DNA of 64,000 bases. Origin: Balamuthia mandrillaris (taxonomy: Eukaryota; Discosea; Longamoebia; Balamuthiidae). Made by a program: the position numbers and the translations under genes. Below the pieces are notes generated by a model that made no database searches, was not told the DNA's origin, and saw only the letters and a list, made by a program, of their open reading frames with translations. The DNA lies in the NCBI GenBank assembly GCA_031835245.1, contig JAVKOQ010000268.1, positions 1-64,000 of the forward strand, read 5' to 3'. Positions 1 to 64,000 of this stretch are shown here, piece by piece; within the stretch, counting starts at the first letter, position 1; each line of letters begins with the position of its first letter.

Positions 1-1
1 T

Positions 2-3233
<3,232 letters not shown>

Positions 3234-3299
3234 GATGATGTAACCCAAGGTCTTTCTTTAACGGTATCCAAAAAACAAAATGAACGCTTATCCCCACTT

Positions 3300-3984
3300 T
3301 CATATATCAAGAGTCTTCTTGGTGGCAACCACAGAGCATCGTCCAACTCGCTTCACGAACACCTCAGCAAGTTCTGCCGTTCCCAATCCCAACATATATC
3401 GCGTGGTATACAAAGTCCCTTTGGCGAGAAGCCGGCCCTCAGCAACAGGCGAAAGCCTCCCCCAAATCAGCCGACCATCGCGCAGAAAGCCTTCAAACCA
3501 AACCTGGCCGCTCCTCACCTGAGCCTTCACTTTGCAAGTCACATAGGCTCCGTTCCAAGACGTCAGGGTCTTTGCCTGCAGGTCCAACTCCCACACCATG
3601 GTCCCATTTCTAGTATTGCAGAGTGGGACGCCTCCGCTTCTAGCTTCCAGCTGTCGTAGCAGCAGATGTGCCTTGGCGTCAAGCCTCTTTCTTGGGATCG
3701 GTCCCGACTCCTTTGATCCCTTCTTGCAGCTCTCCTCCGTGCCCGGTTTCCCTCTCTCGACTATTCTCGTTTGAACATCCAGGAGAGGTTCCGATTGTGT
3801 TTGGTCTGTCCTTCGTGATCCCTTTGGCCAACGTGATAGCATTTGAGACCCTCTGTGTCTTACCTCCTACTTTATCCCACAGACGCGTCCGTTCCTCCAG
3901 CACCACCTCCTCGTCCCTTGCCCGAAGCGAGCGCACAACCTGGACTTTTGCTAACAAAAGAATAACCAAAGCGCTCTGTCCCAT
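3300..3984 (-). CDS. Small secreted protein, unknown family
   Basis: The minus-strand ORF from 3984 begins MGQSALVILLLAKVQVVRS, which looks like a signal peptide. The downstream ORF ending at 3300 (up to 3842) carries the body, including DGRLIWGRLSPVAEG and RYMLGLGTAELAEVF. The two frames differ, so an intron of about 49 bp near 3848-3896 (donor GTAGGAGG after LWDK, acceptor CCAAAG) is needed. An alternative donor GTAAGA seven bases later would keep the wrong frame. The stop is 66 bp from the stop of the convergent polyQ gene. Cys residues and the leader suggest an extracellular or lysosomal protein. I do not recognise the family. Confidence 0.5.
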
Positions 3985-4122
3985 TCTTTCTTAAATGTTT
4001 GCTTTTATTCTTTACGCATTCGTTGTCCGACGCATCAGAGGCGCTCTGGATGGCAAGCGGCCCCAGAGAGCTGGTCACACCAGGTAGGCGGCGGGGACAG
4101 GCAGGTTTGTGGGATTTCTTTA

Positions 4123-7100
4123 TTACGCAAAGGTTATAAGATAACAAGGCAGGACCTGGGCAGGATTGAAGATGATCCACTCCTGCCCGCCAGGTGCTTT
4201 ATGCGAGTCGTAACCCGGCTTCAAGGGCTGGCCATGAATAAGCTCTTTGCACTGAAAGGATCGGCCCATCAACACGCTGCATATCAAAAGCTTCTTCCCG
4301 CCGCGACAGTAGCCGACCGACATGCCCGCGTTCGGTGAGAGGTAGATTCCCTTGCCCCAGTAGCCGGTGTCCGTTGCATGTTGAATGTCTAATCCTTTGC
4401 CAACGCCAGGCACCAGCAATCCTTTCTCCAGGATGCTCTCGATGTTATTCTCGGCAGTGCCATGATACGCCATCTGCGGCCGCAACTCCTGCACCGTTCT
4501 GTCTCCTTTCTGTCTCAACTCAGCCCAAGCCGCTTCGTACTCCACCACCAGCTCCGGTTTAATCACGTTCTCTATCTTGGCGATGGTGACGCCGTTCGCC
4601 TTCACTCCGTTCTCCAAAAAGTCCAGGACGTCCTCGTTGAGGAGGTAGCGATGGCGTCGCATTTGCAGGAGGAGTTGATGGTTGCGCTCGTTGCGGGAGG
4701 AGGAGTGCGAGGAAGAGAGTACTTGGCCGACGATGACGGCGGAGATGGCCTCGCTCTCGGATACATGAGCTTCCTGCTCGCAGTGAGTGAATGGACAGAC
4801 TGTTATTTTATCCATGCTCTCTCTGTGTGTTGGCCAACATTAGAAGCAGAAAAAAAGCGGGGGAATAAAGAGGAAACATACCGAATGATCTCTTTCTTTT
4901 GGGAGGGAATGAGCTCGGTATAACGGAACAAGCAAAGCGGATCACAACAGACGACCGGCTTCTCGCTGGAGCAACCGTGTTTCTTGTGGCATATCATACA
5001 GTATCGAGTGTAGTTGAGAGGCGTGAACGAAGGTAGGCTATGAGGCCTACAAACAAGTTTGTTCCTGTAGAAGTAAGTCCTCCAAATGAAGAAGAAGACG
5101 AAGAAGAAGAAGATGTCGAGGATTCAGTTCCTGCTTCCTCCTCTTTTTCTTTATCTTTGTTGGATTGTTGTTGTTGCGCAGAGAGCAGAGATTCCCTTAT
5201 GATGGCTTGAGTTGCAGCGTCTTCATCGAGTACGTAGTCCAGCTCTTCTCCTCCTGTTATGCCAAACAAGTCCCCTTCCTGGTTTCTCACCGAATCTCCT
5301 ATTGGTTTTAAAGTATGAACAATAATAATAATAAGAAGAAGAAAAAAGAAAACTAAGAACAAAAACAAACAAACCCATTCCGAGCAGGCTATCCAACGCT
5401 TTATCAAAGTTGTTCCCAACGGAGGCCAACACTTCTCTACAAGAAGCCTCCACAAAGCCACAATCTTGAAGTCTCCGAAGAGCTTCTTCATCCACAGTAA
5501 CGCCTGTAGTTCCGAAATAAGCGTTTTCACTATAGTCTTCATCGCCATAGCCGTTGTAGTTGTTTCGGCGCTGAGAACCTTCAGCGAGAGACTTTGGAGA
5601 GGGATCAGCGTTGAAGGCTGTTGGATGCACCAGTTTAAGCCGTTTGCTGGTGTCTGCCCACTTCCAATTATCTTCTATGTATCTGCTTATAATCTATGAA
5701 ATAATGGAATGAGTGTTTATCCTCTTTGATATAAAGAAGAACAGAGAAGAGAGCGAAGTGATGGGAAACAAACCTCTTTAACATGATATTTCACACCAAA
5801 GCTGTTCTTGTCAGAGGTGGTCCATTGCCGAGTGGTAAAGGTTGGAATGGGTGGCTTCTCATCTTGGCCAGAAGAGGAGCAGAACAACATTCGTGCAAAC
5901 TCCATAGTGATCACAATTGGCTCTTCTTTCGTGAGATCCAAAGCTAAGCATGTCTCCGAGCTTTGTGTTGTTAATGACATAAGTAAAAGAAAAGAGCAAC
6001 CAGAAGAGGAGGACGAGGAAGAAGAAGAATGACAAGAAGAACAAGAATCATAAAGGTAACCTGATAATATCAACAATGTCAACGGTGATAACAACGCTGC
6101 TTCGGTCACAAGCACGAACCTGATGGGGGCCACACAAGTCCTGCGCCGCTTTCAACTCTGCGGCCAACATTATGAGATAAGAGTTTGATTGGGTGCCAAG
6201 CAAGCTCGTCTGAATGTCGGTTCCTTCTTCTTCCATCTTGTTTTTAAGTTGCTGAAACCAGTCCAACCGTTCGCTCTCATCTTCTAAACTCAATCCTGAA
6301 GTTGAACAGCGTAAAGAATCTTGGTCGTAGGCTTCCTCCTCTTCTTCTTCCTCTTCGCCACCTTCTTCCCCTTCTTCTTCTTCCTTTGTCTTTTCTTCGT
6401 CATGTTTCTTTCTTTTTCGTTTCCCTTCTTTTCCTTTCGAAGGAGAAGCTGAGGTCGAGGTTGTGGCTATTCCTTCATTACTTTTGCTTAGCATCAACGC
6501 AGCAACCCTTCGTCCACGTTTGATGGCGAGGAGAAGCATATCTAACACGGCAGGAAACCTCTCATGAACAGCTCTTCTCCTTCCCTCTTCTACTTCATCC
6601 AACAAACGTTCGTTGAGATCGTTTGTCCAGACATTCATACTTTTGCTTTCCACAAAGAAAATACTTTCTTCTTCCTCTTCTTCCTCCTCCTCTTCTGGGT
6701 TACACGGAATCGTTAAGAGCACCTCTTCTGTTCCGTAACGCAACTCCAACTTGCAAGAAGAGCTTGTTGCTTTTAAGTTTATCCATTGAAGCTCTTTTTC
6801 GTTCGTTTGTGCTCTCCATTTGTCAAAGGCAGCTTTTAGCACCGCTTCTTTGTTGCTTTCGTTTCGGCTCGAAGTTTGCATCTGCTCGCTCTGGTTTTGC
6901 ACTTTCTCTTCTTTATCCTCCTCATCTTTCTCTTTTTCTTCGCAATTTTGCTTCGTAAGAGAAGAGGTTTCGTTTCCTGAAGGCAGCTGGTTCGTTTCTT
7001 CGTTCACGTTTTCGTTATTTTTTTCTTTCATCACTTCTTCTTCTTTCTTTGATCCTTCCACCTCCATTCTTTCTGTGTCAACTTTCTCGTCATTCGTTTT

Positions 7101-8068
7101 CTCTGCTTCCATTTTCTCATCAGACTTGTTCCCTTCTTCCTTTACTCCCTTTAATTCTTTCACGGGCTCTTCTTTCTGTTGCGCCTTCTCCATTTCCTCT
7201 TGTTCCACTTTCTCTTGTTTCTGTATCTCTTCTTTCATTTCTTCTTTCACATTCCCTACTTGTTTTTTGCGTCCTTCTTCTTCTTCTTTGGCAAGAGCGA
7301 AACGTGTTTGGACTTCATCCCAAACGAATCTTCTGGGCGTCAAGCAAACGGCACATTGGTCCCTGTCAGAAGGGTCATTGATGAAGGTGCAAGCATGACA
7401 GCTCCAATGGCCAGTTGCCTGTTGTTGTTCCTGTTCCTCTGCCATTGCTATCATGTCCATCCACTTTGTTTCCTCTTCTTCTCCGTTTCTTTCTTCTTCC
7501 TTCGGTTGCTGCTCTTCTTCAACAACAATCTGCTTTTCTTCAGTTGTTTCTTGTTTAAGTTCTTCTTTTGGTGGTGGCTGTGTTTGTTGCTCTTCGTTCT
7601 TTTCTTCAGCAGTTTTGTTGGTTTCTTCCTTTTCTGTTTCCATTTGTTCCGTTGAAGCAGCGGAAGTTGGCGCTATGTCCATTTCCTCACCTGCACTCTT
7701 CATCTCCCTCTCTTCCTCTTTCTCTTTCTCCTTTTCTTTCTCTTCCGGTCCTTGTTTGCTTTCGACCTTCTCTTCGTCCATGCTTTCGGGCAAGCTGCCT
7801 CTCACCGACCCACACGTTTGACACCGCTGCACGGCTGCTATGGAAGGTCTGTTCATATACGCACAAACCTTTTTGTCAAAAGTATCAATTTAAACAGAAC
7901 CACAAAGACGAAAAAAGAAGAAGAGAGGAGAAGAAGAACAAGAACAAGAAGAACAAGAAGAGAGAAGAAACAAACCAAACAAAGCCAACCACCCATTCGT
8001 TCTCGCTTGGCTCGTTCTTGAGCGCGTTGTTGGTGGGACTTGACGGTCACATCTTTGCCTTGTTCCAT
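4123..8068 (-). CDS. PARP-family ADP-ribosyltransferase with RanBP2 finger, UBA and UIM-like motifs
   Basis: Transfers ADP-ribose from NAD+ to proteins or nucleic acids. At least six exons. Exon 1 (8068 to about 7990) encodes MEQGKDVTVKSHQQRAQERA. A long acidic exon (about 7840-6122) carries a RanBP2-type zinc finger near 7406-7340 (WSCHACTFIN...DQCAVC) and a segment near 6780-6560 that looks RWD/UBC-like. A later exon has a UBA-like stretch (EEALRRLQDCGF..., about 5500-5380), then a UIM-like DAATQAIIRESLLSAQ (about 5210). Next comes a Cys-rich CMICHKKHG...KPVVCCDPLCLFRY block (about 5000-4925), which recalls the region before the catalytic domain in PARP6/8-type proteins. The catalytic exon (about 4790-4123) has the triad candidates His in MAYHGT, Tyr in GKGIYLS and Glu in GQEWIIF. 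PARP6/8/16 usually lack that Glu, so this enzyme could be more than a mono-transferase. It lies 366 bp downstream of and co-directional with DNA polymerase beta. Confidence 0.85.
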
Positions 8069-8244
8069 TTTTTTCTTTCTCTATTGTTATCCAGAAAAAA
8101 GAAAACAGAAACACAAGCGACGTAAAACGGGCGTTACCAGAAAGGCCACCCCACTCGCTGTAACGTTCTCTTCTCTTTCTTTCTCTCTAAGCGTTTTCAC
8201 TGCATTTCGTTTTTTTTTCGAAGAAATTATTCGCTGAAATAAAA

Positions 8245-8256
8245 TTTGTCGACAAA
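8245..8256 (-). promoter_or_regulatory. TTTGTCGACAAA palindrome upstream of PARP
   Basis: A 12-bp perfect palindrome followed, on the minus strand, by TTTTATTT. It lies 178 bp before the PARP start codon. It belongs to a set of TGTCGACA sites placed upstream of starts in this window (see findings). The role is inferred from position only. Confidence 0.45.
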
Positions 8257-8276
8257 GAGAGGAGAGAGGAGAGAGG

Positions 8277-8395
8277 TGCATCCGGGAGAGAGCAAAGCGA
8301 GAGAGAGAGAGAGAGAGAGCAGAGAGAGCAGAGAGAGCAGAGAGCAGAGAGAGCAGAGAGAGCAGAGAGAGCAGAGAGAGAGGGTTGACAAGAGA
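8277..8395. repeat. GA-rich repeat (GAGA / GAGCAGA units)
   Basis: Purine-rich on the plus strand. It lies between the end of DNA polymerase beta and the PARP start, within the likely 3' UTR or intergenic DNA. Confidence 0.9.
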
Positions 8396-8434
8396 CGAGA
8401 GAGGATGAGAGAAAGACAAAAAGAATTGCGTTGT

Positions 8435-8576
8435 TTAAAGATTGCGCTGAGCAGGAGTCTTGTACTCCATGCCGATAATGTCGAAGATGTCCTTTTCGCT
8501 GTGGACTTCAATAGGCTCTCCCTTTTCTCCTGTTTCTCCCACTATTGAAGCAACCGATTAGATGAGCTCAAAATAA

Positions 8577-8614
<38 letters not shown>

Positions 8615-10610
8615 GCGTTACCAGGAAAGATAGCATATTCATTGAGGCTGAAACCACGTTCCAAACATATAGTCCTCATTTGTTGGTTGAAGAAGTCGCT
8701 CCCAGTGAAGTAAAGAAGCCCACAATAATAGTTTTCGTAGGGAACGATGCGAAGATCGATTCGTCGATGACGATAGGGCTTTGGAATGGTTTGTTCTGCT
8801 TCATCTTTTGATTTTTCTTTTGCTTCTGCATTTGCTGGTATTTGCTTTTCTTTTCCTTTGTCCTTCGTTTCTTTTTCTTTAGCGTCTTCTTTCTCTTTTT
8901 CCTCCTCTTTCTCTTCTTCCTCTGCCTCTTCCTCCTGTGCTGTTAGTTTAGTCCGTTGTTTGTTGCCTTCTCCTTCAACGACCCATTTATCTTGCTGTAA
9001 ACATTTTTTGGTTTAACATTGAGCTTACTGGAGGAGAAGAATACATACCAATTTACATACACCCTAATGGATGGTAAAATATCAGTAAGACGTTTTAGAA
9101 AAGAAGAATTGAGAAAGCAGAAAAGATATCAAGGGAGGTAAATAGGTACCATATATTTGACTTTGCCGTTGGAGAGGTCATCGGTGAGGAATCCTTTAGC
9201 ACGAAGGGCATTGACAATGCGAGGAAGGTATTGATGGGCAGACTGATTCTTGGTGGCGTTAGTATAGGCGGGATGTGTTATCAGTACGTCTATGTGTTCA
9301 TGAAAGTTAAAGAAAGTTTTCATAAATTTGGTCTCAAAATAACAGAGAAAGAACGAAGAAAAGGATATATCGCCACTTGTAGCTGCTCCTCGACGATAAC
9401 TGCCTGTGAAATAATAGACAAAATAATAAACATGCCGAAAGAGAAGAAAAAAGAGAAAAGGGCCAAGCGCTGAGGAATAGGTACCACAAGTTGTGCCTTA
9501 TTTTAAACAAACACCAAAAAAAAAAAGGATGATTAGCAAGCATAGGTAGGATAAAAGAAAAGTTAATCGGTACCAATGAGTTTTGAATCCACCTCTGCCA
9601 TTGTATTCAACACAATACGCTACAAAACGGTTGTCAGAAAGAACAGAGAGAGAGAGGGAGAGAGAGAGAGAGAGAGAGATGAACCTCTAAACACTCCATT
9701 TCCTTTCGTGGAATACGTTCGTTGAATTCATGATAGTATTTCAGGCCTATCTTTTGATGGTGGTTCAGATGGTCCTTCATATTCTCTAGATCTTCCAACG
9801 TGCGCACTCCATGCTGCAAACAAAATTCAACCAAGTGTTAGATAGGTTCTAAACAATAACAAAGGAGGGAGAGAAGGAAGGGGCGGGAGAGAACCTCTGT
9901 TACAAGTTTTCTAGCAGCCGCAGGTCCAATGCCTGATACCTGCATATAAACACACAAGGTTAAAGGAACACGATTAAAAGAGAGCACATAACAAAAATAA
10001 ATTACAAAGAAAAACAAGAAAATAAATAAGTACAAAAAAAATAGAACATACACTTTGAACGAGATGAAGGGCTTGAAGGGTGGGATCGGCGTTGTAGGCC
10101 TCCAACTTGGAGAGCTTTCCGGAGGCGAGGATCTCGTCTATCTTCTTTGCTATCTTTGCACCAATGCCCTCTAGCTCTTGAGCTTCTTTTCCCTTTGTTA
10201 TTCCCAACAAAACCAGAAAGGAATAAAAGAGAGAAACGAGGGAAAGGATGGCATGAGCAACGGAACAAAAAAAAGAGATAGCAGTAACGGTGAAAATGAA
10301 CTAGAATAAGAAGAAGAAGAACAAGAAGAAGAAGAAGAAGAAGAAGAACAAGAAGAAGAAGAAGAAGAAAAAGAAGAAGAACAAGAAGAAGAAGAAGAAC
10401 AAGATGAAGAAGAACAAGAAGGGAATGAAGTACGGAGGTAATGGGTTTTGGGTGGTTCGCCAACGCCTTGGCAGCCTTAGCATAGGCCAACGAGCGATGG
10501 ATCTGCCCTTTCGACTTTTCCAGTTGTGATAGCTCTTCATGAAGAGGAAAAAATGCAGAAAATAAAGACATTGCAACGGAAGCAGCAACGAAGCAAAGAA
10601 GCAACGAAGA

Positions 10611-10643
<33 letters not shown>

Positions 10644-11031
10644 AGAACAGAAGAAACGACAAGAACGAAAGCAAGAAGAAAGAATTCTAAAAAATAAGGA
10701 CGTGGAAGGAGGAGCGAAGCTTACCGATGAAGAATTTGGTCAAGTTTTCGTTAACGTTGACGTGCTTCTCTCCGAGCGTTATCTCAGCGGTGGTCCTTGT
10801 GGCTTTCTTCTTCCTCTTCTTGTTGGCAAACACCGACGTCGAGGTGGAAGATGAATGCGTGGCCGAGGCGGTCGGCTGCGTTCTTTTCGGGTTCTTGTTG
10901 TTGCTATCACTGGCGGTGCTACTGGTGCTGGAGGTTGTGTTTGAGGATCTGTCGGCTGGCTGCTCCGTCGACGAGGACGACGACGTGCCTTCAGGCCTGG
11001 GCCTCTTGGTCTTGGTGATCCACTTGTCCAT
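8435..11031 (-). CDS. POLB: DNA polymerase beta (family X), base excision repair
   Basis: Fills one-nucleotide gaps and removes 5'-deoxyribose phosphate in base excision repair in the nucleus. Ten or so exons (first exon 10725-11031; last ends at 8435). The order matches animal Pol beta. After a roughly 85-residue Ser/Thr-rich N-terminal extension with a basic NKKRKKK (likely nuclear signal) come the lyase domain ([19 protein letters not shown], with the lyase Lys in IAKKIDE), the helix-hairpin-helix [13 protein letters not shown], the finger/palm [20 protein letters not shown] (two catalytic Asp), [11 protein letters not shown] (third Asp), [17 protein letters not shown], and the C-terminus [20 protein letters not shown]. 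An acidic Glu/Lys insertion (about 8960-8800) sits before RRIDLR. One intron (9294-9368) has AT-AC ends and U12-type signals and falls exactly between GD and IDVL. Confidence 0.95.
9294..9368 (-). other. U12-type AT-AC intron in DNA polymerase beta
   Basis: A 75-nt intron, on the minus strand starting ATATCCTTTTC and ending CATGAACAC. A TTCTTTAAC branch-site-like motif lies with its A 13 nt before the 3' end. The 5' end matches the minor-spliceosome consensus ATATCCTTT. Splicing at AT...AC restores [11 protein letters not shown] in frame with the family signature; ending at the nearby ATAG instead would put a stop three codons on. No GT donor is available at this point of the conserved motif. 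Confidence 0.85.
10299..10430. repeat. (GAA)n/(GAAC)n-rich intronic repeat
   Basis: AAGAAGAAC units on the plus strand, TTC-rich on the sense strand of the DNA polymerase beta intron between lyase-domain exons. Another (GA)n run, 10619-10643, lies in the intron upstream. Confidence 0.9.
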
Positions 11032-11101
11032 CTCTCTCCTCTCTTGTTCTAAATTTTATTTGTGTCGACTAAAATACTTGGAAAAATTTGGTGAGAAATA
11101 T

Positions 11102-11109
11102 TGTCGACA
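11102..11109 (-). promoter_or_regulatory. TGTCGACA site upstream of DNA polymerase beta
   Basis: It lies 70 bp before the start codon. Read on the minus strand it is TGTCGACAATATTTC; a second, weaker AGTCGACA copy lies at about 11062-11070. Confidence 0.45.
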
Positions 11110-11239
11110 TTTGTAACATGGGCAGAACTGCAGCACCATTTGTGCTGTTGTTGTGTACCTTATTTCTAAAATTTTTCTTCGAACTAAATTCCCATTTTTT
11201 TTTTCTTTTGCAGAGAGAAATAAAAGAAGCAAGCACACA

Positions 11240-13103
11240 TCAAGGGATGGGCTGCTGGTCGTAGCGATAAAAGTAGCCTCCTGGCCCGTACGTCACAAAG
11301 TAGCAGTCATACAGAACGTACATGCTGTACGTCACCAACACATGAAACCAGGTATGGCTGCTCCCCTATAATGAATGCGTTTCACTCAGCAGACAGAACA
11401 AAAAGAAGGAGAAGAAGAAAGAACAAACCCAAATACTAAAGATCTTAGGGCAAAGCCTCTCCGGATACTTTATCTTCCGTATGATCATGCTCAGCACCGC
11501 ACATATGGGCACCACAGCAATCCCCCAAGTGAGCTCCTCCCAAAAGGGAGGCCACAGCAAGAGGATGGCATGCCAATAGGCCACAGCCCCCAACAGCGTA
11601 AGAAGAGCAAACAAAAAGGAGCGCAGGTTGAAGAACTTGTACTCCACGATGAGGGGCATGGCCAACGCCATGGGAAAGTAGAGGAGAGTGTTGAGGAGGA
11701 GGTAAGCCCAACTCCAAAAGGAAGTGGAAGTCAGGAGGGAGGGAGAAAGAGGAGAGGAAGGAGGGGAGAGAAAAGTAAAATAGGAGACTAGAACGTTGCA
11801 GCCGTAGATGTAGAAACCGACGCCGTTGATGTCCGAGATCAACCAGTTGGCATAGGCATTCACGCTATGCTCCAAACAAGAACAAAAACGGAAGAAGGGA
11901 GCAGATGGTATAGGAAGAGGAAGGAAAAGGATGAGAAAGAACAGAGCAATAGCGAAGAGATAAGGGGAAAAAAAAACGAACCTATAGTTGCGAAAGATGT
12001 GATAAAAGGTGGAGATGCCAAAGCAAGTGGCGATGGAGAATAAGTACAAAAGAAATACGGCCTTGTGCTCAGGTGGAATGGGCGGCGCTCCTCGCAGCTG
12101 CAGTCGGTCCAACCAACTGAACTCATCATCCTCGGTGCTCGCCACAGTAGACTTTACCAACGCCTTTAAACGATTCCAAGCAAAGTCAGAAGTTAAAGGA
12201 GATAAGAAAGAGAAGGAGGAGGAGAAGGTGGGAAGAGGGGATGTGCTATATAATGACGAAGATGAGAAGAAGAAGAAGAAGAAGAACAACAACAACAAGA
12301 AGAACAAGAAGAACAAGAAGAACAAGAAGAAGAACAAGAAGAAGAAGAAGAAGAAGAAGAAGAAGAAGAAGAAGAAGAAGAACAAGAAGAACAAGAAGAA
12401 CAAGAAGAAGAACAAGAACAAGAACAAGAAGAACAAGAAGAACAAGAACAAGAACAAGAAGAAGAAGAAGAAGAAGAAGAAGAAGAACAAGAAGAACAAG
12501 AAGAACAAGAAGAAGAAGCAGAAGAAGAAGAAGAAGAAGAAGAAGAAGAAGAAGAAGAAGAACAACAACAACAACAAGAAGAGAAAAGAAAAGGAATAGA
12601 GAGCAAGCCATAAAAAAAATGCGTACTGTGGAAAGCGGAACCGTAGGCGAAGCGGCTATCAGTCTCTCGTTACCACGCAGCGCCGCCCCGGCTGCTCCTC
12701 CAACCTCCCCGCCCGCCGTTGTCGGCACAAAGCACCACATCTGCAGCAAGTAAAAGAAAAAGAGGAGGAACCCCAGGCCGTGGGTCCAGATGTTGAGCGT
12801 CTCGTTGTGCAGCTCGAAGGCGGAGCGCAGGCACTTGCGGATGGAGAGGGAGGGCTGCTCGCGGTGCCCGTGGGTCAGGAAGGGGTTGTCCTCCTTGACT
12901 ATTTCCTCCAGGGTGCCGCTGCGGAGGGTTCGGTCGGCTTTGGCCACCCTTTGGGTGATCCGGCGGACATTATCGAAAGGAGGAGAGGTGGAGGCAGCAG
13001 AGGTGGAGGGAGGAATGTAGGAACGAGGGGACTTGGACGAAGAGGAGGTGGTCGTTCTTTTGTGGAGTGCAGAAGAAGTTGATGATGGTTTCATCTCATC
13101 CAT
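11240..13103 (-). CDS. PAQR-family seven-helix membrane protein (adiponectin-receptor / hemolysin III type)
   Basis: A seven-transmembrane protein of the PAQR family, whose best-studied members are zinc-dependent ceramidases or receptors. The first exon (13103 to about 12622) has a Ser/Thr-rich cytoplasmic start, then THGHREQPSLSIRKCLRSAF and the signature FELHNETLNIWTH. Later exons carry HIFRN...NWLISDINGVGFYIYG (family His/Asp pair) and the last exon (about 11240-11367) SSHTWFHVLVT. The His and Asp residues used for zinc in known PAQRs are all present. The large first intron holds a (GAA/GAAC)n repeat that stays open for over 100 codons in several frames, which makes it look coding; splicing at GCTTTCCACA/GTACGC to TTTAAAG/GCGTTGG joins the exons in phase. 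Confidence 0.9.
12256..12592. repeat. (GAA)n with GAAC interruptions, intronic
   Basis: About 330 bp of AAG/AAC trinucleotides inside the first PAQR intron, TTC/TTG-rich on the sense strand. Confidence 0.95.
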
Positions 13104-13455
13104 GAAAAACGAACAACCTTTTGATCAAACGAGGAGGAGGAGGAGGACTCAAAGGAGAAACAAGGGGAAAAAGAAGAACCAACCGAAGGGCCTCCTCTTG
13201 TAAGCTGAACAAACCCGGACGACTATAATAATCGCTTACAAACTTTCTTTTATTTATTATTTAATTATTTCCAAGAAAGAATATTTCATGAATTGATAAC
13301 AAATATTTGACTTTTTTGATGGATAATGCCTTCTATCGATAATCATCGAAATAAGTCGATGCATATCCAAAATGTTACTTTATATCGAGGATTATCAACA
13401 AATATTTAATGGAAAACACAAAATTATCGATGGAAAAGAGAGAAAGAACGGAAGG
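13104..13455. other. Intergenic, no gene seen
   Basis: Upstream of PAQR and downstream of the next gene. A/T-rich from about 13240, with repeated TCGATAAT and ACAAATATTT-like words (13297-13305, 13398-13407) that may be promoter elements for PAQR. No open frame worth calling. Confidence 0.5.
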
Positions 13456-13459
13456 CAGC

Positions 13460-14865
13460 TCACGCCGAACAAAAAGAAGAGATCTCGTGAAGTCGGTTCA
13501 GCCGTTGGTTCAACGCTTGCATCCGTTTGACCCTTCTCTTGCGCAAGTATATCGTGCCCAAGAGTATGGCCAAACCCACAACCAACACCGCGATACCAAG
13601 ACTCAGGCCAAAGGCCAATGCTCTGCCTTCCACGGAAGAAAGGAATGCAGAGGAAGAATCGAAGGGATCACTTCCCACTTCCTCTTTGCACCTTCCTTCT
13701 CCCTCTCCTTCTTCATAGTCACTTGAAGAGTCGAGAAGCAAGGAGATGTCGGGATCGTAGTTTAGAATGGAAGCAAAGGCCGGAAAGCCTAAGGTGAGCT
13801 GACGACGTTCGATGTCAAAGTGGTGAGAAATGTTCTTCACTGTGACTTGTCCAGTTTCGGCGTCGATCAACTGCAACATACACCAAAAATACAGTGTCAG
13901 GAAAAGGAGCAACAAGAAAAAAAAAAAGAACGAATGGAAGCACGCGAGAGAATAATTAAGGGGAGAGAGAGAGAGAGAGAGAGAGAGAGCAACAAATAAC
14001 AAACCTCAACCACATCAAACAGCCGAATATCGACCGATAGTACAGGTTGACTTGCGTCTTCTCTTCGTCTTTTCTCACCAATCACCTCATCAACAAAACC
14101 ATTCTCCACAAACAGCCGGTATATCGTCTGCCTCATGTGAGGCAACCGCAAGACCGCCACTGTCGGAACCAACGGCATCGGCGTCGACAATGCCAACGTC
14201 ACTCTCAACCTTTCTTCTTGCTCTTCTTCTCCTTCTGCTGCTGCTGAAGAGGTAGATTTTGAAGATGAAGGCAAGAGGAAAGGATAGTCTTGCATTTCGA
14301 GGGACCACTTGAAAGTGTCAGGATGAACCGAAAAGGTCACATCGGAGAAGGTCTCCTCCAGCTCCTTCTTGAACAGTTGGAAACGAACTCCCATCTTGGT
14401 AGATCCCATCACGTTCTTCTGCGCATCGAACCTCATCTCCTCCACCCCACTATCTTCGTCTTCCGCTGCTCGCCACTCTTTCTTTGAGTAGGAGGAGGAG
14501 CCTTTGGCTTGATAGGTTCCTTTCGGGAAGCGCAGGTCACGCAGCACCTCCTTGTTGCTACCCAGCTCTTGAATCCTATCAAAGACTACACGGAGACTAA
14601 AGTCCTTCGCAGGGAGGAGCTCTCCCGAGCAACGGTCTTTAACCCGGAGCGTGTGATGAGGGGCCTCGTTGTCCAGCTGGATCAAGACCCTGCCGCTGGG
14701 GCTGGAGATGGGGATGGTGGGCGGCTTGTCCTCTGGGTCTTCTTCGTTGTCTTTGTTGTTGCTGTTGGCATCGCCGGTGTTGACGTCGCCGAACGAACCC
14801 GAAGCGGAGGAGGAATACGAGGGAGGGTAGTCGCCATAGCTTTGGTCACCACTTCTGTTGGAGAC

Positions 14866-14897
<32 letters not shown>

Positions 14898-15225
14898 GTT
14901 AAAAAAAGGTTGGATGAAGAAAAGAATGAAGGAAGAGAAGAGAAGAGTGAAACAAGAGAAAAAGAAAGGAGAAGCAGCAGAGCAGCCAGAAGAAGAGAAG
15001 AGCGGCAGGAGAGAAGAGGAGAAAACGGAGAAGGGAGACGAACGAGAAGTAATTCAAATCAGGGTCAAAGTTTTCGTCGTCCCAATAGGTGGAGTCGTCT
15101 TCATTGTACTTTGCTCGCTCGTTTTGCGCCTCGACTGCGTAGAACAGAAGCATCAGCATGCACAACAAGCAAAACAACAGTTTGCTCTTCAAGAATGCTG
15201 AGAGGAACATGTCGTTTGCTTTCAA
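13460..15225 (-). CDS. Type I membrane protein with large extracellular part, unknown family
   Basis: The N-terminus (start at 15225 or in-frame Met at 15210) has a hydrophobic leader, KLLFCLLCMLMLLFYAVEA. It is followed by an acidic Tyr-rich linker and two large extracellular exons (about 14860-13990), with RVRFQLFKKELEETFSDVTF-type sequence and CSGELLPAKDF. The last exon (about 13870-13460) carries one transmembrane helix (LAFGLSLGIAVLVVGLAILL) and a basic tail RKRRVKRMQALNQRL. Splice joins are in frame around 14860, 13990 and 13870, and intron sequences contain (CT)n on the sense strand. The topology suggests a surface or endolysosomal receptor. No domain is recognised. Confidence 0.75.
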
Positions 15226-15255
15226 TCCCTTTTTGTTGTTTTCTGTTTATTTCGT

Positions 15256-15768
15256 TTAAGACCACCACTGCTCCTTTGGTCGTAAACTCAAAAACTCATT
15301 CGATTTTGATGCAGCTGTGTCAGCAACGCTTGCTTTTGTGCTCCTTCTTGTTGTTCTATCCCCGAGAAACCTCTCCTCTCTGTCCTCCCACCAGGGCCAC
15401 TGCGAGGCTGGCCTCTTTCGAAAAGGGAAAAGAGCCCATAGAGAACCAGCGGAAAGCGCAGGCCGGAATTCGTCACGGCCGTCTCGTCGAGTTTTCATGG
15501 CCACTCCTTTTTGTCTTCTTTCCCTCTCTTCGTACTCTTTTCGTGCCCTTTCTTTGGCAAAGAAATGGCGAGGGAGAAAAGGGCAGCAAAAACGTCCTTG
15601 CGCTTCCCTGCTACTTTGAGCAGAGAAACTCAGTGTCGACAAGGACCAATGACACACCAAACCATTGCGCGTTGGATCGTTCACATCTTCGGTTGGTATT
15701 CTTGGAATGCTATATGCTCTAATTGCCTCGGTGGCGGTGGCGGCCAAAAAATCGGATGGCAAAGCCAA
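15256..15768 (-). CDS. Doubtful open frame upstream of RPA3
   Basis: A 170-codon open frame on the minus strand that lacks an ATG near its 5' end. The first Met would be around 15506, giving about 84 residues rich in Arg, Trp and Ser. The plus strand also has an open frame here with a hydrophobic stretch (MLYALIASVAVAAKK, from 15709). I cannot tell which, if either, is used. The segment may be only the promoter of RPA3 and the 5' region of the divergent membrane protein. Confidence 0.2.
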   Translation of the reverse strand: MALPSDFLAATATEAIRAYSIPRIPTEDVNDPTRNGLVCHWSLSTLSFSAQSSREAQGRFCCPFLPRHFFAKERARKEYEERERRQKGVAMKTRRDGRDEFRPALSAGSLWALFPFRKRPASQWPWWEDREERFLGDRTTRRSTKASVADTAASKSNEFLSLRPKEQWWS

Positions 15769-15839
15769 AAAGTATCAAAAAATCCCAAAAACACCAACAG
15801 ATCCCCAAGACGACCCGATGTTTCTGTGTTCCTCGTTTT

Positions 15840-15847
15840 TGTCGACA
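15840..15847 (+). promoter_or_regulatory. TGTCGACA site upstream of RPA3
   Basis: TTTTTGTCGACAAAATTTTAG, 143 bp before the RPA3 start, in the same orientation as the gene. A further TGTCGACA is at 15634-15641. Confidence 0.45.
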
Positions 15848-15990
15848 AAATTTTAGAAGAAGAAAAAGGCGGGAAAGTGCCGAAAAAAAACCTGCCGAAC
15901 TTACAGCAGAAAAGTGTTTTTCCCCTCCAAACGATCAAAAAAGCGTCAAGCGGCCGCTACACAGAAAAAAAAAAAATAACACAGTCGATC

Positions 15991-16489
15991 ATGGACAGCG
16001 GAGGTACCCCGGACATTGACGTTTCTGCTACGCCCAGAGTCAACAAAACCTTCCTCAACCGCTACGTCGGCTCGGCCGTTCGCCTGGTGGGGGTGGTCAA
16101 AAACAAAAGCCCTGGCAAGCTCATCATGGGCACGTCGGATGGGGGAGAGGTGATGGTCCACCTCAAATCGGACGCAACGCACACCTCGACCACTGTGGAG
16201 GTGCTTGGAACGGTGAACAAAGATCTTACGCTAACTGAAATCAGTTCGACCTCTTTTGGAGAAGATTTTGGTACATTCTTTCCCCTTGTATCTTTTTCTT
16301 TTTGCTTTCTTGATTATTTTCCTCTTTTTTTGTTTTCTTTTTCTTTGTTGCTCTCATCGATTCTCGTTTTTTTATTTTTTGTTTGTCTTTTGTTTGTGCT
16401 AACCGTCTTCACCTTCAAACACAGACCTCAACAACTATAACCAACTCGTTAATTTTGCTCATCAGTTTACAGAGCTGTTTACGCAGTGA
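15991..16489 (+). CDS. RPA3: Replication protein A 14-kDa subunit (RPA3)
   Basis: Smallest subunit of the single-stranded DNA-binding heterotrimer used in replication and repair. Exons 15991-16270 and 16425-16489 give 114 residues, close to the 121 of human RPA3. The OB fold is recognisable: RVNKTFLNRYVGSAVRLVG, then GTSDGGEVMVHLKSD, VEVLGTVNKDLTL, and the C-terminal helix DLNNYNQLVNFAHQFTELF that packs against RPA1/RPA2. The intron (16271-16424) is GT-AG and T-rich. A TGTCGACA palindrome lies 143 bp upstream. Confidence 0.95.
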
Positions 16490-17880
16490 GCTTTTGTCTA
16501 TTGCCCTTTTTTTTCTCTCGCTTTAATTTATTTACAATCCATTTGCTGTTTTTCTTTTTTTTTTTTGTACTTTTTTAAATGCTTTTTTTCCTTTCACCTG
16601 TTTTTTGTATTTGTGATTTTCATCTCTGCCTCTCTTGTTCTCTCGTTCTCTCTTCTTTGTTGTTGTTCTTTTTTCATTGCGACCAATGGTTATTGCACCT
16701 ATCTCTGCACAACAGGATCTTGTTGTTCTTTGACTCACACTTACTTCCTGCTCGTTCAACAGTCAATGTTTGTTCATGGCATTGCTCTTTGTTTGTTGCC
16801 TCTCTCTCTTTGGTGACGCCATTGTTTCCATCGCCGCACAACCTTTCGTGTGGAGGCCCTCCTCCTTCCACATTTAAAATATTTTTACAATGCCTGCATC
16901 TGTACTTGAGCAATTTGTGGGTTACACTTCCTGGACCCATGTTTTTCACAAAGGAACGGCCATAGATAACGCTATCGTCAGACACGTGCTGGGAGCTCAT
17001 TTTATATTTTTTTTTTGGATTCCACCCACTCGGCGGAGAGTTACGATACGTGCCGTTACTCAGATCCTCTCGGCAAGTTGCCCAGTCGACATATTTTCCG
17101 AGGAGGACAAAACCACGTAAGTATGATCTGCATTCCTCCGAAATCTTACCTTTTCTGCTCAGTTCCCGGAAAAAGGAGAGCCTTCCGGCCAACCACGACC
17201 TGTCGTTTATTCCCGTTTTCGTCCGGAGGGACCGTTTTGGAAAGTTTGGACCCGAAAGCCTTTTATCTGACGCACGAGACCGATGAACTGGATAAAATGA
17301 GGGAGAAACAGAGAAAAAAACGGATTTCAAAAAATCGAACAAAAAAAAAAAAACAGTTTTGTGTGTGTGTGTGGGGGGTAGCGAACCAAAGAGAAAGGAA
17401 GAGGCCTGACTCACTCCGGTTTTTTGTTTTTTGGCCGACTCCCATTTTGTTGTTGTTATGCGCAACTGTGTGTAAAAGAGAGTGGTCTTCCGTTTTTATT
17501 TATTTTATTGTTGTATGTTTTCGTCTTCATATTCTCCAAACCGCTAAACACAAAAAAAGATGAAAAAGATGCTCGCATGAAAAACAAACAAAACGCGACA
17601 GAGAATAACAACCGGAACCTTATTTCACGTACGTTTGTTTTTCCCGCTTTCATTATTCCCTTTTGCCTTTACACAATTGAGCAGTGGTCGCTGCGTATTT
17701 TGTCGCTTTTAAAGCTAACCTCAGAAAAAAGTAAGTTGACCTAGCCCTCCCCACTTGCCCCCATAGCCCTCGGTTTCTTTTTTTTTTGTTTTTGGGGTTT
17801 CACGCTCACAAACTGAAAAGCACCATTCTTCAACTCTATTAAAATAAACCTCAGGCAGAGAAAAGGTCTGGTTGTTGCCT
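16490..17880. other. Region without a confident gene
   Basis: T-rich DNA downstream of RPA3, then mixed sequence. One minus-strand frame with a true ATG (17000 down to 16674, 108 codons, starting MSSQHVSDDSVIYGR and holding YRCRHCKNIL) and an overlapping plus-strand frame (16890-17120) are both possible small genes. Neither matches a family I know. A (T)n-rich stretch and a GTCGACATATTTT word (17089-17101) could belong to the 5' region of the GATA gene. Confidence 0.3.
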
Positions 17881-17881
17881 G

Positions 17882-19793
17882 ATGATGATGATGACTCATC
17901 CCCATCTAGCGCCACCAACGGATTCCCCAGCAACCTCATCCTCATCACCATCGTCCTTTTATGAAGTCAATCCGCCATCACCATCCCCATCCCCATCCCC
18001 AAGCCAGCAAAACGGCCCTGCCCAACGGAAGCGACGGGCGTCCGGCAGCATCTGCAGAAAATACTCCCCCGCATCCACCTCCCCATCCGCCCACAAAGAA
18101 ACGAGAAACGCCGGTTTTCTGCCATCCTCTGATGTGGCCAGCCACTTCTTCACAACCACCCCTTTTGCAACTCCTCAACGTCGTCGTGTCGGCCACAGCT
18201 CCGAGAGCGATGAAGAAGACGAGGATTCCCAAGAAGGAGGACCATCCTCCTCTGCCTTCACCATTATACCTCCTCTCCCGGAACCCTCCGATTTTCCTGG
18301 CCCTCTGCTGCTCCCTCCAATCAGCCACCTGATGTCCTTGGCTCCAACCAACAACCACAACTCTGACCCTTCGCCGCTCTCCCCATCTCCCTGCCTCCAA
18401 CAATCTCATCGCCACCCGCCGTTTCCCTCCTCCTCCTCCTCGGCATTCCCTTCCTCCGCCGCTCCCGGCGGCGATGAGGTTGCCCCCCCTCTCCCTTACC
18501 ATTCCCTCCTCCTCGATTCCTTCCCCCATTGGCCATCCTCTTCCTCCTCGCCCGCCACGTCAGCCTCATTAACCGCGCGGAGCACAGGAACGCGATCATC
18601 GGCCACCTCCCCGCCAGATAGCGCATCTCGCGTCAGCCTACACCCTGTCGCCAGCGCTGGTCAGGCCTCCCGGCCGGCGATCTCATCGCCCTCTGGCGGC
18701 GGGCTGGTTCCGATGGTTCCGCCGGCGGATGGCCTTCCCCCCTTTTTGGTTGGCTCTTTAAACTCTCGCTCTTCCTCTTCTTCCTCTTCTGCCGCCTCCC
18801 ATGCGCCGCCATCCTCACCCGCGGTGAAGAGCACTCACGACCATCATAATAACCCTACTACCGCTATGTTGCCCTCATCGTTTTCTGAGCCTTCCGGGAC
18901 GACCTTGCCTACCTCAACTACAGCAACCTCGTTTTATGCTTCGAGCCCTGACCTTCGTCTGCTGCATCAGCTGCAGCAGTGCCCTCCACATCCATTTGCT
19001 GGGGGTCAGCACGCCTCTTATTTATCGCCTCCATACATGCCCCCTGAATCACATGTACATCATAGCACTGCTTTTCCTGCCTCCTCTCGCTCAGCAACTT
19101 CCTCCTCTCCGTCCTTGAAATCATCAGCGTCCTCCTCACCCAAACTGGGCTTTGGGTACAATCCTTTCTTCTCTCCTTTGTCTTCTCCCTCACCTCCTTC
19201 ATCTGCACCTCATACGTCGCCACGTTCACCTGCCTCTACCTCTTCATCAAAAGGAGCATTTTTTGCGAACAACACCACAAAAACAAAGATTTTACCTCGA
19301 CTATCAACAACGTCATCACCTGTGATGTCACCCTCCTCCACTCCCCCTTCCTCTTCTCCTTTTGCTTCTCTTCCATCTTCTATTCTTTCTTGCGCCGAGC
19401 CACAACGTGACATAGAGGTTTGCTCTTCTCTTGCTCTTTCATATGTGTGGCATGTGCTCACTCGCCAAAATGAAACTTGGTTTTAACAGTCAATGATACT
19501 GCCATCCCGAGTCAAACGATGTTTGGAATGTGGTTCAACTGATACACCGGGATGGCGGCGAGGTCCTCAAGGCATTCGAACGTGAGTGCTTTCTTTTCTG
19601 AGAGGTCTCTCTGCAAGATTATATTTACTTGTGTTGGTTAACTGTTTGTTATTTTCCTGTCTTTTTATCAACTCCGTTGGGTGCGTGCAGCTTGTGTAAC
19701 GCTTGCGGATTGCGTTACGCACGGAAGAAAGCGGAGGAAAAGGCTCGTGCTGCCCTTCCTCGAAAAAGTAACATACACAATCTTCTCAACTGA
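17882..19793 (+). CDS. GATA-type zinc finger protein
   Basis: Sequence-specific DNA-binding protein, probably a transcription factor. Exons 17882-19417, 19490-19581 and 19691-19793 join in frame to 576 residues. The first 500 residues are Ser/Pro-rich and low complexity, with an acidic ESDEEDEDSQEGG patch. The single finger spans the last two introns: CLECGSTDTPGWRRGP, then LCNACGLRYARKKAEEKA, which fits C-x2-C-x17-19-C-x2-C with the usual W-R-x-GP and LCNACGL. The finger sits at the extreme C-terminus, ending about 20 residues before the stop, as in several Dictyostelium and fungal GATA proteins. The stop is 62 bp from the stop of the convergent F-box gene. Confidence 0.93.
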
Positions 19794-19855
19794 AAACTTC
19801 TCTAAGAAACAAAACAAAACACAACCAAACAAAACACATCTTTTCATTTTTGCTT

Positions 19856-21875
19856 TCAAAGGCTCTGAAAGTCTTGTACTTTACCATTCTTCATCTTCAA
19901 CGCTCTCACACACAAACTTGTAACCACCACAACATGTGGCGGCCTCACGATCAACTTCAACGGCTCTCCTGGAAGCTCACCCGTCTGGAAACCACTGGAG
20001 TAAGTGAACCATTTCTTTTGCCAGTCGATATTCCCTTTGCAGTTTATCTTACAAACCGCTCCGCTTTCGAACAACACGTAGACTGCGTTTGTGGTGAAGT
20101 CGATGGCCGCACTGAGCATCATCTCTCCGTTGAAGCAAGAAGCCCTCCAATCGGTTTTGATGTCGGTTTCGCTGCTGAGGCATTTGAGTGGATTTTTTTT
20201 CTTTCTGCCGGCTCGTCGTCTGCCGCTTGCAGCGGCAGGTGAGACCAAGGAGATGTTGTCTGCTTGTTGACGAAGAAGACCATAAAGTTGATCACCGGAG
20301 TAAGTTTCGAGGAGAAAGTAACTTGAATTGTCGCAGTAGTCTGCAAGTGGGCCAAGCACAACGGAGCCGTCTTCAAGCCTGATCACAACAACCACTGTTC
20401 GTGTTGGTGCTTCCGACCTGTTTTAAGGTAACGCATATTGTAAAACCATCTCAAAACAAGACACATATATTGAAACAGCGACACACAAAAATTAATTAGA
20501 CAAACAAGAGGAAGAGTTACACGAACCCTTTCATGACTTGCAGGAACCTGACCATCATGTGGTGAAGGCCCATCTGCACTTGAGTAACCACCGTTGAACG
20601 TGCTGCCGTGGCGTCCTTTCTGTTCTGTGGCGGCGGAGCTTCGATTAGCTGATAGAGCCAATATGGAGGGGCGGAGGCGTCGATGGCATAAGCGACAACG
20701 AGGGGCACTTTTTTATGAACAACAAAGAATCTGTCGGGATAGCTTTCAGAGCTTTCCACGCTATAAAGGCTATAGCTTGGTTTCAACTGATAGCAGGGAG
20801 AGTGTTAAGGATTGAAAAAAAAAACAAAACAAAACAACCTTTTGTTCGAAAGCGAGGTCAAGGCCGGTTCGTTGAGCATCGATAACACGCCGAAGCTTCA
20901 AGGTTTTACTGTCCAGCATAGAAAGCGACTGCCCTCTTTTGACCACCACAGCTCCTCTCGAACCTGAAGTTGCTTCCCATTAGCATTTTTGTTAGTTAAT
21001 TCAAAAAAATAAAATAAAAAATTAAAATAAAAAATTAAAATGAATCGCCAGGCGTGGGGCTCGAACCCACGACCACAAGATTAAGAGTCTTGCGCTCTAC
21101 CGACTGAGCTAGCCCGGCGCGCTTGGCAACGTCGGGCAAAATTTGGGTGAAAAGTATTTCCGAATTTTCGACACCGCGAAAAAAACGTACCTTTGGAGGA
21201 AGAGGCAGAGAGGAAACGGCCTTCCGGCACGATGACCGCGTTGTCCACGGCATAGTTGTTGGTGGCCAACATGCGGCCGTTCTTCTTGGAGTAGCTGGTG
21301 ATGCCGCCGGTGCTGTCCACAGCGTAGAGCCTCGCGGCGTCCTGCAGGATGGTTTTGAAGCTGTAAAAGAGGGTAATGCCGGCGTCCCATACCGGCCCAT
21401 CAAACAGGTGATGGCAGTAGACGCGGCGGTTGTGAAACACATATGCGTGCAGCTCATCCTGTGGTTTGTTTTTTTGTGTTGTGTCACCACAAAGAAGAGG
21501 AAAAATGAAGCAAGGAGAGAGAGAGAGAGAGAGAAATGAACCTGAACAATAACGGGTTGGGTTTGGGTGTTGGTCCAAGTGTAAGGCACCGGCAGTTGGA
21601 GCAGCTCGGTGAGGTCAAATAGGTTGGCACCGATCAACTGCAAGTTGTCCTTCAACAAATAGATTCCAATGTCATGCCACGCCCTGCAAACTATGTTCCC
21701 AACATTAAAAAGAACAAAAAACAAAAAGAAAAAATATATAATGGGTCCCATTACCTTTAACGCAAAGCGCCAACCATTTTGCTTTGTGCACATAGGACAG
21801 GATAGAGGTGATCACTTCGACAGGCAACAAGTCGAACCAACAAATCTCAGAAGCGTCGTCGCTGCAGCCCTCCAT
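19856..21875 (-). CDS. F-box protein with possible beta-propeller
   Basis: F-box proteins bring substrates to SCF ubiquitin ligases through Skp1. Exon 1 (21755-21875) and exon 2 (21542-21690) encode MEGCSDDASEICWFDLLPVE..., and the F-box continues ITSILSYVHKAKWLAL / CRAWHDIG. The following exons hold repeated blade-like segments (RLYAVDSTGGITSYSKKNG, AVYVLFESGAVCKIN, IRLEDGSVVLGPLADYC) that suggest a PQQ- or kelch-like propeller for substrate binding. The remaining exons run down to a stop at 19856. The intron between about 21190 and 20965 contains a tRNA-Lys gene on the same strand. The start is divergent from the protease inhibitor gene, 214 bp apart. Confidence 0.8.
21046..21118 (-). tRNA. 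tRNA-Lys (CTT anticodon)
   Basis: A 73-nt cloverleaf on the minus strand. The acceptor stem GCCGGGC pairs with GCCTGGC (one G-U). D arm GCTCAGTCGGTAGAGC; anticodon loop ACTCTTAAT with CTT; T arm with GTTCGAGCC. No intron. Followed by a TTTT tract on the transcribed strand (Pol III terminator). It lies inside an intron of the F-box gene in the same orientation. Confidence 0.95.
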
Positions 21876-22089
21876 TCTGTTCTTATCGTCTTCTTTTTTT
21901 TTTTGTTTTTCTTTCGGCGTTGCTTTTCAGCTATAGCACCCGGATTTGAACCCGCGGCACTGACCAGTTTCAGTGATCGGTTTTTCACCGATTTCATATG
22001 TTGGATTTTCATTGGTGCTTTGAATTTTATTTCAGATCCCATTGATCCATTCAATTCATTTATTTTTAAAACACAAAGCAGAAACGAGA

Positions 22090-22434
22090 ATGAAGCCTTC
22101 AGGTTTGTTCTGCTTCCTCCTTTCTTCTTGTTGTTGTTCTTCTTTTTCTTCTTCTTCCTTCTCATTATGCTTCTGTCAGCATCTGTATATACTCTCTCAC
22201 AAACCAAATTTTTTTTGAAAAAAAAAACAACAAATAGAAACAAAGAGGAGTTGGCCAGAGGTGAAGGGCCTCGACTTTGAGGAAGCAAAGAGCTTGATCC
22301 TCCAGAGCGATGCTTCCCTCAACGTTCAACAAGTGCCCGATGGCAGCGCCGTCACCATGGACAGACGACCCAACCGGGTGCGCGTCTTTGTCGATGACCA
22401 GGGCAAAGTGGTCAGAGCCCCAAAAAGAGGATAA
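22090..22434 (+). CDS. Potato inhibitor I family serine protease inhibitor (eglin c / CI-2 type)
   Basis: Small canonical inhibitor of subtilisin- or chymotrypsin-like serine proteases. Exon 1 is only 13 nt (22090-22102, MKPS+1) and exon 2 is 22238-22434; together 69 residues, almost the length of eglin c. Family hallmarks: SWPEVKGLDFEEAKSLIL at the start, the binding loop PDGSAVTMDRRPNRVRVF, then VDDQGKVVRAPKRG. By alignment with CI-2 and eglin the reactive bond is Met-Asp (P1 Met), with the two loop-supporting Arg present. There are no Cys and no signal peptide, so it is probably cytosolic unless another start is used. Its stop is 41 bp from that of the convergent PH-like gene. Confidence 0.93.
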
Positions 22435-22475
22435 CACCAGAGCACATGTCGTTTTTCTCAACACCGGACGTTCCT

Positions 22476-22758
22476 CTATTTCTTTATTTTACAAGAAACA
22501 TAAAAACAAAATTGAAACGTTGAAACTAAACGCATAGGCTGCTGCTCACAAAATAGGCCTCTGCATCTCGCCGCATTACCCCCCAAGATATCTTGAAAAC
22601 ACCCCTCCCCGATGTCACATATCTTCTGGTATGGACAAGAGCCGAACTTGTTGTTTGTTATTGCCTGGTTTTCGAACGGAGACAGGAGACATCTCTTCCA
22701 TCCCTCTATACGACACCCCACATACGTTCCTTGTTTGGAATATTGTTAGTTATAACAG

Positions 22759-22798
<40 letters not shown>

Positions 22799-23450
22799 CG
22801 AGAGGCACCGTACTTCAGATATGCAATCCAATTTTTCCGACAACATTTGCTCTTGGCCTCAAAAGTCCACGTCTCCACCGAGTCTTCGTCTGGAGACACT
22901 TTGACATCAAACTTCTATTTTGGCAAACAAAACGGGCAGAAACAACATATAAGTAAACTTGCACTGACATTACGGTGAAAAGGACACCTACCGTTTGGTC
23001 CAATGGATGCGGACTGATGCGTTTGACCTGAGAAAAGTGATACTGATGCCTTACTGGGATGGTTACTCCACAAGAGTTCCCGTTGCTGCCATGTGCCCTT
23101 TCAGAAACCGTCGCTTGTTCCTCTTCGTGAGAAGGATGCCTTTTGGACTCGTCCTGGTCATCTAAAAGGATCGTCCCTGTACGTTTGTCTACCGAGACGA
23201 AACCGTTGAGGAGGTCTCCTTTTCCTTGCTCCACCTCCAAAGCCAATGCGCGTTGTTGCTGTTCTCTCTCCTCGTGAGCTCTTTGGAGCTCCTTTCCGGA
23301 CATGATGAAGCTGACTCTCTTCCGCGGTTTTCTTTGGCGGGATTTCAGGCATCCTCTCCGTGTTGTTGTCTCCTCCTGGTCTTCTTCGTTGATGGTTTGG
23401 GGGACGAATGTAGGTAAGGTGGGTTCGCTGCTGCTTCGCCCAACTTTCAT
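22476..23450 (-). CDS. PH-domain-like protein with Cys-rich tail
   Basis: Exons 22992-23450, 22809-22914 and 22476-22729 join in frame to 272 residues. The N-terminus is basic and Ser/Thr-rich (KSRQRKPRKRVSFIMSGKEL, RVSF resembling a PP1-docking or basophilic phosphosite). The centre has a strand-like NGFVSVDKRTGTILLDDQD and, across the second exon, KFDVKVSPDEDSVETWTFEAK followed by RKNWIAYLKYG, which looks like the last strand and C-terminal helix of a PH domain. The third exon adds a Cys-rich tail with CPYQKICDIGEGC. The intron between exons 2 and 3 contains a (CT)n sense-strand run. The PH assignment is by eye and moderate. Confidence 0.65.
22760..22795. repeat. (GA)n microsatellite
   Basis: In the second intron of the PH-like gene, CT on the sense strand. 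Confidence 0.95.
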
Positions 23451-24001
23451 GTCCGGTAGTTTGGTATAACACGTATATCAAGCGTATTCTCCTTCCCTTA
23501 AGGGCGTCTGTGTTCGCGGTGCGACCACGTCGTCTTTAAACTCCAAAAGGATCAAAGCTGGTCCCGAGCCTGTTGCAAGCAAAAAGTAAGGAAGGAGAGT
23601 TCCGGATGCTTCTTAGTCCCAAGCGGTACACCTTCACCCTATAGATCAATTTTCCTGATTAGGAGGGAAATTTCCAAAGGAATCTGTGATCGTGTTACCT
23701 GGAAACTTGTTTCCTAGGTTACGTCGCGTAGGCGCCCCTAAAACAAGATGACATCATCCTCATCTTTCAAAACACCACTGAAAAATCAAAATCTCGATTC
23801 TCTACGGAATGCCGATCAAATATGTCGACAAAATTTGATCGTTGAAATCCTGCTGAATGACTGCACCTCTCCTGCTCCTTTTTAAGACCACGATCACTTG
23901 GAATTAAGGGGTCGGGTCGTCATGAGAATATAGAAAGTGGATCCTGATGAGATCTGTCGTGTCGTCCTTGAAAAAAAAAAAGAAGAAGAAGGGAAGACAA
24001 A
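23451..24001. other. Intergenic between divergent genes, no gene seen
   Basis: About 550 bp holding the 5' regions of the PH-like gene (-) and of the gene at 24002 (+). A TGTCGACAAAATTT site is at 23823, and a purine run AAAAAAAAAAAGAAGAAGAAG just before 24002. Confidence 0.5.
23823..23830 (+). promoter_or_regulatory. TGTCGACA site upstream of the gene at 24002
   Basis: ATATGTCGACAAAATTTGATCG, 171 bp before the ATG and in gene orientation. Confidence 0.45.
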
Positions 24002-24450
24002 ATGAGCACTGCGGCGGCCGTACAGAGCACATCAACTGAGGAGGAAGCACAGTGTGTTCAGCTTATTTTTAAGGCTTCTGCGGTTCCTTTCATATGTGGT
24101 CCGTATGTAGTATTGGAGCGGCAAACAATAGTGCAAATAGTGCAAGACACCGTCGGCCCAGCGCTCAAAAAGCGAGTAACAAGGAAACCACGGGATTTAC
24201 CTCTCCGATTCTCAGTTGAGCTCAGCAGTGCCCTCCATCAACTGTTTTTCGGTGAGTTTGAGACCACCCTTTCTTCCTTGCAACAGATCGAGGAGATCTT
24301 TGGAGAGAATAGCTGCATCACCTATGAGCGTGGTTCTTATGCGAAGCTGCAGCCCCCTTTACATATCAAACGTCTGAAGAACAAAACAAAGTTCACCATA
24401 TTTTATGCAGTGTACAATCGATCACATGTTCTCCAATGGCCCGAAGCAGG
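24002..24450 (+). pseudogene. Protein-coding exon without a visible continuation; possibly broken gene
   Basis: An open frame from ATG 24002 encodes a plausible soluble domain (for example AVPFICGPYVVLERQTIVQI, DLPLRFSVELSSALHQLFF, FTIFYAVYNRSHVLQWPEAG). It ends at a good donor (CCCGAAGCAG/GTACAAA, about 24450). The next 500 bp are CT/TTC-rich intron-like repeat, and after that the DNA is the antisense of the transposase-like gene, with no acceptor and exon that I can find. It may continue beyond that gene, or have been cut by its insertion. Family not recognised. Confidence 0.5.
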
Positions 24451-24454
24451 TACA

Positions 24455-24956
24455 AAATCCTTTCTTCTATCCTTTCTCCTCTCTCCTCTTATTCCTCTCT
24501 CTTCCTCTCTTTTCTTTTCGCTCCTCTTTCTCCTTGCTCTCTTCTGTCTCTTCTCTCTTCCTTTTCTCTCCTCTCTCTCCTATCTTCTTCTTTTCCTCTC
24601 TTCCTCTCTTCTTCTTCTTTCTCTTCTCTCTCCTTTCTCGTTTCTGCTTCTCTTCTATTCTCTCTTCTCTCCTGTCTTCTTCTTCCTCTCTTTTTCTCTT
24701 CCTCTCTTCCTCTCTTCCTCTTCCTTTCTCCTGTTTTCCTTTCTCCTGTTTTCCTCTCTCTTTTCTTCTCTCTTTTCTCTTGTGTTGGTCTTTGGTACTG
24801 ATCTTTATTTTTCCTTTTCTTTACATCTCTTCTTCCTTTTCTTTCTCCTTCTCCACTTCTTCTTCTTTTTCTTCTTCTTCTTCTTCTTTCTCTTCTTCTT
24901 CTTCTTCTTCTTTTTCTTTTTCTTCTTCTTTTTCTTCTTCTTCTTCTTCTTCTTCT
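24455..24956. repeat. Pyrimidine-rich (CTCTT/TTC)n tract
   Basis: About 500 bp of CT- and TTC-rich sequence on the plus strand. Its last 140 bp, read on the minus strand, encode the poly-Glu/Lys tail of the transposase-like ORF. Confidence 0.95.
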
Positions 24957-27079
24957 TGAAGCTGAGCTGAGCCAACATACTGCTGCATCTCTGGATGTAA
25001 ACAAATATTCCGTGATGCCCAGTTGACATTGGGCTTCTGTGTTCGTTGCCTTTTCCGTTGAGGCTCAGGCAATGTCTTGTCGAAGAGGTACTTTTCTTGG
25101 CGGAAGGCAAAGGCTAGTTGTTGATAACATACCTTCCTCTCTCCTTTTCTCCCTCCATATCCACTAGTTGGTGCTTTCTTGTTTCTGGAGTGGCGACTCT
25201 CGTCTGCATAGTTGGCGAACTTTTCCACCGATCCGTACTTGTGCAAATAAAATCCAACGTGGTAAACAAAAACGTGTATGTATGGCGTTACCTCCTCTTC
25301 TCCATATCGCTTGCTAAACATGAAACCAAACTCACGCGCCATCTTTAGCCATTCCTCCTCTGTTATTATGACTTGTGGCTGGGCAGCAAGGGTATAAAGT
25401 TTCGCAAACAGTTCCCATATTTCTTCCGTTTGTTGTGTCCTTGTCCCATCTCCCACTGACCTTCTTAGTGCTGCCATAAACAAAGCTCGTTGCTCGAGAA
25501 TACGCAAATAGTCTGAACGGCCAAATCTTGCTTTCTTTACCCGTTGCTCCAAGGTTTTGACCTTCTTCTTCTTCTTGGTTTCTTTCGGTAACTTCATCTT
25601 CAACGTCTCAAAGCATTTCTCGAAGCCTTCAGCAAGGGGTGAATCGTTAGGTGCTTGCTCCATTAGCAGTTCCAACAGCTTGCGCATGACTCCCATGAAG
25701 CAGTGTAGCATGCAGGGGATGATGTGGTCAAGAAGAATGTTGATCAAAGGTTTGTTTTGCACCCCAAAGTGTTTCTGGGCAAAACGATCTTTTCCACTCT
25801 TAGATTCACACTTCTCTGCTTGCTCACCATCTCTCCACATTTCTGCTTCGTTTCGCAAGGGCCAGCACTCGATGGCAAAGTTCGCGATTGAATGCTTGTC
25901 AACGCAGCACCAAGGACACTTCCACTTCGAGTTTGGATGATAGCAACTGTAGAGTCCAAGCAAATGTACCAACGCTGCCATGTCGCACACAAGCACAGGC
26001 TCGAGAGCATACTCGGTACCGTTGGCACAAATAGTTCCTCCGTTAGCAAGGTATTCTATCCCTTTCACTGCATTCTGTAGTTCCAGCTGTAGTGCTTCTC
26101 TGTCTTCCTCACCGAGGAAAATGAGATACTGGTGTGCGTTGTTTACAGACTTGGCTTTTGCTAACTCGAGGCCATCAAAAAGGAAGTTGAAGGTGCCGAT
26201 CTCTTGCTTTTTCCGTTTGCCCTGGGTCATGGTGGCTCCATCAAAGGCAAACTTCACCAAGTGCTTTTGTCCTGGTTTGTTTTCTGGAGGAGGATTGTGT
26301 GCTAACACCCAGCTCATGTATTGCAAAAGGGGCAATTCGTAGCCATTCCCTCCGAGGGTTACTCTTGGTTCCATGGATTCCATAAGTGCTGCTTTTTGCT
26401 TGTTGAGGTGATGAATGGAGGTGGAGTCATCGAGGTTGAAAACAGACATGGTGTATCTCCAGTTCTTGTCTGTTATACCAACTGTTTCTTTGTAGGCAAG
26501 TAACACTGAAAGTGCAGGTTGGTGGCGTGGCTGTTGAAGCTCTTGAAATTCGCTAATATGCTCTTTCAGATAGTGGATCGTAGCTGGATCGCTTTTTACA
26601 AGCTCTCCAAGGGCCATCATGAATGATTGTTGGGGACAGAGACATCGCAACAAGGCCTTTGCTTGCTCTTTGAGGTACACTTCTTCCCTTTCTTTTTTGT
26701 TTTCTTCCAACACACTTTGCCAGTCTGTTGCTATCCATCGTTCCTTCATTTCCTCCAGCTCTTTTTTGCGTTGATACATGACGTTTTCTTGTCTCTTTTC
26801 TTCTTCTTTTTCTCGCTCCATTTGCAGGAAGGCTGTTGTGTGTCTCGAATCTTCGCACCGTTGGCAGTCCTCAGAGCAATTAACGTGGTCATCATGAAGC
26901 TCATGGGTTGAGCGGGTGCAAGCAACCTTGAACAGACGGATACATCCATTGGTATGTCGGCACTGAAAGAATGCTTCTGTTGGTTGTGCTTTGCCCTTTG
27001 TTTTGCCCTCCCAACGCAAGCAAGAGGGACAACCAGCATCGCAACCATGATAGCGCTGCATTCTTTCATGTTTCCACAT
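24821..27079 (-). mobile_element. Transposase-like protein gene (candidate DDE-type)
   Basis: A single uninterrupted 752-codon frame from ATG 27079; the open frame extends about 100 nt further upstream (KKWECEHQRCHHTGKD) without another ATG. The N-terminus is rich in Cys and His (GCDAGCPSC, FQCRHTNGC, CSEDCQRCED) like a zinc-binding DNA-recognition part. It is followed by a coiled-coil-like Lys/Glu segment. The core has KFAFDGATMTQGK (candidate first Asp), LVCDMAALVHLLGL (second Asp), WKCPWCCVDKH (zinc knuckle), HIIPCMLHCFMGVMRKLLEL, and IHVFVYHVGFYLHKYG with NYADESRHSRNKK (candidate Glu). The order D...D...CxxC...H...E recalls RNase-H-fold transposases such as the RAG1/Transib type, but the family is not one I can name. 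Lack of introns in an intron-rich genome supports recent mobility. No terminal inverted repeats were found. The C-terminal acidic run is microsatellite-encoded. Confidence 0.55.
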
Positions 27080-27251
27080 GGCTTTTGCAGAGGCATAGAG
27101 GACTCGTTGGCCATCTTTTCCGGTGTGATGGCAGCGTTGGTGCTCGCACTCCCACTTTTTTTCTTGCCCTGCTTCTCCACTTCGCTCCTTTTTTTTTTCT
27201 TTTTTGGTTTTTTTGTTTTGTAAATATTTTCGGGGAAAAATTTGGCTCTAG

Positions 27252-27330
27252 TTTCTAACGACGTGAGAGGTGCTAGTGAACCACTCGCACTTTTTCCTTT
27301 TTTGTTGATCTAGATTCACGTCGTTAGAAA
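27252..27330. repeat. Inverted repeat with 15-bp perfect arms between divergent genes
   Basis: TTTCTAACGACGTGA at 27252-27266 and its exact complement TCACGTCGTTAGAAA at 27316-27330, separated by 49 bp. It lies between the transposase-like gene (-) and the small membrane protein gene (+). It could be a shared promoter element, a hairpin, or an end of a mobile element. Confidence 0.8.
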
Positions 27331-27368
27331 GTGGATCCGTCCAAGTGAAGAAAAGATCAGCACCGGTC

Positions 27369-27554
27369 ATGGGGGGGTGGTTGCGGAAGCAAGGGCTGTG
27401 GCCTCCGCCGGTGAGGGAGTGGTACATGTGGATCTACTGGGGGTTAGCCCTGGCAGGATTAGCCACGGTGGCAAAGAATAAGCTGCTTTCTTCCTCCTCA
27501 ACAAAAACTGTCCAACAGCAGCAACAACAGAAGAGTGATCCATCCAAGCGCTGA
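27369..27554 (+). CDS. Small single-pass membrane protein
   Basis: 61 residues in one exon: a Trp-rich start MGGWLRKQGLWPPPVREWYM, one transmembrane segment (IYWGLALAGLATVA), then a Ser/Gln tail ending SDPSKR. Size and layout resemble small subunits of mitochondrial respiratory complexes, but I cannot match it to a particular one. ATG 27369 is preceded within 40 bp by one arm of the inverted repeat. Confidence 0.6.
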   Translation: MGGWLRKQGLWPPPVREWYMWIYWGLALAGLATVAKNKLLSSSSTKTVQQQQQQKSDPSKR

Positions 27555-27750
27555 AAAGTAAAATCTTTTGCTTTCGATTATTTATTTCTCTGGTGCTTTT
27601 TGGTCTTTGTTGTGAGGCAAACGAAACAACCAAAGAACAAAATAAGATAGTACTTTACAAAATATATTTTTTTCTTTTTGTTACACATATTTTTTTTCTC
27701 ATCATTCAATCCCCCCCATTCGATTCGACGTTTTGTTTCTCAGCATTCAC

Positions 27751-30158
27751 TCATCCATTCGATTCATCGTCGTCGCTCTGAAGTCCGCTTTCTCCCATTT
27801 CTTCTTCTTCTTCGTCGTCGTCGCCGTTGGCAGCGTTTTTGTTGCGGGTGGTCGTCCGTCGTTTTTGTTGCTGAGCGAAAAAGTTTTGCCCGGAGAGCAC
27901 GTTCTTGAGGCCTCGTTGCCAAAACATAAAGTCGCCCAGCCGAGTGCCGAATATCAGTACCGCCGTCCCGCCTTTCTCCTCTTGTTAGTTTTGAAGAAGC
28001 AAGAAGAAGAATGAAGAATGAAGAAGAAAGAAGAAAGAAGAATGAAGAAGAAAGAAGAAAGAAGAAAGAAGAAAGAAGAATGAAGGAGGAGGAGAACAAG
28101 AACGAGAAGAAGAACAAGAACAAGAAGAAGAACAGAGAAGAAAGGAGAAATGCAAACCATAGCCAGCAGTAGAGATCAACGCCAATATAGAAAACGGATA
28201 GTTATAGGGGCTCGTTGCCTCGCATTCCTCGTCCTCCGGCCCTCCTCCTCTTGCCAACAAGCACTTGACGTACTCCACGATCTCGTCCTTGGCCTCATCT
28301 CTCAGCCCCACCCGCTGAAAGAACAGCCCCAAGATGAAGACAAACGTGAGGGACATGCCAAAGACCAGCACGACCGTTCTCCACTGCGCCTTCAGCCCCT
28401 CCATGCGGCCCCACTTCCAAACGAGAGCCACGACGGCTATATTGGCGGTGAGCCCTATAACGACCATTATGATGATCGGCAGATAGAAGAGAGAGAAGGT
28501 CCACCAGTAAGGGGACGAGAGATCGTCCGCATCGTCCGTCTTTTTTGTTGGTTGGAAACGAGAATGGTTAAGAGACAGAGCGAGAAGAGCAACAGAAGGC
28601 GGAGCAACAGAAGAAAGTACCCGAGGCTGACACCAAGGCGAACCGTCATAACCGATCTTGTCAGCAGCGGCCAACACGGTGATAGGTATTATAGGAAGGA
28701 ACCATCCACAAACGTGATAGAGGATTCTTACCCAGCGTGCCATCGTTGGTCGTTGTAGGACCACGCAAAGAAGCATGTTCAGGACGACTATCAACCACCA
28801 CATAACCATGCTTAGAGAAAAGTATGCAAAGAAGAATCCTGTCGTTTTGGAATATACCGGTTCTGGTTTGTGAGAAGAAGCAGAAGAAGAACGAGAGCAA
28901 AGATGAAAGGAGCTAACCCCAAGCTGCACATGCGCCATCTTCTCGTCTTGTGCGATCGTCGTGGCAACGAAGATCGGCCCAGCCGTAACACATGCCCCAG
29001 AGTCCGTTTAGACATGCCAGAAATGTAGAGAGAAGCATCCAAAACGTCTGTGTATGTGTGCATGTGTGTATTTTGTTTTTGTTAGGTAGATAAAACCGTA
29101 GAGAAAGAGAGAAAGAGGAGAGAAAGAGGAGAGAGAGAGAGAGAGAGAAAGAGAGAAAGAGACAGAGAGAGAGAGAGAGAGAGAGAAGCCAAACCAAATT
29201 GTGGAGAGGATTGATTTTCTTTGAGATACTTCTTCCTATTTGAGTTAACAAGAAGAAGGTGGAGGACACCAAGGAGACCGTCCAACACGTTGTGGAGAGT
29301 GTATCGAACGTGTCCATTTCCTCCTCGGAGTAAAGAGGATTGGGGCAAGGCAGAATGCACAAACCCTCGTACTCAACCAATTCGGGAGGGCATGGCATGA
29401 TTGGATACAATCCTTTTTCTTGTTCTGTTTGTTGCAACGAGTAAGAAGAAGAGAAGAAGAAGAACAAGCAAAACAAGAAGAAGGACAAGAACAAACAGAA
29501 CAATAACAATAACAATAACAAGCAGAAAGAAAGACAAAAATAAAAGAATAGAAAAGAAGAAATACAACGAACAAACAATGAAAAGAAAGTAACTACCTTC
29601 AGAATACTCCAAAGAAGAACAGGGAACGGCAACAGTGGAGCCATTCTTCAGGGTTTGGGTAGAAGGCTCGTCCGTGAACAACGCACAAGTCACCTCAGGG
29701 TACTCTCCGGTCTCCTCGAAGAACGCCTCGCACTGGACAAAGAACTCTTCGCATACGGACCGACAAACTCTTTGGTTGAGCAGCTCCTCCTCTTCTTCTC
29801 CTTCGAGCGTCGTGCACGGCGGGAGCATAAACTGACAGATGAACTCGGCGGCGGCGTTTTGGCAGTGTTTCGGAGCTACAACGAACAACTGCAAATAAGA
29901 ACTGAACGGTAAAAAAAAAAAAGAAGTCAGCTGTAATGCGTTACAGGAAAGAGAGAAGAAAGCTCGTTACTTGACGGTTCCAACGGGGAATGGAGAGTGA
30001 ATGGAGGCGTTGACCGAGTGAAGTGCGAGGCAGCTCTCCGGAAACTGGTTCGACAGCGCAACGCACTCTGCCGCTTCCGCTTGCCACGGGAAGAGCGTCT
30101 GTACTCCACAACAACAAAACAAGAATGATAAAAACGCAACACTAGAACGGTTTCGCAT
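27751..30158 (-). CDS. Frizzled/Smoothened-like seven-helix receptor, copy A
   Basis: Receptor with an extracellular Cys-rich domain and a seven-transmembrane Frizzled-type core; Dictyostelium has many such fsl genes of mostly unknown ligand. About seven exons. The first carries a signal peptide (VAFLSFLFCCCGVQTLF). Then come the CRD (CVALSNQFPESCLALHSVN; FVVAPKHCQNAAAEFICQFM; NQRVCRSVCEEFFVQCEAFF), a juxtamembrane CPPELVEYEGLCILPCPNPLYS, and TM exons with FDTLSTTCWTVSLVSSTFFL, WMLLSTFLACLNGLWGMCYG, MWWLIVVLNMLLCVVL, YWWTFSLFYLPIIIMVVIGL, KWGRMEGLKAQWRTVVLVFG and a final AVLIFGTRLGDFMFWQRGL. The tail is charged (GDDDEEEEMGES). The canonical KTxxxW Dishevelled motif is not seen. Introns carry TTC/CT repeats on the sense strand. 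Confidence 0.9.
28008..28140. repeat. (GAAGAAA)n / GAAC-rich intronic repeat
   Basis: Purine-rich on the plus strand, in the last intron of Frizzled-like copy A. Further repeats in the same gene: GA-rich 29097-29187 and AAG/AAC 29440-29530. Confidence 0.9.
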
Positions 30159-30445
30159 TCTTTTTTTTTTTAAAAAAAAAACAGGCAACGGCTTTGACTT
30201 GTAAACAGCCGTTTGGGGTGTTTTCTTTGGTTTTGTTTCTTGTGCGTCTGGTGTAGCTTTAGTAATGATGGCAGGTGGATAAGAAATGGCCGTTGATAGG
30301 TTCCTTTTATTAATTACCGATAATTAAAACTATTTTCCTTTAATAGGTCAACTGACATCATAAAATTACTATAAAAAGAAAATTTATCGCAAATATTTCA
30401 CCATTTTACAGAATAATCGCAAAAACCTTTCAACTATTTTCTTCT

Positions 30446-30778
30446 TCAATCTTCTTCTTCTTTTTCTTCGCTGGATTCACTTTTGTAGTCGTCGTCGTCT
30501 TCGTCTTCGTCGTCGTCGGTGTTGTTGTTGTTGTTGTTGTTGTTGCTGCTGCTTTGGGAGGTGGTGGTGTGGGTGGAGCGGGTGGCCGACCGGCTGCCGA
30601 GCTTGCGCGGCGGGTTTTTCTGGTCGAAGAAGCTGCGACGGCGGAGCAGGTTGATGAAGCCTCTCTTCCAGAACATCATATCCCCAAACCGCGTTCCGAA
30701 GAGCAACACCGCAATCGCTCCTGTTGGTTTTGTGGAAGAGAGCAGGATGAGAAGAGACGAAAAGAAGCGAATAGAGAT

Positions 30779-30810
<32 letters not shown>

Positions 30811-32983
30811 CAAAATGAGAGATGATAAAAAAGAACAAAAGAAGAGAGAAGGAAGGAAAAGTTACCGTAACTCGCCACGGAGATCAATGTCAAACAAATG
30901 AACGGATAGTTGTAGGGAGAGTCTCCCTCGCAGTTTTCTCTCTCTTCTGGCGCTGTTGTGGTCAAAACGCACTTGACGTACTCCAAAGCGGCGTCTTCCA
31001 CTTGGTCTCGATAACTCATTCTCTGATAAAAGATCACTAATACAAAGGAATACGCACAAAACATTCCAAAGACCAAAGCCACCGTTCTCCATTGCGCCTT
31101 CAGCCCCTCCAAACGACCCCATTTCCAGATGAAAATAACAACCATAAAGTTGCAACAGAGTCCAACTGTCACAATAATGGTTACCGGGAGGTAGAAGAGA
31201 GAGAACGTCCACCAGTAGCTTGATGATAAGTCGTCTGGGTCATCAGGCTTTTTGTTTGCGTTGTTATAAATAACAAACACAATAAAGAAAGAAACAGTAA
31301 GACAGAAAGACCCTACAAGAAAGAAGAAAGAAGGAAAGAAAGAAAAGAAAGCGGATGTACAGTTGGTTGGCACCAAGGTCCGCCATCATAACCAATTAAG
31401 CCAAGGCCTGATAGGATGGAGGGAGATATCAACGGTAGTATCCAGCCACAAATGTGGTAAAAAACGGTGACTTGAGTGGGTAATACTGGCCGTTGCAACG
31501 AAACCGTTATCAACATGTTTATGACGATTATGAGCCACCAAATGTTGATGCTGAGGCAAAAGTACGTAAAGAAGAAACCTTTTTTTTTTTTGCAGGGATC
31601 AGCAAAAAGCACGAAGAATGGACAAGAAAGGGCATAGAGGAAAGCGAGAACGCACCCCATGCAGCACAAGCACCGCCTTTTCTGGGTGTTCTATCCTCAA
31701 GGCAACGAAGCTCATCCCACCCGTAGCTAATAGCCCATAAAGCGTTCAAGCATGCCAAAAATATTTGAAACACCATCCAGAACGTCTTTTAATTTGAGAA
31801 ATGAAGCAAGAGGTATTAACGGGAATGAAGAGAACAAAGGCAGTGAACAAACAAGGAAGGCAGGAAAGAGTAGGCATGAAAGAAGAACAGAGATGGTACC
31901 AAAGTACTCAACGGACTTTTACGGGTGGCGATTGCTCTTCCAATCTGGGTCAGCAAGAAAAACAAACACGCCACAAAAGAGATCAGCCAAAACGCGGTGG
32001 AGATGCCATCCCAACCGTCCCATTCCTCTTTGGTGTAGAGCGGGTTGGGACAAGGAAGCGTGCATTTGCCTTTGCCATGTTCTACTAGCTCTGGAGGACA
32101 AGGATATACTGGATACAAGCTTTTTTCTTGTTCTGATGTTTGTGAAAAATAGGTTAATAGCTTGGTTTTCTTTTTGAAAATATACATTCCCTCGCTCTCC
32201 CTCTCTTCTCTCTCTCGTTATTCCACTCTTTCTGTTTGTTGCCATATCTTTCTCTGATATTGGGGGGGAAGAAAGCGTGAAATGTACCTTCAGTATACTG
32301 CAACGAAGAACAAGGAACTTCCACTGTCGTTCCATTCGCTAAGGTGTGCGTGGTGTTGCCTTCCGGAAGCAACGGACAAATGTTTGGTGGCGTCGTGCCA
32401 GTTACCTCGAAAAACGCTTCACATTCCACAAACAGGTCTTGACAGACCGAACGACAGACCTTTTGCTGGAATTGTTGATCTTCTTGATGAGAAGGCGAGT
32501 CATAGGTGTAACATGAAGGATACGCCAGTTGGCAGATGAATTCCGCTGCTGCTTTTTGGCAATTTAACGGAGCCACCGCGAACGGCTGCATATATTCACT
32601 TTGAAAAAGAAAAAGGTTTACGTTTGGTGAGAGAGGTTTAAAGAGGAAACATCAAGACAGAATGGAACGACCAAAAAGCAAGAAGGAATTAAAGGAGAAA
32701 CGAAACGAAAAAACAAATACAAGAGAGTAACAAACACATCAGACGGAGTTCGAAAATAACAAACAAACCTAACGGCCTCTTCCGTCCATGGCGAATGGAC
32801 TGATGCATTAGTGCCCAGCAGCGTCTCGCAACTTTGCGGCACCGCATAACCCACCGTATCCAATGAAATACAAGAGTCCTCCGCCTCCGCCGCTGCCGCC
32901 GTCAAAACATTCCGCTCCACTATCGTACATAAAAGCACCAGCAGCAGCACGAAAGAGCTCCGAGAGGTGTTGCTCGTCCTCAT
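30446..32983 (-). CDS. Frizzled/Smoothened-like seven-helix receptor, copy B
   Basis: Tandem paralogue of copy A with the same exon order: signal peptide (SFVLLLVLLCTIVERNVLTA), CRD (CISLDTVGYAVPQSCETLLG; FAVAPLNCQKAAAEFICQLA; QQKVCRSVCQDLFVECEAFF), CPPELVEHGKGKCTLPCPNP, then seven helices (TAFWLISFVACLFFLLTQIG, FQIFLACLNALWAISYGWDE, NIWWLIIVINMLITVSLQRP, SYWWTFSLFYLPVTIIVTVG, KWGRLEGLKAQWRTVALVFG, AIAVLLFGTRFGDMMFWKRG). The C-terminal tail differs from copy A: a Ser/Asn run then Asp/Glu-rich ending EEKEEED. About 290 bp separate the two genes, so separate promoters are likely. Confidence 0.9.
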
Positions 32984-33220
32984 TCTCCGTTTTTCTCGTT
33001 TTGTCTTCCTGTTTGTTCGTTGTGTCTGTTGGTTTGTTGTTTGCGAAAGAGTTTTTTAGGAGAAAATAAAGTGGGTATAATTAAAAAATGCGGTTAATTA
33101 AGGGTAATAAAACAACAAACACCACATTCTTTTTCGTTGAGAAAAGGAGACAGAAAGAGAAAGAAATAGACAAAAATGAATGAAGAAGAGGTATCTTCTT
33201 TTTTTTTGTGCGTGTATTCA
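32984..33220. other. Intergenic, no gene seen
   Basis: About 240 bp upstream of Frizzled-like copy B and downstream of the DENN-WD40 gene. A/T-rich, with no open frame of note. Confidence 0.5.
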
Positions 33221-36200
33221 TCAGTTTATGTATTCCAAAGGAAAGTCCCATATCTGTGTGTGTTTTTTTTAAAAGTGTTAATCACAAAACAAAATACAAA
33301 TACAAATTGTTTAAGGTTGAAGATACAAACCTTAACAGTTCGGTCCCAACATCCAGAAATAACGCGCGACTCGTGCACATCCACGGAGTAAACGCGATGC
33401 GTATGTCCATGCAAAGTGCAAACGCATCTCTTTCCTGGGATGTCCCAAACTTTTAACATTCCGTCGTAGGAAGCGGAGACCACTTTTGTCCTGCCGAAGA
33501 CTTTCAGGTGGCTGATCTCGTCTTTGTGGCCGCGAAGAGTGTCTGTGCACGAGCCGTTCTCTGCGTTCCACACTTTGATAAGTCCACGAGCGGAGCCAGA
33601 GATGAGCATCTTTCGAGCCACGGGGGATTGTTTTTGCGAGGAAGAGGGGATGGAGGCGGAAGTGGAGCGAGTGAGAGAGGCAGCAGAGGGTCTTCCCGAG
33701 GGCATGCCTTGAATGACACTTCCCGCTCTTCGTGAGGGTGGCTCATCACTTTCGTCTTCGCTCGCTGTTGAGATGAATTAGAAGAGAACGCAAAAATAAA
33801 AGGAGAGAAGAGGGAACGAACTTTCGTAGTTTCGTGCGGTGGAAGGAGTTTCTGGTTCAGAGGACTCATCCTCGACCTGCACAGAGGCGCTCCTCTTCCT
33901 TCCTCGCATTGTTCGTTTCTTGATGTCGGCTCCTTTCGTGCGTGCAAACTTACCCAATTTTGAAAGAGACTCTTGACGCTGTTATTGTTCCAAGAAACTT
34001 ATTAAAAGGAACAAAAAGAAAGGGCACAAAACAAGAAGGAAGAAAGGGAGAAAAAGATACCACAGCACGTCCTTTGGGGAATTCTCCGCTTTGCGCCAAC
34101 AACTCTGAGACCTCGCTTGGTCTATTGGAGTGCGAAGTAGTCTCGGAAACCTCTTCGGCGTTGGGATTGATCATGAAGCAGAAGTCGTTGACAGAACCTC
34201 CTCTTCCTTCGCTCATCGTCTTCATTGGTTTACCTTTTTGTTGTTACAAAACGTAAGTTGTAAACCAAAAATCAAAAACAAAAGATAGAAAACAAACCTG
34301 TGATGAGGTTCCATTGAATGACTTGAGCGTCGCAAGAGCCACTGTACGCGAATCTCAACGATTCGTCCAAAGAAACACATTTAACCCAATCTCTATGTCC
34401 CTTCAATATCTTGAAACATTTTCCTGTTCTGGCTTCCCACAACTTTGGTTTTTGTCGTTAAGAACAGTGAAAGAGAACAGAGACCGAGAAGAGAGAAAAC
34501 AAACCCGTAAAGTGGTATCTCGGGAACCAGTGATGAATGTTCCTTTGGGATCAAAGAATTGCAGACACTCTATGGGGCCTGTATGACCAGTGAACGTTTG
34601 AACGGGCTTCTTTCCTTGCCGGATGTCCCACAAACGAACAGAGTTATCGTAGGAGCCGCTAGCAAATAGTGGCATGCTGGTTTGTAAACAGCAAATAGAG
34701 CCTTCGTGTCCTTCGTATGTTCTTATCTTGCTGCACTTTTCCAAGTCCCAACTATTTTTGAACGATAGCGAAATGAGGAAAGAGCGAGAGAGAGAAAGCG
34801 CAGAAAATAAGAAAACATACAGTTTGATGTTGGAATCGTAAGAGCCGCTGAGCAGTCGGTCTTCTTCTTTCTCTATGCAGTTAACCCATCCTCTATGTCC
34901 AGTAAATGTGTGCAAGCATTCTGTCGTGAAAGCATCCCATCTGTTATATAAAAGCACGATTAAAAAATGGTAATAAAGAAGAACAAGCACAAAAGAGATT
35001 TTACAGTTTAACGGTGCCGTCGCATGAGCCGCTGAGAACATGAGAGTTGCCACAAGCTTTGACACAAAGTACACCTTCTTGATGTCCTGTTAAAGTCTTG
35101 ACAATATAGTCATCTCTCTCTTCCACCTCGTAATTTCGTTCCTCACTTTGTTGACTTTTCTTGGGAGCAACTTGGCGTCGCGCTATAACGCCTTTGGGCA
35201 TTGTTTTGGTGTGCAACAGCGATTGGAAGAGCTTACGTCCTTCTTCTGAGGTTTGAGAAGAATCGTCACTTCCAATTTGCATATAGTCTATTTCTTTCTA
35301 TTTATATCACCCCCCCAAAAAAAAAAAAAAAATGTAAGAATACTAAAACAACGACCAAGAAAGAAGAAAGATAAAGCAACAAACCTTGTTTGGTTTTAGA
35401 GAGGAGATGGTTGTGGATGGTTCCACAACTGGAGCTCTCGGAGGAGCCACCCCACCTCGAGCCACTTCGAGCTCAGCATCCATCTCGTAGGCTCGGGTCA
35501 TGTTTGATACAAGTTGTCCTATAGTGGCTGATTGTTCCTCGTTCAAAGCGGAGATGGTGCTCATCTTTGTTACGAAACGACGGATGATCTCAACGCTTAC
35601 TCCTACCGATAACATCTTGTAGGCTGGAACAAAGTCAGTTTAGAAAATACAAGAAAGAAGAAAGATAGAACAAACCAAAAGTAGCAAGACCATCAAATAT
35701 TTTGCTTTGTTCTTTGCATATAAGATCAGTTCGTACTTCGGGAGTGTAAAAGGACCATTGCAGCATGTGTTTGCGAAAGTTGCCTTGATATATTTCTCCA
35801 AAGTCTTCCCTTATTTTATCTTTGAAAGTGCATTAAGTCAATTTTTTACAAAGAAAGCCCCAGAGAAGAGAAGGTGAAGATTCTCACTCACCGTAAAAAC
35901 ATTTCTCCCAAAAGCGATCATTCTGCCAAGCATCATGTCCCACAACCGCTTGGTAGATATAGTCCTGAATCTTAGTCTTTGGGTTCCATCTGTGGAAATA
36001 GAAAAGCGGTTCTATGAGACGAGAGGTACAGTCAAAGTCATCTCTCTCATTTGCTTCTCGCAGACAAATGCGAATGATCTCTGCGAGTTTATCATAGGAT
36101 TGAAGACTGAGGCATCCATCTTCGCCTTGCTTTGGTTCTCCTGGAAGACTAACATCGACGGCACGAGGAGCAGAAGACGCAGAAGCAGAAGTCTCTGTAG

Positions 36201-38858
36201 TTGAAGGATGGTCTTGTTTGTTTGTATCTTTTTCGGGTGTTTGTTCTTTGTTAGTGTTTTCCTTCTTCTTCGTCGATTCCTTATCTTTACCTTTTGAGGC
36301 TGATTTGATCTTCTTTTCTTCTTTGTTTTCCTTCTCCTTGTTATCTTTTTCCTTAGCATCTTTCTCCTTATCTTTGCCTTTATCTTTTTCTTTGTCCTGG
36401 TCATGATGTTTGTCTTTCTTTTTCTTCTCCTTCTCCCCTTCTTTGTTGGCTGACTTTGAGCTCTTCTTGTGCTTCTTACGTTTACCACTTGCCGTTGGGT
36501 CCTGCGAGTAAGCTTGCACTTGAGCCTCTGTCTTCAGCTGAGGTTCAAACTTGGCTTGTTCTTTTTCCAGTGCCGCCTTCATTTGTCACATTGAGTTAGA
36601 TAAGAAGAAAAAAGACAACAACAAAACTTACCTTTGTTTTGGCGGCGATCATTTCGCTTTCCAGAAATTCCGCCAACTCCATTCGCATCCTTTCATCCTT
36701 CAATATCTCAAACACGCTGTTCAGGTCCACCACCAGCGAAGTGGACTTGCCGGGAGCAGAAATCTCCACGTTGTCCACCGCTGCCATAGACAGGAATGAT
36801 GCCTTTCTGCGAGAGCGATTACCCATTCTGTGAATTTCTGTAGCTGATTCTTGTCCGCTGTCGCTTCCTTCTGTTGCTGAGGAGGCAAGATCAGCTGGGC
36901 AGAACGCTTTGCTGAGCCGTTTCGTGCCATGCTTCTTTTTTCGCATAGAAGATTGAGTGCTTCCTGAAGACGAAGATCCTGATTCTGTTCCTGTAGAACG
37001 AGGAGTACTAGTAGGAGAAGCAGCACGAGAAGAAGCGGCAGAGCTGTTGCTTCCTCCTCGAGGAGAGAGTGAAACGAAAGAAGAAGTACTCAAGTTGACG
37101 GCTTGATCGTCTCTGTGTTGGAACACCTGTCTAAGGGTTCGGCTGAGCCACATCTTGGACGTGCTGTTATCGAGAAGCGCGCCTTGAGAAGAGGCCGAGG
37201 AGTCTTTAGGTTTCTTGGAAGCTTTCGTTGATCGTGGATCCGAATCCGTTCCTAGAGTGCGAGACAACTTTTCGGGTTTGATGTTCTTCAGTTTATGTAG
37301 CATGGAGGGGCGTTTGGTTTTGCTTTTCTTCTTGAGGGGACTTGGAGAGGCAGCTAAATTGTCCGCCTTGTCTTTGCCGATCAATGGAAAGCGTTTGTAA
37401 CAAATGTCTCCTATTCATTTAGCTTAAGTTAGGAAAAAGTGAAAACAAGAAACAAAATAGAAAAAGCTAAAATGATAAAAAGACAAAAACCAAAAGCAAG
37501 AATATCCAAGAACAAAATGAAACCAATAAATAACAGAAACGATAGAAACAAGAAAAGTAGATAGAAAGAAATACCAGAAGCAGAGTCAGGTTTAGGATCA
37601 GGAACTTGAATGACGTTAGTAGAAGTTCGAGAGAGTTTGGTGTGTTTCTTCTTCATCAACGTTAATATCTCCGCAGTGGTGAGACGGAACAAGTTTTGGT
37701 GAAGGCAGTCATCGAACAGATTTTTTGTGGGCCAACTGTGCTTCGTGAGGAATGTGGAGAAGAGTTGTGTGTCTAGGAAAGTCTCAAACCATACCTATAA
37801 CAAACAAGTTAAAAAGAATCAGTAAAACATATAAATGAAGAACAGTACTGCAACCAAAAACAAAGAATAAAAGAGAAATTGGCAAAGATAGAAGAACGGG
37901 AAAAGTACTCTTGCTTGTGGGGTTCTGCTTCTGAGAAAATTGCGTTTGTTGAAAATAGCAACCGGATCGGGGAACACTCGAAGGTATGTGACGTGATCAC
38001 CATACTCTGGAAACAAGCTAACAAAGAACATCAAGAAGCAATAGCGAATGGCTTCTTCGTCTAACTCTTGTGTGTCTTCTCTCTCCACTTTTCTTCGTTG
38101 CTTCGATTTGTCATCATGGCTTGATGCTTTAGCAGAAGTTGTTGATAGTTTCGAAGAAGAGGAAGTAGAGGCGATACTTTTGCTGGAAGACGAAGCATCC
38201 TTTTCCTTTTTGTCGTTAGTGGCAGTAGGAGGAGTCGGTCTTCGTTTCTTCAAAGACTTTGTGAGGCTCGTTCTTGGCGAAGACAATTCCATCAACATCT
38301 CTTCCAACATGCTTTCTTCCTCTCTGTCCGCTTTGTTTTTGTCACTATCCTCATCGTCATCCTCCTCTGCATCCTTCTCTTCCACCACCTGCGTGTAATA
38401 GTCGTCCAAACAAGCAATATCTTTGTACAGCAAGTTCCTTAGTTCGGTTCGAAGAGTGGTCGCTTCCGGCTCTGGCAAAGGCGGTAGATAAGCTTTTATC
38501 ACTTCAGGAATGTGGATGCGGTTGTGATCCAAGTCCACAACCACCACTTCGGCAGTGGCTGGATCGTTGGGAGTTGGTTTATTGAGAGTGGAATGGACTC
38601 CCATGATGAAGGCTGTCGGAGAGGACATGAACTCGACGAGACACTCGGGGAGGACTGGGACGTAAACATGTTGCCAGGCAAAAGGATAGAGAAGGGAGTT
38701 GATGCTCTCGGCAACATAGGTGAGAAGGGTGTATTGAGAGGATTTGAGGACGATCTTTTGTTCGCTGAGCACGCAGGAGAAGAGGAGGAGTACGTTGTCC
38801 AAGTCTAATGTATCGAAGAGATAACGCAGCGAAAGCTGTTGAAAGCAATAAACGTGAG

Positions 38859-38897
<39 letters not shown>

Positions 38898-39884
38898 GAG
38901 AAGGGGAAGTCACTAACGTCCGTTTCAGGAAAGCTGTTCTTTGGTTTAATTGTCAGACAAGGACTGACGCGGCCGATGGTAAGACGAAGCGAGTCACCGG
39001 GAGAAGGAGGCAGGAAGACATGATCCAAAAGCTGCTTCACATAGCTGCTGATGTAAACTGAGGAAGGCCGCTGCGAGATGGCGTACAGCTCGCAAAGCCA
39101 ATCGCGCAAGAAAGTAGGATAGGAGGCCTTACAGAGAACACAAATGGACTTTGGAGCGTAAAGCTTCTTTGGCAAAAGCCCTTCCTTCCTCGGTTCTTCT
39201 TTTTTAGTCAATTCTTTCGTCTCCGTTTTTGTCTCTTGTTGCTTGTTGAGTTCGCTGTTGTTTGCATCCACAGAACTTGGTTGCTGTGATTCTGTTGTTG
39301 TAGTTTTCGAAGGGGCCGACGACTTTTTCTCTCCTATGTGAGAGAAGAACTTGGCGATTTCCTCTTCTTCCATCCGCTCATAAAAGGTCAGACAGCAGCC
39401 ATAAAGATGAGAACCGTCCACTGCTGTGGTCACCATAGGAAAGTATAACGGTGGTGGCGGCGAGCTCTCTTTCAGCTGAACTCCTCTCGGATAACAAAAC
39501 TGTAGTCATCATGCGTGCATCAAAATAAAAAATAGAGGGACAGTTTGCCAATAAACAAAAAACAAGTGATAAAAAGGAAAACAGAGAGAATGAGAGAAGC
39601 ACAGAACGAGAGGAACTTAGCGGCAAAGAAGAGAAACAGAGAACAGAAGCAATGAAAAAGATAACGAGAAAGAGAAAAAGATGTACCATCCAAATATGAG
39701 GAGGAAGCGAAGAGTTGGGCCTGTCTTTGACAGGGTATCGAGCCAACACGTTGGCCTTCCATGCCGTATCCAACGGACCAGGCTGCCGCGCCGCACTCGA
39801 ACTCGGAGCTACACTCGTTCCTCTCACTGAGTGTTTTTTTTGTTTGTTTTGGTTGCATGAGAACATGCTAAAAGGAGAGAGAAA

Positions 39885-39925
<41 letters not shown>

Positions 39926-40103
39926 AGAGAGGGAGAGAGAGGGAGAGAGAGAGAGAGAGGAGAGAGAGGAGAGAGGGAGAGGGGAGAGAGAGAGGGAGAG
40001 AGAGAGAGAGAATTAAGAGAGCAGAGAGAGAGTGGGAGAGAGGAGAGAGAGGGAGGAAGAGGGAGAGAGGGAGAGAGAGAGAGAGAGGGAGAGGGAGAGG
40101 AGG

Positions 40104-40136
<33 letters not shown>

Positions 40137-40574
40137 GGAGAGAGAGGGAGAGAGGCAGAGGAAGAGAGGGGAGAGAGGGGAGGGAGCAGAGGGAGAGAGG
40201 GAGGGAGCAGAGCGAGAGAGAAAGCTGAGAGGGCAGAGGGCCGAACGAGAGAGGATGGGCTTTTGCTCTATGTAAGGCGTTGGCGCTTTGCTAAAATCCA
40301 ATCCCACAACGATGAAGTACTGTGCCAGATGTTTCTGTTCCTCCTCCTCACCTCCTTCCTTTGCGTTTGCCTTGGGGTTGCCCTCTTCCTCCTGGTCCGC
40401 CTTGGGCGAAGAAGGCAGGCTTGTTTTGTCCTGCTGCTCTCCCTTTGGCGACCGGTCCGCCTTTTCCTTCAGCTTGGCGGCGGCGGCGGTTCCCTCCTCC
40501 TCCTCCTTCTTGTCCTTGTCGGCTCCATTGGAGAGAGCAAGGGGAGGGACGGGACTGGTTTTCTCCTCCGACAT
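33221..40574 (-). CDS. DENN domain protein with C-terminal WD40 repeats (DENND3 / SCD1-like layout)
   Basis: DENN domains act as Rab GTPase exchange factors in membrane traffic. The start MSEEKTSPVPPLALSNG is at 40574. uDENN: AQYFIVVGLDFSKAPTPYIE, then NVLARYPVKDRPNSSLPPHI and FCYPRGVQLKESSPPPPLYF. cDENN: LSLRYLFDTLDLDNVLLLFS, LSEQKIVLKSSQYTLLTYVA, PVLPECLVEFMSSPTAFIMG. dDENN: DEEAIRYCFLMFFVSLFPEY and VWFETFLDTQLFSTFLTKHS. Long Lys/Ser-rich insertions follow, then a conserved-looking DNDRFWEKCFYGE-type block (about 36080-35720). The last part (35282-33221) has about seven WD40 repeats (TLTGHQEGVLCVKACGNSHV, GSYDNSVRLWDIRQGKKPVQ, HTHRVYSVDVHESRVISGCW) and ends KIWDFPLEYIN. The DENN and WD40 parts connect through an intron ending TATAAATAG/AAAGAAATAGAC, in frame through MQIGSDD. 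If that splice is not used, the WD40 part (ATG 35282) is a separate gene. Confidence 0.75.
39880..40225. repeat. Long (GA)n/(GGGAGA)n repeat
   Basis: About 345 bp of GA-rich sequence in the first intron of the DENN-WD40 gene, CT on the sense strand. The same gene has (GA)n at 38864-38893. Confidence 0.95.
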
Positions 40575-40694
40575 ATCTTCACATGTTTGAAAATTTTTGA
40601 ATTTCTCGGTGACGTCAGCGGAACCCAGGTATGAGTGCCTACGAGGTTGAGCGGCCGAGCCCACTATAGCCAACAAACAACAACAAAAAGAAAG

Positions 40695-42240
40695 ATGATG
40701 TCGTGGAGAGGAGGTGGTTGCAGGCCGGCGTTGTGGACGTTCCTCGTGATGGGGAGCAAAGGAGGAGGAGCTGTTGGCCCTGTTCAGCAGTCCTCCTGTC
40801 TCCTCGCACGGGCACCTTCTACATGTGGTACCTCTCTTCTCGTTTGTTTGTATCTTTTTGTTTTGCCTTCGCCACCTGCTCATCTTTTCTGAATCTTATT
40901 AGCTCGAAGGATCGCTCTCCACTCCTGGCAAGTCTCGCGTTCGGTGCGGCAAATGCATGCCTCCTCTTCGCTTTTGTTCTCCTCTGCCGAAGGAACTACG
41001 CGCCCAGCCTCACGTGAAGCACACGATCCCTCCACGCGAAGACGAAGACGTGGCAAAGGCGTTGTCCTCAGCAGGACAGAAAAGAAAGAGCTCTACTCCA
41101 CGCCACGAAGCCACAGCAGCAGCAACAAGGGAGCATCCCTAAAGCAACAAGAAAGAGAAGAAGAAGAAGAAGAAGAAGAAGTAGCAGAAGACAAAGAAGA
41201 GCACAACAAAGAGGACAACAAGGACGACGACGAAACCAAAGAATTGATCTCCTTGTGGCAAGAATACGCTCGTCACAAAGAGAAATGGCCGCTCATCTTC
41301 TCTTACCTCCAAGGCCTCCAAACAGAAATGGAGAGAGCAGAGAGAAGAGGGCCAGTTGAGGGAGAAGAGGACAACAAGCGACCCGGGAAGCAAAGGAAGA
41401 GACCGCTGCCACCCACCTTTCTTGTGAACCTGGTGCTGCAACAAATGGTGGGCAGGAAGAACGACCTCAGGGCAGGAGTGGAGCTGGTGAAGCTGGCCAA
41501 AGCGTGCGGCGTGCCGCTCTCCGCGGCCACCTTTAGTTTGTTGATAAGCGCCTATGGAAAGGCCGGCCAGATGGGTGCCATACAGAGGGCATTGCAGGTC
41601 ATGGAGGAAGAGGGTGTGCCGCTCAACGCTTTTGTTTACAGGTTGCTTTCTTCTTTCTCCTTTTTCCTCCTTCTTTGCCTTCTTCCTTTGTTTTTCTTCT
41701 GTCCTCTGTCCCCTTTCTCCTTCCGCTTTGCTTCTTACATAGATGCGTGTCAGTGCCTTGATATCAGCATACGCGCATGCAAAAGATAGCGAGGCCGCCG
41801 CTCGATATTTTGTGGAGATGAAGCAACAGGGCATGAGGCCGGACGTGGTGACGTACTCCGCCCTCCTGAACGCCTTTATTGAGGGGCAACAGTTGGGCCA
41901 GGCCGAGTCTCTCCTCTACGACATGAAAGCAGAAGCAGAAAAGACTGACGACGACACTAACGACACCAACCAAAAGAAGAAGAAGAAGAAGCAGAAGACG
42001 TTTAGGTTCGATGCTCATGTCTATTCGTTGATGCGAAAGTTGGTGGCGCGGCTACGCCTGGAAGGAGAGGAAGAACGAGCCAACGACTTGATCGTGGACT
42101 TTGATATTCGCGAGCGAAGCAACAACACGACCCCTTCCTCAGGCGAGGAAGAAGCACAAGAACAACAAGAACAAGGAGATGAACAAGAACAGCAAGAACA
42201 AGAGGAAACAGGAGAAAGCGAGAACGAAAAAAGAGAGTAA
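40695..42240 (+). CDS. Pentatricopeptide repeat (PPR) protein, probably mitochondrial
   Basis: PPR proteins bind organelle RNA. Exons 40695-40827, 40903-41641 and 41754-42240 join in frame to 452 residues. The N-terminus is basic, with few acids and many Ser and Arg (RRIALHSWQVSRSVRQMHAS), a mitochondrial targeting type. A Glu/Asp-rich linker follows, then three to four PPR units: FLVNLVLQQMVGRKNDLRAG, TFSLLISAYGKAGQMGAIQR, VYSALISAYAHAKDSEAAAR, VTYSALLNAFIEGQQLGQAE. The tail is Gln/Glu-rich. The third-exon acceptor is at GTGTCAG/TGCC rather than the nearer ACATAG, which would give a stop after five codons. The stop is only 21 bp from that of the convergent gene. Confidence 0.9.
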
Positions 42241-42261
42241 ATATTCACAATAAAAAAGCCT

Positions 42262-44337
42262 TTAGCAACAATGCTCTTCGTTCTTTTCTTTTTCTTTCGC
42301 TCTGCGCTGCTCGCAAGGCGAGTCGTTGTTTGCTTTCGAACAACACTCAGGCTCTCTGAAGATATCTTCTATGTGAATGAGTTTGTGTTGGCCATCCTCC
42401 GTGAAGCAGGTGCAGGTGCTATAGGGCGGCGCATAGAGGTGCAACGTTATGCTTGTTCCATCGTGCTCGTTTACCATGCGATGCGCCAATGTCCCTTTTT
42501 CAAAAGATCAGCAACGCAACGCAACGCAAAGCAACGCAAGAAGGCATAAAAATAAAAGCAAAAAAGAAAGAAGATACCATCCAGGCTAGAAGACTCATCC
42601 ACATCCAAGACCTTATTTCCAAGCCTCAATATCTTGGCTCTGTTCGGCCAGACCGAGTACTGCGTCTCCAACATTCTTCCTTGCAACACCTTGAGCCACA
42701 CGCTGGAGCCAGAGTGGTCGTGGATGGGGCTCTGCTGGCCCTTCTCCCAGCAGGCCATCACCAGGGAGAAGCGCTTGTCCTGTGCCACCAGCACCCTCGT
42801 GTAGTGTTGCTTGTTGAAGCGGGCGTATGCTTGATACTCCCTGTTTGTATTAACGTTTCCAAAACCACAAACAATCAAACAGAGAGAGAGAGAGAAAAGA
42901 CCAGAAGCAAAAAGAGAAGAAAAAAACATACTGAGGATGAAACTGGAAGGAATCAACAAGCTTCCAAATCTTGGTGGCATCGGCCTCATGCGCAAACTCC
43001 GTGCGGAGGACAGACACAAACTGCTGAAAGTTAGAGAATACCATCTTTCTGAACTGCAAACAACGCGGCGAAGGCAAAAACATTTGCTTCGTCTTATTTT
43101 CTCCTCCTTCTTCCGTTAACTTTCTCGAACGTCTTTTAGTTTCTTTGGGCTCTTCTTTCTTGTCACTCTCTTGTGCCACAGCAACATCAATCAAAGGAAT
43201 GTCCACTGCCCCTTCCTCTCCTCCTTTCTTTTGCTCTTCGTCAACTACTTCTTTCGTTGAGGTGTTGTTTTTGGAGCAGTAAATAACGGGAACGACTTTG
43301 GATTGCCCGGATTGCTCGTCCTTGAAGCAACATTCGATGTAAGGGGGGAAGTAACAGTGGAGGGAGATTGCCTTCTCCGTGGCGCTCGCATTCCTCAGCT
43401 GATGATACTTGAGGGAGTCAGCCTCTTGCAGGACGCCATCCTCGGAAGTGATGCGGCGTTTAGCGGTAATTTCTTGCTCGCCTTCATTGGTAGAGTATTC
43501 CAGGATGTCCAACTCGCCTTCCAAGACGCGATACCATACTTTACGAGGAACGGTCTTGCCTTCAGGTGCGTGGTTGTGAACAGGCCTGTTTTGTAAACAA
43601 AGAAAGACATACTTTAAGTAATCGAAGGAGAGCAAACATAGAAGAAACCTACGTTCCCTGGCCGCCATTCCAACATATCAACACTAAGGAGAAGTGTTCG
43701 TTGAAGGCAACGAGAACTCGTTGGTAGCGATGCTCCGAGAAGTGAACGTACTCTTTCCATTCTCTAATTAAAAAGAAGATTTAAAAAGAGAATCAGAAAA
43801 AAAGTTGAGAAAAGAAACTACGAACGCTGGCTCGAAACAAAGGTTTCCAAGTAAGTATTCAATGACAGAACCATGGAGGTGACTATCTGTAAGTTAGAAG
43901 ATGATTCAACGTTAGACTACAAGGTTACACCTCCCGTAAAATATGCTAGCCTTTTACACACCTCCAACTTCATTGCAAAGTTTGTCAACCAGAGTAGAAA
44001 GGTTGGGAACTGGATTGCGCACGTTGGGTAGAGGATGCTAATTTCAGAAAAATAAGCAACAGGAGAGTCTTAATGAGAGCTTGAAAGCGAAGAAAGAACT
44101 AACCTCGACCAAAGGTCTCTGCGAGGCATATGCCTGGGTGATAGTGACAGTCCTTTTGTCGCCCGTCTCTTTGTCGAAGCAAAAGCATTTGGCATAAGGC
44201 GGAGAGTATATGTGCAGCGAGATGCAAACTTCATCCGTTCGTGCGTTACCCATTTTGTGGACTCCTTGCGAATCTGTAAATACGCAACAACAAATGAGAA
44301 TGGAATGGACAAAAGGAGACATGGAGCGAGAATGCAT

Positions 44338-44416
<79 letters not shown>

Positions 44417-45733
44417 GGGAGGAGGGAGAGGTTACTGTCAATGTAAGCAACAGAATCGGTGGGCATGGGAGTTACTTTGAGGACGTCCACCTTACTGCCA
44501 AATCCATTCTCATTAACGCGATAACGGACTTCTTCCATGTCGCCTTGTAAGACCTTCATCCAACAACTGGCTGTAGCATGATCGTGGATCGGGCTGAAAC
44601 CAAATACAAACAGGAAACGTCAACAAATGGGACGAATAATGGAACAAGAGAACAGAGCACAAACCTTGCTTGGCCTTTCTCCCAACAAAGCAACAAGAGA
44701 GTAAACTTTTCATCGTAGCCAACTAAGTTACGAGTGTAGTGGCCATCTTTGAAGTGAGCATATTGTTTGATCTCTCTGCGATTTTCGGTGAGTACAGTAG
44801 AAAAAAGAAGAAAAAAAAGAGAGCAACTGACTTTGGGTTAAAACGAAGAGAGGCCAAAAGACGACTGATGCGATTGATTGTAGCTGTAGTGCGATCTGAA
44901 GAAGTCTCATTCTTCAGCTCATGACGAAGCAAATCAACCAAAGAGTCAAAAGACGTGTATACTACGTTTTGTTGATGAGCCAATTGTGCCTTCAATCGAC
45001 ATTTGCCCTTAACAAAGACAAGAAAAGTAAGCAGATATGAAAAAAAAAGTGAATGCTCGTTATATTACCTCCAAACCAGCAACGGGACGATAAACTACTG
45101 GAATGGTGCCTTGCCGCCCACCAGAGGCGTTAAAGCAGCACTCAAAGTATGGAGGAGAGTAGAGATGCACAGAAACTGCTCTAGTTTTCCCTGAGTTTCC
45201 CATCTTGTGCTTTACCATTGACTCTGTTTTTGTTATGTCATAAATAGAGAGAGAGAGAGAGAGAGAGAGTAGCAAACAGAGATAAGCAAAAGAAAGGATG
45301 AAAGAAGAGTCGAAGAAACAGATACCATCGAAGAAAAGAACGGGGCTCTGGTCGTTATACTTAGAAACATCCAGCACTTCAGAGTACTGTGTGTTTGGGC
45401 AGTAGCACTTGTACTTGGTGAGCGTCAGTTCTCCATCCAATACTTTGACCCAGCTCCTCTCTCCCGTGGCGTGATCATGCACTGGTCTGTTTGAGGGAAA
45501 GACAGAGGGGAGAAGATTCAGCAAGATGAGCGAGAATAATAACAAACGCTATTATAAAGGGCTCACGTTTCTTGGTCTTGGTTCCAACAAATGACCATCA
45601 AAGAAAAGTTATCGTCGAAAGCTATCAAGTTACGGCTGTAGCAGTGCTCGTCAAAGTGCATGTAGTCCTTCCACTCACTAGTAAAACAAGCCAAATGTCA
45701 GAAATGAGCAGCTAAGAGAAGAGAACGACGATT

Positions 45734-45775
<42 letters not shown>

Positions 45776-46196
45776 ACAAACAAAACGAGAGTGGTGAAGA
45801 AAAACGACAAGCGAGAGAAAGCATAGGAGAAAGGAGAGCGAAAGCTTCAAAGACAACGCACTTCAAGGAGAACTGGAAAGACTGCATGAGGTGCAACACA
45901 TGGCTGGGCGACGGTTCTCCTTTCTCAAACGCTCTGGTCATGGTCCGGACGAAGGAGATCACATTGCAAAAGGTCTCACCGCTCTCTCCTTCCTCTTTTT
46001 CTCCGTCAGTGCTTCCTACTCCTTCTCCCGCCAACTCTTGCGCTCGTCGGATGGTTCGAGGACTCTCCACAAAGGAGAGAGTTCGTTCTCGCTCCTCCTC
46101 CTCGTCCTCTTCTTCTGCCTTCCGCCCTCCTCTCCTCCTGTTGTTCTCCTGTTGAACTTTCTTCTCTCCTCTACTTCCAAGCAGCAACTTTTTCAT
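42262..46196 (-). CDS. Protein with four tandem cysteine-dioxygenase-like domains
   Basis: Cysteine dioxygenase (CDO) is a cupin that oxidises Cys to cysteine sulfinate with Fe(II). Here four copies lie in one multi-exon reading frame, with no start or promoter between them. Order: N-terminal charged part (from MKKLLLGSR), domain 1 (about 46010-45065), domain 2 (44995-44100), domain 3 (about 44040-43250), domain 4 (43070-42262). Each has the YxRxL(V/I) Arg, the first two iron His as HDH or HNH (VHDHATGERS, PIHDHATASC, VHNHAPEG, PIHDHSGSSV), the third His (VKHKMGN, GVHKMGN, LKYHQLR, LAHRMVN) and the S/T-x-H-x-Y outer-shell motif (VSVHLYSPPY, ISLHIYSPPY, ISLHCYFPPY, ITLHLYAPPY). Only domain 2 keeps the Cys five residues after HDH that cross-links to Tyr in animal CDO. 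All four look able to bind iron. Starts other than 46196 are possible. The stop is 21 bp from the PPR gene stop. Confidence 0.85.
44346..44432. repeat. (GA)n(GAAA)n(GA)n intronic microsatellite
   Basis: Inside an intron of domain 2 of the CDO-repeat gene. Similar (GA)n runs are at 42879-42896, 45249-45269 and 45738-45771, all CT on the sense strand. Confidence 0.95.
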
Positions 46197-46199
46197 CCC

Positions 46200-47398
46200 T
46201 TCTGTTTTTTTTTTTTCCTTTGTTGTTGCTTTGCTGATCTCCCTTGACCCTTCCAATCAATCCAATCCTCTCAATCAAATATCTGTTGATGAGAACCAAA
46301 AAAAAAAAACGTAGTGAAAAAGTAAGTGTTTGGTGTTTCGATGCAACCAAAAAATGATTTGTTTTTTTTTTTTTTTTTTTTTTTTGATGATGCACGATGC
46401 AATAAAACAAAACAGAGAGATTCGAAAAACAAAGGAGAAGTAGATTACCTCACCACTACCCAAGGCCAGAAGGAAGCAGAAGGTCGCGACTTTGACTTTA
46501 GTTCTTTTCTCTCTCTTTCTTTCTCCGTTTCACCGCAAAAGAGGAAAGAAAAGGGCGAAAAGGAGGAGGAACCTTTACCCACGAAAACCACCTTAAAAGC
46601 AGAAGAACGAACCAATCGGAAACATGACGGCTGATTTCGGAACCGAGGTTTGATTTTGGGTTGGACTGGAAATTTCTAAATAACAGAAAATGACCTGAAA
46701 TTTCATGTTTTGGTGTTAAAAAAAGGTATTATGGCTCCTTTTCGCCGGTCAATCTCTGTCTTCGACGGGAATTTGGCCGAAGGAATTAGCGCCGCCGTTC
46801 CTTGCGTGAGGCCTTGAGGCTTCTTTGGGTGGATGATCCTACCAACGTTGGAGGCGCCAATACCCTCATGTGCCACTCTTGTGAGGAAGGCGGACGCTAT
46901 ACTCACCCTTTGGTTTGCTTCACCGATTTCTGGGAGAAGCCAGGAGCAGGTTTGGATGTGGACGCGGGAGTCCCTTGCTTGCTTGCTTGGCCTCCATCTT
47001 CCGCAAGCTTCTTTTTTTTAGCGCTGATCCTGACTTCTCCAGCTTCGTGATGATCATGTCTGGCCTCCCCCTCTCTCCGCCATCAGCTGTCGAACCGCTC
47101 TTGCATGCGCTTCCTCCACTCACGTGCTGACTTGCCCAGAAGGAGGAGGAGGAACGCATCAACAACCAAGCAACACAGCAGGAAAAGAAGGGAAAGAAGA
47201 GAGCAATGGAATCAAGCGTTTGGCGATGGACGGAAGACAAGAGGAGGTAACAAGGGAGGGGTTTGAATGGAATGGTGGTGGAGTGGCGATAGAAGCATGC
47301 CAGCAACTCGGTGTGGATTTAGTCGCAAACTAAAACACACACTCTCTCTCTGGTGCTTTCTTCCTTTTCATCTCTTTCACAAAAGTGATCAGCAAAAC
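46200..47398. other. Region with unresolved small genes
   Basis: Upstream of the CDO-repeat gene. Contains a T23 run (46363-46385). From about 46700 to 47330 both strands have short open frames: plus ATG 46732 (MAPFRRSISVFDGNLAEGIS), and on the minus strand a segment with a strong donor (AAAGG/GTGAGTAT, near 46897) reading KPAPGFSQKSVKQTKG, which could join SLKASRKERRR and a stop near 46790. A plus-strand exon-like stretch with good flanking signals lies at 47150-47248. I cannot build one convincing gene model. Confidence 0.3.
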
Positions 47399-47797
47399 AT
47401 GCAAACCAGACCAACGGATGCGGATCACGTCGGCGAGGACACGCGCAAGGACATCGGGCCAGGGGCTCACGGCGTGGCCGGCAGCGAGGGCCGCGGCGAT
47501 CTCCTCAAGAAGCTGACCCCACAGAGCGAGCAAGGCCCCCAACGAACGCCAGGAATACCTGAGGAAGAACCGCCAGGGTTGGACCGTCTTGGTGCTGCAT
47601 CCTCCTCCTCAGCTGCAAACAAGATGGGAAACAGGAGGGATGAAGTGGCAACGCCGGGGGATGTGGCGGTGAGGGAGGGGGAGGCTTCTAGAGGGAAAAG
47701 CGATCTGCCGAGCACCCCAAAAGGGGATGTGGTGGGTGGAGGAGAGGGGAACAGAGGGGATTCCTTCATGGATGCTGGTTTCGGTGGCAGACAATAA
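47399..47797 (+). CDS. Hydrophilic hypothetical protein, uncertain
   Basis: A 132-codon frame from ATG 47399: MQTRPTDADHVGEDTRKDIG, rich in Gly, Asp, Glu and Pro, ending FMDAGFGGRQ. No domain or membrane segment. It converges on the Lon gene with 137 bp between stops. It may be the last exon of a longer plus-strand gene starting in the unresolved region upstream. Confidence 0.35.
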   Translation: MQTRPTDADHVGEDTRKDIGPGAHGVAGSEGRGDLLKKLTPQSEQGPQRTPGIPEEEPPGLDRLGAASSSSAANKMGNRRDEVATPGDVAVREGEASRGKSDLPSTPKGDVVGGGEGNRGDSFMDAGFGGRQ

Positions 47798-47934
47798 AGA
47801 AGAAGAAAGAAGAAGAGAAGACATGGAAGAAGAAGAAACGAAATGCAGAAAATAAATAAGTTCAATAAAAAATAAGCAAGGAGCCAGAGAGAAGCAGAGG
47901 AGAGAGAGAAAGAGAAGAACTAGGAGAAGACTTC

Positions 47935-50900
47935 TCATTCAAAGGCCGCCTTGTAGACATCAGCAAAATAGTCGGCAAAGTGAACGGTGAGGCCTGCTCT
48001 CAAAAAGTCGTCCAGCTCGTCCCAATCCTTCTTGTTTTCTTTGGGAATGACGAGCTCCGTCACTTGGTTGCGCTTCGCTGCGATGACCTTTTCCTTTATG
48101 CCTCCCACGGGAAGCACTTTGCCTGTTTTTGTTTTGTGACATTAGTTTAGCGACAAAAGAAGAAAGGAGAAAGCATAAAGAAGAAGAATTAAGCATGAAG
48201 ATATAAAAGAGAGAGCAAAGAACGAAGCAAAAGGAATGACAAACGAATAGGAAAGATAACGGAAAGAAAAAGAAGAAGAAACTCATCATACCAGTGAGAG
48301 TGATTTCGCCCGTCATGGCGAGGTTTTGCTTAATGGGAACGCCCTTAGCAAGAGAGAGCAAGGAAGCTACCATTGTGATACCAGCCGAGGGTCCGTCCTT
48401 GGGAGTAGCTCCTTCCGGCAGATGCATGTGCATGTGTGCCTTCTCGAAAAAGTCGTTATGTGCATCGAGCTTCCTCATGAAGAGCTTGGCGTAGGTATAA
48501 GCAATGTTGGCGCTTTCCTTCATGACCTCTCCCATTGAACCTGTCGTCACCAATTTGCCCTGTCCAGATGCTGCGAATGCAAGTCAGAGAAGTAAAACGG
48601 GAAAGAACAAGAGAATGGCACTAGGAGAGAGAGCAAACCATGTTTCTTGCCCTTTTTGTTTTTCTTATGGGAAGCTTCGACAAGTGACATGTGATGAGCG
48701 TCCAACACAGTCTCTACGTAGGGCGTGGATCCTCCCATGGAAGTCCACGCCAGGCCCATGACCACGCCTGGCGGGGTCACGTCGTAGATGCGTTGGTCTG
48801 TCCATGGTGCTTTGCCCAAATAACCTTCTAGGTCGCTCTCTTTGACCACCATCTTTTCTTTCTTTTGCTGTAGTTTTGTCGCTGCTTTGTGTTTGGTCGG
48901 TCTTTCTTGTCGTCGTTGTTCTTTAACAGTTCCAACTGATTTTTCTCCTTCTTGACGCGATGCTGTCTCTTCTTCCGCTTCTTCATTCTTTGAAGGTCCA
49001 GTTACTGTTGTTTCGGTATCTTTCTTCTCATTTTGAGTAACCAGCTTGTACGCTACTTTACGAAAGACCTTCTCGATGTGTTTCTGAAGGTTTCTAACTC
49101 CTGCTTCACGACAGTACGATTGAATCAACGCATTCACCGCCTCTCTATTCATTTCTACCTCCACTCCAACTTCTTCTTCTTCCTCTTCATCTGTCCCTTC
49201 TTTCTTGGTCTTCTTCAGAATTTTGGCAGTGGAAAGTCCACTCTCTTCAATAGCTTTCGGAATGAGATACTTCTCAGCAATTGCCACTTTCTCTTCCTGC
49301 ACATATCCGCTCAGCCGAATGACTTCCATTCGATCCAGCAACGGCTTAGGTATGGTGTGGGTCACATTCGCCGTACAGACAAACAACACTTTAGAAAGGT
49401 CGTAGGACACATCCAAGTAATGATCCAAGAAAGCGTTGTTCTGCTCTGGATCCAAAACCTCCAAAAGGGCCGAGGCGGGGTCTCCTCGGTGTGTAGCCAT
49501 ACCTATCTTGTCAATCTCGTCTATCAAAATAACGGGGTTGGAAGTCTTGACTCTCTTGAGAGCTTGTAGCAATTTGCCAGGCATGGCTCCCACATAGGTC
49601 CTTCTGTGGCCTTTGATCTCGGCTTCGTCGGTCATGCCACCAACGGAGAAGCGGAAGAACTCTCTTCCAAGAGCGTGTGCCACCGATTTGCCTATGCTGG
49701 TCTTACCAACACCTGGTGGTCCCACCAACAACAAAATCTTTCCTGAATGTTGTTGCTGATTGTTGCTGTTACTATTCGTCGCTGAGCTCATCGATGAACG
49801 AAGACTGCCTACTGCGATGAACTCCAACAAACGATCCTTCACATCCTTCAAGCCATGATGTTCCTCTTCCAACACTCTCTCCGCGTGGCTCATGCTGAGA
49901 TTGTCCGTGGTGTGCTTGCCCCAAGGTAACAACGTCAACCAATCTAAATAGGTCCGCATGACGTTGTACTCAGCACTAGCCGGTGCGACGTGTTGGAAGC
50001 GTTCCAGCTCCTCGTCGATAGCACGAAGAGCGTGAGCAGGAATGTTGGGATTAGCAGCCTTCCTCTCCTGGAACTTGGCAAGCAAGGTCTCCGTTTGTGG
50101 TTGTTCCAGGCCAAGTTCCGTGCGAATGCTCTTCAGCTCCACTTTGAGTAACATTTGTCTTTGCCGTTCCTCCAGCTTTTGGTCGATTTCCCTCTTTATC
50201 TTGTGTGAGAGCTCCACAAGGTTCATCTCCCGTTTGGCCATACTCGCCACTTTCATCAAGCGTCGATGCACATCCAACTCCTGAATCAAGTCCTGCTGGT
50301 CATTCACTCCAGTTGTTCCCTCTGCGCCTCCTCCATCAGTGATAGAAAAATGAGTGATGATGCCGCCCACAAAGTCAGCAAACTCTCCTGGATTCTGAGG
50401 GGTAAAACTCCAAGAACTGGACGAGATAAGCGAACATGTGCTCGTAGCGCCGGTTCATGGTGGTGGTAGTCAGTCGATGCACAATGGCTTCCAACTCCGT
50501 TTGAGCAGCACGCAAAGCAGCAGCCTTGTCGCGATCACCGTTCATGGTTGGTAGAGGCAGAGGCTTGTCCGGGAGGTCCTTCACCGCAACAGTTAGACGT
50601 CTGTTCTTCCGTTTCTTCTTGTCGGAGCGAACCACATCCTTTATTCCGATACGACGCATGCCAGAGAAGTAGACCAGACCGGCGGGGCCGGCTAGAGTTT
50701 CTTGGAGAACAACTTTGGTAACAACCGCTAAAACTCCAGCAGAGTGAATGTTGTCGATAGAGTCTATGCTTGGAAGGAACGCGTTGCGGTCGTGGTTGTT
50801 GTCGTTGTTGGCAGGAGTGGAGGAAGAAGCAGGAGTTTGGGCCTCGGAGGGATTTTTGATCAGGAAGAGGCCGATGAGAGGATAGGGATGTTTCTTGCGG

Positions 50901-51900
50901 AGCTTTATAATGTCTTTGAGCAACGTTTGATCGCGCACCGCCGCTACACCCTGGAGACCTATGGGTGGGCGAGACGTTAGCGGTGACAAAAGAGAAGAGA
51001 AGAGAAGCAACAGCATAAAGAAAAGCACAGAAAAGCGGAGAAGAACAGAAGTGAAGTGAGAACAGAAAGAGAGAAAAAAAGAAGAATCGAACCAGGAAGA
51101 ATAGAGGCCTTCATGACGGGCAAAACAAGAACATGCGGAGGGGTGGGCATCGACTGAAAGTTCCGGAAGAAAGCCGGGCTTTGGCTCTGCGCAAGGGCAT
51201 TCAAATCCTCTTCTCCCATCGATAACGCGTCGTCATCGTCGTCGTCGTCGTCGTCCTCATCGTCGTCCATGTCCTCATCGTCGTCGTCGTCGTCGCTGCC
51301 GAGGCCACTGGCAGAGAGAAAAGCGCGCACCGAGTCGTCCTCCGCCTCCCCGTCGTCGTTGTCGGGGTCGTCATCATCATCAGAGTACGAAGAGGACACC
51401 GCACGACTCCAGTGAAAGTGCCGTTTGTGAGGGAGAAGCCCTCCACAAGAAGAAGAAGATGCGGGGGAGTGTGACACTCGTTGGTTCGAAAGAGCAGCGA
51501 AAGCGAGCGTCTTTCTGGCGTTGTGGCGAAGGAGAGGAGAAGACAGAGATGAAGAGAAGAAGCGAGGAAACGAAAAAGCTTGAGGGCCGCGTCTTGTGGA
51601 CCACAAAAAATCGCAACGAGGAAAAGACGCAGCGGTGGCAGTGGCAGCGATGGAGGATGATGATTGCAAACGAGAAGGAGAAGGGAGCGAAGAGGGCGAA
51701 AGGAGGGAATGGCGCGGGCGTGATCTGCTGTGGAAGAAAGCACGACCGAGGGTGGAGGAGGCGTTGTTGTTGTTGTTCTTTCCAAGTTGAAGGGGAGCGG
51801 AAAGGGAAAGAGTGGTGGTGGTGAAGGAGGAGGAGGAGGAAGCCGTCCTCCAACAAACCTTCCGATTGGCCTGCAGCATCCTCTCTCCCGCGACAAGCAT
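47935..51900 (-). CDS. LONP1: Lon protease, mitochondrial (LONP1-like)
   Basis: ATP-dependent serine protease for misfolded proteins in the mitochondrial matrix. Start [20 protein letters not shown], a Ser/Arg-rich presequence, then a strongly acidic insertion (Asp runs, about 51395-51200) before the substrate-binding LAN domain ([34 protein letters not shown]). AAA+ module: Walker [17 protein letters not shown], Walker [13 protein letters not shown], sensor region [20 protein letters not shown]. Protease domain: catalytic Ser in [11 protein letters not shown] and Lys in [12 protein letters not shown], ending VYKAAFE. Introns near 51100-50960, 48650-48570 and 48290-48120. At about 50395 the frame has to shift by one base between FLEFYPS and [11 protein letters not shown] (see findings). 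A GTCGACAACTATT site lies upstream. Confidence 0.93.
51229..51295 (-). repeat. (GAC/GAT)n repeat encoding Asp runs in Lon
   Basis: GTC/GTCGTC triplets on the plus strand translate on the minus strand to runs of Asp between presequence and LAN domain. Confidence 0.9.
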
Positions 51901-52017
51901 CGATCGGCGCTACTCTCTTTTCTTCTTATTTTTTATTTTTTCAACAATTATTTTCGCTTTTTTTCTTGGAAAACAAATAATTGTTGGACAAATGGAAAAA
52001 TTATCGATCCTGGAATA

Positions 52018-52025
52018 GTTGTCGA
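52018..52025 (-). promoter_or_regulatory. GTCGACAA-type site upstream of Lon
   Basis: On the minus strand CGTCGACAACTATTCC, about 120 bp before the Lon start. One mismatch to the TGTCGACA core but with the same spacing to an ATT-rich tail. Confidence 0.3.
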
Positions 52026-52292
52026 CGGTCGAATGTCAGGCGACTTGAATAGGTTCGACGGGTCTGAGCTTTACGTCCAACACAACACTCTTTCTCTGCA
52101 TGCGCCAAGTCCTTTATGATGCCCCGCGAACGAACAGAGTTGATGGGATTTGGTTAGGTTTCAGTGGGCATTTTGTCCAACGTTACACCTATTCTCGCGG
52201 TACTTGCGCCGCCTTACCAAGTACCGCGGACAAGCCTGCATCATCGTGCTTTCTTATCATTCAAAAAATCTCTTTCTTTGTTTTTGGTTGTT
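52026..52292. other. Intergenic, no gene seen
   Basis: About 270 bp between the Lon promoter side and the end of the second DENN gene. No frame of note. Confidence 0.5.
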
Positions 52293-55200
52293 CTAAGATT
52301 CCTCTTGAGAAGAAACGTCCCCCTCGCCCCTCTCATCCCCGCTCTCATCCATCATCATCATCCGCCACGCAAACTTCCACACCGAGCTGGAATAATGATG
52401 AGGGTGATGCGCATTCGCCTCCTCCTCCGCCTCGCTTAAGCTCTCCTCTAACTCGAACTTGGCCATCTTCAGCTCCTGCAGGCGCTCCACGCTGCTCCGT
52501 ATCGTGTCCTCCACCTCCTTCCTCTCCACATCCTCCAGCATGCTGGTTTGGCCGAGCTGCTCGCAGACATCTAGCAGGCTCTGCGCGTTGATTATCTGCG
52601 CCTCCTCCCGCTTGATCTGCCCGCTCAGCCGCCGGAGGTAACGCTCCCGAAGGGCCTTTTCTTGTTCCTGCATCTGAGCGGTCAACCTCTCAGCAAACAC
52701 CGTAAACTGCTGCGTGAAGAGGAAGCGCCGCATGAACGCATAGTACTGCGCCGGCGGAAAGAGCTCCAGGAGGCTTTCCAGATTCTCCTTGCTGGCAAAG
52801 TCAAAGACGTAAGAAGAGGAGGAAGAGGAAGGAGACAGAGGAGTGGAAGCGGTGAAGAAAGAGCAAGACGGGGAAGAAGAGGTGATGATACACTCGATGA
52901 GAAAGTTTTGGTAGTGAGCAATTTCGCCGAGCATGGCTCGGACAAGCTCCAACTCTTCCTCTTTCGTCTTGTGCGGGTGCAGTAACACGTTTGCTCGTAT
53001 CTGATTGGGAGTGAGGGAGTTTTCGTGGCCATGGTTGTCGTTGATGTTGTTTGCATGATTATTGCTATTATAGTTATTGTTATTATGGTGATTGGAGAGA
53101 GTGTCACGACGAGCGGGCAACGTGGTGGAGGAGGAAGCAACGTTTTTGTTGTGTCTGCTACTAGATTGGTCCCATGTCTCCGCTCTGCCCGTTCGATGAC
53201 GGATGGATGGAGAAGAGGAAGGTGGAGGAGATGTGGAGAGCGGAGATGAGGAAGAAGGAGAAGCAGACGAAGGAGAAGGAGAGGAAGAAGTAGGAGCACC
53301 GTTGCCCTGAGGAGCAGCAGAAGCAGAAGATAGAGTAAACCGTCTGAGCGGTTGTTGTGTTTGTTGCTGGATGCTGTTTGATCTCTTGCGAAGGAGGAGA
53401 GACGAGGATAAAGAGGGAGATGAAGACAAGATGCCCTTGCGATACTGCCTCTGCAGCTGCTTGATAGCGTCCACACTCTGCCTCTCATCCTCCGTAAATT
53501 CGTTGTTCCTATGCTTATTTACAATGCGGACGTAAAGTTCTTCCATGGCAGCATCTTCCTTTGTCCACATTGAGGCAATTCCCTCTGCGGCCGGTCCAGG
53601 GGTGGAAGGAAAGGAGGGAGAAGATGGAATGGTATGAGCAGAGAAAATAGCGACTGAGCTGCCACGACGTAACACAGGGGAGGAAGGGGGAGAATTCAGC
53701 GCAAGGGCTGAAGAGGAGGCGGAAGAAGAAAGTTTAGAGTGGGTGGGCCGGAGCCGTTCAGACTTGTTGCTTCGTTTGCCCATAGGGTAGAGCAGCCGGT
53801 GAAGTGGCCGGAGCTTTTTGATTGTGTGAAAGTTAAAGAAAAGACTGCCAAGATATCTAGAAAGATGAGCAGACCAATAAGCAGAAAGCACTAAAGAAAA
53901 AACTGTTTTTAAAAAAAGGATATAATTCATCTTCCATGGGCAGAGGAGGAAGTTCTATCCGAGGATAAATGGTGCCTTGCTCCTCCAGGTCAACTATTAA
54001 ACACTCCCCATCAATGGCTTGCGCCGCCTCGTCAGAGAGGCTTGTAACTCCGATTACAAATGGAACTGGAACAAATTTTTAGCATATCAGATAAAATGAG
54101 TTGGCGAGCGAGAGAAGCAAAGGAGAAGATAGAAAAGAGAGTGTTCGAACCTGGGGATTGTACACACTCTTCCAAGCTCTCAGGCAACACTGGAATAAAA
54201 GGCCCCTGCCACACAAATGGCCGAAGAAGCGGAAGAAAAGAAAGGCTGCAACAAAGCGAACAATAAGCAAAAGAAAATAAAAGGAACAACAAAAGGGAAA
54301 CGTACACAACGCAGGAGAGCACGCCGAGGTTTTTACAAATAACGATGATCTTAAACTCCATCATAAGCGCTCGTATCACAGCAATAATATCGGGAAGTGA
54401 GAGAAGCCGGAACGTGGCAGCTAAGCACCAGTCTGCAATCAACTCTTCCTCTTTTCCTTCCTAATGTTTGCAAACATACAGCCAACGATGATACCAAACT
54501 GGTAAGCAAGACAAGTGGCTAAAACAGGAAAGAAAAAGGTTACCGGACAAGTGAACTGAAGGTGCCGCAGCTCACCCGGAAGTGTAAACGTCCATTCTTT
54601 CCACGATACAGCCGTACTATAATATGCTTTCAACAGCTTTGAGCTTTGGTTTTCTTTTGAATGCTTGTTGCTGCTATCCCTCGTTGATCCTATACGACTC
54701 CCTTCCCTGCTTTGCGGAGAACTTGAAAGCGAAGCTTCGTTGCTGCTGCTAATGCTGCTGTTGCGACTACTATTGTCAGTATTGCTGCCGCTCATTTTTG
54801 CTCTCTTCTGTTCGGCTAATTGCATGAGTGCTTCTGCACATAGGATGCCTTCTCCCCAAGTTTCCTCTTCCTGTTCAACTTCCTCCGCCTTATTTCCCGT
54901 TCTCTCTGTGCGTGCTTCTTTTCTTTTGTTGTCCTTTCTATCATCTCTGGGCGAGGCCACCAAACGAGGATCCAATTGCTCCTCTTCTTCCTTCACTGTT
55001 TTTGTCATTCTTGTTGTGTCGGCCGTTCCCTCTTCATCGTCATCATTTTCGCTGGTTCGACTGCTGTCGCTGCTCTCCCAGTCTGAAAGAGAGCTTTCAT
55101 CTTCCGTGTCCATTGCTACCAACCTCTCATCCTCGCTGTCTAGATTAAACGTGGACTCCGTTTCGCTGTAATCCGAGTGAGAACTTTGTTGCTCTGCCAA

Positions 55201-57500
55201 GTCTTGAATTGTGTTGTTGTCGGATAAAGAGGTTGAGAGATCAAGTTTGGTGGTTTGTCGCTGTTTGCGAGATTTCCGTTGCTGTTCTTTAAGAGCTTCT
55301 TTCTTCTTGAGCTCTTTCTTCTTTCGTTTTTTAAGATCTTCTTTCCGTTTGTCCACTCGCTCTTTCAACTTTGTTGTCGATAAACTGCTCTCCGAGTTAG
55401 ATTTCTTTTTCTCGTTCTTCTCTCTCTTCTTTTTCTTCTCCTTATGCTGTTTGGTTTTTGGTTTGTTTCTGTGCTCTTCTGATTCGGCTTCTTTTGTGTT
55501 CTTATTGTTGTTGTTGTTTTCTTTCCGTTCTTTCTTTGCCTTTTCATCTTTATCTCTTGCAGCAACATTCGAAGCAGCCCCTTTACGATTATCTTCTGTT
55601 CGTTCCGTTTGTTCAGGCTTTCGAGGAGTCGCATTTGACTTTGGTTGTTTGGAGTCCTCTTCTTTGTTGCTGTTCGTTTGCCGAGATACAGAAGAGGCTG
55701 CAACGTTTTGAGTTGTTTCGTTCAAGATTGAGGATTTGTTATCCTTTAACGCGTGAGAAGTTTGAGGCGCCTTTGTTATAGCAGTGGTTCTAATCGTTGA
55801 ACCGTTGTTCTTTTTTTGAAGCTCATATTCGGTGTATGTTGTTGCTGCACCTATTCGTTCATGTTTCTTAGTTTCGAAGACCTCCTCTTCTTCGGTTTCA
55901 TCGTCTCTTACTTTCTGTTCTAGTAGCACAACCTCCTCACTATGTTTAGGCGCCCGCGCGACTTTACTTTTGCTAAGTCCTCGTTTCAAAGTGGAAAACC
56001 ATCCTTCCTTTCCTTTCTTTGAAGAAGTAACTTCTGTGTTAACTTTCGGCCGATTGTTCTCTCTAGGATTCCGAATGATTTCTTTCTTGGCAGTGGAGAT
56101 TTCAGAAGAAGAAACTGAGGGCGAGTTCACACTGGTCTTGTTTGAAGAAGGCAACGCAGACAGAGAAGCAGAAGCAGAAGCAGAAGCAGAAGCAGAAGCA
56201 GAAGCAGAAGCAGAAGCAGAAGCAGAAGCAGAAGCAGAAGCAGAAGCAAAGCGAAGCAGAAGCAGAAGCAGAAGCAAGCAGAAGCAGAAGCAGAAGCAAG
56301 CAGAAGCAGAAGCAGAAGCAGAAGCAGAAGCAGAAGCAGAAGCAGAAGCAGAAGCAGAAGCAGAAGCAGAAGCAGAAGCAGAAGCAGAAGCAGAAGCAGA
56401 AGCAGAAGCAGGAGCAGAAGGGGCAGGGGTTGCAGACGCAATGGCAATCCGTTTCTTTGTCTTGGTGTCGTTATTGTAGGCATTTTGAGCGGGTTCAGAT
56501 GGAAATGAGGCTGTTGGGGCTTCGGATTGTTTCATCACTTCTAAAACACGGCTTTCCAATGAGTGAAGCCTCTCCGTGGCTATTAACACGAGGCGAAAAA
56601 CATCAGAGTTTATGAGATGAGAAAAGAATACGTGACATAGAGACCAACAAACTACATAAAACCAACAGAACTTAGAAGAACACGGCGGTAGAATAGACCA
56701 ACGTACCCAAAATACTGTACAAGACCTGAAAATGGAGCTTGAAGAAGGGAAAGCGAGATAGGAAGCAATAGCAACGAGGAGCCACCACATTGTAGTTCTC
56801 TTCTTTCAAAGGGCAGTTATAAAACGGCTTTGAAGCAAAACTTGGTTTATCCTTTTGCATGATAGTATAAGTACCAAGAACTTCAAGAAAGCAAAAGGAG
56901 TGGAGATGAGGAGATCAAGAAGTACCGAGAGAAGCTCGAATTGATACACGCAAAACCCGTAGAGTAGGAGGTTGGTGCCGGTCATCACGAAAACGAATGA
57001 GTGATTGCTGTCTTCCAATGTCTCGAGGCTCCCGTAAAGAACCTCGTTCAGCGTTGTGTCCCGCTCTCTTGCTGGTATCAACCTCGGCTTCACTCCATTC
57101 GGAAAACAAAACGAGCCCACCTTTGTTATAGAAACGAGGAGGACATGAGATGAAGGCGAGAAGAGAGAAGAAAGAATGAGGGAAGAGATAAGAACAGAGA
57201 GAAGCAGAAAAGAGAACGAGAGCAATGAGCAGAAGCAGCGACGAGAGAAGAGAGGAGAGAAGCAGAGAAGCAGAGAAGAGAACTGGAGTAATGAAGAGAA
57301 GAGAGATGCAGTGGTGGCATGCAAACCAAGTCGTAGGGCATGGGCGAGTCGGGGTAGGTGTAGAGCACAGCGCCGGTGCGTTCCGGGTCCTCCTTAAAAG
57401 TGCAGGTCGCCTCGTCTATCTGCAGCGGAGCGTCCGGAGGGTACCCCACCACCAAAAAGTGGTCAAAGAGGGTGCCCTCCCTCGCCGCTCTTGTGGCCAT
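52293..57500 (-). CDS. DENN domain protein with very long Ser/Ala and Lys-rich insertion
   Basis: Likely Rab exchange factor. uDENN exon: MATRAAREGTLFDHFLVVGY, then TYPDSPMPYDL (57500-57330), followed by FCFPNGVKPRLIPARERDTT and SFVFVMTGTNLLLYGFCVYQ (about 57120-56925). A later exon (about 56580-54545) contains about 600 residues of low complexity, including the SA repeat and a Lys/Ser-rich stretch with GWFSTLKRGLSKSKVARAPK, and ends at AYYSTAVSWKEWTFTLPGEL. cDENN: WCLAATFRLLSLPDIIAVIR, KIIVICKNLGVLSCVV, FIPVLPESLEECVQSP (54442-54150) and LVDLEEQGTIYPRIELPPLP-type sequence (54060-53924). After the AT-AC intron (53824-53923) the C-terminal part (IKKLRPLHRLLYPMGKRSNK) is Ser-rich and ends in a coiled coil (SVERLQELKMAKFELEESLS). 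The first exon may lie further upstream; a segment near 57720-57675 (IWLNMLTPREK) could be one. Confidence 0.75.
53824..53923 (-). other. U12-type AT-AC intron in the second DENN gene
   Basis: A 100-nt intron, minus strand starting ATATCCTTTTTTT after MEDEL and ending TTTCACAC. A TTCTTTAAC branch-like motif has its A 9 nt before the 3' end. Joined as GAATT/AATCAAAAAG it reads MEDELIKKLRPLHRL in frame. No GT donor fits here. The 3' part (TTTTCTTTAACTTTCACAC) is strikingly like that of the AT-AC intron in DNA polymerase beta. A less likely AT-AG reading ending TTTCTAG/ATATC also keeps frame. Confidence 0.75.
56161..56409 (-). repeat. (GCAGAA)n hexanucleotide repeat coding Ser-Ala, with frame-shifting interruptions
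   Basis: On the minus strand (TCTGCT)n gives SASASA. Extra AAGC units at about 56275 and 56297 move the frame first to Cys-Phe, then to Leu-Leu; an AAGCGAA variant near 56246 returns it to Ser-Ala. The ORF remains open throughout. Confidence 0.9.
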
Positions 57501-57599
57501 GCCCAGACTGAAACTCTTCCGTCTTGTTGAGCCACCCCAAAAAAAAAACCAGAGATGAGATTTACAGATGAGATGAAACGACGTTTGAGACAAAACAAT

Positions 57600-58940
57600 T
57601 AAAAAAAGATGAAGCAGAGATGAAACGACGTTTTAAAAAGTAAAAAGAAAGAAAGAAAGAAGGAGAAGAAAAAACCTTTCTCTCGGGGTGTGAGCATGTT
57701 GAGCCAAATCGCTGCATGATTGGCTCTAAAGTCGTAGGAGGAGGAGGAGGAGGATGACAAAGCAAAGATGTGAGACAAGAATGAATGAAACGAAAAACGG
57801 AGAGGAGGGGGGAACCACAAAAAAAAAACTGAAGGACCTTCATCACGCTTCATTGAAGGGGTGGCGACAAAACACAAACTCCAACTTTGAACAAAAAGAA
57901 TAAAAAGACTAGGTCAGGCTAAAGTCGTTTAAGAAGCTTCTTCCTTCTGGAACACCTCAGGCTAGAGCAACCCCTACCGCTGTTTTTCTTTATTTATTTA
58001 TCGGTTAAGGTTGTTGGTCGTTGGTTCAGGTTTATTCAGGACCCCAAACGGAAAAAAAAAACACAAAACACCTTCACCTTCACCTCACCTCGCCCACCTT
58101 TACTTTGTATTCCTTCCTTCCTTCCTTCCTTCCTTCCTTCTCTTTTCCTCCCCTGGAGGGGTTGAACCTTTCTCGGACAAGAGAGGCACATTGCTTTTTT
58201 TTTAAGGTTTCCTTTTTTTTCTTTTGGGATGGAACGGAACGGAAGCAGGGAAAGGACTCAAAGGAGAACGTAAAGAAGAGAGGAGATCAACAAAAAAAAA
58301 CCCGTTAAACCATTTAGATCTTCCCTTTGTTCATCATGTATACACTGCGTAAATAAAAAGAAACGTTACACACCGTTCTTTTTCTTCCAGAGGCACTTCT
58401 GCCTGCACACCGCTCTAATTTTTTTAAAAAATCCAGGGGAACCAACAAACAAAGAAAAAAAAGAGGGCGCCGCCTTTCCTTCACGCAACACCAGCCGCCT
58501 TCTCTCTTCCCGCCCTCCTTGGTGGTGTTCTCGGCGCTTTGGGCTTGCGCTTCCTCTTCTTTGCTCTTTGTCTCTCTCTCTCCTTTCTCCTCTCTTCGCT
58601 CTTGTCTATGTCCGCAAAAATAAAAGATCAAGATTACATTTGATCCAATGACGTCACTACAATGCCAGTTCACTCAAACTCCGAAATAATTGGGCCAATC
58701 AGCAATCAGTTTTTTCTTTAACCATCGCCAATGGACTTTGTCCAGGCGAAACGCGCCTGTTGGAGCAGCTGTTTCCTGAGGTGGCGGGGGATGGACACAA
58801 TATCTCCGCAACCAAACGAACCGTTTTGGTAAAAAACTGTTAAACTTTGCAAGAAAATAAAAAAATAGGGAGGTGAGAGAGAGTTGGAACGCTTCCAGCG
58901 GGTGAAAGAGAGAGAAAAGGCAATAAAGGAAGAAAATAAA
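57600..58940. other. Intergenic region, no gene seen
   Basis: Contains homopolymer A/T runs, a (CTTC)n microsatellite (58107-58141) and low-complexity DNA between the divergent second DENN gene and the secreted-protein gene at 58943. A minus frame at 58314-58673 lacks any recognisable content. Confidence 0.45.
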
Positions 58941-58942
58941 AG

Positions 58943-60127
58943 ATGATGAGCGTTGCGCGAGTGTTTGTTGTTGCCTTGCTTTCGTTGGTAGCTACCAGCT
59001 TGGCCCTCGAGTCCATCTGGTATGACCCCTCTCAGGGTCTCTCGGAGGCTCAGCTGGCTGCGGGTTACAGCGTGGTTGGACCCAACCTTGTTTTGAACAA
59101 GAACGGCAAGCTCGTTCTCACCGAGGGACAGAGTGCCGGTACGTTTTGTTGTGTCGTCATACAGCAAAAGAGACTTTGTTTTTCTCCTCTCTTCTATCCA
59201 GCTCAGAAACGAAAGATTAGTTAGTAGCTGGAGGTAGACAGAAGATTGAAACGAAGACTGTTGGGAAGGCAAAACAGAGTGAAGAAGCGTTAGCGTGAAA
59301 AGAAGGAACATCAACTAATCCGACTTCTTTCTACTTCTTCTGTTTTCTTTCGTTCAACCCCACAACTTTGTTATCCTCCTCTTTCCTTTCCTCTTTTCAA
59401 CACAGGTGGCGACTTTGCCATCATCCAATCTGTCACAGGCACTATCTACGGAGAGCCCCTTTGCGTGACCGTCATCGATCAGGGCGCCGCTGGCTCCGGC
59501 TCCATCTCCGGCGTGACCATCAAGAACGTGCAGCGCGACACCCAACTCATCTTCCCCGAGCTGGACGAGGTCTGCTCCCAGGAGGGCGTATTCTTTGGCT
59601 GCATCAACACGGCCTCCACTCCTATTGGCGAGCTGCCTCCTGCTGGTGCCATTGCCGGTGACTTTGGTGATGAGTTGCAGGTTTCCTATAACTCGTCTAA
59701 CCCTGGTGCTCCTGACGTTGAGCCTTACTCTGGTATTGTTTTGCTCTTCATCCTTTGTCAATCTGCTCGTTCGCTCCTCTCTCTCTCTCCCCTCTCTCGT
59801 TTCCTTGGCCTCTGTTCCTTACTGTTCTTGACTCACTTTGGCTCTTCAGTATGGCTGAGCTGCGGCGAGACTGAGGAGTTCTCCTTTGAGCTCATCTCCA
59901 CCCTGATGATCAAGGACTCCATCGCCAGGAACAGGAGAAAGTTGGAGGGATTGAAGAGGAAGGTAGAGTTTGTGCAGAGCGTGCTCTTTGACAATGACGC
60001 CTCCTGCGAGGCGATTGGCGTGTTGGTGGACCTGGCCCCCGCTGCCTTGGAGTCCTTCAAGTTCCTGGACTGCATTGTGACTCGTCACACTCAAGCCAGG
60101 GAGTTTTTGGAGGATATTAGCAGATAA
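58943..60127 (+). CDS. Secreted protein of unknown family
   Basis: Exons 58943-59138, 59406-59732 and 59850-60127 join in frame to 266 residues. Signal peptide MMSVARVFVVALLSLVATSL, then LESIWYDPSQGLSEAQLAAG. The middle exon is beta-rich and low in charge (GDFAIIQSVTGTIYGEPLCV, GCINTASTPIGELPPAGAIA), with paired Cys. The last exon is helical (NRRKLEGLKRKVEFVQSVLF, CEAIGVLVDLAPAALESFKF). No transmembrane helix after the leader. Codon use is strongly biased to C-ending codons, as in highly expressed genes (my impression). Possibly an abundant extracellular or cyst-wall protein, but that is a guess. Confidence 0.8.
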
Positions 60128-60538
60128 AAAAACGATAAAGCAAACAATGAACAACCATTGCTTGTTTGAAAATAATACAGGTGGAAAGTAAGTCACAAAA
60201 AGCAAGAGAGAAGGTGAGGCAGAGAGGAGAAGGAGAAAGGGGAACGGAGAAAACAAACCATCATATGCTTTGCTTGCTGGTCTTTTTTTTTGGGTTTCGT
60301 TGAAGAGAGGTATGGTAGGGTTGAGTTGCATGATATCGTAAGGAGAGTGGTCAGGCCAAGAACGCTTGAGGTTTGAAAAGAGAGACTCGAGAGAACAAGC
60401 TAGTGGGAGCAGGGAAACCCTGCGCTCTGCTTTCTGTTTTTGAGCTTTTTCTCATGTCGACCTTACCTCGAAAAGGGGTTCCACTTTTGCTTGTGCTGCT
60501 GCTACCGAAAGAGTAGCAGAGAAACAACCGGGAGGAGC

Positions 60539-63448
60539 ATGGACTACACCGAGTTTGTCACCACGGCCCAAGGCACGGACTCGGAGTACATCTTCTCCAA
60601 TGGCAACACCCTGCCCCTGGTGGGTCAGCCCTGGGGCATGACCTCGTGGAGCCCCCAGACCGCCGATGACCGCTGGTTCTTCACCTACCGAGCCGCCCGC
60701 CTGCAAGGCATCCGCGCCACGCACCAGCCGAGCCCTTGGATCGGCGACTACGGCCACTTTCTCGTCACACCCCAACAAGATGCGGAGGCGAGTTCGTTGG
60801 AAACAGTGAAGCAGAAGCTTGTCGCGGGGGACGAATATGACAAACGGGCGGCTACCTTTAGACCGTCGCTGTTTCGATGCTTCCTGAAAACACAAAAGAT
60901 CTCTGTGGAAGTGACCGCCACGGAACGCTGTGGCTTTCTTCGATTTACTTTTCCCCGGCACACGAAGGAGGATCAGCAAAGAGTCGTTTTGCAAGGACTT
61001 TGTGGCGAGTCAGAGTTGGGGGTAGACTTTGAAAGAAGACGTGTGAGAGGTTATACTCGTGGCAACAGTGGTGGTGTGCCACCCAACTTTGCGGCGTACT
61101 TTGTGGCAGAGTTTGACACTGCCTTTGCTGAGTTTGTGCCTTTTCTGGCTGGTGATGACAAACAGGAAGGAGGAGAAGGCGAAGGCGACAGGAAGAGTTG
61201 GAAAGGAGAGAGGATGAGTGCGTATGTGGCTGGCTTTGAGAGAAATGAAGAACAAAACGACTTGGTGGTTACTTGTAAAGTTGCCACTTCATTTATCAGC
61301 TATGAACAAGCGCTCACCAATCTTGCTCTCGAGGTTTGGCTTCTTTCTATCTTCGTGTTTCACTCTGTTCTCTTCCCTGCTACCTTGTATCTTCGTTCTC
61401 CACTATTTATTTTCCTTCTTTGTCTCTTTCATCTTCCTTTACTTCTTCGCTAACCTTATGGAACGCAGATCGGAGATAAGAGTTGGGATGAAATAGAAAG
61501 CGAGTCACGAGCACGATGGAATGAACTCTTGGGACGCGTGACAGTAGTTCCTTACCAACCAAAAGAAGGCGAACCGCCATTACCGCTCCCCTCAAAAGCG
61601 GAAAAACGAAGGCCACCACCCAAAGATGCTGCTTCCTCTTCCATATCCTCAGCTCCAGAAGAACGAGAAGAGGAACAACAAATAGATCGAGGCTTGTATC
61701 AACAACGCACGTTCTACTGTGCTCTCTACCGCGCTCTCCTTTTCCCACGCATGTGGTACGAATACGAATCTTCCTCTCAACAAATAGAAGAGAGAGAAAC
61801 CGCAACGACAAAGCCTAGTAACGAAACTCGCACTGCCAGAAAACCCATTCACTTCAGCCCCTACAACGGCAAAATAGAAGAAGGCGTCCTCTACACCGAC
61901 AACGGCTTTTGGGACACTTATCGCACTGTCTATCCTCTGCTCTCCATTCTGGCCCCCTCTCGCTTGGCCGAGATGCTACAGGGATGGACGCGAGCAGCCC
62001 TAGAAGGCGACGGATGGTTTCCCAAGTGGGCCAGCCCGGGTTTTCGCGATTGCATGATTGGTACTCACATCGACGTAGTCATGGCTGATGCTCTGGTCAA
62101 AGGTGTCTTTCCCCAACATGATATTGACAATGAAGATGATGGCGATGGAAAGAGATCTAAGTTGTTGGAAGTTCTGTGGAATGCTCTTCTAAAGGACGCT
62201 ACGGAAGAAGGAGACGTTCGAGGTCGATGGGGCAGAAAAGGTTTTTTCAATTATCTCAAACAAGGATGGGTGGCTTGTGATGACGTAGAGGCAGCTGCGT
62301 GCAGAACGATGGACTTTGCTCTGGACGATTTTGCAGTGGCACAAGTGGGGAAGATATTGGGCAAGCCCGAGGAGGATCGTCGCTTACTCCTTCAGAGATC
62401 CCTAAACTACAAGAACACGTTTGACCTTGATGGGGTAGGCATGATGAGGGGGCGTAAGAAGGATGGCTCGTGGGAGCCGTTTGACCAATTTAGGTGGGGA
62501 GGGCCTTATGTAGAAGGATCTGCTTGGCAACACAGTTGGGGTGTTCCTCACGATCCGCAGGTTCGTGCTTGCTCATACTTTCTGCCTCCTTCTTTCATCG
62601 TCTGTCTGTTTTACTTATTCATTCTTATGATTGACGTTAAACCTATAAAGGGCTTGATAGAGCTGCATGGAGGGAGAGAAGCGTTTTGTGCCAAGTTGGA
62701 CCAAATGATGAGCATGCAACCTACTTTCACCGTCGGCACTTACGGTTTCGAGATCCACGAAATGACCGAGATGGCCGCGGTGGACTTTGGTCAGTACGCT
62801 CACTCCAACCAACCGGTCCATCACGTTCTCTACCTGTATACGTGCGCAGGCCAACCGTGGAAAACTCAGTACTGGGTCAGGCGGATCATGGACGAACTTT
62901 ATGCTCCTACTCCGGATGGGTTGCCTGTAATGACCAATTCTCCTCCGCTCTTTTTCTTCCTTTGCTCCCTTCCTCGCTTTGTTATTCCTTTTCTTTCTTC
63001 CTTTTTTGTCGTTTCTTTCTTTCTTTTTTAACCTGGTTTACCTTTCTCGTTTTATTCAAAGGGCGATGAGGACAATGGAGAGATGTCAGCTTGGTTCTTG
63101 CTCAACGCGATGGGCTTTTATCCTCTATGCCCGTCCCACCCAACCTACGTTTTTGGCAGCCCTCTCTTCTCTGAGATGACAATCCGTCTCGAAAACGGTA
63201 AACAGCTTCGTATCATCGCCCACGACAATCACCCTCAAAATGTTTACGTGAAGCATGTAAGTTGGAACGGACAACGGTTGCCAGGAAGAAGAACGTGGAT
63301 AACGCACCAAAGTTTGATGGAAGGAGGTCAACTCGAGTTCGAGATGACAATCGAAGCGCCTTCTTCTTCTGAAGCAATCGAATGGACGGAGGAAGATCTG
63401 CCTTTCTCGGTGAGCAAAGATTTGCGTGATGAACTTACTGTGACGTGA
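60539..63448 (+). CDS. Glycoside hydrolase family 92 alpha-1,2-mannosidase-like
   Basis: GH92 enzymes remove alpha-linked mannose from N-glycans using Ca2+. Exons 60539-61333, 61469-62560, 62651-62926 and 63062-63448 join in frame to 849 residues, a usual GH92 length. N-terminal beta-sandwich: TEFVTTAQGTDSEYIFSNGN, GQPWGMTSWSPQTADDRWFF. Catalytic (alpha/alpha)6 part: YTDNGFWDTYRTVYPLLSIL, WFPKWASPGFRDCMIGTHID, YVEGSAWQHSWGVPHD, and the signature GDEDNGEMSAWFLLNAMGFY with the likely catalytic Glu. The C-terminus ENGKQLRIIAHDNHPQNVYV is typical. ATG 60539 gives no signal peptide, although most eukaryotic relatives are secreted or lysosomal; an upstream hydrophobic leader in another frame is noted in findings. 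Confidence 0.9.
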
Positions 63449-63506
63449 ATGTATTTTTGCTTTTCTTTTGCTTGTTTTGTGTTTGTTGTTTGTTTACAGT
63501 CATCAT

Positions 63507-63992
63507 TCAAGCGCTTCGTTTGCGTTTCTTGGTGGTAGGGGGCACAGTGAACAGGCAGATGGCGCCGTGGTGATACCATCGCTCCGCCGATACTCCCTCG
63601 TTTCCCGTATGGCTCCAATCCTGGGTTTCTTTGTCGGGCTCAGCGTCCCAAAAGAACTCTTCCGGCACGATCTCCTCCGGTGTCAAGTGAATGGTAGTCT
63701 TTAGGGAGAGACCTTCAAAGGTATAGTCCCCTTCATCATCAAAGCCAATTATCTCGTCGTGATAACCTAGCTCGACAGTCCCCGATTCTTTCAGGTGCAC
63801 GATGCCAACATCCATGAAGAAGGGCAGACCGCTGTCACTATCTTGAGAAGGATTGATTGCCTCTTCCAGAACGTCGTACACGGCACGGTCCCTACCCTTG
63901 AGGCACTGGCAGGATTGAAGGCCAGCGGCGGAGTACTGATGGTCCAGCATTAGGGCCAGCCGCTTCGGTGCCGTTTTGTCGTGCTGGGCCAT
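63507..63992 (-). CDS. Partial gene at window end, unknown; possibly part of an Fe(II)/2-oxoglutarate oxygenase-like protein
   Basis: An open frame of 161 codons running to the window edge region. It contains RLALMLDHQYSAAGLQSCQC-LKGRDR, GIVHLKESGTVELGYHDEII and ERWYHHGAICLFTVPP, and ends TTKKRKRSA with a basic tail that could be nuclear. Phrases of the type LDHKYS...LKGxDR occur in fungal and protist proteins annotated near 2OG oxygenases, from memory; I see no iron-binding HxD here. ATG 63990-63992 may be internal, the gene continuing beyond the window. The stop is 58 bp from the GH92 stop. Confidence 0.5.
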   Translation of the reverse strand: MAQHDKTAPKRLALMLDHQYSAAGLQSCQCLKGRDRAVYDVLEEAINPSQDSDSGLPFFMDVGIVHLKESGTVELGYHDEIIGFDDEGDYTFEGLSLKTTIHLTPEEIVPEEFFWDAEPDKETQDWSHTGNEGVSAERWYHHGAICLFTVPPTTKKRKRSA

Positions 63993-64000
63993 GCTGCCCC

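What the first reader, a model, noticed from the sequence alone, without database searches (positions are those of the whole stretch)
42262..46196. Four consecutive cysteine-dioxygenase-like domains in one polypeptide
Seen: exons on the minus strand read continuously through four copies of the CDO motif set (Arg in YxRxL, HDH/HNH, a third His, S/T-x-H-x-Y), with linkers but no new start between copies. Known: cysteine dioxygenases are normally single-domain enzymes of about 200 residues. Inference: a tetrameric-in-chain enzyme or a set of diverged cupins (only domain 2 has the cross-linking Cys, domain 4 has Thr for Ser) that may act on different thiols or serve as an oxygen or cysteine sensor. 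I do not know of a described tetra-CDO.
Basis: partly seen in the sequence, partly recalled or inferred. Interest (0 to 1): 0.85.

Follow-up and report, generated by a model that had tools for sequence, protein, structure and literature searches.

The report
Four cysteine dioxygenases in one protein
An amoeba gene really does encode one protein made of four linked copies of the enzyme cysteine dioxygenase, and similar three- and four-copy proteins turn up in distant single-celled eukaryotes, usually with one textbook copy and the rest altered.

Summary
Confirmed. On the minus strand, 46196-42262, 14 exons joined by 13 GT-AG introns give an unbroken 924-residue frame identical to the deposited Balamuthia mandrillaris 'Cysteine dioxygenase'. 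Each of the four copies passes the PF05995 cut-off alone. A second haplotype keeps frame and splice signals, dN/dS 0.081. Introns sit at identical sites in the copies, so an intron-bearing module was duplicated.

It is not unique: of 94 proteins examined (this one included), 35 read A-2-A-4 and 40 read 2-A-4; named ones include stramenopiles, chlorarachniophytes and Polarella. The core copy (D2 here) keeps all ten checked residues in 71 of 85; the other places in 0 of 37, 3 of 82 and 0 of 54.

Best reading: one real L-cysteine dioxygenase (D2) carried with three diverged sister cupins, mainly accessory; in Balamuthia these keep iron- and cysteine-binding residues, so activity is not excluded. 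The oxygen-sensor idea is weak: all copies keep S/T-H-Y, which ADO/PCO lack, and separate ADO/PCO-type loci exist. New variant of a known kind; ten paper searches listed no description.

The parts
42262..46196 (-). Whole gene, start codon to stop codon: 14 exons, 13 GT-AG introns of 56-184 bases, 924 residues
   Evidence: identical to P0001; second haplotype keeps all junctions
45975..46196 (-). N-terminal tail, residues 1-74, charged, predicted disordered
45090..45974 (-). Copy D1, residues 75-247 (with introns 1-3 inside): HDH, third His, SVHLY; Ser at the Cys93 place
   Evidence: PF05995 91.3 bits alone; residues
44128..44962 (-). Copy D2, residues 270-451 (introns 5-7 inside): canonical core with HDH and Cys93
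   Evidence: PF05995 110.6 bits alone; best PDB sequence match mammalian CDO1, E 1.1e-30; residues
43279..44013 (-). Copy D3, residues 468-644 (introns 9-11 inside): HNH with a longer loop, Val at the Cys93 place
   Evidence: PF05995 75.2 bits alone; residues
43042..43278 (-). Charged linker between D3 and D4, residues 645-723, mostly predicted disordered (648-711)
42358..43041 (-). Copy D4, residues 724-893 (introns 12-13 inside): HDH, TLHLY, Val at the Cys93 place
   Evidence: PF05995 95.7 bits alone; PF07847 33.0 bits; residues
42265..42357 (-). C-terminal tail, residues 894-924, predicted disordered from 897

Best explanation
One gene makes one chain of four CDO-type cupins. Shown here: the continuous frame, the four copies, origin by duplication of an intron-bearing module, purifying selection on the frame between two haplotypes, and a conserved family order with one canonical copy. 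Inferred: D2 oxidises free L-cysteine to cysteine sulfinate with O2 at a three-His iron site with a Cys-Tyr cross-link, as mammalian CDO does. D1, D3 and D4 are diverged sister copies that pack with it in the same chain and act mainly as accessory parts (stability, or tuning by bound iron or cysteine), much as pseudo-subunits do. In Balamuthia they still carry the iron and cysteine-binding residues and may bind iron or cysteine or turn over slowly. Because the genome also has a single-copy CDO, the four-copy protein is probably a specialised cysteine dioxygenase, not the only one.
For: Frame and copies. dN/dS 0.081 between haplotypes, with 0-3 amino-acid differences per copy. Shared intron sites: 12 coincident pairs, at most 4 in 200,000 random placements. 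Family order A-2-A-4 in 35 and 2-A-4 in 40 of 94 proteins. All ten checked residues in 71 of 85 core copies against 0 of 37, 3 of 82 and 0 of 54; core median identity 44.6% against 32.1, 34.6 and 28.2%. In the Polarella-like group the accessory copies have lost iron ligands. AlphaFold2 pTM 0.79 suggests a defined arrangement of the copies. Separate single-copy CDO.
Against: In Balamuthia all four copies keep three His, Tyr58, Arg60 and S/T-H-Y, and three His are kept in 35 of 37 D1-place, 67 of 82 D3-place and 47 of 54 D4-place copies, so iron sites are far from gone in most members. Lack of Cys93 need not stop catalysis: a Cys93Ser change costs two- to five-fold in one review (PMC4019311), though at least an order of magnitude in another paper (PMC8503633), and many bacterial CDOs lack it. 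Some cores are not fully canonical either: 14 of 85, among them the chlorarachniophyte type with H-C-H. No measured activity; no coordinates to check packing.
Confidence: 0.6

Rival explanations
1. Four working thiol dioxygenases on one chain, with D1, D3 and D4 retuned to other thiols or other cysteine concentrations, giving a wide working range.
For: All four Balamuthia copies keep three His, Tyr58, Arg60 and S/T-H-Y; the Cys93 link only boosts activity; few or no amino-acid changes in each copy between haplotypes.
Against: Across the family Asp87 and Cys93 are lost in most D1- and D3-place copies, Tyr58 in most scored D4-place copies (17 of 54 keep it), and iron ligands themselves in the Polarella-like group.
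Confidence: 0.27
2. Plain dosage: four copies in one chain simply give more of one enzyme or hold it together as an internal oligomer, with no division of labour.
For: Tandem copies of one family in one chain; pTM 0.79.
Against: The copies are only 31-39% identical, and each place in the order has its own conservation pattern across 94 proteins.
Confidence: 0.07
3. An oxygen or protein-N-terminus sensor of the ADO/PCO type.
For: PF07847 passes its cut-off on the whole protein and on D4 alone (72.7 and 33.0 bits).
Against: PF05995 scores higher in every copy; S/T-H-Y, missing in ADO/PCO, is present in all four; separate strong PF07847 loci on C209 and C675.
Confidence: 0.03
4. Four separate genes wrongly joined by the splice model.
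For: No RNA reads for this locus were available to me.
Against: No stop or frame break over 13 junctions; the second haplotype keeps all of them; the same order in 35 of 94 proteins, including EukProt and MMETSP transcripts.
Confidence: 0.03

Closest known systems
Mammalian cysteine dioxygenase type 1 (CDO1, PF05995; PDB 2b5h, 2ic1, 6n42)
   Different: CDO1 chains in the PDB have about 200 residues and one copy; here four copies in 924 residues, three of them without Cys93.
Bacterial Arg- and Gln-type CDO homologues and 3-mercaptopropionate dioxygenases (PDB 4qma, 6xb9, 4qm9)
   Different: All four Balamuthia copies have Arg at position 60, so none is of the Gln type (type names recalled; also in the reference list seen).
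ADO/PCO thiol dioxygenases (PF07847)
   Same: Three-His iron cupins; PF07847 passes on the whole protein and on D4.
   Different: PF05995 scores higher in every copy; S-H-Y present but missing in ADO/PCO.
Deposited multi-copy proteins named 'cysteine dioxygenase' (Hondaea P0075, Polarella P0071, stramenopile A0A7S3PMW2 P0073)
   Same: Same family, core plus diverged copies in order.
   Different: Pfam recognises only two CDO_I stretches in P0071 and P0075; the other copies are degenerate.

Membership tests
Cysteine dioxygenase type I (PF05995), each copy | PF05995 score over the curated cut-off | tested here: met
   91.3, 110.6, 75.2, 95.7 bits; cut-off 23
Cysteine dioxygenase type I (PF05995), each copy | Three-His iron site and S/T-H-Y with Arg60 | tested here: met
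   All four copies
Eukaryotic (cross-linked) CDO | Cys93 able to pair with Tyr157 | tested here: inconclusive
   By sequence present in D2; Ser in D1, Val in D3 and D4. The link itself was not tested
Cysteine dioxygenase | Makes cysteine sulfinate from L-cysteine and O2 | not testable with these tools
   Needs an assay
Cysteine dioxygenase | Single domain of about 200 residues | tested here: not met
   924 residues, four copies. A size habit of the described enzymes, not of the Pfam family
ADO/PCO (PF07847) | S-H-Y motif replaced (His by Asp, Ser and Tyr by hydrophobic residues) | tested here: not met
   S/T-H-Y in all four copies; definition from PMC8503633 passage
Multi-copy CDO family described here | Canonical core followed by an A-type and a 4-type copy, often preceded by an A-type copy | tested here: met
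   A-2-A-4 for P0001; 35 A-2-A-4 and 40 2-A-4 of 94; profiles were built from the 30 proteins, so the sorting of those is partly circular

The most novel reading that the evidence does not exclude
An ancient eukaryotic cysteine dioxygenase built as a hetero-assembly in one chain, in which the diverged cupins sense cysteine, iron or oxygen and allosterically gate the single canonical core.
Probability: 0.2. Interest if true: 0.75.

Novelty: new variant of a known kind. Interest (0 to 1): 0.52.

Why it matters
Cysteine dioxygenase is the textbook entry to cysteine breakdown and is treated as a small single-copy enzyme. A family of three- and four-copy versions in an amoebozoan, stramenopiles, chlorarachniophytes and a dinoflagellate, with one copy held to the textbook active site and the others altered, is a natural experiment in how an iron enzyme is turned into its own accessory parts. 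It suggests that some protists control cysteine disposal in a way not seen in the animal and bacterial enzymes, and the idea can be tested directly by expressing the copies together and apart.

Tried and rejected
Fusion of neighbouring genes by a wrong splice model: rejected. ADO/PCO membership: rejected, although PF07847 passes its cut-off on D4. Thr in copy 4 as a mark of decay: rejected, 15 of 93 core copies have Thr. A clean doubling of a two-copy ancestor (ABAB): suggested by the order, but the careful tree puts D4 with D1+D3 (98/86) and leaves D2 outside them, D1 and D3 intermix, and none of 200 bootstrap trees makes D1 or D3 one group; the order of duplications is left open. Long branches and few outgroups (5, not one side of a branch) make the root unsure. 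The search with D2 alone returned 8 proteins at E 1e-15 among 114 candidates, too few to rank single-copy relatives. NCBIfam gave a cupin model (WbuC) below its cut-off for P0001 (30 of 42 bits) but over it for P0003 (46.6); I take this as general cupin likeness. The VIA-align rows span mainly 261-519 and 725-893, so D1 and D3 were barely tested there; the D2 match is drawn on to about residue 518, inside D3, which I did not follow up.

Papers: ten searches gave listings, several of them 10-20 rows out of hundreds or thousands of papers; no listed title or abstract start tells of a multi-copy CDO. Five papers were opened, passages only: PMC4019311, PMC8503633, PMC11279195, PMC10598087, PMC6416184; the passages seen in the last three mention cysteine dioxygenase without any multi-copy form.

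Full report
What is there. The minus strand from 46196 to 42262 reads as 14 exons separated by 13 introns of 56-184 bases, all beginning GT and ending AG, with the frame kept at every junction. The product has 924 residues and is letter for letter the database protein P0001, which a source (NCBI) names 'Cysteine dioxygenase [Balamuthia mandrillaris]'. That points to the organism of the window, an amoebozoan, and shows that the annotation already exists; whether it rests on RNA evidence I could not see.

Four copies. Pfam CDO_I (PF05995) finds four stretches in the protein (E 3e-106), and each copy given alone passes the cut-off of 23 bits: 91.3, 110.6, 75.2 and 95.7. PF07847 (ADO/PCO) also passes on the whole protein (72.7, cut-off 27) and on D4 alone (33.0), but lower than PF05995 in every copy. 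The copies are 31-39% identical to each other and 28-36% to the mammalian CDO1 segment. Tyr58, Arg60, the H-x-H pair, the third His and S/T-x-H-x-Y are present in all four; only D2 has Cys93; D3 has HNH and a longer loop after it (rat numbering).

One gene, not chance. The genome assembly holds the same gene on two other contigs, C268 and C87, identical to each other over 5308 bases and about 91% identical to the window over the gene and its flanks, so most likely the other haplotype. Mapped through an alignment, that haplotype keeps all 13 introns with GT and AG ends and an open frame of 926 residues; two in-frame codons are added, 14 residues differ, and dN/dS is 0.081 overall (NG86), and 0.026, 0.07, 0.165 and 0 in D1 to D4. 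The per-copy values rest on 0 to 3 amino-acid differences each.

Origin by duplication at the DNA level. Mapped on the alignment of the copies, introns sit at the same site and phase: column 46 phase 2 in all four, column 84 phase 2 in D1-D3, column 145 phase 1 in D1, D2 and D4. That makes 12 coincident pairs; 200,000 random placements of the same numbers of introns never gave more than 4. The module that was copied already held these introns.

Relatives. A search with the whole protein found 29 others at E up to 1e-3, and a profile search 92 in all, this protein included; in both only about 8,000 best-sharing candidates were scored. I examined 94 proteins, the union of the two searches. Sorted with profiles of the copy classes, 35 read A-2-A-4 (A = like D1 or D3), 40 read 2-A-4, and 19 are shorter, fragmentary or odd, among them three 4-2-A-4 and one A-2-A-4-4. 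Some of the 35 have a cut-off first or last copy (for example P0009, P0021, P0022), and some 2-A-4 proteins may lack the first copy through truncation; 33 of the 40 have 600 residues or more. The profiles were built from the 30 proteins, so the sorting of these is partly circular. Pfam finds four stretches in P0003 and P0008 and three in P0050, but only two in Polarella P0071, Hondaea P0075 and Aplanochytrium P0070, where the other copies are degenerate.

Who has it. Names shown: Balamuthia (Amoebozoa); Hondaea and Aplanochytrium (stramenopiles) and A0A7S3PMW2 (listed under Sar, its suffix 9STRA read from recall as a stramenopile); Amorphochlora and a chlorarachniophyte transcriptome listed under taxid 91329 (Rhizaria); Polarella (a dinoflagellate, recalled). 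P0003, P0004, P0008, P0010 and P0011 are EukProt or MMETSP transcript ORFs with four copies; their 'complete' labels are cut off in the listing.

Which copy works. Ten positions were scored (58, 60, 86, 87, 88, 93, 140, 153, 155, 157) in copies whose seven core columns were filled. All ten are canonical in 71 of 85 core copies, in 0 of 37 D1-place, 3 of 82 D3-place and 0 of 54 D4-place copies; three His in 85 of 85, 35 of 37, 67 of 82 and 47 of 54. Near-identical sequences were not thinned, loop insertions make position 93 uncertain in many A copies, and 26 of 80 D4-place copies were not scored. The core is not perfect everywhere: 78 of 93 have Asp87 and 86 of 93 Cys93, with gaps in 4 each. 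Median identity within the 35 A-2-A-4 proteins is 44.6% for the core against 32.1, 34.6 and 28.2% for copies 1, 3 and 4. In the Polarella-like group (P0028, P0029, P0030, P0060, P0065, P0066, P0071) the second copy reads H-T-V or H-T-I and the last has lost its H-x-H. So the core is held to the canonical enzyme while the rest drift, in some lineages past iron binding.

Tree. In the careful tree of 71 rows D1 and D3 form one group (100/99), D4 another (97/78), and these join (98/86); D2 copies lie outside them in a part of the tree that also holds the mammalian CDO1. D1 and D3 intermix, so exchanges or repeated duplications are possible; the order is not resolved.

Other thiol dioxygenases in the genome. 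A single-copy CDO, open over its CDO domain without introns, lies on contig C14 near 192.3-192.9 kb; it keeps HDH with Cys93 and scores 96.7 bits with PF05995. Two strong PF07847 loci lie on C209 and C675 (139.3 and 138.6 bits); the D4 exon of this gene also appears in that search, at 27.3 bits. The four-copy protein is therefore not the only CDO, and not the obvious candidate for an N-terminal cysteine oxidase.

How it most likely works. From papers: CDO turns cysteine into cysteine sulfinate; a Cys93Ser change lowers activity two- and five-fold in rat and human CDO, and many bacterial CDOs lack this cysteine (PMC4019311, passages); another paper puts the loss on blocking the cross-link at an order of magnitude or more, and says that ADO and PCO lack S-H-Y (PMC8503633, passages). 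From these and the tallies, D2 is very probably a working L-cysteine dioxygenase. That D1, D3 and D4 are in the main accessory is an inference from the family pattern; in Balamuthia itself they could still turn over a thiol.

Known or new. The protein and some relatives are in databases under 'cysteine dioxygenase'. Ten searches of the open paper library, including Balamuthia mandrillaris with cysteine dioxygenase (0 papers) and 'CDO domain' with cysteine dioxygenase (0 papers), listed no description of a multi-copy CDO; most subscription papers are outside that library. I call it a new variant of a known kind.

Noticed in passing
L011:1793-2422 (G000 contig C14, about 192.3-192.9 kb): A separate single-copy CDO without introns over its domain, with HDH and Cys93; in the careful tree it sits on a long branch with three outgroup single-copy CDOs.
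   Followed up: partly
L009 and L010 (contigs C268 and C87): Two contigs identical over 5308 bases, both about 91% identical to the window locus: the other haplotype, assembled twice, or a third copy.
   Followed up: partly
G000 contigs C209:19568-20065 and C675:13354-13872 (L012, L013): Two strong ADO/PCO-type (PF07847) loci, perhaps two haplotypes of one gene.
   Followed up: no
window 41743-42240, + strand: A pentatricopeptide-repeat (PPR) reading frame whose stop lies 21 bases from the stop of the CDO gene, tail to tail.
   Followed up: partly
window about 47935-48583, - strand: Exons of a Lon protease C-terminal domain (PF05362) upstream of the CDO gene.
   Followed up: partly
window introns 1, 3 and 7 (near 45.75, 45.26 and 44.38 kb): CT-rich simple repeats inside the introns.
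   Followed up: no
P0023, P0024, P0030, P0050, P0071 (N-termini): Several three-copy relatives begin with an Arg-rich stretch that looks like an organelle-targeting peptide; by eye only.
   Followed up: no
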